Below are positions 1 through 64,000 of a stretch of DNA of 64,000 bases, piece by piece (position 1 is the stretch's first letter; each line of letters opens with the position of its first letter). The notes under the pieces were generated by a model. That model saw only the letters and a list, made by a program, of their open reading frames with translations. It was not told the DNA's origin and did no database searches. A program made the position numbers and the translations under genes. The DNA comes from Lachnospiraceae bacterium MA2020 (GTDB taxonomy: Bacteria > Bacillota > Clostridia > Lachnospirales > Lachnospiraceae): contig JQKK01000008.1 of the NCBI GenBank assembly GCA_000746015.1, forward strand, positions 62,001 through 126,000. Direction: 5' to 3'.

Positions 1-1136
1 GTAGGATCTGCAGCACCTGTAACACGCATTGCCTGATATACATAAGCTCTTCCTGAAAGCGGATCTCTGATAGCACCGCCAAGACATGTAGCAGCACCAC
101 CAAAAGGCTCTATCTCTGTAGGATGGTTGTGTGTCTCATTTTTGAACATCACAAGCCAGTTTTCCTTTATAACATTGCCCTTCTCGTCCTTTACCTCGAT
201 AGGTACTACGATAGAGCATGCATTTATTTCATCTGATTTCTCAAGGTCATTGAGCTTTCCGGACTTTTTAAGTGACTTCATACCCATGAGAGCAACGTCC
301 ATAAGGCTTACGAACTTATCTCCGCCCTTCTCACTTACTCTGTCACCATAAACCTCATCTCTTGCAGAAAGATATCCCTTCCATGCTTCTTCGATAGGCT
401 TTTTGTAAAAACCATCGCTAAACTTAACATCTGTAAGCTCTGTAAGGAAAGTAGTATGACGGCAATGATCTGACCAGTATGTATCAAGTACACGGATCTC
501 TGTCATAGAAGGATCGCGCTTCTCTTCAGTTTTAAAATACTTCTGGATATGTTTGAAATCTTTGAATGTCATAGCTAACCCAAGAGAGCTGTAGAGCTTT
601 TTAAGGGCTGCTTCGCTAAGACTGATAAATCCATCAAAATATGTGATATCAGCCGGCTCTTCATAATTTGTTACAAGAGTTGACGGTTTTTCCAAACCAA
701 TAAGACGTGAATCAACAGGATTCACAACGTAAGACTTGATAGCTTCAATTTCCTTTTTTGTTAATCTTCCGGAAAGACAGTAAACTTCCGCAGTGTGAAT
801 GATAGGCTCTTCACTGTCACGCAAAAACCTTATACACTGCTCAGCAGAATCTGCTCTTTGGTCGAATTGTCCCGGCAAAAACTCCACAGAGAAAACAACA
901 TCGTCTGCTTCTCTCTCAAAGTCTTCCTCATACAAAACATCTACCGGCGGCTCCGAGAAAACACTTTTTTCGGCTTTCTTGAAAATATCATCGCTGATAT
1001 TCTCAACATCATAGCGGATAAGATGCCTCACCTTAATGTCGCCTTTGACACCGATATAGTTTTTGATCTCGTCTGCAAGCTCTGCAGCTTTCGTAGCGAA
1101 CGGTGCCTTTTTCTCAACATAGATACGTCTGACCAT
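1..1136 (-). CDS. purL: Phosphoribosylformylglycinamidine synthase, N-terminal part (cut by window edge)
   Basis: This is the ATP- and glutamine-dependent enzyme converting FGAR to FGAM in purine synthesis. About 378 N-terminal codons are visible; the gene runs off the left edge. The start ATG at 1136 follows a strong AAAGAGGAG ribosome site. Visible motifs are YWSDHCRHTTF and ETHNHPTEIEPFGGAAT, which carry conserved histidines and the nucleotide loop of this family. The N-terminal PurS-like domain precedes them, which points to the large single-chain form seen in Clostridia rather than the PurS/PurQ/PurL complex. It lies 22 bases behind a small uncharacterised gene and is probably co-transcribed with it. 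The other purine genes of the window (purE, M, N, D) are 14-18 kb away. Confidence 0.93.
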   Translation of the reverse strand, partial: MVRRIYVEKKAPFATKAAELADEIKNYIGVKGDIKVRHLIRYDVENISDDIFKKAEKSVFSEPPVDVLYEEDFEREADDVVFSVEFLPGQFDQRADSAEQCIRFLRDSEEPIIHTAEVYCLSGRLTKKEIEAIKSYVVNPVDSRLIGLEKPSTLVTNYEEPADITYFDGFISLSEAALKKLYSSLGLAMTFKDFKHIQKYFKTEEKRDPSMTEIRVLDTYWSDHCRHTTFLTELTDVKFSDGFYKKPIEEAWKGYLSARDEVYGDRVSEKGGDKFVSLMDVALMGMKSLKKSGKLNDLEKSDEINACSIVVPIEVKDEKGNVIKENWLVMFKNETHNHPTEIEPFGGAATCLGGAIRDPLSGRAYVYQAMRVTGAADP

Positions 1137-1158
1137 TTTGCAAATTCTCCTCTTTGAA

Positions 1159-1614
1159 TCATATAGTGGTTCTGTAGAAATCCATTAGGCCTTTTAATTT
1201 TTCCAGCGTCATGAGATAAATCCTTTCCTCAGCGCCTTCTGACCAGCGACTCGCGATCCTCTGTCCTTCAAGGACATACCTGCTGAGTATGCCCCTGAGG
1301 ATACCTATATCACGGATTGTAGCCATCTCAATCAAGCGTCGCTCATCGTCATGTGTGCGGATACGATTTCTGGTATAGACATACGGATAATTTCTATCCA
1401 TAAGCTTTGTCCCTGCGGCTCTTTTAACAAACGTTAAAAGCATGCTGTCAAAAACCGGAAACTTCAATGTAGACTTTCCATATTCACCATCATAGTCTTT
1501 GGCAACATCCTTTCCTCCCTTTGACGTAAAGTAAGGGATGTATGTTGCAAGTGCCAGTACATCATCACCGAACTCATGAATAAAACTGTCGGCAAGTGTA
1601 TTTTCAGATTCCAT
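1159..1614 (-). CDS. Conserved-looking hypothetical protein, 151 aa
   Basis: I do not recognise a family. The protein is soluble, rich in Arg and aromatic residues (for example YPYVYTRNRIRTHDDERR), with no signal peptide or membrane segment. The second half reads as helices containing GILRGILSRYVLEGQR. A GGAGG site lies eight bases before the ATG. It is the first gene behind the promoter at 1652-1678 and stands just ahead of purL, so it is probably the promoter-proximal gene of a two-gene unit. Context alone does not justify a role in purine synthesis. Confidence 0.7.
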   Translation of the reverse strand: MESENTLADSFIHEFGDDVLALATYIPYFTSKGGKDVAKDYDGEYGKSTLKFPVFDSMLLTFVKRAAGTKLMDRNYPYVYTRNRIRTHDDERRLIEMATIRDIGILRGILSRYVLEGQRIASRWSEGAEERIYLMTLEKLKGLMDFYRTTI

Positions 1615-1651
1615 AGATCATTCCTCCATAGGATTATACGCACTGAGAAAC

Positions 1652-1678
1652 AGTATAGCACACTTTAGTGTACTTTCG
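1652..1678 (-). promoter_or_regulatory. Promoter with CACTWWAGTG palindrome ahead of the 151-aa gene and purL
   Basis: On the minus strand an extended -10 (TGC then TATACT, 1657-1652) is preceded by the palindrome CACTAAAGTG (1670-1661), three bases upstream of the -10. The -35 is poor. The amino-acid transporter promoter near 31280 has the same palindrome class at exactly the same distance from its -10. This suggests an operator for a shared regulator; the regulator is unknown. Confidence 0.5.
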
Positions 1679-1688
1679 CACGACTTTT

Positions 1689-3809
1689 TTACATTTTTAT
1701 AAAAGCTACTTCGTTCTGCATCTCTTCAGGCAATTCTTCCTGCACAGAAGTTACCTTTCTCACTATAAGACCAAGAGAGTGTTCCTTGGACTGCTGCTTG
1801 ATATTAAATCTCTCAATAAGTGTCTGATACTGCGGGTTGCTGCCAAGTGCTTCTCTGTACTTTTTACTGAAAGTGCAGTACTTAAATACCATTTCACGTG
1901 CAACTTTATTAAGCTTTGACTGTCCCAAAGCTTCATTTTTTATATAAGCTTCATAATCAGCCACAAATACACCCCTGTAATTATTTCTTGCTTTCTGAAG
2001 AGCGTTCTTTATCTTTTCTCGTGTATCCGGTGATATCTCGTGATTCTTGCGATAGAACTGCAGATAATCACTGTACTCTGAAGTAAGCGAAGGATCTGTA
2101 ACATCATTCCAGTGAACACCCTGGATACGTCTGCACATCTCCCATCTGAACTCACCGCATATCTTTACCATGCTGTCATTTACATCTTCTGTATGGAAGA
2201 TCGACATTACCATTCTTGCGGCAGTCGTCCTCTTTCTTCCCTCTATCTCCTGCCACAGTGAAGCTCTGCTTCCTACATTTGGCAAAAGTATGATAAATGG
2301 CTCAACTTCAACATTATGTACAAACTGATTGATGCCAAGTTCCGGGAAAGAAGCCACTGTTTCTCTGTAAAAGCATGAATAGTCGATATCTCTTACCGCA
2401 TCGATAGCCGCATGCGCCCTTGCCGGAGTTACAAGACATGTCTCAAGTGGTCTAAGAGCCGCTTCTTTAAAGAATATCGGCACAAACGTACTTATTGTTC
2501 CAAAGGTCATCCTGTTAGCAGTTGCGAGCATATTGTTAAGCTCAAAGCTTGTCATGGCCTTTGGATCATTGAGCATAGCATTTTCTTCTTCTTCCGTTAT
2601 ATCGCCATTTCTTCTCTGCTCTTTCAAATAGCCCGGCCAGTCATTATCAAACTCGTTCTTTGATGGCGGATTCTCTTTATTATATATTTTCTTAAGCCAT
2701 TCATAGGCCGAAATAACTTTTTTCTTTGGATCAGCGATCCAGCTCATAGCAAGCTTATAGAGCTGCTCCGTATTCTCTTTTCCAGCCAGATTCTCATCAA
2801 CAAAGCCAAACATAAAGAACATTCTGACTTCCGGTGGGACTGGATTTCCTTCCATACTCTTAAAGAATGCCGACTCATAGACTTCATAAAAGCTCTTGGC
2901 TATGTCACGCCTCAGTCTGCGCATCTCATCAGAAGAATCAAGCCTGTCATCTGCAGCTTTGAACATTTCCACCTGATCTTTAAACGTGGTGGCTGTACCA
3001 GCATCCACTCCGGAATAGCTGAGGATCGTATCTATTGCATTTTCTATCGCAGGCACTTCTCCATTACCGCTGCTGAGCGCATTCTGCCTCTTGATCTCAT
3101 CAGCCTTTGCCTTGATAGAATTTTTAGCCATTGTAAAGTCATGTGTAGATTCCTTGACAAGCTCTATATAAATTGATGACTTTTCAACCTGCTTCTGTAC
3201 ACGGCTTATCATCGATCTGCACATCATTACAGTACCTACACAGAAATTAATGTCTGCACCATAAAAGCCCTGTCTGAGCACAGCATCATTATTGAGAAGC
3301 GCCTTACAGTACTCCGCTTCCCATCCTTTACCTTCAGTTGGCTCAACAGGCTCTTTAAGTCTTGTGATAGACTCAAATAATATTGGCTCTTCACCAACCA
3401 TGGCACAGTTTTTCTGATATTGGAGATAATCACTTTGCATGCTGTCATAGACCTTCTTAGATCTGGCATGACATGCATTCAGGACATCAAAAAAATACTT
3501 TGTAAGCCTTACAGTCGCCACGCTTACTGCTGTTGCAATATTGGGATTGTTTTTGATAGTGTTGACGATATCCGTTTCACTCGAATAATCGTACTGATAT
3601 ATTGCACTGTCTTCCTCTGCAATATAATCATAAAGGTACGTTTCATTAGGATTATGAAACACCCCCAGTATTGTTCCATTTCCTACCGGAATCTTGATTC
3701 CATCGCTGCTTACAAGCATAATCTTCCCCTTGAGGAGGATATCAATTGTAGAAACTTCTTCGCCTGCAGCATGCACTTTTTCACCCTTCTGAACCACAAT
3801 TTTGCCCAT
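1689..3809 (-). CDS. Uncharacterised 706-aa protein with cyclic-nucleotide-binding-like N-terminus
   Basis: The first ~80 residues resemble a cNMP-binding/Crp beta roll: an opening IVVQKGEKVHAAGE strand pattern, then IDILLKGKIMLVSSDG, then a glycine turn GTILGVFHN. The typical phosphate-binding cassette with its Arg is not evident, so ligand binding is doubtful. The remaining ~600 residues are mostly helical and match no family I know. There is no signal peptide, membrane segment or obvious catalytic motif; motif-like stretches include PEVRMFFMFGFVDENL and GEFRWEMCRR. A GAGGG site precedes the ATG and a good promoter lies at 3857-3885. It appears monocistronic. The function is unknown. Confidence 0.75.
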   Translation of the reverse strand: MGKIVVQKGEKVHAAGEEVSTIDILLKGKIMLVSSDGIKIPVGNGTILGVFHNPNETYLYDYIAEEDSAIYQYDYSSETDIVNTIKNNPNIATAVSVATVRLTKYFFDVLNACHARSKKVYDSMQSDYLQYQKNCAMVGEEPILFESITRLKEPVEPTEGKGWEAEYCKALLNNDAVLRQGFYGADINFCVGTVMMCRSMISRVQKQVEKSSIYIELVKESTHDFTMAKNSIKAKADEIKRQNALSSGNGEVPAIENAIDTILSYSGVDAGTATTFKDQVEMFKAADDRLDSSDEMRRLRRDIAKSFYEVYESAFFKSMEGNPVPPEVRMFFMFGFVDENLAGKENTEQLYKLAMSWIADPKKKVISAYEWLKKIYNKENPPSKNEFDNDWPGYLKEQRRNGDITEEEENAMLNDPKAMTSFELNNMLATANRMTFGTISTFVPIFFKEAALRPLETCLVTPARAHAAIDAVRDIDYSCFYRETVASFPELGINQFVHNVEVEPFIILLPNVGSRASLWQEIEGRKRTTAARMVMSIFHTEDVNDSMVKICGEFRWEMCRRIQGVHWNDVTDPSLTSEYSDYLQFYRKNHEISPDTREKIKNALQKARNNYRGVFVADYEAYIKNEALGQSKLNKVAREMVFKYCTFSKKYREALGSNPQYQTLIERFNIKQQSKEHSLGLIVRKVTSVQEELPEEMQNEVAFIKM

Positions 3810-3856
3810 AAGTATACCCTCACATTTTATAGATATTTAAAACTCGCCTTATTACT

Positions 3857-3885
3857 ATAATAGCTTTTTAAAACAAGCGTGACAA
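3857..3885 (-). promoter_or_regulatory. Promoter of the 706-aa gene
   Basis: On the minus strand, TTGTCA (3885-3880) and TATTAT (3862-3857) are separated by 17 bases. This leaves a leader of about 45 bases before the start at 3809. Confidence 0.7.
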
Positions 3886-3920
3886 TATTTTTTATATACA
3901 TTTTTCATGTATACAGCAAA

Positions 3921-3947
3921 GGTGTCTGACTATAATAGTCAGACACC
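3921..3947 (-). terminator. Hairpin downstream of the NhaC-family gene
   Basis: A perfect 13-bp inverted repeat (arms GGTGTCTGACTAT and its complement) around one central base. It lies 24 bases past the antiporter stop codon. The following minus-strand bases are only moderately T-rich (TTTGCTGTAT), so termination is likely but not textbook. Confidence 0.6.
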
Positions 3948-3970
3948 TTCTTTGTATGATATTAACCTGT

Positions 3971-5491
3971 TTATGCTGTTTTTTCCGCTTTTGCAACCAT
4001 TCTCTTAAGTATCTCGATCTCAACGATCACAATAATAAGAGCAACAGCTAAAGTAATTACCCAGTTGTGTGTGATACCGGCTACTATATAGCCAATAATA
4101 CATGCTACAACAGGCACTGATGCATACTGCATCTGAGTTGAAACGTGATTCATGTGATAACACTGTGCACCGGCTGATGACATTATTGTCGTATCAGAGA
4201 TAGGTGAAATATGATCTCCGCATACAGAACCTGCAAGTACTGCTGATACTGAAATGATCATCATCTGAAGCTGATCCGGGCTGCTGAATACTGAAACAAC
4301 GATAGGTACAAGGATAGCAAATGTTCCCCATGATGTTCCTGTTGAAAAAGCAATAAATATAGCAATTACAAACATGATAACAGGAACAAAGGTTGTAACG
4401 AATGCACCACCACCAACAATGGAACTAACATAATCTGTAATTCCAAGGGCTGATGTCATACCCTTTAAGGTCCACGCAAATGTAAGGATAGCGATAGCCG
4501 GGATCATAAGCTTGAAGCCATCTACAAAGCTTGCTGTGTACTCCTTAAAGCTTACAACCTTACGTGGCACATATAATACAAGCATGAATATAAGAGTTAT
4601 AAATGTAGAGAATATAAGGCTTTCTGATGAGCTGCAGTTTGCAAACGCATCCTGAATATTAACTCCGCCATTTACAAAACCTGTATAGATCATAGATCCA
4701 ACTGCGCTGAATATAAGCACAAGTGTAGGAAGAATAAGATCAAGTACGTGACCATGCTCATTTTCTGTGATCTTCTCAGACTCTTCGAAATCACCCGCAT
4801 GGTCTGTGAAAAGATCTCCGGCAGCAGCATTTTTCTCATGCTTACGCATAAGTCCAAACTCAAAACCTGTAATTGACAGGTAGATGACCATGAACAATGT
4901 CAAAAGGGCATAGAGATTGAATGGGATAGTACCGACAAAAAGCTGAAATCCTGTTATAGATGCATCCTCCGGCACATATGAATTAACAGCCGCTGCCCAG
5001 CTTGAGATAGGAGCTATGATACATATAGGTGCTGCTGTTGCATCTATAATATATGCAAGCTTAGCTCTTGAAACTTTATGTCTGTCAGTGATAGGTCTCA
5101 TAACAGAGCCTACTGTAAGACAGTTAAAGTAATCATCAACGAAAATAAGTACTCCAAGAAAAGTTGTTGCGAGAAGAGCTGATCTCCTGCTCTTGATCCT
5201 CTTTGCAGCCCATCTGCCGTAAGCAGCAGAGCCTCCGGATCTTTCCATAAGAATTACGATCATTCCAAGCATGCAAAGGAAGATCAATATCTGCATATCG
5301 ATATTCTCCTGCATAACACTGAAAATAGCTTCAAATGTTCCCCATGGACTAAAATTGGCATACAGAAGTGCTCCTGATAATATGCCTACAAATAAAGAGC
5401 TATATACTTCTTTTGTGATGAAAGCAAGTATAATAGCAATGACTGGCGGCAATAGTGCAAACCAGGTACCGATAAACATTGAACTCTCCAT
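3971..5491 (-). CDS. NhaC-family Na+/H+ antiporter-type transporter
   Basis: A 506-residue integral membrane protein with about a dozen hydrophobic segments. The family patterns FVDDYFNCLTVGSVMRP, ISSWAAAVNSY and CGDHISPISDTTIMSSAGA identify the NhaC group of the ion transporter superfamily. Members exchange Na+ for H+, or carry substrates such as malate/lactate or amino acids coupled to ions, so the substrate is not settled by sequence alone. A charged cytoplasmic loop (about residues 215-245) splits the two halves. The gene has its own promoter (5619-5647), a structured leader of about 120 bases and a downstream hairpin, so it is a single-gene unit. The AAGGAGAG site before the ATG supports the start. 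Confidence 0.88.
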   Translation of the reverse strand: MESSMFIGTWFALLPPVIAIILAFITKEVYSSLFVGILSGALLYANFSPWGTFEAIFSVMQENIDMQILIFLCMLGMIVILMERSGGSAAYGRWAAKRIKSRRSALLATTFLGVLIFVDDYFNCLTVGSVMRPITDRHKVSRAKLAYIIDATAAPICIIAPISSWAAAVNSYVPEDASITGFQLFVGTIPFNLYALLTLFMVIYLSITGFEFGLMRKHEKNAAAGDLFTDHAGDFEESEKITENEHGHVLDLILPTLVLIFSAVGSMIYTGFVNGGVNIQDAFANCSSSESLIFSTFITLIFMLVLYVPRKVVSFKEYTASFVDGFKLMIPAIAILTFAWTLKGMTSALGITDYVSSIVGGGAFVTTFVPVIMFVIAIFIAFSTGTSWGTFAILVPIVVSVFSSPDQLQMMIISVSAVLAGSVCGDHISPISDTTIMSSAGAQCYHMNHVSTQMQYASVPVVACIIGYIVAGITHNWVITLAVALIIVIVEIEILKRMVAKAEKTA

Positions 5492-5612
5492 AATCTTCTC
5501 TCCTTATATATCACTATTTTATTAGCTGACTAAATCCGTACGGGGCCGATCCCGTAATCTCGCTGCTTCGCAACTTCGAACGGTATCAAGCTCCTTAATT
5601 TAAGTTTATCTT
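5492..5612 (-). promoter_or_regulatory. Structured 5' leader of the NhaC-family gene
   Basis: Between the mapped promoter and the antiporter start lies a leader with at least two hairpins: TACGGG/CCCGTA around a six-base loop (5539-5556) and a smaller TTCG/CGAA hairpin (5567-5580). The stretch 5528-5595 is more GC-rich than its AT-rich flanks. A metal or small-molecule riboswitch would fit an ion antiporter, but I could not match it to a known class. Confidence 0.45.
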
Positions 5613-5618
5613 ATCTGA

Positions 5619-5647
5619 ATTATAAACATTTTTTATCAATACTTCAA
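5619..5647 (-). promoter_or_regulatory. Promoter of the NhaC-family gene
   Basis: On the minus strand, TTGAAG (5647-5642), a 17-base spacer and a perfect TATAAT (5624-5619). Transcription would begin near 5612. Confidence 0.75.
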
Positions 5648-5691
5648 CGCTTTTATATGGTAACTTGCTAAAATGCAGCAAAGAATAGTAA

Positions 5692-5736
5692 GAAAAAAGC
5701 TTCAGACATCAGCAACTCTGCTTTATCTGAAGCTTT
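5692..5736 (-). terminator. Rho-independent terminator of tRNA-Trp
   Basis: An 11-bp stem (AAAGCTTCAGA with TCTGAAGCTTT) encloses a 19-base loop and is followed on the minus strand by a T run. It begins directly behind the tRNA 3' end. Confidence 0.8.
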
Positions 5737-5738
5737 AG

Positions 5739-5809
5739 CAGGGGAAGAGGGATTCGAACCCCCGTGAACGGTTTTGGAGACCGTGATACTGCCGCTGTAT
5801 GATTCCCCT
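5739..5809 (-). tRNA. trnW: tRNA-Trp (anticodon CCA)
   Basis: A 71-base tRNA whose acceptor stem pairs AGGGGAA with TTCCCCT. The anticodon arm CGGTCTCCAAAACCG exposes CCA, which reads UGG. The T arm GGGGGTTCGAATCCC is canonical. The discriminator is G and no CCA tail is encoded. It forms a self-contained unit with its own promoter (5854-5882) and terminator (5692-5736). Confidence 0.96.
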
Positions 5810-5853
5810 ATGTGTGGTTTTGTGTTTTGTACTCAATCGTGAACACGAATGTT

Positions 5854-5882
5854 ATAATACCACGTTATAATATTTTTTGCAA
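5854..5882 (-). promoter_or_regulatory. Promoter of tRNA-Trp
   Basis: On the minus strand, TTGCAA (5882-5877), 17 bases, and TATTAT (5859-5854), about 45 bases ahead of the tRNA 5' end. Confidence 0.75.
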
Positions 5883-5889
5883 GTATTTA

Positions 5890-5946
5890 TTTGCAAAAAA
5901 ATAAAAAAAGTATAAAACAGGCAGAGAGATTAAACCCTCTGCCTGT
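5890..5946 (-). terminator. Rho-independent terminator of the HAD-PTS operon
   Basis: A 10-bp stem (ACAGGCAGAG with CTCTGCCTGT, 5917-5946) is followed on the minus strand by long T-rich stretches interrupted by single A residues. It lies 13 bases past the PTS stop codon. Confidence 0.85.
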
Positions 5947-5958
5947 CCATCATGTCTA

Positions 5959-7812
5959 TCAGATGTTCTCACCAAACTTTACATCATCATAGTCATCAGA
6001 ATTTGTCAAAAGAACAACTACTGTCTCAGGATGTCCTGCTGCAGCGATCTTCTTTCTGTCAAACTTAAGAAGCTGCTGTCCTTTCTTAACAACATCGCCT
6101 TCTTTTACAAGTGGCTCAAATCCCTCACCATTCATGGCAACAGTATCAATACCTACATGAATGAGGATCTCCATGTTCTTATCGCCTGTAACGCCTACTG
6201 CATGCTTACTCTCTGCTACCATTGAGATAGTACCATCTACAGGAGCATAGATCACATCACCATCAGGCTCGATACCAACACCAACGCCAAGAGCGCCTGA
6301 TGCAAATGTCTGATCCTTGATCTCTGTATAGTCGATAACCTTACCACCTATAGGCATATCGATTTTGCCTGCTGAGCAGCTGATAACAGCCTTATCAAGA
6401 GCTACAGGAGCTGATGCTGGAACTGCCTGAGCAGGAGCGCCTGCTGTAGCTGCTGCCGGCTCCTCATCCTTATAAATTGTAAATGCAATTGCAAATGCAA
6501 CACCACCAGATATAAGAAGAAGTAATGTGTACTGAAGCGGCTTGTCAATTGTAAGATATCCCGGGATACCTGTAACGCCATAAGCTGTAGCACCGATTCC
6601 TGAGATAGCTCCAAATACAGAACCGATCGCACCACCGATCATACCTGCTACAAATGGCTTCATGAAACGCATATTTACACCAAAGATAGCTGGCTCTGTG
6701 ATACCAAGCGCTGCTGACATTGATGATGGGATAGCAACAGTCTTATTCTTCATGCTTGCTGTCTTGATACCAACTGCAAGACATGCACCAAACTGTGCAA
6801 AGTTAGCAGCTGACGCGATAGGCATCCATGTATTAAGTCCTGTCTCGGCAAGCATGCCTGCCTCGATAACGTTGTACATATGGTGAAGACCCATAACAAC
6901 GGTAACAGGATATACAGCACCCATAACCATAGCTCCAAGAGGGTTGTGAACGATAATACGTGCGCCTGCAAGAACCCATGTCTCAAGCTGAGCAAAGATA
7001 GGTCCGAGGATTGTAAATGTAATAAATGCTGTTGAAAGTACTGTGCAAAGAGGTGTTACGAAAAGATCGATCATCTCAGGCACATGCTTATGCAGCCATT
7101 TTTCTATCTGACACATCAGGAATATTGCTATGATAACCGGTATTACATGTCCCTGATATCCAACCTTTCTTACATGGAAGAAGAAAAGATCCCAATACTC
7201 GATTTCCGCACCTGCAACTGACCATGCATTTACAAGAGATGAATGGATCATGCAAAGACCGATTACACCGCCAAGGAAAATGTTGCCGCCAAATACTCTT
7301 GCTGCAGAAACCGCAACAATAACCGGCAGATAAGCAAATGCCGTATTAGAAACCATATCAAGGAATCCGTACCAGCTTGTATCAGCAAATCCCGGGATTG
7401 CCTTACCTAATGCCTCTACAAGTCCCATCATAAGACCTGATGCAACGATTGCAGGAAGGATAGGTACAAATACATCACCAAGTGCCTTGATAAGTCTTCT
7501 CCATACAGGAGCCTTTGCTGCTGCCGCTGCCTTTACATCATCCTTTGTTGCAGCAGACATACCGGTAACAGAAAGGAACTCGTCATAGACTTTATTAACA
7601 GTACCTGTTCCGATAATGAGCTGGAGCTGTCCCTGGTTTTCAAACATACCCTTAACTCCATCCACATTTTCAAGTGCTGCCTTGTTGACTTTGCTGTTAT
7701 CCTTGATAACAAGTCTGAGTCTTGTAGCGCAATGCGCTGCCTGTGCGATATTGTCACGTCCACCTATGTTGTTGACAATCTCTTCTGCACACTTACGATA
7801 ATCCAGTGCCAT
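5959..7812 (-). CDS. PTS sugar transporter EIIBCA, sucrose/trehalose/beta-glucoside type
   Basis: A 617-residue three-domain phosphotransferase permease that imports and phosphorylates a sugar. EIIB is N-terminal with active Cys28 in HCATRLR. EIIC has about ten membrane segments (about 100-450) including GYQGHVIPVI and the GITEPAIFG signature. EIIA is C-terminal with His552 in ILIHVGIDTV, after an Ala/Pro-rich linker. The domain order and GYQG loop favour the sucrose/trehalose subgroup, but substrate cannot be assigned. The GGAGG site before the ATG is strong. It follows a Cof-type HAD phosphatase gene across a 57-base gap that holds a perfect 9-bp hairpin. No glycosyl-phosphate hydrolase or regulator gene is adjacent, which is unusual for such an operon. 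Confidence 0.93.
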   Translation of the reverse strand: MALDYRKCAEEIVNNIGGRDNIAQAAHCATRLRLVIKDNSKVNKAALENVDGVKGMFENQGQLQLIIGTGTVNKVYDEFLSVTGMSAATKDDVKAAAAAKAPVWRRLIKALGDVFVPILPAIVASGLMMGLVEALGKAIPGFADTSWYGFLDMVSNTAFAYLPVIVAVSAARVFGGNIFLGGVIGLCMIHSSLVNAWSVAGAEIEYWDLFFFHVRKVGYQGHVIPVIIAIFLMCQIEKWLHKHVPEMIDLFVTPLCTVLSTAFITFTILGPIFAQLETWVLAGARIIVHNPLGAMVMGAVYPVTVVMGLHHMYNVIEAGMLAETGLNTWMPIASAANFAQFGACLAVGIKTASMKNKTVAIPSSMSAALGITEPAIFGVNMRFMKPFVAGMIGGAIGSVFGAISGIGATAYGVTGIPGYLTIDKPLQYTLLLLISGGVAFAIAFTIYKDEEPAAATAGAPAQAVPASAPVALDKAVISCSAGKIDMPIGGKVIDYTEIKDQTFASGALGVGVGIEPDGDVIYAPVDGTISMVAESKHAVGVTGDKNMEILIHVGIDTVAMNGEGFEPLVKEGDVVKKGQQLLKFDRKKIAAAGHPETVVVLLTNSDDYDDVKFGENI

Positions 7813-7832
7813 TTTTCTTCCTCCGTTTAAAC

Positions 7833-7854
7833 AAGACTATAGGTGTATAGTCTT
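7833..7854 (-). promoter_or_regulatory. Perfect inverted repeat upstream of the PTS gene
   Basis: Nine-base arms AAGACTATA and TATAGTCTT flank a four-base loop, 13 bases before the PTS ribosome site. It could be an operator for an internal promoter or an RNA hairpin that protects or tunes the PTS part of the message. The evidence is positional only. Confidence 0.5.
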
Positions 7855-7869
7855 AAAATATAAATTGTT

Positions 7870-8697
7870 TTATGATAGATTAAGCTGCTCAAACGCGGCA
7901 GCTAAACCGTCATCATCTACAGCAGGACATACTATATCGCTTATCTCCTTAAGCGGTGCTGCACCATTTTCCATGCAGACACTTGTACCTACTGCTTCGA
8001 TCATTTCCAGATCATTCATACTGTCGCCGAATCCGTATGTATCCTCAATCGGAATACCAAGTTTTTCAGCTACAAGCTTCACACCTGTACCTTTGTTGAA
8101 CTTATAGTTTATAAGCTCTCCATTTACACAGTTTCCGTGAAGCGGAACAATCTGCATGACGAAATTAAAGTCATCCTTCAAAAGCTCTTTTGCTTCATCA
8201 AGCTGTGACATCTCCCTGCACATAACGACGATCTTGTAAACAGGAGTGCCATCGTACTCCTCAAATGGTCTAATATGCAGATCCTCAGCGAGTGCTTTTC
8301 TCCATCTTTCGATTTCTGAATTGCCCTCACCCTGCTCAGCTATGAAGTCCTTTAAGTCAGAATCACCCCACGATCCTGATGCTGCTTCAAGAGTGCAGAA
8401 CACTCCATGCTTATGAAGTGCTTTGATAGCTATATCTCTCTGCTCGTTCGTCATCGGGCAGTCATAGATAAGCTCATCTCCGATCATGACATAACCGCCG
8501 GCACTCGCAACAATGCCGTCAAAACCATACTTCAGAAGTGGCTTTAGCATGTCATAATTTCTTCCAGAACATAAAAATACCTTGTTACCTTTTTTTTGTG
8601 CAGATTTTATAGCTTTGAGTGCACTCTCCGGCGGGACATTTGTGCCAGGTGCAACCAAAGTACCATCAATATCTACAAATATTATCTTATTCCCCAT
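7870..8697 (-). CDS. Cof-type HAD-superfamily hydrolase
   Basis: A 275-residue cytoplasmic phosphatase of the HAD IIB (Cof) class. The nucleophile motif DIDGT (Asp9/Asp11) is N-terminal, the SGR motif follows near residue 44, and the C-terminal motif GFGDSMNDLEM binds Mg2+. The large cap domain between motifs determines the substrate. Such enzymes remove phosphate from sugar phosphates or cofactor precursors. Its place directly ahead of a PTS permease suggests it acts on the incoming sugar phosphate or relieves sugar-phosphate stress; this is inference. A GGAGGGAG ribosome site supports the start. Confidence 0.9.
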   Translation of the reverse strand: MGNKIIFVDIDGTLVAPGTNVPPESALKAIKSAQKKGNKVFLCSGRNYDMLKPLLKYGFDGIVASAGGYVMIGDELIYDCPMTNEQRDIAIKALHKHGVFCTLEAASGSWGDSDLKDFIAEQGEGNSEIERWRKALAEDLHIRPFEEYDGTPVYKIVVMCREMSQLDEAKELLKDDFNFVMQIVPLHGNCVNGELINYKFNKGTGVKLVAEKLGIPIEDTYGFGDSMNDLEMIEAVGTSVCMENGAAPLKEISDIVCPAVDDDGLAAAFEQLNLS

Positions 8698-8826
8698 CTA
8701 ACTCCCTCCATCTAGTTATGATAATTTTATGTCAATATAATTTTATCACATTAAAGAATCAAACTCCATGTTTTTGTTTAAAAACGTTCAAAAATAGTCA
8801 TTTTTGTGCAATATTACCGTTAAAGC

Positions 8827-8858
8827 AAAAAAGGCATCAGTTTTCACCAATGCCTTTT
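8827..8858 (-). terminator. Rho-independent terminator of the clpC-radA group
   Basis: The stem AAAAGGCAT/ATGCCTTTT surrounds a 12-base loop and ends in T6 on the minus strand, 10 bases past the radA stop codon. Confidence 0.8.
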
Positions 8859-8868
8859 ATCCGTAATA

Positions 8869-10236
8869 TTATATAAGCTCCATGGCATCAACGAGATTTT
8901 TTACACCTATCAGCTTTATCTTATCTGATGCTTTCACTGATGAAAGCGATGCCTCCGGCAGCACGACCGTCTTAAAGCCGAGTCTTTCAGCTTCGCTTAC
9001 TCTTTGCGCTACCTGACTCACAGCTCTTACCTCACCTGACAAACCAACTTCTCCAAAGCATATCATCGACTCATCAATAGGTCTGTTTCTAAACGACGAA
9101 GCTACTGCCATTACTATACCTAAATCCAAAGAAGGCTCATTTATCTTCATTCCTCCCGCTATATTCACATATGCATCGGAGTTTGAAAGACGCATACCCA
9201 CTCTTTTTTCGAGCACAGCCATCAATAGATTCACTCTGTTGTAATCTGTTCCCGTCGCCTGACGCCTCGGAAATCCGAAGTTTGTATCGCATACAAGCGC
9301 CTGGATCTCTACAAGAAGCGGTCTTGATCCTTCCATGCAGCATGTGACTACGCTTCCCGATGCATTCTCAGGTCTGCCTGACAGCATGAACTCTGACGGA
9401 TTTTTGACTTCTCTGAGTCCCTGCTCGTTCATTTCAAAAACACCGATCTCATCAGTTGATCCAAATCGGTTCTTAACACCTCTGAGAATACGGTATGCAC
9501 CCTTTGTGTCACCTTCAAAATAAAGCACTGTATCTACCATGTGCTCAAGCACTCTTGGTCCGGCGACAGCACCTTCCTTTGTCACATGACCAATTATAAA
9601 AATGCTTATGCCCAGCGTCTTTGCAATCTTTAAAAGCACTCCGGTAGTCTCTCTGACCTGTGCTACAGACCCAGGGGCTCCCTGGATCGTTTCGTTGAAC
9701 ATAGTCTGAATCGAGTCAATGACGACCATCTCAGGCTTCGTATTAATGATAATGTCCGTGATCGTATCAAGGTTAGTCTCTGAAACGAGCTTAAGATTAT
9801 CCGTAAAATCCCCGAGTCTAACTGCTCTCATCTTGATCTGCTTTAGCGATTCCTCGCCTGACACATACAATATTTCATGCCCTGCACCGCTTACATTTCT
9901 GCACACCTGCAAAAGCAATGTTGATTTACCGATACCCGGATCTCCACCTACCAATAGCATTGAGCCTTTTACTATCCCACCGCCCAATACTCTGTCAAGC
10001 TCACCTATGCCGCTTGTGATCTTGTCCTCAGAAACCATCTCTATAGACGCAAGAGTCGCCGGGCGGACTCTTGGTGCATCAATGCTGTTTTTGATGCGAT
10101 CATTTGTGCTTCCCGACGACTTTGTTACGGTCTCCTCGACCATAGTATTCCATTCATGACAGGCCGGGCACTGTCCCATCCATTTAGATGACTCATATCC
10201 GCAGCTCTGACAAAAAAATGCTGTTTTCTTTTTCAT
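8869..10236 (-). CDS. radA: DNA repair protein RadA
   Basis: A RecA-like ATPase that helps process recombination intermediates and branch migration. At 455 residues it has the full family length. In order: an N-terminal zinc ribbon (CQSCGYES, CPACHEW), a Walker A GGDPGIGKST near residue 95, the family signature KNRFGSTDEIG near 255, and a Lon-like C-terminal domain. The start overlaps the stop of the preceding 137-aa gene by four bases (ATGA), so the two are translationally coupled. The clpC-x-radA order resembles the Bacillus clpC-radA neighbourhood. Confidence 0.95.
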   Translation of the reverse strand: MKKKTAFFCQSCGYESSKWMGQCPACHEWNTMVEETVTKSSGSTNDRIKNSIDAPRVRPATLASIEMVSEDKITSGIGELDRVLGGGIVKGSMLLVGGDPGIGKSTLLLQVCRNVSGAGHEILYVSGEESLKQIKMRAVRLGDFTDNLKLVSETNLDTITDIIINTKPEMVVIDSIQTMFNETIQGAPGSVAQVRETTGVLLKIAKTLGISIFIIGHVTKEGAVAGPRVLEHMVDTVLYFEGDTKGAYRILRGVKNRFGSTDEIGVFEMNEQGLREVKNPSEFMLSGRPENASGSVVTCCMEGSRPLLVEIQALVCDTNFGFPRRQATGTDYNRVNLLMAVLEKRVGMRLSNSDAYVNIAGGMKINEPSLDLGIVMAVASSFRNRPIDESMICFGEVGLSGEVRAVSQVAQRVSEAERLGFKTVVLPEASLSSVKASDKIKLIGVKNLVDAMELI

Positions 10237-10646
10237 GCTCTCTTTGCTTCTACGCTGACTTTTCCGGCACCTGCAAGCTCCACACTAACTGAAAGCTTAC
10301 CGCCAAGATTAGTCTTCATCCTGCCAACACTATTACCACCAACAAAAACCTCATACTCAGTTTCATCTGCGAGGCCGAGTGTTATCTGTGCATCTTCATT
10401 TCCTTCCACTTCAAATGCAACACCCGTTTCTGTTTCCTTGAAATTGTTTACGCTTGTACCTGGCACTGACTCATACATGAACATACCGTTTTTCTCAAGC
10501 TTAGTCATTTCTGCAAATGTCTTTACCTTGTACAGGTCACCAACGTGCTTAAAATCTTCAAGTTTTGCCTTCTTATCTAGTGTGTGATCTCCAAAGCTGA
10601 TAAGACCATTTGCTTCGCTGCGTAGCAATTCCTTCACTGCTGACAT
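10233..10646 (-). CDS. Small conserved protein between clpC and radA, 137 aa
   Basis: A short soluble protein of predicted beta-rich character with the motif YKVKTFAEMTKLEKNGMFMY and a C-terminal GRMKTNLGGKLSVSVEL. From memory, close relatives are common in Lachnospiraceae and are often labelled endosialidase, a name the length cannot support because no sialidase fold or Asp-boxes are visible. It lies 42 bases behind clpC and overlaps radA by four bases. A GGAGG site precedes the ATG. The function is unknown; a link to stress or repair rests on context only. Confidence 0.75.
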   Translation of the reverse strand: MSAVKELLRSEANGLISFGDHTLDKKAKLEDFKHVGDLYKVKTFAEMTKLEKNGMFMYESVPGTSVNNFKETETGVAFEVEGNEDAQITLGLADETEYEVFVGGNSVGRMKTNLGGKLSVSVELAGAGKVSVEAKRA

Positions 10647-10688
10647 CTTGTTTCCTCCTGTTTCTTTCTGGGCTTTTAGCCTATAACA

Positions 10689-13136
10689 TTACTCCGTCTT
10701 GAAGACGATTTTTCCATCTTTAAGGTTCACATGAACCACATCTCCCGTCTGACATCTGCCAGAAAGGAGTTCTTCTGCCAGCGGATCTTCAATCATATTC
10801 TGTATAGCTCTTCTGAGCGGACGAGCGCCATACTTCTGATCTATACCCTTTTCTATGATATGCTCCTTGACCTTACCTGATATCTTAAGAGTGATATCCA
10901 TTTGGTCTTTTGCTCTTGCAATCAGATTCTTTGAAAGAAGTGTAACGATATCTTTCATGTGCTCTTTTGTAAGAGAATGGAACACGATAATATCATCAAT
11001 TCTATTGATAAACTCAGGCTTAAAAATCCTCTTTACCTCAGCCATGACATTTCCCTTCATGTCACGATACTCAGTCTTTGGATCATCACCTGCGCCAAAT
11101 CCGAGATGCTTTGGATCTACTATAGCCTGCGCTCCTGCATTACTTGTCATGATGATGATAGCATTCTTAAAGCTTACCTTACGTCCCTTTGAATCGGTGA
11201 TATGACCATCATCAAGCACCTGCAAAAGGACATTAAATACATCCGGATGGGCTTTTTCTATCTCATCAAAAAGCACTACCGAGTATGGATTTCTCCTGAT
11301 CTTTTCTGCAAGCTGTCCACCTTCATCATGTCCAACATATCCTGGAGGTGAGCCTATCATCTTTGCTACCGAGTGAGACTCCATAAACTCAGACATATCA
11401 ACTCTGATAAGTGAATTTTCTGAGCCAAACATAGCCTCCGCCAAAGCTTTTGAAAGCTCGGTCTTACCTACACCTGTAGGTCCGAGGAAAAGGAATGAAC
11501 CAACAGGTCTCTTTGGATCCTTAAGTCCTACTCTTCCTCTTCTGATAGCTTTTGAAATAGTTGTAACAGCTTCATCCTGTGCGATAACTCTCTTATGAAG
11601 GATACTTTCAAGCTTAAGGAGACGGTCATTCTCCTTCTCAGTAAGCTTACCGGTTGGTATCTTTGTCCATATAGAAACAACATCAGCTATCGCATCCGGT
11701 GTAAGCACCATGTTATTTTCTTCGATCTTTTTCTTATGGCGCTTCTCCATCCGCTCACATCGTACGATCTTCTTTTGCTGCTCAAGTCTTATCTCTTTTG
11801 CTGTGATGAAGTCTTTTTCTTTAATAGCACGTTCCTTCATCTCTTCCATATCGCTGATCTCACGTCTAAGCTCTGCTATTGCAGGAGAAACTGACATGTT
11901 CTCTAAACGAAGGTGGCTTGATGCTTCATCCATAACATCGATTGCCTTATCCGGCAGGAATCTGTCACTTATGTATCTTGAAGAAAGACGTACTGCAGCC
12001 TCAACAGCCTCCGGTGAAATAGTGATACCGTGGTGCTCCTCATACTTATTCTTGATACCCATAAGTATGCTTATTGCTTCTTCTTCAGACGGCTCTTCTA
12101 CAGTGACCGGCTGAAATCTTCTTTCAAGCGCTGCATCCTTTTCGATATACTTTCTATACTCTTCATGAGTTGTTGCTCCAATAAGCTGGATATCACCTCT
12201 TGCAAGTGAAGGCTTAAGGATATTGGCAGCATCAATAGCTCCCTCTGCTCCTCCGGCACCTATCAGAGTATGTATCTCATCCATAAAGAGGAGTATATCT
12301 CCATCACTCTCTACTTCAGCTATAGTACGTTTGATACGTTCTTCAAACTCTCCACGGTACTTACTTCCCGCAACCATTCCAGACATATCAAGAGAAACTA
12401 CTCTCTTGTTTTCTATAGTTGGAGGCACATCGCCGTTAACTATCCTAATGGCTAATCCTTCAGCAATCGCAGTCTTACCTACACCCGGCTCTCCGACAAG
12501 ACAAGGATTGTTCTTGGTCCTTCTTGAAAGGATCTGTATAACTCTCTTGATCTCATCATCCCTGCCAACTACAGGATCGAGCTTTTCCATACGTGCAAGC
12601 TCTGTAAGATCACGACTGTACTTGTCAAGCATTGGAGTAGTGCTTGCTGCTCCCCTGCTGCGTGACTGTCTTGATGTCCTCAGGTCCTCTTTTGCGAGAT
12701 TTGGATCTTCACCGATAGCCTGAAGGATATCTGCATAGACCTTCATCACGTTGATATTTAAAGTATTCAGAAGACGGAGTGCCGTACTGTCACCCTCTCT
12801 GATGAGTGCCATAAGGATATGCTCTGTGCCGATCTTTTCTGCATCAAAGCGTCTTGCAATCTCCTCAGAATACTCTAATATCTTGTCCGTACGCGGAGTA
12901 AATCCGTCATGCTCTTTAAGCATGACTTCTGCTCCCGGAGCTATAAGCTGCTCTATAAGATCGAGAATCTGCGACTCCTGCACTCCGTTTTCGCTCAATA
13001 CGAGAGCTGCAACACCTGTCCTCTCCCTTATAAGTGCAACTAAAACATGCTCTGTACCGACATAATTCTGTTTCAGCTCTTTCGCACATTTTTTTGCGAG
13101 TTCTATCACTCGCTGAGCCTTTTCAGTATATTCCAT
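10689..13136 (-). CDS. clpC: ATP-dependent Clp protease ATPase subunit ClpC
   Basis: The class I AAA+ unfoldase that feeds proteins to ClpP. At 815 residues it is full length. Order: two Clp-N repeats (1-145), AAA-1 with GEPGVGKTA, a middle segment with a UVR-like helix pair (about 420-460), AAA-2 with GPTGVGKTELS, and the C-terminal D2 domain. Unlike the Bacillus operon, no ctsR, mcsA or mcsB lies beside it. The upstream neighbour is instead an uncharacterised membrane protein ending 15 bases away, and downstream come the 137-aa gene and radA. Confidence 0.96.
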   Translation of the reverse strand: MEYTEKAQRVIELAKKCAKELKQNYVGTEHVLVALIRERTGVAALVLSENGVQESQILDLIEQLIAPGAEVMLKEHDGFTPRTDKILEYSEEIARRFDAEKIGTEHILMALIREGDSTALRLLNTLNINVMKVYADILQAIGEDPNLAKEDLRTSRQSRSRGAASTTPMLDKYSRDLTELARMEKLDPVVGRDDEIKRVIQILSRRTKNNPCLVGEPGVGKTAIAEGLAIRIVNGDVPPTIENKRVVSLDMSGMVAGSKYRGEFEERIKRTIAEVESDGDILLFMDEIHTLIGAGGAEGAIDAANILKPSLARGDIQLIGATTHEEYRKYIEKDAALERRFQPVTVEEPSEEEAISILMGIKNKYEEHHGITISPEAVEAAVRLSSRYISDRFLPDKAIDVMDEASSHLRLENMSVSPAIAELRREISDMEEMKERAIKEKDFITAKEIRLEQQKKIVRCERMEKRHKKKIEENNMVLTPDAIADVVSIWTKIPTGKLTEKENDRLLKLESILHKRVIAQDEAVTTISKAIRRGRVGLKDPKRPVGSFLFLGPTGVGKTELSKALAEAMFGSENSLIRVDMSEFMESHSVAKMIGSPPGYVGHDEGGQLAEKIRRNPYSVVLFDEIEKAHPDVFNVLLQVLDDGHITDSKGRKVSFKNAIIIMTSNAGAQAIVDPKHLGFGAGDDPKTEYRDMKGNVMAEVKRIFKPEFINRIDDIIVFHSLTKEHMKDIVTLLSKNLIARAKDQMDITLKISGKVKEHIIEKGIDQKYGARPLRRAIQNMIEDPLAEELLSGRCQTGDVVHVNLKDGKIVFKTE

Positions 13137-13151
13137 CCGTTATCATTCCTT

Positions 13152-14693
13152 TTATTTTTTTATATCAAGGAACTCAAAATCAAAGTCTTCATCAAAATCG
13201 TAATCCTGACGCTTTCTTGTCTTCTTTGGTCTGATCTCATCATCCTCAAAGTCAAATCCTGAGTTTCTTGACTGCTTCTTCTCAGTAGCTTTTCTTACTG
13301 TCTTTGTAGGTATACCGGCTGTGATCTCCATATTCTCCCAGTCTACCTCTTCTGCAGCGCGATTACGCTCCATTGGAACGTCATCTTCATATTCACGTTC
13401 ATCAAATTTCTTGCTCTTTGCAGGTCTTGAAGGCTTTGAAGCCTTACTGCTTCTGGAAGCCTTGACACCCTCGACTTCTCTTGGATTTCTTCCCTGAATA
13501 CGAGCCTTTTCTTTTTTAGCAACGCGACTTCTTATAGCCTCGATCTCATCTTCTTCGTCATCTTCATCATCTTCATAGCTGTCTTTTCTTGGTACTCCAA
13601 ATCTTGCTCCACCTAAAAGAAGGTTAACAAGAACAAACATCAGGATAACTACTACAACTACAAGTACTACGATAATGAAAAGTCTGGTTCTTGAAAGCTT
13701 ACGATATTTCTTTGTAGTATCTGTCTCACCATGAGGAACGTCTACATATCTCTGATATGTGCCATTCTTTATATCATAAAGATAAAAACCAAGATTACAC
13801 TGATCATCAAGTGCATACAAAAGACAGAAATCTGTAGTCTGTGCTGCAACAAGTCCTGCCGCATTAGTATGAGCGATCTCCTCAAGTGCAAGCATAGCTG
13901 CTTCCTGTGCAGACTCATCAAGTGTACTTGAAGCCTCTGCCGAAGCTGCCTCAGTAGAAGCTGCTTCTGTAGTTTCATTCAAAACATCTTCTGCTGCATA
14001 CACTTTTTGTGTAAAGCTGAATACAGATGCTTCACTTTCTGATGATCCTTCTTCCTCTGAAGAATCTTTTGATTTTTTCTTTGATTTTTCTTTTTTGTTT
14101 TCTATTGACTCCTCTGATGAATCCTCATCAGTGCTTACTTCAGCAGGCAATGACCAGGCTGTAGCCTTCTTTGATCCCCATTTAAGATCTTTTTTTGTAA
14201 ATCCATCAGGTCCAACAATGTTGTCCTTTGGATCAAGAACGATGATATAATGACCATTTATACCATCAATCTTGATCATATCGGACATTTCTGCATTATT
14301 AGTTGTATCACAGATATAGAACTCTCCGTTAGAACCATCAGCATCCGTAAGATATGCCAATGTTACTGTAAGTCCTTCTGCTCCGAGTGTAGCGCTCTTT
14401 GTCTTCATCTGAGCAAGCTCTACCTGTTCACCCTCGTAATCAACTGTATATGTTGAAAATCCCAATGGAACCTCTGCATCAGGGAATGTAAGTGCAATAA
14501 ACTTTCCCTTGATATTGGTCGCTATAGAACTTGGTGTTACCTCAGTATTGCCTGCACCCTCTTCTGTAAGAGCTGCATCTGTCTCTTCTGATGTCACTTC
14601 ATCTGCAAAAGTACCTACAGGTACTGCACCTATAAGCATAGATGCAGTTAACATTGTAAGCATTGTCTTTTTAAGTATTGCTGTAAGTTTCAT
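13152..14693 (-). CDS. Uncharacterised secreted-then-anchored membrane protein, 513 aa
   Basis: Not a family I recognise. It has a signal peptide (residues 1-30, ending near GTFA), an extracytoplasmic region (31-335) with a low-complexity Ser/Glu/Lys segment (186-225) and an Ala/Ser/Glu-rich segment (238-272), one strong membrane helix (338-360), and a cytoplasmic tail with acidic runs (372-384), a Lys/Arg/Ser-rich stretch and an acidic aromatic C-terminus (490-513). The GAGAGG site fits the start. It stops 15 bases before clpC, so it is likely co-transcribed with it. A role in sensing envelope stress would fit the layout but is speculative. Confidence 0.8.
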   Translation of the reverse strand: MKLTAILKKTMLTMLTASMLIGAVPVGTFADEVTSEETDAALTEEGAGNTEVTPSSIATNIKGKFIALTFPDAEVPLGFSTYTVDYEGEQVELAQMKTKSATLGAEGLTVTLAYLTDADGSNGEFYICDTTNNAEMSDMIKIDGINGHYIIVLDPKDNIVGPDGFTKKDLKWGSKKATAWSLPAEVSTDEDSSEESIENKKEKSKKKSKDSSEEEGSSESEASVFSFTQKVYAAEDVLNETTEAASTEAASAEASSTLDESAQEAAMLALEEIAHTNAAGLVAAQTTDFCLLYALDDQCNLGFYLYDIKNGTYQRYVDVPHGETDTTKKYRKLSRTRLFIIVVLVVVVVILMFVLVNLLLGGARFGVPRKDSYEDDEDDEEDEIEAIRSRVAKKEKARIQGRNPREVEGVKASRSSKASKPSRPAKSKKFDEREYEDDVPMERNRAAEEVDWENMEITAGIPTKTVRKATEKKQSRNSGFDFEDDEIRPKKTRKRQDYDFDEDFDFEFLDIKK

Positions 14694-14766
14694 AATGTCC
14701 TCTCAACTATATCTGTTATATTTTGAAAAGACTATAAAAGCCTTTTCTTTAATGATAGTATAACTA

Positions 14767-15231
14767 CTATCTGTCGAAACGACGTTTACCGTCGCCTCCC
14801 TCTTCCATGGCCTTGCCAAGCACGTGGATAAGATCTTTCTTATCCATCATCTGCTTTTCCTTCTTCCTCTTTTCCTTAGCTGCCTCATGCAGTTTTGCAC
14901 AGCTTTCACAGAACAAACCATACCTTATCGGCTTGCCGCAACCTTCACAGGTCAGATAGGTTTTAGACTCTTTTGTTACTTCGAGGCGCTCTTCTTTCAG
15001 CATCCTTCTGATGCTGTCTTCATCTACACCTGTTTCGGCGTGAATCTGTGCAATATTGGCCTGATGATGCTCGTCAAGATACTTCCTCACCTTGCCAAAA
15101 TCATCATAAAAAATCTTACCGCATTTACGACACTTGTAAGTACCCAACCCCTTAAAGTCCAGTGGGGCAGCACATTCATCGCAGTTAGTCGGCTTATGAT
15201 AGTGATCACCAAACAAATCCTCAATACCCAT
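14767..15231 (-). CDS. Zinc-ribbon protein resembling flagellar-operon protein YvyF
   Basis: A 154-residue protein with an N-terminal zinc ribbon (CDECAAP and CRKCGKIF), a central winged-helix-like segment (about 50-85), a second ribbon (CEGCGKP and CESC) and a charged C-terminal tail. This layout resembles YvyF, which sits in flagellar operons of Bacillus, but no flagellar gene lies here; it follows purD by 20 bases. The GGGGG site gives the start. The assignment to YvyF is tentative; a nucleic-acid-binding role is as plausible. Confidence 0.65.
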   Translation of the reverse strand: MGIEDLFGDHYHKPTNCDECAAPLDFKGLGTYKCRKCGKIFYDDFGKVRKYLDEHHQANIAQIHAETGVDEDSIRRMLKEERLEVTKESKTYLTCEGCGKPIRYGLFCESCAKLHEAAKEKRKKEKQMMDKKDLIHVLGKAMEEGGDGKRRFDR

Positions 15232-15251
15232 AAGTATCCCCCTTTATAGCT

Positions 15252-16523
15252 TTACGCTTCGTCGATAGCCTTGCCGATATCCTTTCTGCAATACTTATTT
15301 TCGAAGTCAATCCAACTAGCAGCCTCATAAGCATTAGCACGTGCCTGACGCAGATCAGGTCCAACTGCTGTCACACCCAGCACTCTTCCGCCATTTGTTA
15401 CTATGCCTTTTGAACTCTTCCTTGTTCCGGCATGGAAACAATAGTATCCGTCTTCATGCTCAAATCTTTCAAGACCATTTATAACATGTCCCTTTGTATA
15501 CTGCAACGGATAACCCTCTGATGCTAATACAACACAAACAGCTGCATTATCTTCAAACTCAAGCTTGATCTTTCCAAGCTTGCCATCGATACAAGCTTCC
15601 ATCACATCTATAATATCATTTTTCATGCGAACTAGCACTACCTGAGCCTCAGGATCTCCAAAACGTGCATTATACTCAAGCACCTTTGGTCCGTCCTCAG
15701 TAAGCATAAGTCCAAAGAATATCACACCCTTAAACTCTCTGCCCTCTGCAGCCATCGCATCAACTGTAGGCTGGAAAATGTTCTTTTTGCAGTACTCCTC
15801 GATCTTTTTTGTATAGAAAGGAGAAGGAGAAAATGTTCCCATTCCGCCTGTATTTAAGCCTGTATCACCATCTCCTGCTCTCTTGTGATCCTGAGCGCTG
15901 GACATGACCTTTACAGTCTTGCCATCACAGAATGTAAGTACAGAAACCTCACGTCCTGTCATAAACTCCTCAATAACCATTGTATTGCCGGCGGTACCAA
16001 ACTTCTTGTCAAGCATTATCTCCTTGACGCCGTTTCTTGCCTCCTCGAGAGTGTTGCAGATAAGTACACCCTTACCAAGTGCAAGTCCGTCTGCTTTAAG
16101 TACTATAGGCATCTTTGCTGTATCAAGATATTCAAGCGCCTTTGCAGCATCTGTAAAAACTTCATAGGATGCTGTAGGTATATTATACTTCTTCATGAGG
16201 TCTTTTGAAAATGCCTTTGAGCCCTCAATTATAGCAGCATTTTTTCTCGGACCAAATGCTCTGAGACCAGCCTCTTCGAGCGCATCAACAAGTCCGCCTA
16301 CAAGCGGATCATCAGGTCCTACTATGGTGAGATCGATATCATGATTCTTTGCAAACTTAACGATACGGTCAAACTCCATTACTTTTATATCGACACATTC
16401 TGCTATTTCCGCAATACCTGCATTGCCCGGAGCGCAATAAATCTTGTCAACTTTTTCACTTTTTGCTACACATGTAGCAATAGCATGCTCTCTTCCACCG
16501 CTTCCGACAATAAGTACATTCAT
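15252..16523 (-). CDS. purD: Phosphoribosylamine-glycine ligase
   Basis: GAR synthetase, the second step of purine synthesis, joining glycine to phosphoribosylamine with ATP. The 423-residue chain is full length: N-terminal GSGGREHAIA, ATP-grasp core with KADGLALGKGV and the C-terminal EYNARFGDPEAQ metal-binding motif. The start overlaps the purN stop by four bases (ATGA). The order is purE-purM-purN-purD. Confidence 0.97.
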   Translation of the reverse strand: MNVLIVGSGGREHAIATCVAKSEKVDKIYCAPGNAGIAEIAECVDIKVMEFDRIVKFAKNHDIDLTIVGPDDPLVGGLVDALEEAGLRAFGPRKNAAIIEGSKAFSKDLMKKYNIPTASYEVFTDAAKALEYLDTAKMPIVLKADGLALGKGVLICNTLEEARNGVKEIMLDKKFGTAGNTMVIEEFMTGREVSVLTFCDGKTVKVMSSAQDHKRAGDGDTGLNTGGMGTFSPSPFYTKKIEEYCKKNIFQPTVDAMAAEGREFKGVIFFGLMLTEDGPKVLEYNARFGDPEAQVVLVRMKNDIIDVMEACIDGKLGKIKLEFEDNAAVCVVLASEGYPLQYTKGHVINGLERFEHEDGYYCFHAGTRKSSKGIVTNGGRVLGVTAVGPDLRQARANAYEAASWIDFENKYCRKDIGKAIDEA

Positions 16524-17143
16524 CTGATTTCCACCTTTCTCTCATTTACCGTAACTCTGCCATTTGCAATCAAATCTATCGCGTGAGGCAAAATCTTCCA
16601 TTCTGCCTCCTCCATCACGCGTCGCTGCAGTGTTTCCGGCGTATCATCAAACTTTGTTTCTACTGCCTTCTGTAGTATTATAGGACCGGAATCGCATCCT
16701 TCATCCACAAAATGAACTGTAGCACCTGTCACTTTTACTCCACGCTTAAGAGCTTCTTCATGAACCTTTAATCCATAGTAACCCACTCCGCAAAATGATG
16801 GGATAAGTGACGGATGTACATTGATTATCTTATTTGTATATTTTGAAACAAGCTCTGACGGAAGTACTACCAAAAATCCGGCCAGTACTATAAGATCCGG
16901 CTTAGCTTCATCTATAGAAGCGAGAAGAGCTTTGTTAAACTCTTCTACGCTTTCAAAATTTTTCTTAGATACAACTTCATGGGCAACTCCGGCTTTCTCA
17001 GCTCTTTCAAGAGCTTTTACGCCTTCTTTGTTGCTTATCACCTTTACAAGCTCTGTATTGGTAATATCTCCTGCATCTATTGCATCAATAATAGCCTGCA
17101 GGTTTGTACCACCGCCTGAAACCAGGACTACGAGCCTCAGCAT
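16520..17143 (-). CDS. purN: Phosphoribosylglycinamide formyltransferase
   Basis: Transfers a formyl group from 10-formyl-THF to GAR. Catalytic Asn, His and Asp are in [11 protein letters not shown] and DEGCDSGPI, and the N-terminal [11 protein letters not shown] binds the phosphate. I chose the ATG at 17143 rather than the TTG six bases upstream, because GGGAG lies seven bases before it. It overlaps the end of purM by seven bases, so translation is coupled. Confidence 0.96.
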
Positions 17144-18165
17144 AAGCAAACTCCCTTCTTGTCAGCCTTTCTTGTCTGTCCTACGATAAATGCCTTCTCT
17201 CCAGCCTTTTCTACAGCTGCGATAGTCTTATCTGCATCTTCAGGTCTTACTGCAAGAAGCATACCTATACCCATGTTATAAGTATTATACATCATATGCT
17301 CTTCAATTGCTCCTGTCTTTTGAATCATTTCAAAAATAGGAGGAATTGGATATGAGCCCTTATTTACAACAGCTTCGATTCCTTCCGGAAGCATTCTTGG
17401 AATATTCTCATAGAATCCGCCGCCTGTAATATGTGAGCAGCCCTTTACGATCACACCTGCTTCACGAACTTCTCTCATAGCCTTTACATATATCTTCGTA
17501 GGTCTGATAAGAGCCTCACCCAAAGTCTCGCCCAATGAATCATGATGCCTTGAAAGTGTAGCCTCATCGATGCTGAACACTTTTCTTACAAGAGAGAAAC
17601 CATTTGAATGTACACCTGATGAAGATATGCCGACAAGTACATCACCATCAGCTATTGTAGATCCGTCGATCATATTGTCCTGATCTACGATTCCTACCGC
17701 AAATCCGGCAAGGTCATACTCATCAACAGGATAGAATCCAGGCATTTCAGCAGTCTCACCACCGATAAGTGCAGCGCTGCTCTGCTTACATCCATCAGCA
17801 ACACCCTTAACGATAGTTGCGATCTTCTCAGGAATATTTTTTCCGCATGCTATATAATCAAGGAAAAACAGTGGCTCACCACCTGCACATGCTATATCAT
17901 TGACACACATAGCTACACAGTCGATACCAACTGTATCATGCTTATCCATAACGAAAGCAAGCTTAAGCTTTGTACCTACACCGTCTGTTCCTGAAACCAA
18001 TGTAGGATTCTTCATTGTCATGAAGTTCTTAAGTGAAAAAGCACCTGCAAATCCGCCAAGTCCACCAAGTACTTCAGGTCTCATGGTCTCCTTGACATGC
18101 TTTTTCATCAGCTCAACTGCCTTGTATCCAGCTTCAACATCAACTCCAGCGCTCTTGTAATCCAT
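17137..18165 (-). CDS. purM: Phosphoribosylformylglycinamidine cyclo-ligase
   Basis: AIR synthetase, closing the imidazole ring with ATP. The start at 18165 ([13 protein letters not shown]) matches the usual N-terminus and has GGAGG five bases upstream; a longer frame adds 12 residues that the family lacks. Motifs include [18 protein letters not shown] and [14 protein letters not shown] small hairpin with a T run separates it from purE. Confidence 0.97.
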
Positions 18166-18199
18166 TTTATCCTCCAAAATATCTGCAATGTCTTCAAGC

Positions 18200-18221
18200 A
18201 AAAAGCCATTTAGTCAATGGC
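18200..18221 (-). terminator. Weak terminator-like hairpin between purE and purM
   Basis: A 6-bp stem (GCCATT/AATGGC, five-base loop) followed by T5 on the minus strand, 18 bases past the purE stop. It may attenuate rather than end transcription, since purM-N-D continue in the same direction without another clear promoter. Confidence 0.45.
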
Positions 18222-18238
18222 ATCTACATAAAATCAGT

Positions 18239-18748
18239 TTACTTCTCCATGTAAGCCTTGTAGCCTACTTCCTTAAGCTTCTTGTCCTTTGCCTTTACTT
18301 CTTCCTTAAGCTTGTCGGAATATGACTTAACCTTCTCAAGAAGTGTCTCATCTGAGACTGCAAGGATCTTTGCAGCAAGAAGAGCTGCATTCTTAGCGCC
18401 ATCAATTGCAACTGTTGCAACTGGTATTCCAGATGGCATTTGTAAGATAGAATAAAGTGCATCGTTTCCATTTAGTGCCTTTGAGTACATAGGTATGCCT
18501 ATTACCGGCATCGGAAATAGAGCTGCACACATTCCTGGTAAATGTGCTGCCATGCCTGCACCTGCAATTATGACCTTGATCCCGTTTGCCTCGGCATTTT
18601 TTGCCCAGTCAAAGAAGATATCCGGTTCCCTATGGGCTGAGATGATATTCATCTCATAATCAATACCAAACTCTTCCAGGATTTCAGCTGCCTTTGACAT
18701 TACAGGCATGTCCGAATCAGAACCCATCACAATTCCTACTTTTGCCAT
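18239..18748 (-). CDS. purE: 5-(carboxyamino)imidazole ribonucleotide mutase
   Basis: A 169-residue PurE that moves the carboxyl group of N5-CAIR to give CAIR. The start carries [10 protein letters not shown] and the active-site strand SAHREPD holds the catalytic His. [11 protein letters not shown] is the second conserved loop. Both loops differ slightly from Escherichia coli (AHRTP and GAGGAAHLPGM). The AGAGGAG site gives the start. It is the first gene of purE-M-N-D. Confidence 0.93.
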
Positions 18749-18838
18749 CGTTGATTCTCCTCTTAAAAATACAATGTAGATAGTCTATGAAATCATAGCG
18801 CTGTGCGCTGGACTTCCGTTAAGTAATTCATGTAGCTC

Positions 18839-20851
18839 TCAGATGTCTGCCAATGGTATATTCAGTTCTTCAGTCCCTTCAACTACGAACCTTCCATCAC
18901 TGATTATAGGGTATCTGTTGCCCTCGTCATCTATTGCAGTGATAGTATCTAGCTCATCATAAGGGATCGTCACATCCGTGTGACATTCAAAATATGTAAA
19001 GTCTGTATCACTCTTCCTTTTTATTGTATATTCATTATCTTTAGCAATTATCTCTCTGCCATCCGGGTTAAAGACGGTAACATCCTCAGCCCTGTCATAG
19101 CATGTATCACCAAGCGCAAAGTGAGGTCCTGTCTTCTCAGCTATAAGTATCTCAAGTCGCGAGAAGATATCATATCTCTTTGCCATTGCATAAGCTGTAG
19201 TATTCGTTCCAATAGCAAACTCGCCCAATGGAAGCGAATCATGGTGATGAAGTATATTGTCTTTAATATACTTCATGTTTTCAGCTTCATTTGGGAAGTT
19301 TGTGCAATTATAATCTTTTACAAAACCGTTTTCAAAAACAAACTCAAGATTTTCATATCTGAGTCCATTAAGGTAAACCTCAGAAACAAAAAGTGTTCCG
19401 TCAGTTCCCGTAAGACGAGGTGAAGTAAATACTTCTCCAACCGGTATATTAACATCTGCAACACAGTTTTCAAAAACTGTCTGTGTCTTCTTGTCTGGTA
19501 GCTCGTGAAGACAGACTGTTATATCAGTCTTATTGCTTCCCTTGCCCTTTATCTCAACTTTAGTGCCCATCTCAAGTACATCTATGATATGCTGCTGCAT
19601 AGTCTTGTACTTTTCGTAATCAAGCGTATTAAGCTTGACTGTCTCAGCAAATATTTCTTTGAAATTATCTCCAATCGCAGGCACTGGATATGAAATGATC
19701 GTGAAGCTTCTCTCATCACCCGGAATATACTGATTGGTCATAGTTCCGGCCTTTGAGCTAAGCTCTATGGCAAGCTTCTGCTGCTCTGACGAAAGAGCAT
19801 ATGATTCATCATGAGAAACCGGCAAAAATGGAGTCTCTCCAAATATCTCCATTACTGCAGGACCTGCAAATACTCTTGCCTTATCCTTAAGCTCTTCATA
19901 TGCTGTATGCATAACTTCGAGCTTGCGCATAACATAAGCTTTATCAAGGAAAAGGGCGCTGTCCTCTCTATGGTCAAACTCAAGCTGCTTGTTTATCCTT
20001 GCACCAAAAAAACCATTAAGAGACATTCCTGCACGTGTAGCCGCATGATAAGCTCTTCTATAGATAGTCGTATCAAGCCCCATTTTCTTGAAATTAAGAA
20101 TTGAAGCTTTTACAACTCTTTCAAAACCTAAAGGATATCTTATACTTACTGTCTTTTTCTTTGAAAGATCCTTGCCGGTGTTTAAGAAACCGATCCTGTA
20201 GCCTTCTGTAAATGTGTCGGCCATTGACTGGATCTCTTTTTCATCCATATGATTAAGAAAATCAGCTATCTTTCTTACATCATCATCAATATACTCGCCA
20301 AACTTATCAAGATATGAAAGGTCATTAAGATCAGACTCCATAATGATCTTTCTTGCAAAATCATATGAAGCATCAACCTGCTCTCTTACCCTGTCAGCAA
20401 CGGTATGATCTGTATAATCACTTACAAAAGAATAAAGAATAGAGTGGACAGCATCTTCCTCAGGAAGTGCTTTATCATCATTTTCAGCCGCTGCAAACGC
20501 ACCATATACTTCAAGAAAGACTTCTTCAAGTATGACTACATCAAACAACTTTCCCTCTACTCCATATGCGATCACACCCAAAAGCTCATATGCAAGGAAT
20601 GAAAGAGGCCTTCCATATCCCCTGCCAAGCTGAGATACTGCATACACAGGATTAAGCCAGCTTGTATCATATTTTTCGGGCAACGCAATATCATATGCAG
20701 GATTGCGTAAAAATCCTGCCATATCACAAAAATATTTATTGAATGGTTCTCTTATAATGTTCTCTGAGCTAATTTCCTCAAGTCTGCCTTTAGCCAGCTC
20801 ATGGCGTTCCACAAGGCTCTCCATCATCTCAGATGAGCATGAATCCAGCAT
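18839..20851 (-). CDS. M29-family-like metallo-aminopeptidase with a long N-terminal extension
   Basis: The C-terminal ~300 residues match the thermophilic aminopeptidase (M29) fold. Candidate metal ligands are Glu473 (GEVFTSP), Glu544 (GEFAIGTN), His577 (GPHFALGD), His624 and Asp626 (CHTDVTI). M29 enzymes usually have about 410 residues; this one has 670, with about 260 extra N-terminal helical residues of unknown function. It should remove N-terminal amino acids in the cytoplasm. The start at 20851 has GGGAGG eight bases upstream and overlaps the preceding small membrane-protein gene by 23 bases. It seems to end the Hpt-TPR-pyrF-pyrE group. Confidence 0.85.
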   Translation of the reverse strand: MLDSCSSEMMESLVERHELAKGRLEEISSENIIREPFNKYFCDMAGFLRNPAYDIALPEKYDTSWLNPVYAVSQLGRGYGRPLSFLAYELLGVIAYGVEGKLFDVVILEEVFLEVYGAFAAAENDDKALPEEDAVHSILYSFVSDYTDHTVADRVREQVDASYDFARKIIMESDLNDLSYLDKFGEYIDDDVRKIADFLNHMDEKEIQSMADTFTEGYRIGFLNTGKDLSKKKTVSIRYPLGFERVVKASILNFKKMGLDTTIYRRAYHAATRAGMSLNGFFGARINKQLEFDHREDSALFLDKAYVMRKLEVMHTAYEELKDKARVFAGPAVMEIFGETPFLPVSHDESYALSSEQQKLAIELSSKAGTMTNQYIPGDERSFTIISYPVPAIGDNFKEIFAETVKLNTLDYEKYKTMQQHIIDVLEMGTKVEIKGKGSNKTDITVCLHELPDKKTQTVFENCVADVNIPVGEVFTSPRLTGTDGTLFVSEVYLNGLRYENLEFVFENGFVKDYNCTNFPNEAENMKYIKDNILHHHDSLPLGEFAIGTNTTAYAMAKRYDIFSRLEILIAEKTGPHFALGDTCYDRAEDVTVFNPDGREIIAKDNEYTIKRKSDTDFTYFECHTDVTIPYDELDTITAIDDEGNRYPIISDGRFVVEGTEELNIPLADI

Positions 20852-21158
20852 ACAATATGCCTCCCCAAAGTAATATAGTAATTATCGAAAGTATAAGACC
20901 AAATCTTGGAAAAAAGCGATATGTGTCCTTTTCTAAAACGGCAATAATACCAAGGACCAGCCCGGCAATACTAAAAAGGCATGATACAAATCCGACTGCA
21001 CCAAAACGAGCGCCGGCTCCGCCTCCAGCCTTTATCACCTCACTGATGACCATGGCAAAAGCAAGAAACGAAAGGCCGCTGCACACTGAAGCCATAATAC
21101 CCTTATCCGACCTTGTACTGCTTGTAAATAAATATCGTCTTCTTCCAAATCTAAACAC
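20829..21158 (-). CDS. Small membrane protein, 109 aa (possibly the DUF6142 group)
   Basis: An Arg-rich N-terminus (FGRRRY) is followed by three hydrophobic segments (about 21-42, 50-72 and 85-108) with a Gly-rich turn KAGGGAGARFG. It starts at GTG with AGGAG eight bases upstream. Lachnospiraceae carry a group of such three-helix proteins of unknown function, and I link it to that group only tentatively. It overlaps the aminopeptidase gene by 23 bases and follows the 53-aa gene closely. Confidence 0.7.
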   Translation of the reverse strand: MFRFGRRRYLFTSSTRSDKGIMASVCSGLSFLAFAMVISEVIKAGGGAGARFGAVGFVSCLFSIAGLVLGIIAVLEKDTYRFFPRFGLILSIITILLWGGILYAGFMLI

Positions 21159-21172
21159 ATTAAAACTCCTGT

Positions 21173-21334
21173 TTAAAAAAGTATCTTTGATTTATTATTG
21201 ATAAGCTTTCCACCTGACACAAGCATCAAAACACCGGCTGTGACACCAAAAACTATAAGTATCACACCTATGATAATATTAAGTACAGCTGAAAACTTCA
21301 TACTATTATAAATCTGCTCATTATCGCTATTCAT
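21173..21334 (-). CDS. 53-aa single-span membrane protein behind pyrE
   Basis: The frame runs MNSDNEQIYNSMKFSAVLN, then a hydrophobic helix (about 15-40, IIIGVILIVFGVTAGVLML), then a short basic tail SGGKLINNKSKILF. Its ribosome site AGAGAGG is formed by the last codons of pyrE, seven bases before the ATG. The next gene begins 14 bases after its stop. This tight packing and the strong site argue for a real gene. No function can be given. Confidence 0.65.
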   Translation of the reverse strand: MNSDNEQIYNSMKFSAVLNIIIGVILIVFGVTAGVLMLVSGGKLINNKSKILF

Positions 21335-21339
21335 ATTGA

Positions 21340-22017
21340 TTACCTCTCTGCACCATACTGTTCATAATATGCATCGATTGCAGCCTTTAATGTATCATCG
21401 ATAACCTTTTTGCCATTTACTTCATGAGTTGTAAGATACTCGATAACATCACTCATTGTAACTATAGCAGTTGTCTTTATGCCATATTTTTCTTCAATCT
21501 CAGCAAGTGCTGACTTTGAGCCTGTTCCTCTCTCCTGTCTGTCAACTGAGACACACATTCCAAGGACTTCTACATCGCCCTGCTCCTTGATGATAGGAAG
21601 AGTCTCTGCAATAGAAGTACCTGCTGTAGTAACATCCTCAATTATAACGACTTTGTCGCCATTTTCAATAGGACTTCCGAGAAGGATACCTTTATCACCA
21701 TGATCCTTTATCTCTTTACGATTGCTGCAATAGCGGATATCCTTGCCATACTCAGCACTAAGCGCCATTGTAGCTGCTACACTGAGAGGGATTCCCTTAT
21801 ATGCAGGTCCGAATAACACATCAAAATCAGTTCCAAATTTATTGGATATTGCCTTGGCATAGTACTGTCCAAGCCTTGTAAGCTGACTGCCTGTACGATA
21901 AAATCCCGTATTAACAAAGAAAGGAGTCTTTCTTCCGCTCTTTGTCACAAAATCGCCAAACTTAAGTACGTTGCACTCAAGCATGAATTCTATAAATTCT
22001 TCTTTATATCTCTCCAT
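21340..22017 (-). CDS. pyrE: Orotate phosphoribosyltransferase
   Basis: Makes orotidine monophosphate from orotate and PRPP. The PRPP-binding motif VVIIEDVTTAGTS is near residue 120, and PAYKGIPLS lies before it. At 225 residues it is the usual length. The ATG shares one base with the pyrF stop (TAATG), so the pair is coupled. Confidence 0.96.
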   Translation of the reverse strand: MERYKEEFIEFMLECNVLKFGDFVTKSGRKTPFFVNTGFYRTGSQLTRLGQYYAKAISNKFGTDFDVLFGPAYKGIPLSVAATMALSAEYGKDIRYCSNRKEIKDHGDKGILLGSPIENGDKVVIIEDVTTAGTSIAETLPIIKEQGDVEVLGMCVSVDRQERGTGSKSALAEIEEKYGIKTTAIVTMSDVIEYLTTHEVNGKKVIDDTLKAAIDAYYEQYGAER

Positions 22018-22937
22018 TATACCAAAGCCTCCCTGATGTCTTTTATCATATCCTCTACCGCCTTGCGAGAAGCATCTGCAAAGTTTTCCTCGCCAAACGA
22101 AGCATACTGCTCATTTTTATATGCTGCAATGATGCCTCGTGAAGAATTCACTATAGCACCAAGTCCATCTTTATTAAAGAAATTTACAAGATCTTTGCCC
22201 TTACCACCCTGTGCACCATATCCCGGAACAAGGATATATGCATGCGGCATGAGCTTTCTGAGCGCTGCTCCCATCTCAGGATAAGTCGCACCTACTACGC
22301 ATCCTACATTACTGTAGTCTCCATCCATTGATGACACGCCCCATTCGTTTACTTTATCCGCAACATGCTCATAGAGCGGCTTGCCATCTATAATCCTGTC
22401 CTGAAACTCTCCGCTCGACGGATTTGATGTCTTTACAAGAATAAATATACCTCTGTCATTTTCATTGCAGACCTCAACAAAAGGATCAATACCATCTGAT
22501 CCAAGGTAAGGATTAACTGTGCAGAAATCCTCTGCGAAAGGCTCATATTCCTTTGAACCAACCTTGATCTTTCCGATATGTGCTTTTGCATATGAAGCTG
22601 ATGTAGAGCCGATATCACCACGCTTTACATCACCGATCACCAAAAGGCCTTTCTCATGGCAATAATCCACAGTCTTTTTATATGCCACAAGGCCCGGCAC
22701 GCCAAACTGCTCGTACATAGCAATCTGTGGCTTTACAGCAGGTATGAGGTCAAAAGTCGTATCTACTATTGCCTTATTAAACTGCCAAATAGCCTCCGCA
22801 GCACCTTCCAGCGTCTCGCCGTGCTCCTCAAATGCCCTGTCAAGCAGTGCTTTAGGTACAAATGAAAGATTAGGATCAAGTCCCACAACAATAGGTGCAT
22901 CAGTTTTTTGGATCTTCTCAATCAGCTTCTTGATCAT
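22017..22937 (-). CDS. pyrF: Orotidine 5'-phosphate decarboxylase, type 2
   Basis: Converts OMP to UMP. The length of 306 residues and the active-site stretch GDVKRGDIGSTSASYA mark the type-2 clade rather than the ~240-residue type 1. Lys and Asp of DVKRGD are the catalytic pair. It starts 16 bases behind the TPR lipoprotein gene and overlaps pyrE by one base. Confidence 0.95.
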   Translation of the reverse strand: MIKKLIEKIQKTDAPIVVGLDPNLSFVPKALLDRAFEEHGETLEGAAEAIWQFNKAIVDTTFDLIPAVKPQIAMYEQFGVPGLVAYKKTVDYCHEKGLLVIGDVKRGDIGSTSASYAKAHIGKIKVGSKEYEPFAEDFCTVNPYLGSDGIDPFVEVCNENDRGIFILVKTSNPSSGEFQDRIIDGKPLYEHVADKVNEWGVSSMDGDYSNVGCVVGATYPEMGAALRKLMPHAYILVPGYGAQGGKGKDLVNFFNKDGLGAIVNSSRGIIAAYKNEQYASFGEENFADASRKAVEDMIKDIREALV

Positions 22938-22953
22938 GTAATGACTCCTCTAT

Positions 22954-24009
22954 TTATCGTGTTGAAAGAAACGTATACTCACGCTTTGCTTTTTCATCAT
23001 CGGGATAATCTTTAAGATATGCCTCCATCAGAACAGACGCTTTTTTGAAATCTGAAAGATATTCATAAGCTACGATCTGATTGTACTTCAATGACTGCAT
23101 TATCTCATTATCATTAACGGCTATCCCCTGCTCAAAAGCCGCAAGCGCTTCTTTATAATCACCATTAGTCATTTCGCAGACGCCAAGCTGATTGCAGATA
23201 CTTACATCGCCAGGATTCTTTTTCAGATAATCTTTGTACATCGATGCCGCATAGGAAATATCACCTAATGCCTCGTATGTACGCCCAAGATAAAGGATTA
23301 TGTCCGGGCTTGCATCTGACTTACCTGCAGACTCAAAACTGTCCCGAGCATTTTCATACTCTTTTCTCCAAAAATACAGCTTTCCTTTTTGAAATTCGCT
23401 CAGCTCCGTAAGCTCCATAGCAGACTTAAGATAGGTATCGCCCTGCTCAGCAAAACCTGCATCCGAAAGACTCTCATATATATTTATGTATAAATCGGGA
23501 TTTTTGGCATCAAACTTGACCGCAGCATTGAAATCATCAATCGCTGCGTCAGTTTCGCCCAGTCCAAGATAAGTCTTGCCCCTAAGATACAGCGCATCTG
23601 AATTCTTAGGTTCAAGACTAAGGATAGAAGTATATGTTTCAACAGCACCTTTCTTGTCACCTGACTTATACTGTGCTACTGCAAGATACTGACATATATC
23701 ATACTCCAGCGAAGTAACACGTCCATCAGAAAAAGAAAGTGCCTTTTTAAGATCTTTTATTGCCTCCGGATAGTCAGAAAGCCCCATGCTCGCTATACCT
23801 TTGCCACGCCATAAAAGCTGACTGTCCTCACCATTTTTCTCTGCTTTATCAAAACTGGCAATAGCAGTTTCATAGTCACTTTCAGCAATCGCTTTCATAC
23901 CGGCATCAATATTTGCCGTACTGCCAAAAGAACAACCGCATAAAATATAAACACCTGCCAGAATGGTAAAAGCAAGGCTGCTTCTGAAATTCCGTAAACT
24001 GATCTTCAT
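22954..24009 (-). CDS. TPR-repeat lipoprotein
   Basis: A basic N-terminus and hydrophobic segment end in the lipobox LCGC, with lipidated Cys26, so the protein is anchored outside the membrane. Residues 35-350 form about eight to nine tetratricopeptide repeats (for example SDYETAIASFDKAEKN, NSDALYLRGKTYLGLGE, DYKEALAAFEQGIAV). Such scaffolds bind partner proteins. It overlaps the Hpt gene by four bases and precedes pyrF by 16, so it is co-transcribed with both. The partner is unknown. Confidence 0.85.
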   Translation of the reverse strand: MKISLRNFRSSLAFTILAGVYILCGCSFGSTANIDAGMKAIAESDYETAIASFDKAEKNGEDSQLLWRGKGIASMGLSDYPEAIKDLKKALSFSDGRVTSLEYDICQYLAVAQYKSGDKKGAVETYTSILSLEPKNSDALYLRGKTYLGLGETDAAIDDFNAAVKFDAKNPDLYINIYESLSDAGFAEQGDTYLKSAMELTELSEFQKGKLYFWRKEYENARDSFESAGKSDASPDIILYLGRTYEALGDISYAASMYKDYLKKNPGDVSICNQLGVCEMTNGDYKEALAAFEQGIAVNDNEIMQSLKYNQIVAYEYLSDFKKASVLMEAYLKDYPDDEKAKREYTFLSTR

Positions 24010-24374
24010 TGTGTAATTTCCCTGTATTTATTAATGAGGCTAAGTACTTCCTCGTATTCTTTATAAAAAATCTCCACAAGCGGCTCAGCATCTTCATACT
24101 GCTCTGCTCTGTACATGTCGCTGAGCTCTACAAGATGTGGAACTGTATCCGCAAGTCCAAGGTTCTTCATGACACCTTTGATAGCATGTATGTTGGCGAA
24201 TGCATCTTTGTACTCTTTTGAACTATGCTTATTTTTAAATTCATCAAAATTTTCATCTTCCGGCAGTTCAAAAATAAGTTCTCCTAAAAGGTCTTCATCC
24301 TCCATCATTCTCTCAAGAGCTCCGTCATAATCGAATCCCTTAAGCATTAGCTCACGCTTCAACCTCACATCCAT
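24006..24374 (-). CDS. Hpt (histidine phosphotransfer) domain protein
   Basis: A small four-helix protein carrying the HPt signature NIHAIKGVMKNLGL; the phosphoryl-accepting residue is His63 counting from the chosen start. I chose the second ATG (24374), which has AGGAG seven bases upstream; the first ATG is too close to it. There is no kinase or response regulator nearby, so the partner in the phosphorelay is unknown. It is the first gene behind the promoter at 24419-24448. Confidence 0.82.
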   Translation of the reverse strand: MDVRLKRELMLKGFDYDGALERMMEDEDLLGELIFELPEDENFDEFKNKHSSKEYKDAFANIHAIKGVMKNLGLADTVPHLVELSDMYRAEQYEDAEPLVEIFYKEYEEVLSLINKYREITQ

Positions 24375-24418
24375 AAGCATTCTCCTAAATTTTGAAAAAA
24401 GTAAACCACCCTACTATG

Positions 24419-24448
24419 ATTTTAATCTAAAAACCTTACCACTGTCAA
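24419..24448 (-). promoter_or_regulatory. Promoter of the Hpt-TPR-pyrF-pyrE group
   Basis: On the minus strand, a perfect TTGACA (24448-24443), 18 bases and TAAAAT (24424-24419), directly behind the prfA stop codon. Confidence 0.7.
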
Positions 24449-24454
24449 CCAACA

Positions 24455-25531
24455 TCAGTTGTTGTCTTCCATAGCCGCAAGCTTTTCTGCCTGCTCTGCA
24501 GCAGTAAGTGCATCGATCACGCCATCCATATCGCCATCAATAAATTTATCAAGAGAATAAACTGTGAGATTTATCCTGTGATCGGTAAGTCTTGACTGTG
24601 GAAAATTGTATGTACGGATTTTTTCCGATCTGTCACCTGTACCGACCTGGCTCTTTCTGAGTGAAGCCTCCTCCTCGTGAAGACGAGTCTTCTCGAGATA
24701 GTAAAGCTTAGCTCTCAGTACCTGAAATGCCTTTGCCTTGTTTTGTATCTGAGACTTTTCATCCTGACATGAGATAACTATACCTGTAGGAATATGAGTA
24801 AGTCTTACAGCCGAATCAGTAGTATTAACACACTGTCCACCATTTCCGGATGCTCTAAATATGTCGATCCTGCAATCCTTAGGATCTATATTTACTTCAA
24901 CCTCACTTGCCTCAGGCATGATCGCTACTGTAGCAGTTGAAGTATGGATACGCCCACCGGACTCAGTCGCAGGTACTCTCTGCACTCTGTGAACTCCGCT
25001 TTCATACTTAAGACGAGCGTATGCTCCCATTCCATTTACATTGAAGCTTACGTACTTCATACCACCGATGCCGATAGACTCGATATCTGTGGTCTCAACT
25101 TTGAAGCCATGTCTTTCAGCATATCTTACATACATTCTGTAAAGAGATGCTGCAAAAAGTGCCGCCTCGTCTCCCCCGGCACCGGCTCGTATCTCTACGA
25201 CTATATTTTTATCATCATCAGCATCCTTAGGGATAAGTAAAAGCTTCAGATTATGCTCTAGCTCAGGCATCCGTTTCTTGGCATCACTAAGCTCTTCTCT
25301 TGCCATCTCCTTCATTTCAGGATCTGATTCATTATCTATTATCTCAAGCGCTTCCGCTATATCAGCTTCATTCTGCTTATATTCTTTATAAGCCTCTACT
25401 ACATCAGTCAGAGCACTGTGCTCCTTCATAAGCTCCATATATCTTTTAGAGTCTTCTGCTGTAGCCGGATCTGCAAGGAGCCTTGTGAGCTCCTCGTATT
25501 TCATTACGGTGTCTTCCAATCTTTCGAACAT
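24455..25531 (-). CDS. prfA: Peptide chain release factor 1
   Basis: Reads UAA and UAG stop codons and releases the peptide. The tripeptide anticodon PAT is at 187-189 ([10 protein letters not shown]) and the GGQ peptidyl-hydrolysis motif at 231-233. The full family length is present. It overlaps prmC, the enzyme that methylates its GGQ glutamine, by 28 bases. Confidence 0.97.
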
Positions 25532-26346
25532 CGAACGACCCTTTCATTTCCTGCATAATCACTTAAAACTGTAACATCTATATAACCCTCAGCTTCGAAT
25601 ATAGCCTTAACGTCGCTACCCTGATCATATCCTATCTCAACCAAGACCATTCCCTCGCTGATAAGGTATTTTTTTGACTCCTTAGCCAAAATGCGGTAAA
25701 AATCAAGTCCATCATCCCCGCCATCAAGTGCAAGATGCGGATCATGATCTTTTACCTCCTCCATAAGTCCCAGTATATCAGACTTTCTGATATACGGAGG
25801 ATTTGAAATTATATAATCAAATGTACCTTCAACATTTTCAAAAAGATCACTCTTGATTATAGTCGGAGTAAGCCCCAGTTTATCTGCATTGGCCTTTGTA
25901 AGCTCCAATGCCGCATCTGAGATATCGACTGCCGTACCTTCAATATCATTTTTATACTTCATGATAGAAAGAAGTATACATCCGGAGCCAGTACACATGT
26001 CAAGCACTCTCGCACCATCCGGAATAAATCGCATAGCTTCCTCAACCAGGAACTCTGTATCTATCCTTGGGATAAGTACACCCTCGCTTGTTTTAAACTC
26101 AAGCCCCATAAAATCTGCAACATGAGTAATGTGCTGTACCGGTATATGCTCAAGCCTTTGCTGGATAGCAGCCTCAAATGCAGCCACATCCTCTTCGCTC
26201 ATCTCATCCTCTCCATGAGCAAAGATAAAGCTTCTGTCCTTACCTGTGGTGTGCATCAACAAAAGCCTTGTGTCAGACTCGGCATCGGTGATTCCTGCTT
26301 CTTCGAGTCTTCTCTTGGCATTCTGATAACATACTGAATATATCAA
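25504..26346 (-). CDS. prmC: Release factor glutamine N5-methyltransferase
   Basis: Methylates the GGQ glutamine of release factors using S-adenosylmethionine. Motif I is [14 protein letters not shown] and the catalytic motif is NPPY ([11 protein letters not shown]). The N-terminal ~80 residues form the helical release-factor-binding domain. It overlaps yqhQ by four bases and prfA by 28, so three proteins are translated in a coupled chain. Confidence 0.96.
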
Positions 26347-27263
26347 AAGTTTTCCTCCAAATATTTCTTCCAGTCAAATATTGCTTCAACTGATGCTATC
26401 CCAATCTCGATCATCTCATCATCCGGCTCACTTGTTGTAAGCTTCTGCATCAAAAGTCCCGGAATAGAGAATGCTCTTATTAAAGCATTGTTGCTCTTAC
26501 CAGCAAGCCTGATGAACTCAAACGACACTCCTGCTATGACCGGCACGAGAACAAGTCTCATCACTACCTTCATTACAGGATTTGGTGAAGATATCATAGC
26601 AAAAAACAGAACTGATATCACCATGACATAAAGCAAAAAGCTTGTACCGCAGCGTCTGTGCTCTCTTGAAGCCTTTCTGACATTCTCAACTGTAAGCGGC
26701 ATACCGCTCTCTAAACAGTTGATGCACTTATGCTCTGCACCATGATACATAAACACTCTCTTGATATCCTGCATCTGAGAGATAGCCAATATATATAATA
26801 CAAACACGAGCATCCTTATCAATCCTTCGACCAGAGCCAAAAGATGCTGATTTGTTATGATCTTATTAAAAATCTGAGAGGCGAAATAAGGAAGTACTGT
26901 AAAAAGACCGATCGCCATTGCCATAGAAATGACCATTATCACTCCTGTCATGATCGAGTCGCCTGCAGATTTTTCCTCTTTCTTGCCCTGCTCATCTTCC
27001 ATATAGTATTCAGTAGATATATTAAGAGTCTTCATTCCCAGAACAAGAGAATCTACGAAACTAAAAACTCCGCGTACAAACGGTATCTTATATACTGCCT
27101 TTGGAGCCACGCCCTTATATTCATCCTGAACCACTGCTATTTCCTTATTGGGTTTACGGACTGCGACGGCATATTTATCGCCATTTCGCATCATGACACC
27201 TTCCATGACTGCCTGTCCGCCTATTCCTGAGTATTTGATCGCGCATTGGTTATTCTGACTCAT
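26343..27263 (-). CDS. yqhQ: DUF1385 membrane protein YqhQ
   Basis: A 306-residue protein of the DUF1385 family with the N-terminal signature GGQAVMEGVMMRN, several membrane helices and the motif YHGAEHKCINCLE. The family is widespread in Firmicutes; its molecular role is not settled. The rpmE-yqhQ-prmC-prfA order is common in Clostridia. The rpmE terminator lies directly upstream, so expression may depend on read-through. Confidence 0.9.
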   Translation of the reverse strand: MSQNNQCAIKYSGIGGQAVMEGVMMRNGDKYAVAVRKPNKEIAVVQDEYKGVAPKAVYKIPFVRGVFSFVDSLVLGMKTLNISTEYYMEDEQGKKEEKSAGDSIMTGVIMVISMAMAIGLFTVLPYFASQIFNKIITNQHLLALVEGLIRMLVFVLYILAISQMQDIKRVFMYHGAEHKCINCLESGMPLTVENVRKASREHRRCGTSFLLYVMVISVLFFAMISSPNPVMKVVMRLVLVPVIAGVSFEFIRLAGKSNNALIRAFSIPGLLMQKLTTSEPDDEMIEIGIASVEAIFDWKKYLEENF

Positions 27264-27280
27264 TTATCTTCCCTTTCAGC

Positions 27281-27320
27281 AAAAAGAAAGCCGCCGGAAC
27301 TCGTACGAGCTCCAAGCGGC
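27281..27320 (-). terminator. Terminator of rpmE
   Basis: A long GC-rich hairpin (GCCGC with GCGGC outer stem, GGA/TCC and CTCG/CGAG inner pairs) followed by TTTCTTTTT on the minus strand, 13 bases past the rpmE stop codon. Confidence 0.85.
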
Positions 27321-27332
27321 GTCTCATAATGA

Positions 27333-27536
27333 TTACTTGTTCATGCCGTACTTCTTGTTGAACTTATCAATACGTCCATCAGCACGAGTAGCCTTCTGCT
27401 GGCCTGTATAGAATGGGTGGCACTTTGAGCAGATTTCTACACGGATCTCTTCCTTAGTAGAACCTGTAACAAATGTGTTACCGCAGTTGCAAGTTACCTT
27501 TGCCTGATAATACTTTGGCTGGATTTCTTCTCTCAT
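27333..27536 (-). CDS. rpmE: 50S ribosomal protein L31 (zinc form)
   Basis: The start [13 protein letters not shown] is chosen because AAAGGA lies at proper distance from the second ATG (27536), while the first is only two bases from it. Cys16, Cys18, Cys37 and Cys40 (CNCG and CSKC) form the zinc site of the C+ type, as opposed to the zinc-free paralogue made in zinc limitation. It has its own promoter and terminator. Confidence 0.96.
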
Positions 27537-27604
27537 GATCATGTTCCTTTCTCTTACCGTAGATTTCTAACCCGCGGTCTATCATACATAAAAATAACTA
27601 TGTT

Positions 27605-27633
27605 ATACTACCATATTCTTTTAAAATGTGCAA
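27605..27633 (-). promoter_or_regulatory. Promoter of rpmE
   Basis: On the minus strand, TTGCAC (27633-27628), 17 bases and TAGTAT (27610-27605). The leader of about 60 bases contains a short ACCG/CGGT hairpin of uncertain meaning. Confidence 0.7.
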
Positions 27634-27723
27634 GTGGCTATATCTCACAACATTTTATGACTTTACCCTAATTTTGTGATATTCTAATAATATAGATAAA
27701 CAATTCAGAAAGCGAGGCTTTAT

Positions 27724-28683
27724 ATGTCTGACAAGCACGTTTTTGATACACTTATCGTAACTACCCCTGATGATTTTCGCAGGGTTTCCATACATCTTCC
27801 GCGTATCTCTGCTAACATAACAAATGGCAGGCTTATTTTTATCGGACGCTCTGAAGTGGGCTCATTAGTGCGGGATAATCTTGACAGTTCCAAATTTAGT
27901 TTTATAAACGAAAATGAAATAGTCCCCTTTGATGATGTCCACGCTCTCTTTTGCAAACGCCTCGAAAGCATAGCTCAGGGACAGGAAATACCGAGGCGCC
28001 TCACCGGCTGGTATTATCAGCAGTTCTTAAAAATGAAGTATGCCTACATCTGTGATAATGAATACTACATGACGTGGGATGGAGATACGATTCCATGCAA
28101 AAAGGTGGAGATGTTTGATCCTATTACCGATCAGCCATACTTTGACCTAAAGCATGAGCATCACAAGCCCTATTTTGAAACGCTTTCTGTGATCTTGCCG
28201 GGTATGAGCAAGATCATCGAGCAGTCTTTTATCTCTGAGCACATGATTTTTAAGTGTGAATTTATGAAAGAGCTTGTCGATGCAATAGAGGGAAATACAA
28301 ATATAGAAGGCACTTTATTTTGGGAAAAGATACTGAATGCTATTCCGCCGGAAGACATACAGAACTCTGCATTTAGTGAATTTGAGACTTATGGTACTTT
28401 TGTTTCCTTGCGACATGTAAATTTCTACAAGCCTCACGAATGGCACTCTTTCAGATATGGAGCATCCTTCTTTGATCCTAAGAAAATATCTGATAGTGAC
28501 TACGAATGGCTCAGCAAAGACTTTGGCGCTATTACCTTTGAAAAAAATCAGACTGTACGTGAAGATCATAAAAATCTCTTTGATAACAAGGAATATCAGT
28601 CCAAACTGAGTGCAAGGCAGATGCTTGAGATCGCGCAGGAAGATTTCGAAGGCGACAGCTATATTGAAAAATGGGGAGAGTAA
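27724..28683 (+). CDS. DUF6492 family protein, glycosyltransferase-like
   Basis: A 319-residue cytoplasmic protein. The stretch GWYYQQFLKMKYA followed by MTWDGDTIP resembles the DUF6492 group of putative sugar transferases; the DGD triplet would be the DxD metal and nucleotide-sugar motif. No membrane anchor is visible. A GCGAGG site precedes the ATG. It is followed seven bases later by acylphosphatase. No polysaccharide cluster is adjacent, so the acceptor cannot be guessed. Confidence 0.7.
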   Translation: MSDKHVFDTLIVTTPDDFRRVSIHLPRISANITNGRLIFIGRSEVGSLVRDNLDSSKFSFINENEIVPFDDVHALFCKRLESIAQGQEIPRRLTGWYYQQFLKMKYAYICDNEYYMTWDGDTIPCKKVEMFDPITDQPYFDLKHEHHKPYFETLSVILPGMSKIIEQSFISEHMIFKCEFMKELVDAIEGNTNIEGTLFWEKILNAIPPEDIQNSAFSEFETYGTFVSLRHVNFYKPHEWHSFRYGASFFDPKKISDSDYEWLSKDFGAITFEKNQTVREDHKNLFDNKEYQSKLSARQMLEIAQEDFEGDSYIEKWGE

Positions 28684-28689
28684 ATAAAA

Positions 28690-28965
28690 ATGGTTATCAG
28701 AAAACATTTCTTTTTTTCAGGACGTGTGCAGGGCGTAGGTTTCCGCTGGCATGCCCAGTACGCTGCATCCACTTACAATCTCACCGGCTGGGTAGAAAAC
28801 CTCTATGACGGACGTGTTGAGATGGAGGTCCAGGGCGAAACCACTGCTATAGCAATGATGCTAAAGGCACTATATAAAGCAAGATTTGTACTTATCGATA
28901 ATATAGACGAAAAAAATATCCCCCTCGTCGAGGGGGAAAGAAATTTTGGGGTGAGAGGATACTAA
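28690..28965 (+). CDS. acyP: Acylphosphatase
   Basis: A 91-residue enzyme hydrolysing carboxyl-phosphate bonds. The signature GRVQGVGFRWHAQ carries catalytic Arg19, and GWVENLYDGRVE carries catalytic Asn37. Its last ~16 codons contain a perfect 9-bp inverted repeat that serves as the transcription terminator of the convergent transporter operon. Confidence 0.93.
   Translation: MVIRKHFFFSGRVQGVGFRWHAQYAASTYNLTGWVENLYDGRVEMEVQGETTAIAMMLKALYKARFVLIDNIDEKNIPLVEGERNFGVRGY
28910..28937 (-). terminator. Terminator of the amino-acid ABC operon, inside acyP
   Basis: On the minus strand the hairpin TCCCCCTCG/CGAGGGGGA (28937-28919) is followed by TATT and a T run ending in T7 (to 28910). It lies 29 bases past the ATPase stop codon and entirely within the coding end of the opposite gene. 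Confidence 0.8.
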
Positions 28966-28966
28966 T

Positions 28967-29671
28967 TTACATCCCATACCTTCCCAAGAAACTCTTCATC
29001 CTTTCATTATCTGATGAGAAGATTTCCTCCGGCGTACCGCTCGCTGCGATCACTCCGTTTTCCATAAAGATGACATGGTCGCTGATATCATGCGCAAAAG
29101 CCATCTCATGCGTAACGATGACCATTGCGATATGCAGATCCGCAAGTGACTTGATGACCTTCAGCACTTCTCCTGTAAGCTCAGGATCGAGTGCTGATGT
29201 CGGCTCATCAAAGAAAAGTATTTCAGGATTAAGTGCCAGTGCTCTTGCAATGGCAACTCTCTGGGACTGTCCGCCGGACAGCTGACACGGATAGGCATCT
29301 GCCCTGTCAGCAAGCCCCATCTTTTCAAGAAGCTCCATAGCTTCTTTTTTCACTTCGTCTTTCTTCCTCTTCTGCACTCTTACCGGAGCATCCATTATAT
29401 TCTGCAGCACTGACATGTGTGGAAAGAGGTTAAAACTCTGAAATACAAGTCCAAAACAGGATGTATCCTTCGACAGCTTCCTGCCATCGTATAAAATTTC
29501 GCCATTATCTACTTTTTCAAGATTAGTTGCACATCTGAGAAGTGTAGACTTGCCTGAGCCCGATCTGCCGATTATCGATAAGATCTCGCCCTTATCCACA
29601 CTTATAGAAATGCCCTTCAATACTTCCATTCCGTCAAATGACTTATGGATATTTTTCATTTCAAGTAATGC
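28967..29671 (-). CDS. Polar amino-acid ABC transporter, ATP-binding protein
   Basis: The ATPase of the importer. Walker A is GRSGSGKST, the ABC signature [15 protein letters not shown] and Walker [14 protein letters not shown]; the switch His is in [11 protein letters not shown]. The start at 29671 ([15 protein letters not shown]) has AAAGGGA nine bases upstream; a longer frame adds 11 residues overlapping the permease gene and is less likely. Order: binding protein, permease, ATPase. Confidence 0.93.
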
Positions 29672-29687
29672 CATATCTATTTTCCCT

Positions 29688-30338
29688 TTATCTGTAATAA
29701 TCAAGTTTTTTCTCTATTGCATCCATTGCCGCTGCAACAATAAAGTTGAAGACATAGTAGAATAATGCCGCTGCAACAAATGGCATCATGCTGGTCTGTG
29801 AGCTTGCAAGTGCCTTTGCTGTAGAAAACATTTCCGCCACGCTTATCGTAAATGCAAGTGAGGTATCCTTAACAAGTGTGATAACTTCATTTGCCACTGA
29901 TGGCACGATACGCTTGATAACCTGCGGCAGAATTATCACAAAAAATGTCTGGCTCTTGGAATATCCAAGGAGCTGTGCTGCTTCATACTGTCCCACAGGC
30001 ATTGACTGGATTCCGCTTCTGTAGATCTCAGCAAAATAAGCTGCATAATTTATTACAAATCCTATCATTGCTGCCCAAAGTCTGTAGCCATTTGACACCC
30101 TTATTCCAAAAATATAATAAGGTCCAAAATAGACTACCATAAGCTGAAGCATAAGCGGTGTGCCTCGCATGATAGATATGTATACCTTACTGATACCCGA
30201 TATGAGCGGATTTTTGCTCATCCTTGCAAAAGCTATCACCAACCCGAGCGGAAGTGAAAAAAGCAATGTTACTACAAATATGTATATGCTCACACCCATT
30301 CCGGATGTGAGCTGAGATATAATAGATACGAGATTCAT
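29688..30338 (-). CDS. Polar amino-acid ABC transporter, permease
   Basis: A 216-residue HisM-type permease with about five membrane helices. The EAA loop that docks on the ATPase is [38 protein letters not shown] is the usual N-terminal family segment. It follows the binding protein by 20 bases. Confidence 0.93.
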
Positions 30339-30358
30339 GTTTGTTATTCTTTCTATGA

Positions 30359-31225
30359 TTATTTAATAGTAGTTATATCTTTGCCGAACCACTTTGTTGA
30401 GATTTCTGCCATCTTGCCGTCAGCTGCCATCTCCTTAAGCACTGCATCGACTTTATCCCTGAGCTCTGTGTTGCCTTTCTTAAAACCAACACCGTACTCT
30501 TCTGAAGCAAATGGCTCATCAAGAGTTCTGAGGTTAAGTCCGCCTGTTGTGATCTTGTACTCAGCAACAGTGCTATCCATGGCGATCGCATCAACAGCGC
30601 CCATGTCAAGATCCATCAAAGCTGTGTTGTAGTCAGGTGTTGTCTGAAGTGTGCCAAATGAATCAGCAAGTGCCTTGTTTGCATCATCTTTAAGTGCTGC
30701 CTCAGCAGAAGAATCAGCCTGAACTTCTACTGTCTTTCCTGCAAGATCAGCTGCTGAATTGATATCAGAATCGTCTCTTACTACAAATACCTGGCTGTTA
30801 TCAAGGTATGGGCTTGACCACTCATATCCATCCTCACGACCTGTCATTGTAAAGCCGTTCCAGATACAGTCGATCGTACCGGCATCAAGCTCAGCATCCT
30901 TTGAATCCCATGCTATAGGCTGATATACAACTTCAAGACCAAGTCTTTTTGCTGCCTCAGCTGCAAGGTCAAGATCAAATCCTGTAAAACTTCCATCCTC
31001 TCCCTTAAATCCCATAGGTGGGAAGTCCTGATCAAAGCCTACTGTAAATGTAGCTGAATTTGTATCAGCAGCAGGTGCTTCTGAAGCGCTTTCGCTTGCC
31101 TGTGTGCTCTCTGCAGCTGCTTCACTGGAAGCACCTGCCTTTTCAGAAGATGCACTTCCGCATGCTGTAAGTGAAAAAGCCATTACTGCTGCCATAGAAA
31201 TAGCTGTGATAATTCTTCTTTTCAT
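30359..31225 (-). CDS. Polar amino-acid ABC transporter, substrate-binding lipoprotein
   Basis: The solute receptor. The start at 31225 (MKRRIITAIS) has GGAGGGAG directly upstream and gives a proper lipoprotein signal ending LTAC with lipidated Cys22; the 25 further codons upstream of it are rejected. A Ser/Ala/Glu linker precedes the family 3 binding domain (FPPMGFKGEDGSFTGFDLDLA, WNGFTMTGRE). The amino acid cannot be named. Expression starts at the promoter 31271-31300, which carries two palindromes. Confidence 0.93.
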   Translation of the reverse strand: MKRRIITAISMAAVMAFSLTACGSASSEKAGASSEAAAESTQASESASEAPAADTNSATFTVGFDQDFPPMGFKGEDGSFTGFDLDLAAEAAKRLGLEVVYQPIAWDSKDAELDAGTIDCIWNGFTMTGREDGYEWSSPYLDNSQVFVVRDDSDINSAADLAGKTVEVQADSSAEAALKDDANKALADSFGTLQTTPDYNTALMDLDMGAVDAIAMDSTVAEYKITTGGLNLRTLDEPFASEEYGVGFKKGNTELRDKVDAVLKEMAADGKMAEISTKWFGKDITTIK

Positions 31226-31237
31226 AATCTCCCTCCA

Positions 31238-31253
31238 AAAATTGACCAATTTT
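31238..31253 (-). promoter_or_regulatory. Palindrome in the transporter leader
   Basis: AAAATTG and CAATTTT around two bases form a perfect 16-base inverted repeat, four to five bases upstream of the ribosome site. It could be an operator or a weak RNA hairpin. Confidence 0.35.
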
Positions 31254-31270
31254 ACTCTGTTTGCTCTGTT

Positions 31271-31300
31271 ATGGTAGCACACTAAAGTGCAAATAGTCAA
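31271..31300 (-). promoter_or_regulatory. Promoter of the ABC transporter with CACTWWAGTG palindrome
   Basis: On the minus strand, TTGACT (31300-31295), 18 bases and TACCAT (31276-31271), with an extended TGC before the -10. The palindrome CACTTTAGTG (31289-31280) sits in the spacer, three bases before the -10, exactly as in the promoter near 1661. Confidence 0.6.
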
Positions 31301-31384
31301 GGTAAATCAAAGTTTGTTTTTTTATAGGTACAAAATTTATATTTTAAACACAATTTAAACACATAATCTTTTTATAATAGGCAT

Positions 31385-31462
31385 CAAGATAGTTGATTAG
31401 TTCACTATCTCCCCCTCATAAGTATAGGACCTGTGAGTCACCCCTCACAGGTCCTTCTCCTT
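31385..31462 (+). ncRNA. Candidate small RNA in the transporter-rqcH gap
   Basis: A TATAAT (31373-31378, poor -35) precedes two hairpins on the plus strand: AGATAGT/ACTATCT with a ten-base loop (31387-31410), then, after a single-stranded CCCCCTC, a perfect 12-bp hairpin (31426-31455) followed by TCTCCTTTT. No coding frame fits. This gap (31226-31542) is the only one above 300 bases. It could instead be a terminator or attenuator ahead of rqcH. Confidence 0.4.
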
Positions 31463-31542
31463 TTAAAAACAAATTCGTTTTAAGAATCCACTTTTTATGA
31501 TAGAATCATATAATATTACTAGCATTACAGAGGTGAAACACT

Positions 31543-33303
31543 ATGGCATTTGACGGAGTTACTACTGCCGCCATGGCAGCAGAGTTAAATAAAAGAATAA
31601 ACGGCGGCAGGCTATATAAAATTGCCCAGCCGGAAGCAGATGAGCTTCTCTTTACTATCAAGACCACTAATGGAAAGACCGAAAGGCTCTTAATTTCAGC
31701 CGGAGCTTCTCTTCCATTTATTTATTTCACAGAAACTAATAAGCCAAGTCCCATGACTGCGCCAAACTTCTGCATGCTGCTCCGTAAGCACCTGCAGAAT
31801 GGCCGCATCACTGAGATCTCACAGCCGGGGCTTGAGCGTATCATAAGAATATATGTGGAGCATCTCGATGAAATGGGTGATCTTTGCCGCAAAGTTCTCG
31901 TAATAGAGATAATGGGCAAGCACTCAAACATCATATTCTGTGATGACAACGACAATATCATTGATTCTATCAAACACGTAGGTCTCACAGTCAGCTCAGT
32001 CCGCGAGGTACTTCCCGGAAGAAAATACTTTATCCCTGAAACTCAGGACAAGCTCGATCCTACATCAGATATTGATTTCGATTCATTCAAGGCAGCTGTT
32101 TCAAAGACAGCCCAGGAAAACATCAAAGCGATCTACAACACATTTACAGGTTTTTCACCAGTGATGGCTTCAGAGCTCTGCCACAGAGCCGAGATAGATG
32201 GTAACGCTTCTATCGCTGCCAATAGCGATGAAGATTACAAAAAACTCTATAATGAGTTCTGCCGCCTTATGAATGACATAAAGACCGGCAGTTTCTCACC
32301 AGAGATCATATATGAAGATGCTGTTCCGCGTGAGTTTGCCTCTGTAGAGTTAAGCCAGTATTCTGACCTTGAGATAGAAAAATATGAAACAATGTCAGAA
32401 GTGCTTGAAAACTACTATGCAAAAAAGAACAGTGTTACACGTATCCGTCAGCGCTCTGCCGACCTCAGGAAGATAGTTTCAACTATCCTTGAGCGTGATT
32501 ATAAGAAACTTAATATACAGCGCAAGCAGCTTAGCGATACTGAGAAAAAAGATAAATTCAGAGTATATGGCGAGCTCTTAAACACTTATGGCTACAGTGC
32601 TCCAGAAGGTGCAAAGTCCATCACATGTGATAACTACTATACAAATGAGGAGATAACAATCCCTCTCGATCCTCAGCTTTCGGCAACAGATAATGCCAAA
32701 AAATATTTTGACCGTTACCAAAAGCTCAAGCGTACCGAAGAAGCTGTCTCTGTACAGATGAAGGAAACTGAGGATGATATCGCTCACCTTGAGTCCATAC
32801 AGAATTCTCTCGATATCGCATCTGACGAGGCAGATCTCAAGCAGATACGTGACGAGCTTGCCGACAGCGGATACGTAAAAAAGCATGTTGGCAAGAAAAA
32901 GGGCGAACGCAAAATGACAAGTCATCCACTTCACTACGTTTCAAGTGACGGATTTGACCTCTATGTCGGCAAAAACAATTATCAGAATGATGAGCTCACT
33001 TTCAAGTTTGCAAACGGAAATGACTGGTGGTTCCACTCAAAGAAGTTCCCGGGATCACACGTCATCATGAAAACCGGTGGCGTTGAAAGTGATAAGATCC
33101 CGGACAGAGCCTTTAATGAAGCCGGTGCTCTTGCAGCCTACTATTCTAAAGGGCGTGGTCAGTCAAAAGTAGAGATTGACTATGTGCTTAAAAAAGAAGT
33201 CAAAAAGCCTGCAGGCAGTAAACCCGGCTTTGTGGTCTACTACACAAACTACTCAATGGCTATCGACTCTGACATAAGCACGCTTAAACTTGTAGAAGAA
33301 TAA
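31543..33303 (+). CDS. rqcH: Ribosome-rescue factor RqcH (NFACT family)
   Basis: Binds stalled 50S-peptidyl-tRNA complexes and adds C-terminal alanine tails that mark the peptide for degradation; older names are fibronectin-binding protein A or YloA. At 586 residues it has the NFACT-N domain (1-~280, MAFDGVTTAAMAAEL, EIMGKHSNIIF), a coiled-coil middle (~290-440) and the NFACT-R domain (YVGKNNYQNDELTF, DWWFHSKKFPGSHVI). GAGG precedes the ATG. It ends at a shared terminator facing yraN. Confidence 0.94.
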   Translation: MAFDGVTTAAMAAELNKRINGGRLYKIAQPEADELLFTIKTTNGKTERLLISAGASLPFIYFTETNKPSPMTAPNFCMLLRKHLQNGRITEISQPGLERIIRIYVEHLDEMGDLCRKVLVIEIMGKHSNIIFCDDNDNIIDSIKHVGLTVSSVREVLPGRKYFIPETQDKLDPTSDIDFDSFKAAVSKTAQENIKAIYNTFTGFSPVMASELCHRAEIDGNASIAANSDEDYKKLYNEFCRLMNDIKTGSFSPEIIYEDAVPREFASVELSQYSDLEIEKYETMSEVLENYYAKKNSVTRIRQRSADLRKIVSTILERDYKKLNIQRKQLSDTEKKDKFRVYGELLNTYGYSAPEGAKSITCDNYYTNEEITIPLDPQLSATDNAKKYFDRYQKLKRTEEAVSVQMKETEDDIAHLESIQNSLDIASDEADLKQIRDELADSGYVKKHVGKKKGERKMTSHPLHYVSSDGFDLYVGKNNYQNDELTFKFANGNDWWFHSKKFPGSHVIMKTGGVESDKIPDRAFNEAGALAAYYSKGRGQSKVEIDYVLKKEVKKPAGSKPGFVVYYTNYSMAIDSDISTLKLVEE

Positions 33304-33315
33304 GTTTAAAATTTA

Positions 33316-33347
33316 GGGCATATCCACTCAAACGGATATGTCCTTTT
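33316..33347 (+). terminator. Terminator between convergent rqcH and yraN
   Basis: A 10-bp stem (GGGCATATCC/GGATATGTCC with a G-U pair) and an eight-base loop, followed by TTTTATCTT on the plus strand. On the minus strand the tail is CCCTAAATTTT, so it may serve yraN weakly too. Confidence 0.75.
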
Positions 33348-33708
33348 ATCTTATATAGTTAAATGCATTTTTTATCCACTGGATATTTTTGCCGGAAATG
33401 GCTATGACATCAAATCTGTATAGATGATCTTCTGAAAGGCTGTTTGCAGCCCTGAAATAATCTGAAACTCTGCTTATTTTTCGCTGCTTTTTGAAATTGA
33501 CTGCCTGACAGGCAAGTCCATGCGCTTCACTTTTTCTGTATTTTACTTCACCAAAACATATAGTCCCACCATCAGTATATATAATATCTATCTCGCCATA
33601 TCTTACTCTGTAATTCATCTCAACAATACGGCATCCATTTTTCTTAAGATAAGAGGCGGCAAGTCTCTCCTCCTCACCGCCCAGTTTTCTTGTGTTGTTT
33701 CTTTGCAC
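33346..33708 (-). CDS. yraN: UPF0102 family protein YraN
   Basis: A 120-residue protein with an endonuclease-like fold (PD-(D/E)XK relatives): GEIDIIY and FGEVKYRK hold the acidic and Lys residues. It starts at GTG (33708) inside the end of the ylqH-like gene, a 35-base overlap. The biochemical role is not established in the family. Confidence 0.9.
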   Translation of the reverse strand: MQRNNTRKLGGEEERLAASYLKKNGCRIVEMNYRVRYGEIDIIYTDGGTICFGEVKYRKSEAHGLACQAVNFKKQRKISRVSDYFRAANSLSEDHLYRFDVIAISGKNIQWIKNAFNYIR

Positions 33709-34006
33709 TTATCTTTTCTGCTCCTTCCATTTTTGCCCGCAGCTTATCCATCCTGTCAACAAATACAAGAATTTCAGCTACAACCTCGTAGAGATCCGGA
33801 GGAATAAGCTCCCCTATCTCCAGTTTTGAAAGTGTCTCTGCAAGCTTGTCATCTACATGGACAGGTACGTCTGCTTCTTTAGCAGTCTCTATTATCTTTT
33901 CGGCGACTTTTCCTTTTCCGGATGCAAGCACTGTAGGCGCCGCATCCTTTGGATCATAAGCTATTGCGACCGCGGTCTTGGTCTTTTCTTTATCGTTCTT
34001 CGCCAT
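33674..34006 (-). CDS. ylqH: FlhB C-terminal-like protein (YlqH type)
   Basis: A 110-residue protein that matches only the cytoplasmic domain of FlhB: AIAYDPKDAAPTVLASGKG, VPVHVDDKLAETLSKLEIGELIPPDLYEVVAEIL. The autocleavage motif NPTH and the membrane domain are absent. The same stand-alone protein (YlqH) follows YlqG in Bacillus subtilis at this point of the genome. The role is unknown. GGAGA lies five bases before the ATG. Confidence 0.85.
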   Translation of the reverse strand: MAKNDKEKTKTAVAIAYDPKDAAPTVLASGKGKVAEKIIETAKEADVPVHVDDKLAETLSKLEIGELIPPDLYEVVAEILVFVDRMDKLRAKMEGAEKISAKKQHKKTGR

Positions 34007-34020
34007 ACTGCTCTCCTGCG

Positions 34021-36054
34021 CTATGCACGCACATCAAACGAAGTCTTTTGGATAAGTTTTGCATTACTTCCCTGATTAAACATTATCTCAGGAACTGATT
34101 TAGGCTCTTTATTTAATGACACATCCGAATGCATGTGATATCCCCGTCTTTCAAGGTTTGAATCAAGCTCCGGCAGGTGAGCTGCAATAAAATCAAGAAG
34201 TTCTTCACTCTGCAGGATAAAATGTGTACTTATCTTGTCATAATCACGCATTGTCACATGTATATCAACCGGCCCCAGATGCTCCATATCAAGGTGAAGC
34301 AACGCTGTACAATTTCCATCTTTTTTTGCAAGCTTCTTTTTATTGGTATAGACATATAGATCCCCATGTGCCGCAGAATCATTAAGCTTAAGCGGAAGCT
34401 GTACATAAGTCATGACATTATTCATTCCATTCATGAAATCAATATTTGACTTTAAGCTTTGCATGCCTTCTGCTAATGGCGTATCACTCTTTCCCATGGA
34501 TTTCAGCATTTCCAACGCATTGTCAGCCTGCTTCACTATTCTCTCATAGTATTCCTTAACTTTATCTGCATCAGCCACATTGGATGGCTCAAGCAAAAAC
34601 TGTCTTGTAATTTCATTTCGTAAAAGAAAACTGTACGGCTCAGACTTGATCAGCTCATCAACAGCTGCTCTCATCGCTTCATTTTGAATATTTCCGGAAT
34701 TTGCCTCTCTAATGACTGAACGTATCACATCCATCACCTGCTTGGTCGTCGTATCTCCAGAAGCGATCTTTTCTGTAACTTCTTCCGGAATCCCTGCATT
34801 TTTCAAGGCATCTGCGATTTTCTTTGTCCCTTCTGTCCCAAGCAGCTTGATCAAATCATCTGTAACCGCACCCGGGCGCAACATAGAACTGTCAGGCAAC
34901 GGATTAGTAGCCTTGATGCCACCCTCGCTTTCAGAAATGATCGATTCTGCACTTTTTCCAAAAGAAGCTGCTCTAAACAACTGGTCTCCCTTTGGAGAAG
35001 CCTGCCTTTCGTCGGCTACAGCTCTATCTTTAGCACTATCAGTGTTTACATTTTTTCCTTCACCTGCTCCGGATTTTCCATCCGCAATAATATCCTTATC
35101 GGAATTCTCAAATGACATAGGCTCTTTTTCATCAGCATTCTGTCCAAGTCCGGTTCCGGCATCCTTGCCCCCAGAGCCCCCTTCAAGCATCTCTGGCTCC
35201 GGGGATATACGTGCTGAAGCATTTACATCCGGGATCACTTCTGCCTGCGGCATCACATTTGGAATTTCAGGTCTTGCACTTTCCTGAACTCCGAGCAAAG
35301 TCATCAATTGCGCAGAATTGCCATTAAGGGCCTGTCCGACAGCCGTTGAAGTATCTGTTGAAACTTCTCCTAAAAAAGTATTTATCACGTTTTGATTAGC
35401 CTCAGGCGATTCTCCAGCTATACTCACAAAACCTTCAGCCAAAGAGCCTGCACTTTCAGCTATCTGATACTGCCCTTCTTTGTATGCCTCAAACTGCATA
35501 ACATTATCTTCAGTAAGCGGAATGCCGATCTCAGTCATCTGCACTATCGTAACCGGATCTGCAAGCGGATATGAAGCCGCCTTTTGAGACATAGCCTGAA
35601 GCGAGCCAATATCTATAGGAAGACCTCTTTCCATCATGGCGCCTACCATTTTTGCAGTTTCCGCCGTAATAGGAAGATTTGCTGCCGTCAACGCCTTCGC
35701 TACCGGAGAATTATTATCTAAATTTGCATAAAGTGGAATCAAAGTTATAGACGAACTGGATGCCCCCTTAACCTGAAAAGAAAGCATCTGCCCAATATTA
35801 ACTGATAGATCTGAAGAAACCTGCGCTTTTATAGTCGCATTATTACCAAGCAGGAGAGTCAGAGCCCCATCATCTTCCAATTCTGTGATCTGGCCCGAAA
35901 TAATATCTCCCGCCTTTACATAAACTACCTTATCCTGATCAACGAGCACATTGCGGGAAACCTCTGAAGCCTCAGAGATTACCTGCCTGCCACTCATATT
36001 TATCTGATTGTCTGCACTGTAGATACCCGAATTAGGATTAACCGAAATATTCAT
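34021..36054 (-). CDS. ylqG: FliK-like hook-length-control-domain protein (YlqG type)
   Basis: A 677-residue protein. The C-terminal part (about 545-650, LKLNDSAAHGDLYVYTNKKK, LGPVDIHVTMRD) matches the FliK C-terminal domain. The N-terminal region (50-130) is beta-rich, and the middle (about 220-390) is a low-complexity Gly/Ser/Glu linker. It overlaps rnhB by four bases (ATGA) and is followed by the FlhB-like gene, repeating the Bacillus rnhB-ylqG-ylqH order. No other flagellar gene is in the window. Confidence 0.8.
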   Translation of the reverse strand: MNISVNPNSGIYSADNQINMSGRQVISEASEVSRNVLVDQDKVVYVKAGDIISGQITELEDDGALTLLLGNNATIKAQVSSDLSVNIGQMLSFQVKGASSSSITLIPLYANLDNNSPVAKALTAANLPITAETAKMVGAMMERGLPIDIGSLQAMSQKAASYPLADPVTIVQMTEIGIPLTEDNVMQFEAYKEGQYQIAESAGSLAEGFVSIAGESPEANQNVINTFLGEVSTDTSTAVGQALNGNSAQLMTLLGVQESARPEIPNVMPQAEVIPDVNASARISPEPEMLEGGSGGKDAGTGLGQNADEKEPMSFENSDKDIIADGKSGAGEGKNVNTDSAKDRAVADERQASPKGDQLFRAASFGKSAESIISESEGGIKATNPLPDSSMLRPGAVTDDLIKLLGTEGTKKIADALKNAGIPEEVTEKIASGDTTTKQVMDVIRSVIREANSGNIQNEAMRAAVDELIKSEPYSFLLRNEITRQFLLEPSNVADADKVKEYYERIVKQADNALEMLKSMGKSDTPLAEGMQSLKSNIDFMNGMNNVMTYVQLPLKLNDSAAHGDLYVYTNKKKLAKKDGNCTALLHLDMEHLGPVDIHVTMRDYDKISTHFILQSEELLDFIAAHLPELDSNLERRGYHMHSDVSLNKEPKSVPEIMFNQGSNAKLIQKTSFDVRA

Positions 36055-36722
36055 ACTTCACCCAGTATCTTTCCTATAAATGTTCGTCTATGGATAGGTG
36101 TAGGTCCCAGTGTTTTAAGCGCAGCAATATGCTCTGCCGTACCGTAACCCTTATTTTTTGCAAATCCATATCCCGGATAGATACTGTCATACTCAACCAT
36201 GAGTTTATCTCGAGTAACCTTGGCCACAATACTTGCAGCCGCTATCGAAGCACTCTTTGCGTCACCCTTAATTATCGGAATCTGCTTTATATCTACCGCG
36301 GGGATGGTAACTGCATCATTCAATAATATATCGGGTTTTATTCCCAAATTCTTTATAGCTTCTCGCATTGCAGAATATGTTGCCTGCAAAATATTTATCT
36401 CGTCAATGAGCTCAACCTCTGATCTTCCGAGCGCATATGCAACACATTTTTCTTTAATTTCCTCTGCAATTATCTCTCTTTTTTTCTCCGAGAGTTTCTT
36501 TGAATCATTAATATATAAAATATCACAATCTTTAGGAAGTATCACTGCTCCTGCGACGACAGGACCTGCCAGCGGACCTCGTCCAACTTCATCGATACCG
36601 CATATAAGCAAATCTTCTCCGCATTCTCTCTCGTACGCAAACATCTGATACATTCTCTGCTTCTCAGCTTCGAGTTTTTCAGCCTTCCTGCGCTCGCGTG
36701 CTTCTTTTAATGTCTCTGCCAT
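36051..36722 (-). CDS. rnhB: Ribonuclease HII
   Basis: Removes RNA from RNA-DNA hybrids, including single ribonucleotides in DNA. The signature ICGIDEVGRGPLAGPV (Asp44, Glu45) and the later acidic residues in LLNDAV and MVEYDSIYPGYGFAKNKGYGT are present. The first ~30 residues are a charged helix. The start shares one base with the upstream lepB stop (TAATG). Confidence 0.96.
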   Translation of the reverse strand: MAETLKEARERRKAEKLEAEKQRMYQMFAYERECGEDLLICGIDEVGRGPLAGPVVAGAVILPKDCDILYINDSKKLSEKKREIIAEEIKEKCVAYALGRSEVELIDEINILQATYSAMREAIKNLGIKPDILLNDAVTIPAVDIKQIPIIKGDAKSASIAAASIVAKVTRDKLMVEYDSIYPGYGFAKNKGYGTAEHIAALKTLGPTPIHRRTFIGKILGEV

Positions 36723-37240
36723 TATTTTACCGTTCCAAAATCGTCAAGCGGCAATATCCTCAGAACCGCTTTTCCAACAATGTCTTTCTCTTTTATGTTT
36801 CCGACAGCCTCCGTGCGGGAATCCATGCTGTCATTACGGTTGTCGCCAAGAACAAAGTACTCATCTTTTCCAAGTATCATTGTCTCTGAAGCGATACCAC
36901 CGTCCATTATCATTTCTTTGCCATAGCTTTCATTGAGTTTATTTCCATTGATATAAACAGCGCCATCCTTTATCTGTATCGTCTCGCCCGGAAGTCCGAT
37001 GATACGTTTGATGTAGTAGACACCTTCTTCATACCTAAATGGAAAAACAACAATATCAAACCTATGATATCCGCTTGTCCTACCTGTAAACTCCTCCACA
37101 ATGAGATTATCCCCATTATGAAGCGAATTCTCCATAGAATCCCCATCAACAATAGTTCTCTGAAAGCCATAATTCTTTACAGCCCATGTAAGAAGTAATA
37201 CAAGTAATAAATAAACACTAACCTTTATAACTTTTTTCAC
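36722..37240 (-). CDS. lepB: Type I signal peptidase (first of two)
   Basis: A single N-terminal membrane helix (about 5-20) is followed by the catalytic domain outside the membrane. Ser35 is in DGDSMENS and Lys78 in YYIKRIIG; GDNRNDSMDSR is the C-terminal family box. It starts at GTG with GGGGG seven bases upstream. It lies between rbgA and rnhB and overlaps rnhB by one base. Confidence 0.94.
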   Translation of the reverse strand: MKKVIKVSVYLLLVLLLTWAVKNYGFQRTIVDGDSMENSLHNGDNLIVEEFTGRTSGYHRFDIVVFPFRYEEGVYYIKRIIGLPGETIQIKDGAVYINGNKLNESYGKEMIMDGGIASETMILGKDEYFVLGDNRNDSMDSRTEAVGNIKEKDIVGKAVLRILPLDDFGTVK

Positions 37241-37261
37241 CCCAAAAGCCCCCTAAAAACT

Positions 37262-38116
37262 TTAAAATTGTGGATTTTCTAAGGTAATCCTTCCTAATTT
37301 TCCACTTCTGAAATCATCAATGAGAAATCTCACAGCCTTATCAAGATCTGCAACTCCCCCGCTCTTAAGTGCATTTCTTCTTTTAGCTACTGCCATCAAA
37401 GACTCCTCGAGCCCCATCTCCTCCGTAATATCATACTTCTCAAAAAGAATATCCGGATGCTTTTGCTTCATCATATCAAGGAACTCACGGCACATCTCAT
37501 CGATATTCAGTATCTCATCATTCATTGAGCCGATCATTGCCAGTGAAAAACCGGCCTGACGGTCATCGATCTTAGGCCACAAAATACCCGGTGTATCTAA
37601 GAGCTCAAGCTGCTTGGAAAGCCTTATCCACTGCTTACCCTTTGTAACTCCCGGCTTGTTGCCTGTCTTAGCAACCGCTCTTTTTGCATAGGAATTGATA
37701 AAGGTAGATTTTCCAACGTTTGGAATACCTACAACCATCGCCCTCATAGGACGGTTAAGTATTCCCTTTTTACGATTTCTCTCTATCTTTTCCTGGCATG
37801 CTGTCTGAACTGCTGCATTTATCTGCTTCATGCCCTCGCCGCGCTGTGCGTTGAGTATTACGGCAGTGATGCCCTGACTTTTAAAATACTCTTTCCACTC
37901 GTCATTTGATCTCGCATCAGCAAGGTCAGATTTGTTTAACAGAACAAGTCGCGCCTTTCCCGCTCCAAGCTTATCTATATCAGGATTTCTGGTAGCCAAT
38001 GGGCAACGGGCATCCAAAAGCTCTATAAGAAGATCTACAAGCTTGATATCTTCCTCCATAGCTCTTCTTGCCTTTGTCATATGTCCCGGATACCAGTTGT
38101 AAGTTACATTTGCCAT
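37262..38116 (-). CDS. rbgA: Ribosome biogenesis GTPase RbgA
   Basis: Needed for late 50S assembly. The GTPase motifs are circularly permuted: G4 NKSDL (about 60) comes before G1 GIPNVGKST (about 130), then G3 DTPG. The N-terminal YNWYPGHMTKARR is the family signature. At 284 residues it is normal length. It lies between two signal peptidase genes. Confidence 0.96.
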   Translation of the reverse strand: MANVTYNWYPGHMTKARRAMEEDIKLVDLLIELLDARCPLATRNPDIDKLGAGKARLVLLNKSDLADARSNDEWKEYFKSQGITAVILNAQRGEGMKQINAAVQTACQEKIERNRKKGILNRPMRAMVVGIPNVGKSTFINSYAKRAVAKTGNKPGVTKGKQWIRLSKQLELLDTPGILWPKIDDRQAGFSLAMIGSMNDEILNIDEMCREFLDMMKQKHPDILFEKYDITEEMGLEESLMAVAKRRNALKSGGVADLDKAVRFLIDDFRSGKLGRITLENPQF

Positions 38117-38128
38117 TTTTACCTCAAT

Positions 38129-38713
38129 TTATTTAATCTTTCCTATTCCTTCTTCACCCATCGCCATATGAAGCCATGCTTTGCCTATTATATGACCTCG
38201 CATCACCTTTCCAAGATTGGCACTTCGTGAATCTTCAGAATTATTTACATTATCTCCCATAACAAAAAACTCATCATCGCCCAGCACTACCTCGCTGTCA
38301 GCAATTCCCGCTTCAGCGATCTTATCTTCAAACATGTCTTCCTGAACTTCTCCATTTACGACCAACTGACCATCTTCTATGACGATCCTGTCGCCAGGCA
38401 CACCAACTACCCTTTTAATTGAATAATGAGCATTTTCATTACCATTTGGCTTAAATACAACAACATCGCCTCTTGACGGCGCTACAAAGCTGTAAACAAG
38501 CCTGTTCATATATATTATCTGACCATTATGAAGGCTTTCTTCCATAGAACTACCTATAACAGTCGTTTTCATTCCTAATGTATACACAAAGAAAAAAGCT
38601 AAAACAACCGCCAGCACAACTACAAATATCCACGATATAGCCTCAGTTATATGCTCCTGAGACATCTTCTTTTTTCTCTGATAGAATGAAAGTCCATTCC
38701 GTCTTCTTCGCAT
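38129..38713 (-). CDS. lepB: Type I signal peptidase (second copy)
   Basis: An Arg-rich N-terminus (MRRRRNG) precedes one membrane helix (about 25-48). Ser56 in GSSMEES and Lys100 in YSIKRVVG form the catalytic dyad, and GDNVNNSEDSR is the C-terminal box. AGGAGG lies eight bases before the ATG. It opens its own transcription unit at the promoter 38733-38761. Confidence 0.94.
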   Translation of the reverse strand: MRRRRNGLSFYQRKKKMSQEHITEAISWIFVVVLAVVLAFFFVYTLGMKTTVIGSSMEESLHNGQIIYMNRLVYSFVAPSRGDVVVFKPNGNENAHYSIKRVVGVPGDRIVIEDGQLVVNGEVQEDMFEDKIAEAGIADSEVVLGDDEFFVMGDNVNNSEDSRSANLGKVMRGHIIGKAWLHMAMGEEGIGKIK

Positions 38714-38732
38714 CGTACCAGCCTCCTATTGT

Positions 38733-38761
38733 ATTTTACATCAAAAAAACAGATAAATCAA
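38733..38761 (-). promoter_or_regulatory. Promoter of the lepB-rbgA-lepB-rnhB-ylqG-ylqH-yraN unit
   Basis: On the minus strand, TTGATT (38761-38756), 17 bases and TAAAAT (38738-38733), just after the rplS terminator. Confidence 0.7.
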
Positions 38762-38779
38762 AAACATAAACAAATACAA

Positions 38780-38815
38780 TATACAAAGAAGGCAGGAGCA
38801 ACTGCCCCTGCCTTC
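38780..38815 (-). terminator. Terminator of rplS
   Basis: A 9-bp stem GAAGGCAGG/CCTGCCTTC with a ten-base loop, followed on the minus strand by TTTGTAT. The short T run makes it moderately strong. Confidence 0.65.
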
Positions 38816-38831
38816 ATAAGCCTTCCGGAAA

Positions 38832-39185
38832 TTACTTCTGGATCTCCTTAAGCTTAGCCTTTTTACCTGTAAGCTTTCTAAGATAGAACAGCTTAGCTCT
38901 TCTAGCCTTACCTGAACGAACTACCTCAACACCTTCTACGTTAGGTGAGTGTACAGGGAAAGTCTTCTCAACGCCTACGCCGTTTGAGTTCTTTCTTACA
39001 GTGAAAGTTGCTCTGTTGCTTCCACCCTGAACCTTGATGATAACACCCTCGAAGATCTGGATACGAGACTTGTCACCCTCAGTGATTCTGTTTGATACAC
39101 GTACTGTATCACCGACTCTGAGCTCAGGCATCTCCTTCTTAAGCTCTGCTGCTTCGATTTCTCTGATAATTGCTTCGTTGTTCAT
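38832..39185 (-). CDS. rplS: 50S ribosomal protein L19
   Basis: A 117-residue protein of the 50S subunit at the subunit interface. [29 protein letters not shown] and [28 protein letters not shown] are the family patterns. It has its own promoter and a ~150-base structured leader, so it is transcribed separately from trmD-rimM as well as possibly with them. Confidence 0.97.
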
Positions 39186-39334
39186 TTTGAACCTCCATAA
39201 TATCTGTACGGTTATATCGCTTTGTAACCCATAATGACTCTACGATAATACCGTTATTTGACGTTCTTAATGCCTTATGCGGCAACAGAGGACCATCTCC
39301 TAAAGACCCGCCTATTCGAGTCTCACAAAGAAAA
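39186..39334 (-). promoter_or_regulatory. Structured leader of rplS
   Basis: About 150 bases lie between the promoter and the L19 start. A long imperfect stem pairs ACGGT..TTATCG (near 39243-39254) with CGATATAACCGT (near 39208-39219), and a hairpin TGCC/GGCA lies further upstream. L19 autoregulatory leaders are known in Firmicutes, and this position fits; I could not confirm the consensus. Confidence 0.45.
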
Positions 39335-39363
39335 ATTTTATCATATCAAGAATTATATTTCAA
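39335..39363 (-). promoter_or_regulatory. Promoter of rplS
   Basis: On the minus strand, TTGAAA (39363-39358), exactly 17 bases and TAAAAT (39340-39335). Confidence 0.75.
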
Positions 39364-39423
39364 GACATTTTTTTACTCAATAGAAAATTTGACTCTTTGT
39401 TCCCAAAAATACACATAAAAGCT

Positions 39424-40137
39424 TTAATATATACCGCGCTCAGCGAGCCAGTCTCTATACAGGTCGCTCCTGCGCTCTCTTGTACGTTTTATAGACTCTT
39501 TCATGCGCCACTTATCTATCTTTTTATGGTCACCGGAAAGAAGTATAGGTGGAACTTTCTTTCCATTCCACTCTGAAGGTCTTGTATACTGAGGATATTC
39601 AAGAAGTCCATTATTAAAAGACTCTGTCTCTGCAGACTCCTTATTATTAAGAACTCCCGGTACAAGACGCGAAACTGCATCCATCATGACCAAAGACGGA
39701 AGCTCACCACCTGTAAGAACGTAGTCACCTATAGAAAGATTATCTGTGACTATCTCCTCAAGCACACGCTCGTCTATGCCTTCATAATGTCCGCACAAAA
39801 ATATTACATCATCAGCTGTTGCAAGATCAGCTGCAATTTTTTCATCAAACACACTTCCCTGAGGAGTCGTATATACCACCCTGGGAGGCTTATCAGGAGA
39901 TGAAAGCCTTTCCAATGCTGCGTGATATGCCTGCCATACAGGCTCGCACTGCATAAGCATGCCAGCTCCTCCGCCATATGTGTAGTCATCTACTGAGCCA
40001 TAACTGTTCTGTGAAAACTCTTTTAAATTGACAGTGTCTAATCCTACAATCCCGTTTCCAACAGCCCTGCCTATGATACTTGTATTCATAGCTGACTCGA
40101 TCATATCCGGAAATAAAGTAATAACATGAAAATGCAT
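39424..40137 (-). CDS. trmD: tRNA (guanine-N1)-methyltransferase
   Basis: Methylates G37 next to the anticodon to prevent frameshifting. The trefoil-knot motifs YGGGAGMLMQCEP, LCGHYEGIDERV and LSIGDYVLTGGELPS are present. Its ATG shares one base with the rimM stop. At 237 residues it is full length. Confidence 0.97.
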   Translation of the reverse strand: MHFHVITLFPDMIESAMNTSIIGRAVGNGIVGLDTVNLKEFSQNSYGSVDDYTYGGGAGMLMQCEPVWQAYHAALERLSSPDKPPRVVYTTPQGSVFDEKIAADLATADDVIFLCGHYEGIDERVLEEIVTDNLSIGDYVLTGGELPSLVMMDAVSRLVPGVLNNKESAETESFNNGLLEYPQYTRPSEWNGKKVPPILLSGDHKKIDKWRMKESIKRTRERRSDLYRDWLAERGIY

Positions 40138-40658
40138 CAGAGCATTCCTCCAAGCAAATGTACTCTCATGGTGCCTTCTTCGATATCAACATCAAGTATG
40201 CACTGCTTGATAGCTGGTATAAGCACTTCCTTGCCATCCTCCATCTTGACAACATACACATCATTTGCCCCTGTGTGCATTATCTTGTCAAGGATACCAA
40301 GAACCCTATCCTCGTCTGTATAAACAGTCATACCAATGAGATCTACTTCAAAATACTGGTCTTCTCCAAGGTCGGCTGCCTCCTCCTTGAACACGCGGAT
40401 CTCGGCACCTCTGTACATCGTCACATCATTGATGTCATCGATTCCCTTGAACTTGACAATGACCATGTTCTTGAAAAACTTTACTCTCTCTATTTCCTGC
40501 TCTATTTTCTTACGTCCGGTATCTAAAATTACTTTCGTAAAATCAGAAAAGCGGTCAGGGTCATCCAGTAATGGATAAACCTTGACCTCTCCTCTTAATC
40601 CATGTGTCGAAGTAATCTTACCTACCGTGATACGCTCATCACTGTATAATTTCGACAT
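40137..40658 (-). CDS. rimM: Ribosome maturation factor RimM
   Basis: Assists 30S head maturation near S19. N-terminal ITVGKITSTHGLRGEVKVYPL is the family signature, and the C-terminal PRC-barrel has DLIGMTVYTDEDRVLG and LIPAIKQCILDVDI. It overlaps khpA by 20 bases and trmD by one. Confidence 0.95.
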   Translation of the reverse strand: MSKLYSDERITVGKITSTHGLRGEVKVYPLLDDPDRFSDFTKVILDTGRKKIEQEIERVKFFKNMVIVKFKGIDDINDVTMYRGAEIRVFKEEAADLGEDQYFEVDLIGMTVYTDEDRVLGILDKIMHTGANDVYVVKMEDGKEVLIPAIKQCILDVDIEEGTMRVHLLGGML

Positions 40659-40869
40659 TGACCCTCTTATTTTCTTTCGATGATGCTGCCTTTACAACTG
40701 AGCGGATAGCCTTAGCGATCCTGCCCTGTTTTCCGATGACTTTACCCATGTCGCCGGGAGCAACACGCAACTCAACGTTAATTGTGCTATCATCCTCTGT
40801 CTCTGTAACGACCACTTCAGAAGGGCTGTCAACAAGAGCTTTGGCAATGACTTCCACTAGTTCTTTCAT
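40639..40869 (-). CDS. khpA: KH-domain RNA-binding protein KhpA
   Basis: A 76-residue single KH domain. The GxxG RNA-binding loop is GKQG in GKVIGKQGRIAKAIR. The Bacillus homologue is YlqC, also between rpsP and rimM. In other Gram-positives KhpA works with KhpB on small RNAs and cell division; a khpB gene is not in the window. GGGAGG gives the start. Confidence 0.93.
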   Translation of the reverse strand: MKELVEVIAKALVDSPSEVVVTETEDDSTINVELRVAPGDMGKVIGKQGRIAKAIRSVVKAASSKENKRVNVEIIQ

Positions 40870-40912
40870 CGGTACCTCCCTTTCCTATGTTTAGACGGTG
40901 GTTACCTCTTAA

Positions 40913-41161
40913 TTACTTCTGAAGAATACCAGCGTTCTTGAAGAGTCTTGTAACAGTCTCTGTTGGCTGAGCGCCGTTCTTGAGCCACTTCTTAGCGAGC
41001 TCTTCGTCGATCTTTACTGCTGCTGGCTCCTGAAGTGGATCGTATGTTCCGATGTTCTCGATAGCGTTAGGTGTTCTGCATGATGCAGCTGCATCTGTAA
41101 CAACTATTCTGTAGAATGGAGCCTTCTTCTTACCGATTCTCTTAAGTCTGATCTTTACCAT
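40913..41161 (-). CDS. rpsP: 30S ribosomal protein S16
   Basis: An 82-residue protein with the S16 signature [23 protein letters not shown]. It lies 43 bases ahead of khpA and 101 bases behind ffh. The gap to ffh contains an AACGAA/TTCGTT hairpin but no clear promoter. Confidence 0.97.
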
Positions 41162-41262
41162 TTCTTAAATCTCCTTAGCTAATATAAAACTTGATCAATT
41201 TACAAACGAACATATTTCGTTATCTATATTTCAACTGCATCTATACTGCAGAATGAAACCCA

Positions 41263-42624
41263 TTATCTCATGCCCTTCATTAAATTCTTAAGAGCATTCA
41301 TTCCGCCAAAGCCATGCTTGTTTTTCATCATGCCCGGAAGCTTTTTCATCATCTTCTGCATCTCATTAAACTCTTTAACGAGTCGGTTTACATACATGAT
41401 GTCAACGCCTGCACCTTTGGCAATTCTGTGCTTACGACGCGGATTGAGGATTGCAGGATTTGCTCTTTCCTCTTTTGTCATGGATCGAATGATCGCCTCA
41501 TTTCTTCTGAGGACACCTTCATTAACCATAGAACTTATATCCTTGCCGCCTGTAAGTCCTGGGAGCATGCTCATAATAGAGCTGAGACCACCCATTTTCT
41601 TCATCTGCTCCATGCTGGTAAGATAATCATCGAAGTCAAACTTGCCCTTCTTCATCTTTTCCTGCATGTCCTGAGCTTTTTCTATATCAACAGTCTCAGT
41701 TGCCTTCTCGATAAGAGAAAGAACGTCGCCCATTCCAAGTATCCTTGATGCCATACGGCTAGGATAAAACTGCTCCATGTCTGTGAGCTTCTCACCCATA
41801 CCCACAAAGAGTATCGGCTTACCTGTAACAGCTCTGATAGAGAGAGCAGCACCGCCTCGTGCATCAGAATCCATCTTACTGAGTACTACGCCATCAATGC
41901 CGACTTTTTCATCGAAGCCCTTTGCAACATCAACTGCCGCCTGACCGGTACTTCCATCGACAACAAGCAGAGTATTTAGTATCTCAACATTTTCACGGAT
42001 TCTTACGAGCTCATCCATCAGCTCTTCATCGATCTGCTGACGACCTGCGGTATCAAAGATAACTACTGTATGACCCTTTTTCTCAGCATAAGCGATTGCT
42101 TCTTTTGCTATGACTACAGGGTCCTTGCAATCTTCCATTTTGAAAACTTCAGTCCCTACCTTTGCTCCGTTGACTTCGAGCTGTTTAACCGCTGCCGGAC
42201 GATAAACGTCACAGGCAACAAGCAGGCTCTTTTTGCCCTTTTTCTTAAGGAGAGCTGCAAGCTTTGCAGTAGTAGTTGTCTTACCTGCACCGTTAAGACC
42301 ACACATCATTATAGTAGTGATGCTTTTGCCCGGTGCAAAATTCAACTCAGTGGTATCCGAACCCATGAGGGAGATCATTTCCTCATTAACAATCTTGATG
42401 ACTGTCTGGGCTGGATTAAGACCATCAAGAACATCGGCTCCTACTGCCTTCTCCTGAATAGCTGAAGTGAACTGCTTTACTACCTTGAAGTTAACATCTG
42501 CTTCAAGAAGAGCCATCTTGACTTCTTTTAATGATTTTTTAACATCATCTTCTGTAAGTCTGCCCTTTGATCGCAGATTCTTAAATACATTCTGAAGTTT
42601 TTCTGTAAGGCTTTCAAATGCCAT
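41263..42624 (-). CDS. ffh: Signal recognition particle protein Ffh
   Basis: The SRP GTPase that binds signal sequences and SRP RNA and delivers ribosomes to FtsY. N domain (1-90), G domain with GLNGAGKTTTTAKLA, DTAGRQ and SKMDSDARGGAALS, then the Met-rich M domain (about 300-453) ending GGMNALKNLMKGMR. It starts directly behind ylxM, whose product binds SRP. Confidence 0.97.
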   Translation of the reverse strand: MAFESLTEKLQNVFKNLRSKGRLTEDDVKKSLKEVKMALLEADVNFKVVKQFTSAIQEKAVGADVLDGLNPAQTVIKIVNEEMISLMGSDTTELNFAPGKSITTIMMCGLNGAGKTTTTAKLAALLKKKGKKSLLVACDVYRPAAVKQLEVNGAKVGTEVFKMEDCKDPVVIAKEAIAYAEKKGHTVVIFDTAGRQQIDEELMDELVRIRENVEILNTLLVVDGSTGQAAVDVAKGFDEKVGIDGVVLSKMDSDARGGAALSIRAVTGKPILFVGMGEKLTDMEQFYPSRMASRILGMGDVLSLIEKATETVDIEKAQDMQEKMKKGKFDFDDYLTSMEQMKKMGGLSSIMSMLPGLTGGKDISSMVNEGVLRRNEAIIRSMTKEERANPAILNPRRKHRIAKGAGVDIMYVNRLVKEFNEMQKMMKKLPGMMKNKHGFGGMNALKNLMKGMR

Positions 42625-42957
42625 CTATAAATCACCTAATATTTCCCCGGCAAGCTTCTCGATCTTCGCTGCCTCCGGTGCCTCTATGACACCAGCAAGG
42701 ACATTGATCTCACTTACTACGGATTTGATATTTTCAAATTTTGCTACGAGATGCATCTTATCCTCATAATCAGATAATGCCTTTCTGCATCTCCTTACCA
42801 TAGTAGACACTGCCTGACGGCTGATACCATACTGTGATGAGATCTCAGCAAGCGAAAGGTCCTCCATGGTGTAGGCTTCGAATATCTGTCTCTGATGATC
42901 ACTCAGGAGCTCTCCATAAAAGTCAAAGAGAAGCGCCGTCTTTGCCAAATCTTCCAT
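42625..42957 (-). CDS. ylxM: YlxM-family SRP-associated helix-turn-helix protein
   Basis: A 110-residue protein with a sigma-like helix-turn-helix (LAEISSQYGISRQAVSTMVRRC). Family members bind SRP RNA/Ffh and modulate SRP. It abuts ffh with no gap, and GGAGG lies before the ATG. Its promoter overlaps the ilvA terminator. Confidence 0.94.
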   Translation of the reverse strand: MEDLAKTALLFDFYGELLSDHQRQIFEAYTMEDLSLAEISSQYGISRQAVSTMVRRCRKALSDYEDKMHLVAKFENIKSVVSEINVLAGVIEAPEAAKIEKLAGEILGDL

Positions 42958-42990
42958 GTGCCCTCCTATATGTCTACTACAAACTACATC

Positions 42991-43019
42991 ATACTACCAC
43001 ATAAAAACAGAGGTGTCAA
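42991..43019 (-). promoter_or_regulatory. Promoter of ylxM-ffh, overlapping the ilvA terminator
   Basis: On the minus strand, TTGACA (43019-43014), 17 bases and TAGTAT (42996-42991). The -35 lies inside the hairpin that ends ilvA. Confidence 0.75.
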
Positions 43020-43039
43020 CACCAAATGTTAACACCTCT
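43004..43039 (-). terminator. Terminator of ilvA
   Basis: Stem AGAGGTGT/ACACCTCT (43039-43032 with 43016-43009) around a 15-base region, followed by T5 on the minus strand, about 40 bases past the ilvA stop. Confidence 0.8.
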
Positions 43040-43079
43040 TAAAAATACTTATATAATCCTTCAGCGGCTCTGTAGATAA

Positions 43080-44303
43080 TCAAAGCACAGGTCTTACTAC
43101 CCTTGGGCGAAGTCCGTTCTTATCAAGAACTTTGATTATCTCATTCTTATGGTCTGTTCCAAATGCTTCAAGTGTGATCCTGAGCTCAACCGCCTCAGTT
43201 CTGTTTGTTGTAACGAACTGATTGTGCTCAAGCTTGATAACATTACCATTCTGACGGGCGATAAGACCTGCCACTCTCTCAAGCTCACCCGGCTTATCCG
43301 GAAGAAGGACTGATACAGTGAAGATCCTGTCACGCTGGATAAGTCCGTTCTGCACTACAGATGACATTGTGATGACATCCATATTTCCACCTGAGAGGAT
43401 CGATACTACCTTCTTGCCCTTGCAGTCAAGCTGCTTAAGAGCTGCAACTGTAAGGAGACCGGAATTCTCAACTACCATCTTGTGATTTTCGACCATATCA
43501 AGGAAAGCAGCTACGAGATCTGCATCCGGAACTGTGATGACATCGTCAAGATTCTTCTGAAGATAAGGGAATATCTTTGTTCCCGGAGTCTTAACTGCTG
43601 TACCATCGGCAATAGTTGAAGCTGTCTTAAGAGTTGTAACCTTACCATTCTTAAGTGAAGCTGTAAGACATGCAGCACCCTCAGGCTCAACACCGATCAC
43701 CTTTGTGTCAGGATGAAGAAGCTTTGTAAGTGTGGATACACCTGTTGCAAGTCCGCCTCCTCCGATCGGTACGAGGATATAGTCAACTGTCGGAAGCTCT
43801 TTAAAGATCTCCATTGCTATAGATCCCTGACCTGTTGCAACACCCGGATCATCAAAAGGATGAACAAATGTGAGACCTTCTTCCTTTGCAAGGCGAAGTG
43901 CTTCCTCTGCTGCATCATCATATACGTCGCCATGGAGCACTACTTCTGCTCCAAGCGCCTTTGTACGATTAACCTTAATGAGCGGTGTAGTTGTAGGCAT
44001 TACAATGACTGCCCTGCAGCCATATACTTTTGCCGCATACGCAACACCCTGCGCGTGGTTGCCCGCTGATGCCGTGATAACGCCCTTAGCACGCTCTTCA
44101 TCTGTAAGCTTGCTGATCCTGTAATATGCGCCACGGATCTTATAAGCACCTGTACGCTGCAGGTTTTCTGGCTTCAAGTACACATTGTTTCCGCACTGCT
44201 GTGAAAAATAATCGCTCTGTATGAGCTTGGTCTCGAGTGTGACCTCCCTCACTTTTTCAGAAGCTTCTTCAAATGCCGGCAATGTCAAAAAATATTCGCT
44301 CAT
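43080..44303 (-). CDS. ilvA: Threonine ammonia-lyase with C-terminal ACT domain
   Basis: A PLP enzyme that deaminates threonine to 2-oxobutanoate, the first step to isoleucine. Lys55 in GAYKIRGAYYR binds PLP, and GGGGLATGVS holds its phosphate. At 407 residues it is the short form with a single ACT-like regulatory domain (about 325-407), unlike the ~510-residue E. coli IlvA. It has its own promoter and terminator and stands alone between ftsY and ylxM, which are neighbours in Bacillus. Confidence 0.94.
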   Translation of the reverse strand: MSEYFLTLPAFEEASEKVREVTLETKLIQSDYFSQQCGNNVYLKPENLQRTGAYKIRGAYYRISKLTDEERAKGVITASAGNHAQGVAYAAKVYGCRAVIVMPTTTPLIKVNRTKALGAEVVLHGDVYDDAAEEALRLAKEEGLTFVHPFDDPGVATGQGSIAMEIFKELPTVDYILVPIGGGGLATGVSTLTKLLHPDTKVIGVEPEGAACLTASLKNGKVTTLKTASTIADGTAVKTPGTKIFPYLQKNLDDVITVPDADLVAAFLDMVENHKMVVENSGLLTVAALKQLDCKGKKVVSILSGGNMDVITMSSVVQNGLIQRDRIFTVSVLLPDKPGELERVAGLIARQNGNVIKLEHNQFVTTNRTEAVELRITLEAFGTDHKNEIIKVLDKNGLRPRVVRPVL

Positions 44304-44338
44304 TTAGGTATCCTTCTTTCTCAGTAAAAATTATTATA

Positions 44339-44367
44339 AGTTTATCACTCTGAAGCTTCACTGTCAA
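44339..44367 (-). promoter_or_regulatory. Promoter of ilvA
   Basis: On the minus strand, a perfect TTGACA (44367-44362), 17 bases and TAAACT (44344-44339), 28 bases past the ftsY stop codon. Confidence 0.75.
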
Positions 44368-44394
44368 AAAGTAATGTTTATTTTTCCAAACAGC

Positions 44395-45264
44395 TTATGC
44401 AAAAAGTGAATCTACAAATTTATCCGGATCGAATTTTTCAAGATCTGTAAGCTTCTCACCAAGTCCAATGTACTTAACCGGGATACCAAGTTCATTCTGG
44501 ATTGAAACAGCTATTCCGCCCTTTGCACTTCCGTCAAGCTTAGTGAGCACAAGTCCTGTCACATTTGTAACTTCAAGGAATTCCTTTGCCTGGCTGAGCG
44601 CATTCTGGCCGGTAGTACCGTCAACAACTACCAGGGTCTCTTTCTTCGCCTCGGAATATCCTGTCTCAATGATCGTATTTATTTTTTTGAGCTCGTTCAT
44701 AAGGTTCTTTTTGTTATGGAGTCTTCCTGCGGTATCGCAGATAAGCATATCCACTCCTCTTGCCTTTGAAGCCTGGATAGAATCATATATAACAGAGCCC
44801 GGATCACCGCCCTCTACTCCGTTAATGATATCAACTCCGGCTCTCTCAGCCCAGATATCAAGCTGCTCGATCGCTGCCGCTCTAAATGTATCAGCAGCTG
44901 AAAGAAGGACCTTCTTGCCCTCAGCTTTGTAGATTGCCGCAAGCTTTCCGACTGTAGTGGTCTTGCCCACACCGTTTACACCCACCACGAGCACAACCGA
45001 TTTTCCATTTTCAAAATCGTACATATCATCAGACCTTACAGATCTGAGCATTTCCTTCATGCTATCCTTTAAGAGCTCTCTGCACTCTGAAGGATCGCCT
45101 ATCTTGCGCTCCTTGACCTTTTTTCTCAGATCCTCAAGAAGTCTCTCAGTAGTAGCTATACCAAGATCTCCCATGACAAGAGTTTCCTCAAGCTCCTCGT
45201 AGAAATCCTCGTCTATTTCTGTATAGCCCTTGAAAAAACTGGCTAATTTAGAAAAAAATCCCAT
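44395..45264 (-). CDS. ftsY: Signal recognition particle receptor FtsY
   Basis: The SRP receptor GTPase at the membrane. The NG domain is complete (GVNGVGKTTTVGKLA, DTAGRLHNK, TKLDGSAKGG) with a short N-terminal amphipathic start (MGFFSKLASFFKG) instead of the long acidic A domain of E. coli. It follows smc by 11 bases. No strong terminator separates it from ilvA. Confidence 0.97.
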   Translation of the reverse strand: MGFFSKLASFFKGYTEIDEDFYEELEETLVMGDLGIATTERLLEDLRKKVKERKIGDPSECRELLKDSMKEMLRSVRSDDMYDFENGKSVVLVVGVNGVGKTTTVGKLAAIYKAEGKKVLLSAADTFRAAAIEQLDIWAERAGVDIINGVEGGDPGSVIYDSIQASKARGVDMLICDTAGRLHNKKNLMNELKKINTIIETGYSEAKKETLVVVDGTTGQNALSQAKEFLEVTNVTGLVLTKLDGSAKGGIAVSIQNELGIPVKYIGLGEKLTDLEKFDPDKFVDSLFA

Positions 45265-45275
45265 ATATTTACCTC

Positions 45276-48200
45276 TTATTTCGTATATGCTTCATCAGAA
45301 AGGTCGACATTTACCTGTGTCGAAACTCCCTTTTCCTGCATTGTGATACCGTATAATCTGTCAGCTTTAACCATAGTACCACGTCTGTGCGTAATAACTA
45401 TGAACTGTGTATGCTCTGTAAGCTTTGAAAGATATGAAGCGAAACGGTCAACGTTTGCCTCATCAAGCGCCGCCTCGATCTCGTCGAGCAGACAGAACGG
45501 AGATGGCTTAAGGTTCTGTATCGCAAAGAGCAGCGCTATAGCCGAAAGAGCCTTCTCTCCACCGGATAGCTGCATCATGTTCTGAAGCTTCTTTCCCGGC
45601 GGCTGCGCTATTATCTTAATATCTGTTTCCAAAAGATTATCACTGTTTACAAGCTCAAGAGTGCCCTTTCCTCCGCCAAACAGCTCCTTAAACACAATAT
45701 CATACTGCTTACCAATCTCAGAAAACTTCTCAGAAAACTGCTTCTTCATATTTTCATCAAGCTCTGCGATGACCTTCTCAAGATCCTCAGCCGCCTGCAC
45801 CAGATCATTTCTCTGATTGTCCATAAATGTGTATCTCTCCATGAGATTTTTGTAATCTTCAATGGCATTTACATTTACAGAACCAAGTGATCTGATCGCA
45901 TTTTTAAGAGAAACAATAGTCTTTTTCATCCCGGCAAGATCAGTTTTCTCTTCATTTCTCAAAGCTTCAGCATCAGATGGCGTCATGGCATATTCATCCC
46001 ACATGTAGCTTGTCAGGCTTTCTGTGTTAAGCTCAAACTTTTCCTTTGCAGAAGTGAGACGATATATTTCCTTCTCTATACTTCCCTTACGCTCTGCAAG
46101 TCCTTCGCGTGAAGTAAAGATTTCATTCTGCTGCTTTGCAAAGTCCTCTTTTTGCTGTATGAGCTCTTCAAGTTCTTTGCTCCTGCCATCGCTCTCGGCC
46201 CCATCATTATTGAGCTGGTCTGTAAGTCTTTCGATAGCCTTGCGCTTCTCCTCAGCTTCTGAAGCATTTTCAGCCATATTGCGCTTATTCACTTCGAGAT
46301 CCTTTTCACATCTTCTGATAGATGTAAGGATTCTCTCAAGCTCCTGCTCAGCGTAATTCTGCTCCTGTATGAGTGAAGCATTTGCCTTGTCAGCCTCATT
46401 TATCTTTTCTCTAAGTCCGTCAGCGATCGCTGTCTTTTCAACACTTTCAGCAGTAAGACGCTGTACAGTCTCTGTGATCTCTACTTCAAGTCTTTCCGAC
46501 TCTGCAAGCTCTGCTTCTACCCGAGCCTTTGACTCTTTGATCTCAGTGATCTGCTTCTCTATCTCAGCGTTTTCACGCTCAATACCGCCCGCGCCTTCTT
46601 CGCGCTCTTTTTTCCTGTCCTCAAGTCCTTTAAGCTTGAGCGCACAGGTATTTCTAACGATCTCTGCATCCTGGATCGACTTTCTGAGCTCCTCTAAAGC
46701 CATCCTGTCTTCCCTTTGCGTATCGCGCATTTCCTCAACACTGCTAAGCACAGCGTCGATTCTCTTAAGGATTTCTTTTCCTTCTTTTGTGAGTGCTTCG
46801 ATCTCGCGCTGTCTTCCCAAAAGACCTGCATTGTTAGACCTGTAGGCACCACCCGAAATAGAACCTCCCGGATTGAGCACTTCTCCACCGACCGTCACTA
46901 TCCTCATCTTGTAGCGATACTTCTTTGCGATAACAAGTGCGTTGTCCATATTGTCAACCACAAGTATCGCACCGAGAAGATTGGATGCAACTATCTCATA
47001 CTGCTTCTCAACATGTACAAGGGTATTCGCAGCACCGATCACTCCATTTTCACCGAGAGCCTCCGGTATAAGTATACTTCTTGGCTGAAGTGATGTAAGA
47101 GGAAGGAATGTCGCCCTTCCCGCTCTCTCCTGCTTCAAAACCTGAATAATGCGCTTTGCTGTACCATCGTCTTTAGTGACGATATTCTGCATGGCACCGC
47201 CGAGTGCTGTCTCTATCGCAACCTCGTACTTTGCATCAACAGTGAAAAGATCTGCAACTACTCCGCATATACCCTTCTCCTTTGAACGCATCTCCATGGC
47301 TTTCTTGATAGCGCCGCCATATCCCTCGTAACGCTCAGCCATGTTCTTCATAGACTCAAGTCTTGATTTCTTCTCGTGATAGCTTATATCAAGATTATGC
47401 CTCTCACGATTACACTCTTCAAGCTTCTGATTTATTTCTTCAAGCCTTGCAGTAGTAGCTTCTTTCTGTTCTTCAAGAGCTCCAACCTTTGCATTGGCCT
47501 CATCAAGTGCCGCTGCAGCATCCCTTATCTGATGATCAAGTGTTTCCTCATCAGTCTTCGAACGCAAAAACCTTGCATTGAGCTCACTTTTTCGTATCTC
47601 AGCCTGCTCAAGCATGGTATCGTAACGTCCGATATTTGTCTTAATTGTCGAACGGGAATTAAGTGTATCAATGATCCTTGCCTTTTCAGAATCACTTTTG
47701 GCATTAAGTTCACTGATCTCTCTATCCATCTCTATGAGCTTTTCCCTGTCCTCATCAAGTCCTGCACTTCCAAGCTTCACTTTCTCATCAGCTGAAGCCT
47801 TCCTTTCCCTTACAGCTTCAAGCTCTGACTCGTATCCTGCCTTGTCAGTCTCTATCGACTTTATACGATCAGCAAAATGCTCATCCGTTACTTTAATTGT
47901 ATTTATCTGCTCTCGAAGTACGTTGATCTGACCTTCGATCTGACCTCTGAAAACTGTGGCATTAGCGATTTCTTCTCGCTTCTCCTCAATTTTCTTTTCC
48001 ATGTCTTCGATATCCTGAGCGATCTTTTCATAGCCTATACGGCTTTCCTCATACTGCTTTGTGATCTCATTTAAGTCATTTTCAGCAACTTCCTGCTTCT
48101 TGACAGTATCAGAGATCTGCTCATTAAGTCTGTCTGTCTCAAGAAGGAAAACATTGATATCAAGCTCTTTAAGCTCCTCTTTCTTGGAAAGATATACCTT

Positions 48201-48836
48201 AGCTTTCTCAGACTGTTCCTCTAATGGCTCAACCTGCTTCTCAAGCTCTGATATGATATCATTTACTCGCACGAGATTATTCTGCTCATCTGCAAGCTTT
48301 TTTAAAGCAGAATTTTTTCTTCTCTTAAACTTAACGATACCGGCTGCTTCATCAAAAAGCTCACGTCTTTCATCAGCTTTGCCCGAAAGAATCTTATCGA
48401 TCTGACCCTGTCCGATGATCGAGTAGCCCTCCTGACCGATACCTGTATCTGCAAACAACTCCTCTATATCACGCAGCCTGCAGGTATTGCCATTTATCAG
48501 ATATTCACTCTCTCCCGAGCGGTAAACACGTCTCGCAACAGTAACTTCGTCATACTCTATCTGCAGGGCATGATCTGCATTATCAAGACATATTGCCACA
48601 TAAGCGTAGCCCATAGGCTTTCTGGTCTCGGTACCCGAAAAAATGACATCCTGCATGGATGAGCCTCTGAGCTCTTTAGCACTCTGCTCACCAAGTACCC
48701 ATCTTACAGCATCCGCTACATTACTTTTGCCGGAGCCATTAGGTCCTACTATACCCGTTATTCCACCCTTGAAATTAAAGTCCAGCTTATTTGCAAAGGA
48801 CTTAAACCCCTGAATCTCAATACTTTTTAAATACAT
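45276..48836 (-). CDS. smc: Chromosome segregation protein SMC
   Basis: The condensin ATPase that loops and separates chromosomes with ScpA and ScpB. At 1186 residues it is full length: N-terminal Walker A GPNGSGKSN, long coiled coil (about 170-500), hinge (about 510-670), second coiled coil (about 680-1030), and a C-terminal head with LSGGEKALSAIALLFAI and Walker B FCLLDEIEAALDEANV. It shares one base with the rnc stop. Confidence 0.98.
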   Translation of the reverse strand: MYLKSIEIQGFKSFANKLDFNFKGGITGIVGPNGSGKSNVADAVRWVLGEQSAKELRGSSMQDVIFSGTETRKPMGYAYVAICLDNADHALQIEYDEVTVARRVYRSGESEYLINGNTCRLRDIEELFADTGIGQEGYSIIGQGQIDKILSGKADERRELFDEAAGIVKFKRRKNSALKKLADEQNNLVRVNDIISELEKQVEPLEEQSEKAKVYLSKKEELKELDINVFLLETDRLNEQISDTVKKQEVAENDLNEITKQYEESRIGYEKIAQDIEDMEKKIEEKREEIANATVFRGQIEGQINVLREQINTIKVTDEHFADRIKSIETDKAGYESELEAVRERKASADEKVKLGSAGLDEDREKLIEMDREISELNAKSDSEKARIIDTLNSRSTIKTNIGRYDTMLEQAEIRKSELNARFLRSKTDEETLDHQIRDAAAALDEANAKVGALEEQKEATTARLEEINQKLEECNRERHNLDISYHEKKSRLESMKNMAERYEGYGGAIKKAMEMRSKEKGICGVVADLFTVDAKYEVAIETALGGAMQNIVTKDDGTAKRIIQVLKQERAGRATFLPLTSLQPRSILIPEALGENGVIGAANTLVHVEKQYEIVASNLLGAILVVDNMDNALVIAKKYRYKMRIVTVGGEVLNPGGSISGGAYRSNNAGLLGRQREIEALTKEGKEILKRIDAVLSSVEEMRDTQREDRMALEELRKSIQDAEIVRNTCALKLKGLEDRKKEREEGAGGIERENAEIEKQITEIKESKARVEAELAESERLEVEITETVQRLTAESVEKTAIADGLREKINEADKANASLIQEQNYAEQELERILTSIRRCEKDLEVNKRNMAENASEAEEKRKAIERLTDQLNNDGAESDGRSKELEELIQQKEDFAKQQNEIFTSREGLAERKGSIEKEIYRLTSAKEKFELNTESLTSYMWDEYAMTPSDAEALRNEEKTDLAGMKKTIVSLKNAIRSLGSVNVNAIEDYKNLMERYTFMDNQRNDLVQAAEDLEKVIAELDENMKKQFSEKFSEIGKQYDIVFKELFGGGKGTLELVNSDNLLETDIKIIAQPPGKKLQNMMQLSGGEKALSAIALLFAIQNLKPSPFCLLDEIEAALDEANVDRFASYLSKLTEHTQFIVITHRRGTMVKADRLYGITMQEKGVSTQVNVDLSDEAYTK

Positions 48837-49546
48837 TACTTTTCCCGCTCACCATTCAATATGACAAGTGCTTCATATGCTGCTCTCTGCTCTGCAGCCT
48901 TCTTTGAGCTGCCCATGCCCTTAGATATTTCTTTTCCATTTATCCATGCAGCAACAGCAAATCTCCTATTGTGCTCAGGACCGGTTTCTTCTACGAGCTT
49001 ATACTCAAGTGTAACAGAACGCTTCTGGACATAGTTCTGCAAGTTTGACTTAGCATCATAAAAGAGTCTCTTTTTCTCCATATCAGTGATGACGAATCTG
49101 TTTATAAAGCCTGCTGCCTTGGCAAAGCCGTCATCACCAGCATCGAGATATATCGCTCCAATAAGCGCTTCAAAAATATCAGATACTATAGAATCGTGAT
49201 ATCTTGAGCCTTGCGCATCTTCACCTTTTCCAAGAAGAATGAAATCTGAAAGGTGTATCTCCTGTGCACAGAAAGCAAGCGTCGGCTCACATACAAGTGC
49301 TGCTCTGAGCTGCGTCATATCTCCCTCGTGCATTTCCTTTTTATTTTTGTATAAAAAATCGCTTACTGAAAGCTCTAAAACTGCATCGCCCAAAAACTCA
49401 AGCCTCTGATAATCAGGGTACTTATTTACTGTAAGCTCATTAACATAAGAGCTGTGTGACAATGCTGACTTAAGCAGCGATTTATCCTTAAACTCATAGC
49501 CTATTCTTTCCTCAAGCTGTGATACCGGATATTTGTTATTCATCAA
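48836..49546 (-). CDS. rnc: Ribonuclease III
   Basis: Cuts double-stranded RNA in rRNA and mRNA processing. The catalytic signature RLEFLGDAVLELSVSDFLY is followed by a C-terminal dsRNA-binding domain (GPEHNRRFAVAAWINGKEISKGMGSSKKAAEQRAA). It lies behind acpP across a terminator-like hairpin and precedes smc. Confidence 0.97.
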   Translation of the reverse strand: MMNNKYPVSQLEERIGYEFKDKSLLKSALSHSSYVNELTVNKYPDYQRLEFLGDAVLELSVSDFLYKNKKEMHEGDMTQLRAALVCEPTLAFCAQEIHLSDFILLGKGEDAQGSRYHDSIVSDIFEALIGAIYLDAGDDGFAKAAGFINRFVITDMEKKRLFYDAKSNLQNYVQKRSVTLEYKLVEETGPEHNRRFAVAAWINGKEISKGMGSSKKAAEQRAAYEALVILNGEREK

Positions 49547-49565
49547 TTTCCTCCAAATATATGTT

Positions 49566-49593
49566 AAAAAGGACTCCTTTATACAAAGGAGCC
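49566..49593 (-). terminator. Terminator or attenuator between acpP and rnc
   Basis: On the minus strand, a 10-bp stem GGGCTCCTTT/AAAGGAGTCC (with one G-U pair), four-base loop and T5. It ends about 20 bases before the rnc start. It probably lets part of the transcripts end after acpP, raising acyl carrier protein over the nuclease. Confidence 0.75.
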
Positions 49594-49616
49594 CATCTTA
49601 TTTATCGTTTAGGATA

Positions 49617-49850
49617 TTACTTCTCTGAAGCGTTCTTGATCTGAGCTACAGCATCAGCAACTGTAACGATCTTCTCAGCTGCGTCTGTATCGATAACGAT
49701 ATCAAACTCCTGCTCGATACCCATGATGATCTGGAAAACATCAAGAGAATCAGCGCCAAGATCATCAGTGAAAGTTGTCTCCATTGTGATCTCATCCTTA
49801 TCAACATTCAATACTTCTGCAATAATGTCTTTTAACTTTTCAAATTCCAT
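49617..49850 (-). CDS. acpP: Acyl carrier protein
   Basis: A 77-residue carrier of fatty acyl chains. Ser35 in LGADSLDVFQ receives the phosphopantetheine arm. It follows plsX by 46 bases, while fabD and fabG, which separate the two in Bacillus, are absent. A strong terminator-like hairpin follows. Confidence 0.97.
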   Translation of the reverse strand: MEFEKLKDIIAEVLNVDKDEITMETTFTDDLGADSLDVFQIIMGIEQEFDIVIDTDAAEKIVTVADAVAQIKNASEK

Positions 49851-49896
49851 TTTTGTGATCCTTTCTTATTAGAAAACTTTAATTTTATGAGCCTTT

Positions 49897-50910
49897 TCAG
49901 GCATCCTTCAGGCAGACCCTGTCCTGTATCTTTTCATTGATCTTATTTTCTTTGAATGCGATACACTGCACTATGGAGTTTGTTATCTCCTTGTGCTTGG
50001 AACTGCCGTGGGTTTTGACTACAAGGCCATTCAGCCCGAGCAATGGCGCTCCGCCATACTCACTTACATCAAACTTCTTAAGTACACCTTTCAAAGAAGG
50101 CTTTATAAGAAGTCCACCTATCTTACCACGAAGTGAGGACATAAGTCCAGCTTTAATTTCCTTTATCATGGTAAGACCAACGCCCTCATACATCTTAAGG
50201 GCTATATTGCCAGCAAATGCTTCGCATACAACAACGTCTGCCGCACCAGTCGGAAGGTCTCTTGCTTCGATACTTCCGATAAAATTGATATCCGGACAAT
50301 TCTTAAGAAGCGGATATGTCTCTTTAACAAGAGCATTTCCTTTTTCTTCTTCTGCACCGATATTGAGTATTGCAACTCTCGGACTCTTTATATCCATGAT
50401 ATTTTCCATGTATACCGAGCCCATCTTTGCAAACTGCAATAAATGGTCAGGTCGTGCATCAACATTTGCTCCACAATCTATAAGTATTGACGCTCCCTTT
50501 GTTGTCGGGAAAAGCGGGGCAAGCGGAGGTCTCTCCACACCCTTTATGCGCCCTACGATAAACTGGCCGCCTACTAAAATAGCCCCTGAGCTTCCTGCCG
50601 AAACGAATGCGTCGCATGTCCCGTCATGTACAAGCTTCATGCCTACCACTATCGAAGAATCTTTTTTCTTTCTGATAGCCATCACAGGCGGCTCACCTGT
50701 TTCTATGATCTCTGTCGCTGCTACAGGTACTATCCTTTCTTTAGGATACGAATACTTAGCAAGCTCTGTATTTAATGCTTCCTCAGTCCCTACCAGATAA
50801 ACTATAATATTATCTCTGAGGTTGACTGCATCAACTGCACCCTTGACTGTTTCAACAGGAGCATTATCTCCTCCCATGGCGTCAAGTGCAACCTTAACGA
50901 CTTCTGCCAT
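49897..50910 (-). CDS. plsX: Phosphate acyltransferase PlsX
   Basis: Makes acyl-phosphate from acyl-ACP for phospholipid synthesis. Start 50910 (MAEVVKVALDAMGGDNAP) has GGGAG six bases upstream and matches the family; 27 more upstream codons are rejected. Other motifs are SAGSSGAILVGG and NIGAEEEKGN. It has its own promoter and an operator-like repeat. Confidence 0.95.
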   Translation of the reverse strand: MAEVVKVALDAMGGDNAPVETVKGAVDAVNLRDNIIVYLVGTEEALNTELAKYSYPKERIVPVAATEIIETGEPPVMAIRKKKDSSIVVGMKLVHDGTCDAFVSAGSSGAILVGGQFIVGRIKGVERPPLAPLFPTTKGASILIDCGANVDARPDHLLQFAKMGSVYMENIMDIKSPRVAILNIGAEEEKGNALVKETYPLLKNCPDINFIGSIEARDLPTGAADVVVCEAFAGNIALKMYEGVGLTMIKEIKAGLMSSLRGKIGGLLIKPSLKGVLKKFDVSEYGGAPLLGLNGLVVKTHGSSKHKEITNSIVQCIAFKENKINEKIQDRVCLKDA

Positions 50911-50938
50911 AATAACTCCCATATCTTTTACTTTGGTC

Positions 50939-50991
50939 ATTGCGCAACCGCAACGCAATATTACTATACAAGAGTGATATATAAAAATCAA
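50939..50991 (-). promoter_or_regulatory. Promoter of plsX with operator-like repeat
   Basis: On the minus strand, TTGATT (50991-50986), 17 bases and TATAGT (50968-50963). Just past the likely start site an inverted repeat ATTGCG/CGCAAT with a nine-base centre (50959-50939) could bind a regulator of lipid synthesis; it does not look like the known FapR site. Confidence 0.65.
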
Positions 50992-51064
50992 GTCTAAAAT
51001 ATAGATAGTTTCTAGTTTTTTGTTTATTACACAACACGAAGTTCATTATACATTTTTATTTTTA

Positions 51065-51108
51065 ATTTTAAAAGAAAAGAACGCACTATTCATTGCTGAA
51101 CAGTGCGT
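51065..51108 (-). terminator. Terminator of rpmF
   Basis: Stem ACGCACT(G)TTCA/TGAA(T)AGTGCGT with one mismatch on a small loop, then TCTTTTCTTTT on the minus strand, 26 bases past the rpmF stop. Confidence 0.8.
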
Positions 51109-51133
51109 ATCTATTCGATGATTATCAACCTCA

Positions 51134-51313
51134 TTATGCCTGAGCGATGATCTCCTTCTTATTATAAGAGCCACAGCTCTTGCAAACTCTGTGAGGGAAC
51201 ATCAACTCGCCACACTTAGGGCACTTTACAAGATTAAGAGAAGCCATTTTCCAATTAGCTCTTCTCTGATCTCTATGTCCCTTAGAGGATTTGTTCTTTG
51301 GACAGATAGACAT
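51134..51313 (-). CDS. rpmF: 50S ribosomal protein L32
   Basis: A 59-residue protein too short for many gene finders: MSICPKNKSSKGHRDQRRAN, then CPKC (31-34) and CKSC (44-47) forming the zinc site. AGGAGG precedes the ATG. It stands alone between a consensus promoter and a terminator; the DUF177 gene that usually precedes rpmF is not here. Confidence 0.95.
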   Translation of the reverse strand: MSICPKNKSSKGHRDQRRANWKMASLNLVKCPKCGELMFPHRVCKSCGSYNKKEIIAQA

Positions 51314-51384
51314 CTATTTACACCTCCTAACAAACATCAGTTATTACTGCAATCAGTCTTCACTGCAATTAATCATACCTTGCA

Positions 51385-51413
51385 ATTATACACACACACA
51401 TCTACTTTGTCAA
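51385..51413 (-). promoter_or_regulatory. Consensus promoter of rpmF
   Basis: On the minus strand, a perfect TTGACA (51413-51408), exactly 17 bases with a (GT)n run, and a perfect TATAAT (51390-51385). This is the strongest sigma-A promoter in the window. Confidence 0.85.
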
Positions 51414-51441
51414 CACCAAAAATTGACACCATCATTAACCT

Positions 51442-51630
51442 TTAATCTTCTGTAGCCGGCAGCAGATAGTAGCGTGTACAGCCGCATCTGGACTTATAGA
51501 CCTTCTGCCACAGCTTCCATATATAATTATTTGAAATGTATTTTCTTCTGATCTTTGAAGTATCCGCTATCGCTGAAACTTCTATATACAATTCATGTGC
51601 CATCTCCGACTCAAATCTAATGTTACTCAT
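51442..51630 (-). CDS. Possible small protein, 62 aa (weak)
   Basis: A frame from ATG 51630 reads MSNIRFESEMAHELYIEVSA and ends YYLLPATED. It has aromatic and charged residues in plausible mix, and GAGG lies about 12 bases upstream. It resembles no family I know, and it lies just before the rpmF promoter. It may be chance. Confidence 0.3.
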   Translation of the reverse strand: MSNIRFESEMAHELYIEVSAIADTSKIRRKYISNNYIWKLWQKVYKSRCGCTRYYLLPATED

Positions 51631-51744
51631 CAGCTTAACCAACCTCTTAATTCAGTAATGAATAACATCATAAACGAATTTTTTTCTATTTTCAATAGCT
51701 ATTGATATATGTTATTTTATTAACAGAAACGAGGTAGATAAAAC

Positions 51745-52941
51745 ATGAAAACTCTCGGAATCATTGCTGAATTTAACCCTTTTCATTCAGGGCACAGATA
51801 TTTGATAGAGACAGCTATGCAGAAATGTGGAGCTGACAGATGTATAGTTGTTATGAGCGGGGATTTTGTGCAGCGCGGTGCTCCTGCCATAATAGACTGC
51901 CATACCCGCGCTGAAATGGCACTCTCAGGCGGTGCGTCTGCAGTTTTGTCATTAAATCCTTATGTATCTACCGGAAGTGCCGCATATTTTGCAGATGGAG
52001 CAGTGCAGCTTCTTGATAATCTTGGATGCGTGGACTATCTTGCATTTGGCAGTGAAAGTGGAGATATTGAAGGGCTGGATGCTATTGCAAGTATACTGAT
52101 AAATGAACCGGAAGAATACAAAATCGAACTTAACGATGGACTTTCTCAAGGTCTGTCTTTTCCTGTCGCAAGGCAGAAAGCTCTTGAAAAACTCTGTGAC
52201 GCTGATGCAATAGGCAGCCCAAACAACATACTTGCAATAGAGTATCTATCTGCACTTAAAAGGCATAATAGCCGCGTAGTTCCTATCACTATCACTCGCA
52301 AAGGCAGTGCTTACCATGATGATACTATAGATACAGACTTCGCCTCAGCCAGTGCCTTGCGTGTAGAATTACTTAAAAATAATAAAAATCTATCTAAATA
52401 TTTGAGTGATAACTCTCTTTCAATCCTCAGCTCTGCTGCACTGCTTGACAGCAATGACTTTTCGCGAGAGCTCATATATGCCTTAAGGATGAATCTTGAA
52501 ATTCTTGATGAATTTTATGATATGCCAGCAGAGCTTGCAGACCGTATAAAGAACAATATTGATAACTTCAAAAACTTTGATGATTTTTGTGCTTTATTAA
52601 AAACCAAAGACCGTACCTATACTTCCATAAGCCGGGCACTGATACACATACTATTAAATTTAAAAAATACAGAAACAGAAATGTCTGATACTGTAAAGCC
52701 TCACTATGCCCGCATACTTGGATTTAACAGCGCCCACTCAGATATCTTAGGCAAAATAAAGAGCAATACCAATATCCCTCTCATCATAAATGCTGCTGAG
52801 GCATCAAAAATGCTAAACCAAAAAGCACTGCGCTCCTTCAATGAAGAAATACGCAGTGCCCATATTTATCAAAGTGTTGCTGCCCTTAGATCAGGTCAGC
52901 CATTCAAAAATGAATATCGAAGAAAGATCGTAAAGATCTGA
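51745..52941 (+). CDS. tmcAL: tRNA(Met) cytidine acetate ligase TmcAL
   Basis: Acetylates the wobble C34 of elongator tRNA-Met using acetate and ATP (formerly YlbM, DUF795). The nucleotidyltransferase start GIIAEFNPFHSGHRYLIE, followed by VVMSGDFVQRGAPAI and LAFGSESGD, is typical. GAGG lies ten bases before the ATG. The 3' end nearly meets the convergent UPF0210 gene (eight bases), with no terminator between. Confidence 0.95.
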   Translation: MKTLGIIAEFNPFHSGHRYLIETAMQKCGADRCIVVMSGDFVQRGAPAIIDCHTRAEMALSGGASAVLSLNPYVSTGSAAYFADGAVQLLDNLGCVDYLAFGSESGDIEGLDAIASILINEPEEYKIELNDGLSQGLSFPVARQKALEKLCDADAIGSPNNILAIEYLSALKRHNSRVVPITITRKGSAYHDDTIDTDFASASALRVELLKNNKNLSKYLSDNSLSILSSAALLDSNDFSRELIYALRMNLEILDEFYDMPAELADRIKNNIDNFKNFDDFCALLKTKDRTYTSISRALIHILLNLKNTETEMSDTVKPHYARILGFNSAHSDILGKIKSNTNIPLIINAAEASKMLNQKALRSFNEEIRSAHIYQSVAALRSGQPFKNEYRRKIVKI

Positions 52942-52949
52942 CTCAATAA

Positions 52950-54314
52950 TTAATTCTTAAATGAATGTATCGGTGCCGGTATACGTCCTTTTCTGTTTAT
53001 GAAATTAGAACAGTCAAATGGATTTACCGGCATTATCGGTGCATGTCCCAAAAGTCCACCAAACTCTACTGTCTCTCCAACTCCCTTTCCTACAACAGGG
53101 ATAACTCTTACAGCAGTCGTCTTCTGGTTTACCATTCCAAGAGCCATCTCGTCAGCGATCATTCCGGAAATTGTGGTAGCCTTTGTATCTCCCGGTATAG
53201 CGATCATATCAAGACCTACAGAACATACGCATGTCATGGCCTCGAGCTTTTCTATGGTAAGTGCTCCTGCTTCTACTGCATTTATCATACCCTGATCCTC
53301 ACTGACAGGAATAAATGCACCTGAAAGTCCCCCTACATAGCTTGACGCCATTACTCCGCCCTTCTTAACCTGATCATTAAGAAGTGCAAGTGCAGCTGTA
53401 GTACCCGGAGCTCCGGCATATTCAAGGCCGATCTCCTCTAAGATATCAGCAACAGAGTCACCAATAGCAGGTGTAGGAGCAAGTGAAAGATCTATGATGC
53501 CAAATGGAACACCAAGTCTCTTTGAAGCTTCTCTTGCCACAAGCTGTCCCACTCTTGTAACCTTGAATGCTGTCTTTTTGATAGTCTCACAGAGAACCTC
53601 AAAGCTCTCTCCTCTGACCTTCTCAAGCGCGATCTTTACAACGCCAGGGCCGCTTACGCCAACATTGATCACAGCATCACCCTCAGTCACGCCATGGAAA
53701 GCACCTGCCATGAACGGGTTGTCATCCGGTGCATTACAAAATACAACAAGCTTTGCACATCCAAGAGAATCGCTATCCTTAGTAAGCTCTGCGGTATCCT
53801 TGATAACCTCACCCATAAGACGTACAGCATCCATATCGATACCGGTCTTTGTAGAGCCGAGATTAACGCTTGAGCATACCATTTCTGTATTTGCCAAAGC
53901 CTCAGGAATAGAGCGAATAAGCAGCTCATCAGCCTTTGTCATGCTTTTTGAAACAAGTGCAGAATATCCTCCGATGAAATTGACACCCATCTTCTTTGCC
54001 GCATTGTCGAGTGTCTTTGCGATCTTTACAAAATCAGATGAACTCTTGCAGGCTGAACCACCCACAAGCGCGATAGGAGTTACCGAGATTCGCTTATTTA
54101 CGATAGGGATACCGAACTCGCGCTCGATCTCTTTACCTGTAGAAACAAGATCTTTTGCAACTCTGCAGATCTTCTCATCAATATTTTTGAGAAGTGTATC
54201 CAAATCTGAGTCTATGCAGTCGAGAAGGCTTATGCCCAAAGTGATAGTTCTCACATCAAGATTAGCCTTTTCAATCATATCGTTGGTTTCTTTAACTTCG
54301 TAGATGTTGATCAT
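52950..54314 (-). CDS. UPF0210 (PFL-like) family protein
   Basis: A 454-residue soluble protein distantly related to pyruvate formate-lyase-like folds. Patterns: [30 protein letters not shown] and [15 protein letters not shown] at the end. The catalytic role of the family is not established. It forms a pair with the upstream ACT-domain protein, an arrangement found across Firmicutes, which suggests amino-acid-dependent control. GAGG gives the start. Confidence 0.92.
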
Positions 54315-54333
54315 AATTCCTCATTTCCCTATT

Positions 54334-54606
54334 TCAGATGCGGTGCATTGAATCAAATATATCCTCAAGCTGACACTTAACTACTACTCCGATTTCCTTT
54401 CCTACCTGCTCAAGTTCCTCGGATACATCGTTAAAAGGCTTTGTACTTGAATCAATATCAACTATCATCATCATGTTGAAATACCCACTGACGATAGTCT
54501 GGGAAATATCAAGGATATTGATCTTGTTATTTGCGAGATACGTGCACACTTTGGCGATGATGCCTACAGTGTCTTTACCAACTACAGTAATGATTGCTTT
54601 GTTCAT
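54334..54606 (-). CDS. ACT-domain protein, UPF0237 family
   Basis: A 90-residue single ACT domain. The start MNKAIITVVGKDTVGIIAKV at 54606 has GGAGG five bases upstream; 11 upstream codons are rejected. ACT domains bind small ligands, often amino acids. It precedes the UPF0210 gene by 19 bases. Confidence 0.92.
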   Translation of the reverse strand: MNKAIITVVGKDTVGIIAKVCTYLANNKINILDISQTIVSGYFNMMMIVDIDSSTKPFNDVSEELEQVGKEIGVVVKCQLEDIFDSMHRI

Positions 54607-54657
54607 CGTGTCCTCCATTGAAAAACTATCAAGTAACATTTATGCAAATGCCCATAT

Positions 54658-55461
54658 TCAGGCACTGACACACTCACTACGTCTTTCACGCGAAGCTACC
54701 ATGAGGGTGAAGCCCTCCGGTACAGCTTTCCCGCCCTGAAGCTTTATCTCGCTTCTGACAGTCTCGTATGCAAGCTCCTCATAATTATTCTCATGGCTGA
54801 GGTGTCCCAAAAGAACTGTCCTCAGCTCGTCTCCCTGTCCTAAAAGATCCAGCGTCAATCTGCCTGCTGTATCATTAGAGAGATGACCTCTCTCAGACAA
54901 TATCCTCTGCTTCAGATAGTATGGATACTTACCTACCTGAAGCATGTTTACATCATGGTTTGCCTCCAAAAGAAGCGCTGACACGCCCCTTAGAGACCTC
55001 AATATATAGTCATCATACATCCCAAGGTCAGTCATTACCGCCACCGACTTTCCATCAGCAGAAAATCGGTATGCGACAGGATCTGCCGCATCATGGGAAA
55101 TATGTATAGGATGCACTTCAACATCTTTGAGCTTAAATGGCTCATCAGGTTTGATCTCATGCAAAAGCTGCTCCGGTGTAGCCGCCATGTCTTTAGTTCT
55201 CATGAGGGCCTCTATCGTCCCGCGTGTAGCATATATAGGCAATCCATAGCGCCTTGTCATCACTCCAAGTCCTTTTACGTGATCAAGATGCTCGTGTGTC
55301 ACTAATATACCGTCCAGCTGCGCCGCACTCACCTCCAGCTCAGATAGACCATTTTCTATACGCTTTCCGGATATGCCTGCATCAACAATGAGATTGGTGG
55401 TCTCATTGCCTACATAGATACAGTTTCCGGAGCTTCCTGAAGCGATACTGCATAGCTTCAT
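54658..55461 (-). CDS. walJ: Metallo-beta-lactamase-fold hydrolase WalJ/YycJ
   Basis: The N-terminal MKLCSIASGSSGNCIYVG and the metal motif THEHLDHVKG identify the YycJ group, thought to be a nuclease-type MBL protein linked to replication or repair. The start at ATG 55461 has GGAGG eight bases upstream and shares one base with the FtsA-like stop. WalK/WalR are not adjacent. Confidence 0.9.
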   Translation of the reverse strand: MKLCSIASGSSGNCIYVGNETTNLIVDAGISGKRIENGLSELEVSAAQLDGILVTHEHLDHVKGLGVMTRRYGLPIYATRGTIEALMRTKDMAATPEQLLHEIKPDEPFKLKDVEVHPIHISHDAADPVAYRFSADGKSVAVMTDLGMYDDYILRSLRGVSALLLEANHDVNMLQVGKYPYYLKQRILSERGHLSNDTAGRLTLDLLGQGDELRTVLLGHLSHENNYEELAYETVRSEIKLQGGKAVPEGFTLMVASRERRSECVSA

Positions 55462-57830
55462 CAATCATTCCTCCAATAAATCTCAAGCCTGTCGCCATTG
55501 TGAAGCTGCTCTACAAACTCAGCATCACGTCCATTTATCTTTGTTGCTACCGAAGTACCATGTGGTTTACTGCGGTCAAAATCTATATAGTTGAAAACAT
55601 CAACATAAATATAGCTGTCTTTACCTGTCATACGTACAGGCTGGTTATTTACGATAACTTCTATATCGCCGGTTGCAACTGGCTTTTCCTCAAGTTTTCC
55701 GGCGATCTTTTCCTTAAGCTTTTCGATAGAAGCTTCAGCTCTTTCTTTTCTTGCTGCTTCTTGTGCTGCCTTCTCGTCTTTTTCTGTGTTGCTTTCTGCT
55801 TCCTTCTTCTCCGGTGCAGGTATGCTTGCTGCCCGCTTTACACTTTCAGAAGAAGCGAGTGCCGACTCTGCTTTCCTTACAGCTTCGAGCATCCTCTGAA
55901 CTGATGCTTCCTGCTCCTCTTTTGACATAGCATTGGCAGTGTCGCTTTCTACCGCTTCACTTATATTAGTCGAGCGGATCAAAGCCTCAACTCTTTCCTT
56001 ATCCTCAGACTCAGTAGTCTCTTCTTCAGCTTCTTCATCTTCATCGCTGTCGATATTTGAAATCAGATTCTCGCGGAAAGTCCATTCCACAGTGAAATTA
56101 TCATACACCTCTGTGAGCGGAGATGCAATCTGATTATTTACATAAATTTCTGTATCATCTTCGAGATCAACATCCATAAAGTCCAGGATCTGCTCTACAG
56201 TGTAGTAGCGGCGCATCTCAATCTCATCGCCATCCTGTATCTCATAAAAGCCCGGCTTAAGCTCACCATTTACCATAGCAAACTTAGGAAGAGTAACTCT
56301 CTTTTCATTTATATCAACAGAAATAGATTCCTTAAACTCTGCAAGCTTATCGAGTGTGACCACTACAGGAGTACCTGCAGTAGACGGTGTTATCTGTATA
56401 TCGTCTCCTGCCTTTACCTTCTCTGTAAGTGACACTTCCTTACCATTGAGCTTGACAACAGCAGGCTCACCCGGATCTCCCCTGTGAACCTCAGTCCTTC
56501 CGTTTATGGTAAACTTTATCTCATTTCCACGCTTAGGGAAAAGATCCTCGTTTGCAAACCCTGCCTGCATTGCAGCATCAGATACTCTAAGGTTAGAATT
56601 ATCATAAAGCTTGATCTGCTCACCATTGAAACTAAGGAAGATAAAGTTATTTTTCATATTGTAGAAATTCAGACAGATGCCGATAGGTGTAACTAAAAGT
56701 GAATCCTTCTTTACACCGTTTATCTTAAAGTCAACTGTCTTAAGCACCTCTTCTCCTCTGACAGCTACTCTCTGAGGGTTGATGCCAAGGTGCTCTGCAA
56801 GGCACTGCGTAAAGCCCGGAGCCTTTCCACCGCCTCCAACGACAAATACAGCACTTACCGGCTTATCGCCATTCAGGCTCTTTATCTTGTCAGAAATATC
56901 TTTTGTCATAGCGCGGACACATGGATCTATGAGCTGCTTTACCTCATCAGGCGTGATGATCTGCTCAAGTCCCATGATATCACGGAAGTTTATAGGCTCT
57001 TCACCGGAAGACTCCCTCTTGATATGCTCTGCAACAGAGAACTCCACAAGGCACTCTTTTGCAATGACCTCTGTGATCTCATCACCTGCGCTCGGTATCA
57101 TGCCATAAGCTATGATAGCCTCATCCTGTGTGATACAGATATCACTTGTACCTGCTCCCACGTCAACAAGCGCAATATTGAGCATTCTGTATGATGGCGG
57201 TATAGCGAGCTCCATAGCCGCAATAGGCTCGAGAGTAAGATTAGCTACCCTTAAACCTGCCATTCCTACCGCCTTGTAAAGACCATCTACTACCTCATCC
57301 GGCAGGAAAGTTGCGATTATATCAGCTCCTATCTCCTGCGCCTTGTGGTTTTCAAGGCTGCTCATCTGATACTCATTGAGGAAATAGTGCTCAACCGAAT
57401 ATCCTACACAGTAAAAATGTAAGCGTGAGTTTTTGTCCTTTTCAAACTCAGCATAAGCCTTCTGCACACCCTGCAGCTCAAGTGAATAGATATCCTCACT
57501 TGTGACGTCCCTCTCCTCAGTGAACACCTTGTCAACGTGTACATTTACTGTCCTCAGCACACGTCCTGCTGCAGCTATACATACATCGTCAAGCGGTCGC
57601 CCAAGCTTTTCCTCAAGTACCTGTGTGACCTCCTTGATCTCCTCTGCAACTCCCTCGATCTTGTGGATCTGGCCATCAAGCATAACACGGTCATTATGCT
57701 CTCTTGACTGCATAGCGATAACATGGAATTTTTTATTCTTTTCATATCCGACAGTACCAACTATGCTTCTTGTGCCAATATCCAGGCCAAAAACCAATGG
57801 CTCTGTAATCTTTTCCTTCTCTTTAACCAT
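55461..57830 (-). CDS. FtsA-like ATPase with C-terminal beta-grasp-like repeats
   Basis: The first ~390 residues are an actin/FtsA-type ATPase: phosphate-1 FGLDIGTRSIVGTVG, phosphate-2 VDVGAGTSDI and adenosine motif VVGGGGKAPG. Residues ~395-585 hold repeats that each end in a GD-x-hydrophobic pattern (AGDDIQI, DGDEIEM), followed by an acidic then Lys/Glu-rich linker (590-715) and a last module ending NGDRLEIYW. The repeats resemble ThiS/TGS beta-grasp domains. FtsA is ~420 residues, so this is not the plain division protein. Start 57830 has GAAGAGG upstream and overlaps coaE by eight bases. Confidence 0.85.
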   Translation of the reverse strand: MVKEKEKITEPLVFGLDIGTRSIVGTVGYEKNKKFHVIAMQSREHNDRVMLDGQIHKIEGVAEEIKEVTQVLEEKLGRPLDDVCIAAAGRVLRTVNVHVDKVFTEERDVTSEDIYSLELQGVQKAYAEFEKDKNSRLHFYCVGYSVEHYFLNEYQMSSLENHKAQEIGADIIATFLPDEVVDGLYKAVGMAGLRVANLTLEPIAAMELAIPPSYRMLNIALVDVGAGTSDICITQDEAIIAYGMIPSAGDEITEVIAKECLVEFSVAEHIKRESSGEEPINFRDIMGLEQIITPDEVKQLIDPCVRAMTKDISDKIKSLNGDKPVSAVFVVGGGGKAPGFTQCLAEHLGINPQRVAVRGEEVLKTVDFKINGVKKDSLLVTPIGICLNFYNMKNNFIFLSFNGEQIKLYDNSNLRVSDAAMQAGFANEDLFPKRGNEIKFTINGRTEVHRGDPGEPAVVKLNGKEVSLTEKVKAGDDIQITPSTAGTPVVVTLDKLAEFKESISVDINEKRVTLPKFAMVNGELKPGFYEIQDGDEIEMRRYYTVEQILDFMDVDLEDDTEIYVNNQIASPLTEVYDNFTVEWTFRENLISNIDSDEDEEAEEETTESEDKERVEALIRSTNISEAVESDTANAMSKEEQEASVQRMLEAVRKAESALASSESVKRAASIPAPEKKEAESNTEKDEKAAQEAARKERAEASIEKLKEKIAGKLEEKPVATGDIEVIVNNQPVRMTGKDSYIYVDVFNYIDFDRSKPHGTSVATKINGRDAEFVEQLHNGDRLEIYWRND

Positions 57831-58422
57831 GGATAACCTCTTCAATCTGTCTGTAGCTTTCTTCTATAGTCCCCGAATTGTCAATAATATGCGCTGCATA
57901 TCTTCTAAACATATCATCCGTAAGCTGATTTGCCATGATACTGTTTATCTTTTCATCAGAATAGCCGCGCGACTCCCTTAATCTCTGTCTCCTCACATCA
58001 TTTGATGCGTATATATACCACAATTCATCACATATCTTATCATAACCCTCTTCGATAAGAAGTGCAGCTTCCAGAAAATAAAAATCATATCGTCCCGAAT
58101 CTCTTGCTGCCGCCATATCCTCCAGCACATATTCTTTTACTGCCGGATGAATTATGGAATTTACTGAATTCAAAAGCCCCGGATCATCAAAGATCTTTTC
58201 TGCCATCCTTCGTCTGTCGATAGTCCCGTCTTCACTTAAGATATCGTCATTCAAAAGACTTAAAAGACGCATATAACACGCTTTGCCCGGCTGCATTACA
58301 AGGTGACCGACTTCGTCTGCCCTTACTACTTTTGCCTTGTATTGCCGCGCCAAAAAAGACATTATCTCAGACTTGCCTGCTCCGACTCCTCCGGTAATAC
58401 CAACTATCTTCAAAGCCCTCAT
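57823..58422 (-). CDS. coaE: Dephospho-CoA kinase
   Basis: The last step of coenzyme A synthesis. The Walker A GITGGVGAGKSEIMS is N-terminal, and the lid region holds RRQRLRESRGYSDEKI. At 199 residues it is the usual size. It lies nine bases behind polA, as often in Firmicutes, and overlaps the FtsA-like gene by eight bases. Confidence 0.96.
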   Translation of the reverse strand: MRALKIVGITGGVGAGKSEIMSFLARQYKAKVVRADEVGHLVMQPGKACYMRLLSLLNDDILSEDGTIDRRRMAEKIFDDPGLLNSVNSIIHPAVKEYVLEDMAAARDSGRYDFYFLEAALLIEEGYDKICDELWYIYASNDVRRQRLRESRGYSDEKINSIMANQLTDDMFRRYAAHIIDNSGTIEESYRQIEEVIHG

Positions 58423-58431
58423 CTCCTTAAA

Positions 58432-60966
58432 TTAGTGTGCCTCGTCCCAGTTTGCTCCTGCATTTACATCAACTTCAAGCGGTACTGCTATATCTGCTGA
58501 AGCCATCATCTCTTCTTTAAGTATTGACTTTACCTGACTCTCCTCGCCCGGTGCTGTCTCTATCAGAAGCTCATCATGCACCTGAAGCACTAGTTTTGAC
58601 CTGAGTCCCTCTTTTTCAAGTCTTGCCTTAACTTTTATCATTGCGATCTTGATGATATCCGCTGCCGTGCCCTGTATAGGCGCATTCATGGCAACTCTTT
58701 CACCAAACGCTCTCTGCATGAAGTTTGATGACTTGAGCTCTCCCACCGGTCTCTTTCTTGAAAACAGCGTCTCAGCATATCCCTTTTCTTTTGCGCTTTC
58801 AACGAGTCCATCCAAAAAGTGCTTTACGCCCGGGTAAGTTTCAAAATATTTGTCAATGTACTCTGATGCCTCTTTCCTCGATATAGAAAGTCCCTGACTA
58901 AGTCCGAAAGAGCTTATACCATACACGATACCAAAGTTGACAGCCTTCGCATTACGTCTAAGCTCAGGTGTCACTTCTGCAAAAGGAACATGGAAAACCT
59001 CTGATGCAGTTATCGCATGTATATCCTCTTCCTGTCTGTAAGCATTTATAAGCTTCTCGTCGCCTGACATAGATGCAAGTATCCTAAGCTCTATCTGAGA
59101 GTAGTCTGCATCTATGAAACTCCAGCCTTCACGCGGCACAAATGCACGCCTCAGCTCTCTTCCAAGCTCTGTACGTACCGGTATATTCTGAAGGTTAGGA
59201 TCTGCTGAGCTTATCCTTCCGGTAGCAGTGATGGTCTGATTGAAGGTAGAATGTATCCTTCCGGTAGCATCAATAAATGGTGCAAGCCCATCTGCATAAG
59301 TTGCCTTAAGTTTCGCAAGGGTTCTGTACTCAAGGATATCCTGCACAAACGGTACTTCCGGAGCAAGCTTTTCAAGGACATCCGCTGCAGTAGAATAACC
59401 CGTCTTTGTCTTCTTTCCGCCCTTCAGACCCATCTTTTCAAACAAAATCACGCCAAGCTGCTTAGGTGAATTTATGTTAAACTCCTCACCTGCCGCTGCA
59501 TGTATCTTTGTTTCAAGATCTGCTATCCTCTCTCCAAGCTCAGCGCTGAACTTATCTAAGATATCTTTGCGTATTGCTATACCTTCTTTTTCCATATCGG
59601 CCAGCACGAAGCAAAGCGGCATCTCTATATTCTTAAGAAGCGCGAGCATATCCTGCTCCTTAAGTCTCTCGATATATGAAGGGCCGCTCTTTACTGCCTG
59701 CAGTGCAATACTTTTTGCATCCTCTGCCATGCCGTAGTCATTTCGCTGAGGATCGAGCAGATAAAAAGCAAGCTCTATATCTACAAGATTACCTGTATTT
59801 TCCAGTCTTACACTCTTAAGTGTCTCTTTAAGGCCGGACGTAAAAATATCGCCCTTTGCCTCTTTTACAAGATCAGAAAGGTGTGAAGCAAGATACTCGC
59901 TCGTAACAAATCCAGCTTTCCCGATCAGATATGCCTTATCTGGTAAAGCAAATGCAACTGCTTTTACAGAGCCATCCGAAATGTCGACGCCAAAACCGAG
60001 AGTCTTTTCATTTTTAAGCGAATTAAAAAGATTCTCTACTTCTCCAAGGTCACTTACCTCTTCAAAATTTACAGTATCTTCTTTTACATCTTCTGCTGAG
60101 CCACCAAGCCTTTCTATAAGGTTTTTAAGCTCAAGACCTTTTAGCATCTCAAAAGCTTCATCAGTTCCAAGTGTGGTATATGATGCAGCTTCAAGATCAA
60201 AATCTATATCCGACTTTATATTTATAGTTGCAAGAGTCTGGCTCAGGCGGACAAGATCAAAATTCTGCTCAAGCGACTCTCTTATACTTTTCTTTGTGAT
60301 ATCCTGAATATGCGCTTCAACCCCGTCAATATCGCCATACTTCACCAAAAGCTCGGTCGCTGTCTTTGGTCCGACCTTAGGACAGCCAGGGATATTGTCT
60401 GATGAGTCGCCCATCAGGGCCTTCAGATCAATTATGCCCTTTGGCTCAACACTGTACTCAGCCTTTACAGCATCAGGTGTAAAGCGCTCCACTGTAGTCT
60501 GTCCCTTTGTAGTACGTGGAAGCAGCAGTGTGATATGCTCCGTTACAAGCTGCAAAAGGTCTCTGTCTCCTGATACAATAACAGCATCCTTGCCGAGTGC
60601 CTCAGCCCTTGATGCAACTGTGCCAAGGATATCATCTGCCTCAAGCCCCGGCTTTGACATCACAGGAACACCCATTTTCCCCAAAAGCTCTTTCACAAGA
60701 GGTATCTGTGAACGCAGCTCTTCAGGCATAGGCTTTCTTGTACCCTTATACTCTGCATAGATCTCATGGCGAAATGTCGGCGCATGCTCATCAAAAGCCA
60801 CCGCAAAGTACTGTGGTGCCTCTTCATTTAAAATTTTAAGTATTATGTTGAAAAAACCATAGATAGCACCGGTATGTACTCCGGATGAATTTGTAAGATC
60901 CGGAACGCCATAAAAGGCCCTGTTCATCATACTGTGCCCGTCGATCAGAAGCAGCTTATCACTCAT
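58432..60966 (-). CDS. polA: DNA polymerase I
   Basis: Fills gaps and removes primers. Order: 5' nuclease (1-~290, LLIDGHSMMNRAFYG, EADDILGTVA, GDSSDNIPG), a degenerate 3'-5' exonuclease-like domain (~300-460), and the polymerase (~470-844) with DADYSQIELRILA, RRNAKAVNFGIVYG and VLQVHDELLIE. The DxE motif of an active proofreading site is not visible (GFGVDISDG instead), as in Bacillus-type Pol I. It begins the polA-coaE-FtsA-like chain. Confidence 0.96.
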   Translation of the reverse strand: MSDKLLLIDGHSMMNRAFYGVPDLTNSSGVHTGAIYGFFNIILKILNEEAPQYFAVAFDEHAPTFRHEIYAEYKGTRKPMPEELRSQIPLVKELLGKMGVPVMSKPGLEADDILGTVASRAEALGKDAVIVSGDRDLLQLVTEHITLLLPRTTKGQTTVERFTPDAVKAEYSVEPKGIIDLKALMGDSSDNIPGCPKVGPKTATELLVKYGDIDGVEAHIQDITKKSIRESLEQNFDLVRLSQTLATINIKSDIDFDLEAASYTTLGTDEAFEMLKGLELKNLIERLGGSAEDVKEDTVNFEEVSDLGEVENLFNSLKNEKTLGFGVDISDGSVKAVAFALPDKAYLIGKAGFVTSEYLASHLSDLVKEAKGDIFTSGLKETLKSVRLENTGNLVDIELAFYLLDPQRNDYGMAEDAKSIALQAVKSGPSYIERLKEQDMLALLKNIEMPLCFVLADMEKEGIAIRKDILDKFSAELGERIADLETKIHAAAGEEFNINSPKQLGVILFEKMGLKGGKKTKTGYSTAADVLEKLAPEVPFVQDILEYRTLAKLKATYADGLAPFIDATGRIHSTFNQTITATGRISSADPNLQNIPVRTELGRELRRAFVPREGWSFIDADYSQIELRILASMSGDEKLINAYRQEEDIHAITASEVFHVPFAEVTPELRRNAKAVNFGIVYGISSFGLSQGLSISRKEASEYIDKYFETYPGVKHFLDGLVESAKEKGYAETLFSRKRPVGELKSSNFMQRAFGERVAMNAPIQGTAADIIKIAMIKVKARLEKEGLRSKLVLQVHDELLIETAPGEESQVKSILKEEMMASADIAVPLEVDVNAGANWDEAH

Positions 60967-60992
60967 TTCCCGTATTTCCTTAATTAACTAAT

Positions 60993-61391
60993 TTATGATA
61001 GAAAAAATATAATAACGTTAACCAGCGTCAGAAGTACAGCCAGTCCCTCAAGCAGGAAAACTCCGGCCTGCATCCTTTCAGCCCACAGAACTCTCTGCGA
61101 AGTCAACCAGATCCTGTCATCAAGCTCCTTCTTCATATCTAAAGTCTCTCCGTCCTCCAACCGTCTGAGACCTTCCATCAGAAGAAATCTTATCTCCAGC
61201 TCATCATAGCAGTCATGACAGGTCTTGATGTGTCCAAGCAGCAGCTTCATCTCATCAACGCTAAGTTTGCCTTCCAAATAAGGCTGTAAAAGATTTTCCA
61301 CATCCTTACATGTAATATTTTTTTTCATTACTCTATATTTTACCATAAATATAGGCAAAAAGATACCAATGGATTGCTCCGTGCTACGCAT
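60993..61391 (-). CDS. Zinc-finger anti-sigma-like membrane protein
   Basis: The family start is probably MKKNITCKDVENLLQPYLEG at residue 22 (61328), though an ATG at 61391 has the better ribosome site, so the start is open. HIKTCHDC is the H-x3-C-x2-C motif of zf-HC2 anti-sigma domains, and a single membrane helix ends the protein (VFLLEGLAVLLTLVNVIIFFL). No sigma factor gene is adjacent. It lies 26 bases ahead of polA. Confidence 0.8.
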   Translation of the reverse strand: MRSTEQSIGIFLPIFMVKYRVMKKNITCKDVENLLQPYLEGKLSVDEMKLLLGHIKTCHDCYDELEIRFLLMEGLRRLEDGETLDMKKELDDRIWLTSQRVLWAERMQAGVFLLEGLAVLLTLVNVIIFFLS

Positions 61392-61418
61392 TTACACAAT
61401 CCTGTCAAAAATCTATAT

Positions 61419-61925
61419 TTATGACATCTCCTGCCACTTTGCAGCCACATCTATCACTATCTGCTCTACATTCTTTCCCTGCTCATCGATGGTGGCATCC
61501 GCATACTTCTCATAAAGAACTACTCTTTCATCATACAGATCCTTTAATGTCTGACCTTCCCTTACGACTACACCACGTTCTTTGATGTTTCCAAGGCGCT
61601 CCGAGAGCTCTTCAAAAGCAACTTTCAGGTAAAAGATTATTCCATCTTTCCCAAGATGCTCCATTTCTTCTTTTCCATATACAGCACTTCCGCCGGTTGC
61701 TATTACAGCATTTTCAGCTTCGATCTGTGAATTTATTTCGTTCTCCGTCTGTATGAAGCCATCAACACCCTTATCTGCAATTATCTCGCTCAGAAGCTTG
61801 CCTGTCTTTTTCTGTATTACAAGATCAGCATCGATAAAGTCCATTCCAAGAACCTTGGCAAGTATTACTCCAACGGTACTTTTTCCAGATGCCGGCATTC
61901 CTATCAAAACTATATTCTTCTTCAT
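61419..61925 (-). CDS. Shikimate-kinase-like protein
   Basis: A 168-residue P-loop kinase: GMPASGKST, FIDADLVIQ and ERVVLYEKYAD match shikimate kinases. However the FR motif that positions shikimate is FIQTE here, and the GGG motif is GGS (ATGGSAVYG). Both changes touch substrate contacts, so phosphorylation of shikimate is uncertain; relatives in Clostridia share these changes as far as I recall. No aro gene is adjacent. It follows the helicase by one base. Confidence 0.75.
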   Translation of the reverse strand: MKKNIVLIGMPASGKSTVGVILAKVLGMDFIDADLVIQKKTGKLLSEIIADKGVDGFIQTENEINSQIEAENAVIATGGSAVYGKEEMEHLGKDGIIFYLKVAFEELSERLGNIKERGVVVREGQTLKDLYDERVVLYEKYADATIDEQGKNVEQIVIDVAAKWQEMS

Positions 61926-61926
61926 G

Positions 61927-64000
61927 TTATCTTCCTTCCCAGAATTTATTCACACTAGCATATACATTGTCAGTAGTTACTCTTTTTATAGAATCCCATT
62001 CTCTTGGAAAAAGCTTATGGTATCTCATTTCATTAAACCTTTCATCCAAAAGCATCACGATCCCTATATCTTCTTCTGTCCGGATAACTCTCCCTGCGGC
62101 CTGCAGAACCTTATTCATCCCAGGATATCTGTATGCATAATCAAAGCCATCCTGACCCTTTTCATCAAAGTATTTTTTTAATATCTCTCTTTCATGGCAC
62201 ACAAGCGGAAGCCCTGTTCCGACTATGACAGCTCCTATAAGGCTGTCATTTTTCAAGTCTATACCCTCTGAAAAAATGCCGCCTAAAACGCAAAATCCAA
62301 CAAGCGTTTTATCCGGAATTATTTCAAACTCCATCTTTATGAGCGAACTCGCTTCTTCTTCAGAAACTGCCGTATTGGCAGACAGGAAATGACCTAAGAA
62401 GTCCTCTCTTTCCTCTTCATTCATGCGCGAATCCTGCATGATACACTCTATTTCATCAAGGGCAAAATTAGACTGATAAAGATCCCACACTTCACTCATA
62501 AAAGAGTAACTTGGGAAAAATACCATATAATTGCCTCTTTTTGCAGAAACAGCCTTATAAATATAAGATGCAATGTTATAGTACTCACTTTTTGTACGCC
62601 GTGTGTACTTTGAGCTCACATCCGTCGCCACAAATACTCCGCGTTTTGACGGATCAAAGGTTGACGGTGCGTAAACTGTGTAATCAGACCTGTCTCCTGA
62701 CAAAAGATCTATATAATACTGTACCGGAAGCAAGGTTGCCGAAAAGAAGACAGCGCTGCGCCCCATATCAAGACACTCACGCAGGTTCTTGCTTGGATCC
62801 ACGCAAAACAGCTTTACCTTGAATGTATCATCTTCTAAAAGCTCTGTATAATTCACATAGTGCTCGTCAAAACGCTCCGCCATGTTCAAAAAGCTTCTGA
62901 TCTGAAAGTAAAACTCCAAAAGCTCGTCATCTATAGAGATCCTCTGCTTATTCCACTCTTCAAACATATCAGAATAAAGCGAAGCTGCACGCCTCAGCGT
63001 TTCAAAAAAACCATCCAGATTCACATTTACATTAAACTCTCCTCCGGACTTCTTTAATTCTAAAAGCTTTGTACTGCACCTGCTCATTGCCGAAGCCACA
63101 CGTGGTTCTTTTTCTTTCAGAATTCTTTTGATCTTAAGGAAATCCTCTTTTATAAGCTCTGCACTGTACATTTCTCTCGCACGCTCTACGAGATTGTGTG
63201 ACTCATCTATCAGAAATACATAATTATGCTTAACTCCGTCGCTGAAAAACCTTTTCAGACTGACATCCGGATCGAAGCAGTAATTATAATCACACACTAC
63301 AGCATCTGCAAAATTGGAAAGGTCCAAAGCAAATTCAAACGGGCAGACACATCTTTCACGTGCAAAATCCATTATCGAAGAACGTGTACATGAATCTTCT
63401 TTATTAAGCATTTCAAAAAGAGCATCATTCACCCTGTCAAAATGTCCCTTTGCATAGGGACATGACTCAGGATTGCATGCCACTTCATCAAGGAGGCACA
63501 TTTTCTCGCGGGCAACTATATTTACTGCCTTCATAACAAGGCCACTCTCCCGCAGGAGCTCAAAAGTATCAACCGCGACAGATGCCGTTATCGTCTTGGC
63601 TGTGAGATAAAAGATCTTCTCCGTAAGTCCCTCTCCCATTGCCTTAATCGTAGGAAATAGCACAGCAAGTGTCTTGCCGACACCCGTAGGAGCCTCTAAA
63701 AAAAGTCTTCGCGAATGATAGATCGTGCGATACACTCCGGCAGCCAGCTCCTTTTGACCATCGCGATACTGGTATGGAAACTCAAGCGTCTTTATGCTCT
63801 GATCACGCTTTCGTGCCCACTCTATACTAAACTGTGCCCACTTGGCATACTCATCCAGAAGCTCGCCAAACCACTTTGCCAGCTCGCCTGCAGTATAAGA
63901 ATAGTGAAAATACTTGAGTTCTTCTGTATCCAGATTGCAGTATGTCATACGCACATTTACTGTTTCAAGCTGATTTTGCACTGCATATATAGCCGCGTAG
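61927..64000 (-). CDS. XPD/DinG-type DEAD_2 DNA helicase (N-terminus beyond window)
   Basis: An ATP-dependent helicase: Walker A APTGVGKTLA, Fe-S-cluster-like Cys set (KMCLLDEVACNPESCPYAKG) and DESH box (LIDESHNLVERA), then the C-terminal helicase domain with QAAGRVIRTEEDIG. The frame stays open to the window edge through YAAIYAV, so GTG 63981 is not the start. In relatives I recall, a nuclease-like domain of ~120 residues lies upstream, which would fit the cut N-terminus. Confidence 0.85.
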   Translation of the reverse strand, partial: YAAIYAVQNQLETVNVRMTYCNLDTEELKYFHYSYTAGELAKWFGELLDEYAKWAQFSIEWARKRDQSIKTLEFPYQYRDGQKELAAGVYRTIYHSRRLFLEAPTGVGKTLAVLFPTIKAMGEGLTEKIFYLTAKTITASVAVDTFELLRESGLVMKAVNIVAREKMCLLDEVACNPESCPYAKGHFDRVNDALFEMLNKEDSCTRSSIMDFARERCVCPFEFALDLSNFADAVVCDYNYCFDPDVSLKRFFSDGVKHNYVFLIDESHNLVERAREMYSAELIKEDFLKIKRILKEKEPRVASAMSRCSTKLLELKKSGGEFNVNVNLDGFFETLRRAASLYSDMFEEWNKQRISIDDELLEFYFQIRSFLNMAERFDEHYVNYTELLEDDTFKVKLFCVDPSKNLRECLDMGRSAVFFSATLLPVQYYIDLLSGDRSDYTVYAPSTFDPSKRGVFVATDVSSKYTRRTKSEYYNIASYIYKAVSAKRGNYMVFFPSYSFMSEVWDLYQSNFALDEIECIMQDSRMNEEEREDFLGHFLSANTAVSEEEASSLIKMEFEIIPDKTLVGFCVLGGIFSEGIDLKNDSLIGAVIVGTGLPLVCHEREILKKYFDEKGQDGFDYAYRYPGMNKVLQAAGRVIRTEEDIGIVMLLDERFNEMRYHKLFPREWDSIKRVTTDNVYASVNKFWEGR

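Follow-up and report, generated by a model that had tools for sequence, protein, structure and literature searches.

Several sRNAs of low-GC Gram-positive bacteria carry C-rich motifs, and the available part of one source names RsaE and FsrA among them (PMC4132741). The same portion of that source describes LhrC of Listeria monocytogenes as a multicopy RNA, controlled by LisRK, with UCCC motifs in its loops and linker, that blocks translation initiation (PMC4132741). For the streptococcal csRNAs, which belong to the CiaRH regulon, the accessible text gives the promoter consensus NTTAAG-N5-TTTAAG (PMC3091779; csRNAs are also treated in PMC8186281).

Positions 31385-31462 of the window (the whole 64-kb stretch of Lachnospiraceae DNA analysed here) very probably hold a small RNA gene. 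On present sequence evidence we also consider it likely that the product is a multicopy, two-component-controlled anti-Shine-Dalgarno sRNA with an LhrC-like action. The features of the locus are as follows.

30359..31225, minus strand: amino-acid-type ABC transporter substrate-binding protein (SBP_bac_3), the divergent neighbour
31343..31363, plus strand: 11-bp-period direct repeat TTTAAACACAATTTAAACACA, putative OmpR-type response-regulator site in place of a -35 box
31373..31378, plus strand: -10 box TATAAT, 9 nt past the repeat, the modal spacing (45/72)
31385..31462, plus strand: core of the putative small RNA, its start placed from the -10 box and its 3' end uncertain; homologues known
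31387..31410, plus strand: hairpin 1 (AGATAGT/ACTATCT), a predicted fold with a 7-bp lower stem and 2 inner pairs
31407..31422, plus strand: conserved ATCTCCCCCTCATAAG, containing the unpaired CCCCCTCATAAG, the proposed anti-Shine-Dalgarno seed
31411-31425, plus strand: unpaired linker, with CCCCC at 31411-31415
31426..31455, plus strand: hairpin 2, 12 perfect pairs with a C-rich loop, TCACCC, a second possible contact
31456..31467, plus strand: TCTCCTTTTAAA, the imperfect T-tail of hairpin 2 and possibly a further anti-Shine-Dalgarno segment
31487..31514, plus strand: candidate own promoter of rqcH (TCCACT-16-TATAAT, 9/12), outside the RNA
31543..33303, plus strand: rqcH (NFACT protein), the downstream neighbour

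A first-pass annotation had described a TATAAT box, a 7-bp hairpin, a C-run, a perfect 12-bp hairpin and a T-rich tail at this locus, and each of these was found again, base by base, when the sequence was re-extracted. It had overlooked both the direct repeat TTTAAACACAATTTAAACACA and a conserved TCTCCTTTT after hairpin 2. The predicted fold of 31385-31462 has a stability of -29.5 kcal/mol (z = -6.48), equalled by none of 200 dinucleotide shuffles, and perfect hairpins of at least 12 bp with loops of 3-8 nt occur at three places in the 64 kb versus none in three shuffled windows. On average, the first bases of the linker are unpaired with a probability of 0.8-0.9 and the remainder with one of about 0.6. 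Elsewhere in the window, at 3919-3949, lies a perfect 14-bp palindromic hairpin, AAGGTGTCTGACTATAATAGTCAGACACCTT, with TATAAT at its centre; AAGGTGTCTGAC from this hairpin is also present in 2 of 418 fetched loci, and the hairpin is possibly a small repeat element.

The distribution of the RNA was followed at three levels. The 16-mer ATCTCCCCCTCATAAG is found at 14 sites in 13 of the 48 genomes of the genus, while its reversed-pattern control gave none. An 18-mer scan of a collection of 84,980 species returned at least 119 stretches (about 7.5 expected in random sequence); among the matches listed, 114 of 119 titles name Lachnospiraceae or its genera (Butyrivibrio, Acetatifactor, Kineothrix), four merely a bacterium or Clostridia, and one Shewanella. 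Finally, a covariance model of hairpin 1 and the linker matched 121 of the 397 Lachnospiraceae genomes, spread over 106 of 334 genera, and 49 of the 121 had 2-4 copies. The invariance of the linker in these sets is partly forced by the 16- and 18-mer search patterns and by the training of the model, which leans to its training set; the model alignment (A2) took in 60 of 74 members and omitted L142, L117 and 12 with a long or odd hairpin 1. Forty regions around mostly weaker model hits yielded 54 matches, with CCCCCTCAT in 52 of the 54 and a C-run varying in length from 4 to 7.

Twenty-nine sites in those 40 regions, together with three among the strong hits, form a second subfamily (B). Its members have the same promoter, hairpin 1, CCCCC(C)UCAUAAA, a second hairpin and a CUCUCAUUCC block, and a terminator-like hairpin that ends about 140 nt past the inferred start; they were picked by CTCATTCC, so that the constancy of the CUCUCAUUCC block is by selection. 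Tandem copies occur at L087 (three, at 229-base spacing), L244, L247 and L264. Two loci, L004 and L008, represent a subtype with about 50 nt of extra sequence between linker and hairpin 2 and share ACTCAATTC, and L374 and L375 hold diverged copies (CTATCAATCCCCCTCTCATG and GCTATCGCCCCTCATAAAA, respectively) that keep the promoter repeat in genomes also bearing intact copies, an apparent case of decay or of a change of seed. Many members run into a strong hairpin of their own with a T-run. TCTCC stands just past hairpin 2 at 13 of the 14 own-genus sites, the 14th being cut by a contig end, and a further terminator-like hairpin was seen by eye downstream in L004, L068 and L069; given these two features, the transcript may exceed about 75 nt.

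Searches for a known family gave nothing beyond tRNAs. With Rfam release 15, the whole window at gathering threshold matched a tRNA elsewhere and no other family, positions 31200-31600 at E <= 5 gave one chance match and nothing else, and seven loci of both subfamilies gave a tRNA and no other family. No description of this RNA family was found in the portion of the open-licence literature available. A mobile-element origin was tried with one subfamily-B copy and rejected (no plasmid match; 4 unannotated faecal phage records); a 17-mer of the RNA is present in 8 viral contigs.

Covariation in relatives had been put forward as a check on the structures, and it is borne out for hairpin 2 but not for hairpin 1, which is nearly invariant. 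Within the genus, 6 of the 12 pairs of hairpin 2 are changed on both sides among 5 distinct sequences and 98.2% of cells are paired; neither any of 500 shuffles nor any slid version matched the covariation score of the alignment (A5, which holds 10 of the 14 own-genus sites and omits two that carry an insert, another that a contig end truncates and a near-duplicate). Over 53 distinct model hits, 98.6% of cells in the lower stem of hairpin 1 are paired, and no compensatory change was found in that stem in the model-hit and own-genus alignments. Some Butyrivibrio copies have a different 5' arm in hairpin 1 with pairing retained, and 1 of 31 subfamily-B sequences has both partners of one inner pair altered; the consensus fold of that subfamily missed hairpin 2, which was probably split by the automatic alignment.

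These data bear on two alternatives to an RNA gene. A conserved terminator or repetitive DNA element that gives rise to no separate RNA would account for a perfect hairpin with a T-rich tail and for multiple, in places tandem, copies. Conservation peaks in the single-stranded linker, however, rather than in hairpin 2, 45 of 72 members keep the same distance between promoter repeat and -10 box, copies recur at the murE/recJ position described below instead of being scattered, and matches to plasmids (none, for the subfamily-B copy) and in viral collections (few) are scarce; we judge such an element to be highly improbable. The second alternative is a small peptide. It had been claimed that no open frame fits, which overlooks a 35-codon frame with a possible TTG start at 31393 that spans the RNA to 31500; what stands of the claim is that this frame has no preceding Shine-Dalgarno sequence and is not conserved. 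Thirty-three of the 72 members lack an open frame from start to linker, the other frames differ, the variable length of the C-run in the 54 model hits shifts the frame, and hairpin 2 keeps its pairing while its sequence changes. Coding for a peptide is thus extremely unlikely.

Both the window and G015 have the element upstream of rqcH and co-oriented with it, an arrangement compatible with a cis-acting leader or attenuator of rqcH in which the 12-bp hairpin would be a regulated terminator in the 5' UTR. A DNA search of 61 genomes gave five strong non-self matches (E < 1e-8), in G033, G009, G015, G014 and G031; 54 of the 61 matched at E <= 1, mostly through short chance matches. In the congener G033, a near-full-length homologue (86% identical) is 285 kb from rqcH, in G009, G014 and G031 homologue and rqcH are on different contigs, and in G003 the element sits past the 3' end of a convergent rqcH. 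Over 157 loci, in a count that includes some genomes more than once and names murE and recJ from sequence without a family search, recJ is a neighbour in 77, murE in 70 and rqcH in 6, the commonest site being between a divergent murE and a convergent recJ. Since its homologues are unlinked to rqcH, and many members end in a strong hairpin and T-run of their own, a role for the RNA as an rqcH leader is very unlikely. The earlier remark that the promoter of rqcH lies further on is plausible, with a candidate at 31487-31514 that is a consensus match.

Three observations on neighbouring genes may be recorded here. Among NCBIfam models, rqcH scores best with 'fibronectin-binding protein EfbA', though far below its cut-off, which is a naming hazard for an NFACT protein. 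Just past rqcH, at 33674-36054 on the minus strand, the window holds an FlhB C-terminal homologue (PF01312) and a FliK-like hook-length protein (PF02120). A flagellin-like gene, read by eye, adjoins the RNA gene in 11 of the 157 loci (e.g. L153).

The best -35 hexamer for the TATAAT at 31373-31378 makes a pair of only 7/12, i.e. none that fits, which suits an activator-dependent promoter. What occupies the -35 region is a direct repeat with an 11-bp period, as is characteristic of OmpR-type regulons. A CACA/CATA repeat of this period lies upstream of 70 of 74 non-redundant members (base-shuffled mean 0.41). Two of the 74, L142 (Shewanella) and L117 (Butyrivibrio AC2005), were dropped as chance pattern matches, having neither the repeat nor two hairpins, and were excluded from the promoter counts; of the 72 distinct members kept, 69 have the repeat followed by a -10 box (base-shuffled mean 0.18), with exactly 9 nt between them in 45, the window copy included. 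In its own genome, the strict repeat with at most one mismatch matches solely at 31343-31363. We also considered the repeat as the mark of a wider regulon and rejected this idea. A repeat pattern that itself misses the window's own promoter matched 45 sites across 15 genomes and its reversed control 24. Thirty loci, when read, comprised 13 RNA promoters, 2 decayed RNA copies and 15 others; by eye, these 15 had no downstream gene in common, apart from those of sister genomes and a coding-region match that appeared twice.

The promoter layout suggests that an OmpR-type regulator probably controls the RNA, and two candidates for the cognate protein were considered. RR1, an OmpR-family response regulator (PF00072 + PF00486), adjoins several subfamily-B copies; its nearest NCBIfam models are VanR and YycF, both below cut-off and from a 101-residue piece. 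Among the matches listed, 75 genomes have both the RNA and RR1, and in 24 of these the two genes are at most 5 kb apart; RR1 matches (E <= 1e-100) occur in 94 of 121 RNA-bearing vs. 117 of 276 RNA-lacking genomes (Fisher 3e-11, uncorrected for kinship, with about seven candidates scored per genome). Within the genus it does not track the RNA, being present in 15 of 48 genomes, 4 RNA-bearing and 11 RNA-lacking, and as a regulator in the present genome it was rejected, as it is absent (best match 52% identity). RR2, a second regulator of 48-53% identity, is encoded here at G000:C1:133979-134671, beside a gene that we take for its sensor kinase. At E <= 1e-60, 9 of the 13 RNA-bearing congeners have it and none of the 35 that lack the RNA (Fisher 4e-7, again uncorrected for kinship); no 11-bp-period repeat was seen near the start of the RR2 gene.

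The exposed C-rich linker is complementary to AUGAGGGGGA, which is found at the Shine-Dalgarno positions of real mRNAs: at the ribosome site of fliW in the own genome and at those of fliI and flhG in two relatives. Across seven congeners, the own genome included, the complement ATGAGGGGGA occurs at 53 sites compared with 14 for the reversed pattern, 8 of the 53 being the RNA itself. Fifty of the 53 were read (the other three are RNA copies), of which 48 are distinct and 4 of those are RNA. Sixteen of the remaining 44 distinct non-self sites are followed after 2-9 nt by a frame of 100 codons or more; the other 28 are off ribosome-site positions, 14 inside a sense reading frame and 14 elsewhere. 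The ribosome-site matches in the own genome include those of fliW (PF02623, E 6e-34), a GH25 muramidase and an alpha/beta hydrolase, and in the relatives G064 and G065 they include fliI and flhG; the own-genome fliI has ATGAGGGGAG ahead of its start. GH25- and alpha/beta-hydrolase-like genes, identified by eye, flank the RNA in the subfamily-B loci L227, L249, L253, L417 and L281; in the own genome, AUGAGGGGGA ribosome sites are found at genes of both kinds (PF01183, PF12146), and the likeness of the flanking genes may be coincidence.

The presence of three flagellar families among 14 has a p value of 0.001-0.0025, on the assumption that flagellar genes make up 1.5-2% of genes. Pairing with the flhG start region is predicted to be stronger in RNA-bearing congeners (mean -16.0, n=11) than in those lacking the RNA (-10.0, n=18; p 0.0003), and the difference persists when RNA-bearing sister clades are collapsed (p 0.003) and when G064/G065 are also left out (0.007). 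The rqcH control went in the opposite direction (n=7 and 19, respectively; p 0.98), and for fliI the difference between RNA-bearing and RNA-lacking congeners did not reach significance (p 0.10, or 0.06 after collapsing). The tests of flhG and fliI, chosen after those matches were known, each used 29 of 30 fetched loci and the rqcH control 26 of 30, from 48 genomes searched; the rows omitted belonged to other genera or were truncated by the end of a contig. Flagellar genes can be named as targets only tentatively.

Over the 542 start regions of the window and the named loci, the linker favours start regions over coding sequence by a modest margin (-2.0 kcal/mol, where 20 shuffled linkers gave -0.8 +/- 0.6), and its strong pairings, those at -15 or better, number 13, little above the 11.4 for shuffles; the UUCUCCUUUUAAA segment favours start regions by 2.8 kcal/mol. 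Such a modest preference would fit an RNA whose main partner is a protein, a C-rich-RNA-binding factor that it titrates, rather than mRNAs with which it pairs, as would the near-invariance of the linker across genera with differing mRNAs and the presence of hairpin 2 loops with at least three C in 24 of 72 members. The position of the 16 AUGAGGGGGA sites among the 44 and the stronger flhG pairing in RNA-bearing congeners speak against it, and we consider it unlikely. Anti-Shine-Dalgarno base pairing is, in our assessment, the more plausible main mode of the RNA.

Altogether, the first-pass proposal of a small RNA is upheld by its independence of rqcH, its multicopy conservation, the covariation of hairpin 2, the promoter layout and the position of complementary ribosome sites. 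We propose that the gene at 31385-31462 stands alone and specifies a small regulatory RNA, one of a family that spans the Lachnospiraceae and is often multicopy. A response regulator of the OmpR/PhoB type would bind the repeat at 31343-31363 and activate the TATAAT promoter. The RNA would fold into two hairpins, both predicted and the second backed by covariation, exposing CUCCCCCUCAUAAG between them, which would pair with G-rich Shine-Dalgarno regions of the AUGAGGGGGA type and so block ribosome binding; further contacts may come from the C-rich hairpin 2 loop and from UCUCCUUUU. The leading candidate targets would be flagellar genes, fliW here and fliI and flhG in relatives.

Human gut and rumen communities are rich in Lachnospiraceae, and a widespread RNA with its promoter element, candidate regulators and candidate targets offers a direct route into the post-transcriptional control of these bacteria. 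A further, speculative and rather doubtful extension is that a dedicated Lachnospiraceae two-component system acts mainly via this RNA, the repeat being almost private to RNA genes, to control the translation of motility (fliW, fliI, flhG) and cell-surface genes. If true, a signal would be passed to translational control through an sRNA-borne regulon in about a third of the family. To our knowledge, this would be the third Gram-positive lineage, after Listeria and streptococci, to join OmpR-type signalling to multicopy C-rich sRNAs.

How does the RNA compare with the systems described at the outset? Like LhrC, it is multicopy and has two stem-loops, here predicted, with a single-stranded linker between them. 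The UCCC-type motifs of LhrC have their counterpart in the C-rich linker and hairpin 2 loop of the window copy, whereas its hairpin 1 loop is not C-rich. LisR is an OmpR-type regulator, and on the side of two-component control what is seen here is a repeat of the right type; the block of translation initiation, shown for LhrC, is predicted here. An LhrC model exists in Rfam and the window RNA does not match it or any other family there; it has its own linker and repeat sequences and its host is a member of the Lachnospiraceae. As far as the accessible parts of the literature describe them, the csRNAs share an 11-bp-period repeat just before the -10 box, a 5' stem-loop, an unpaired anti-Shine-Dalgarno segment, a 3' terminator and several copies. 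By the same accounts they differ in that the TTTAAA-N5-TTTAAA of the window lacks the invariant G of TTTAAG, the distance from TTTAAA to TATAAT is 13 nt (31360-31372) rather than 10, and the anti-Shine-Dalgarno segment is 5' of CAU, so that joint pairing with Shine-Dalgarno sequence and AUG is impossible. RsaE and FsrA, in the portion of the source available, likewise aim an exposed C-rich segment at Shine-Dalgarno sequences, but no Rfam family other than the tRNA elsewhere reached its gathering score in the window. Since the defining features of both LhrC and the csRNAs fail, we assign the RNA to neither; by its predicted function, the nearest known systems are LhrC and the streptococcal csRNAs, beside which it stands as a separate family.
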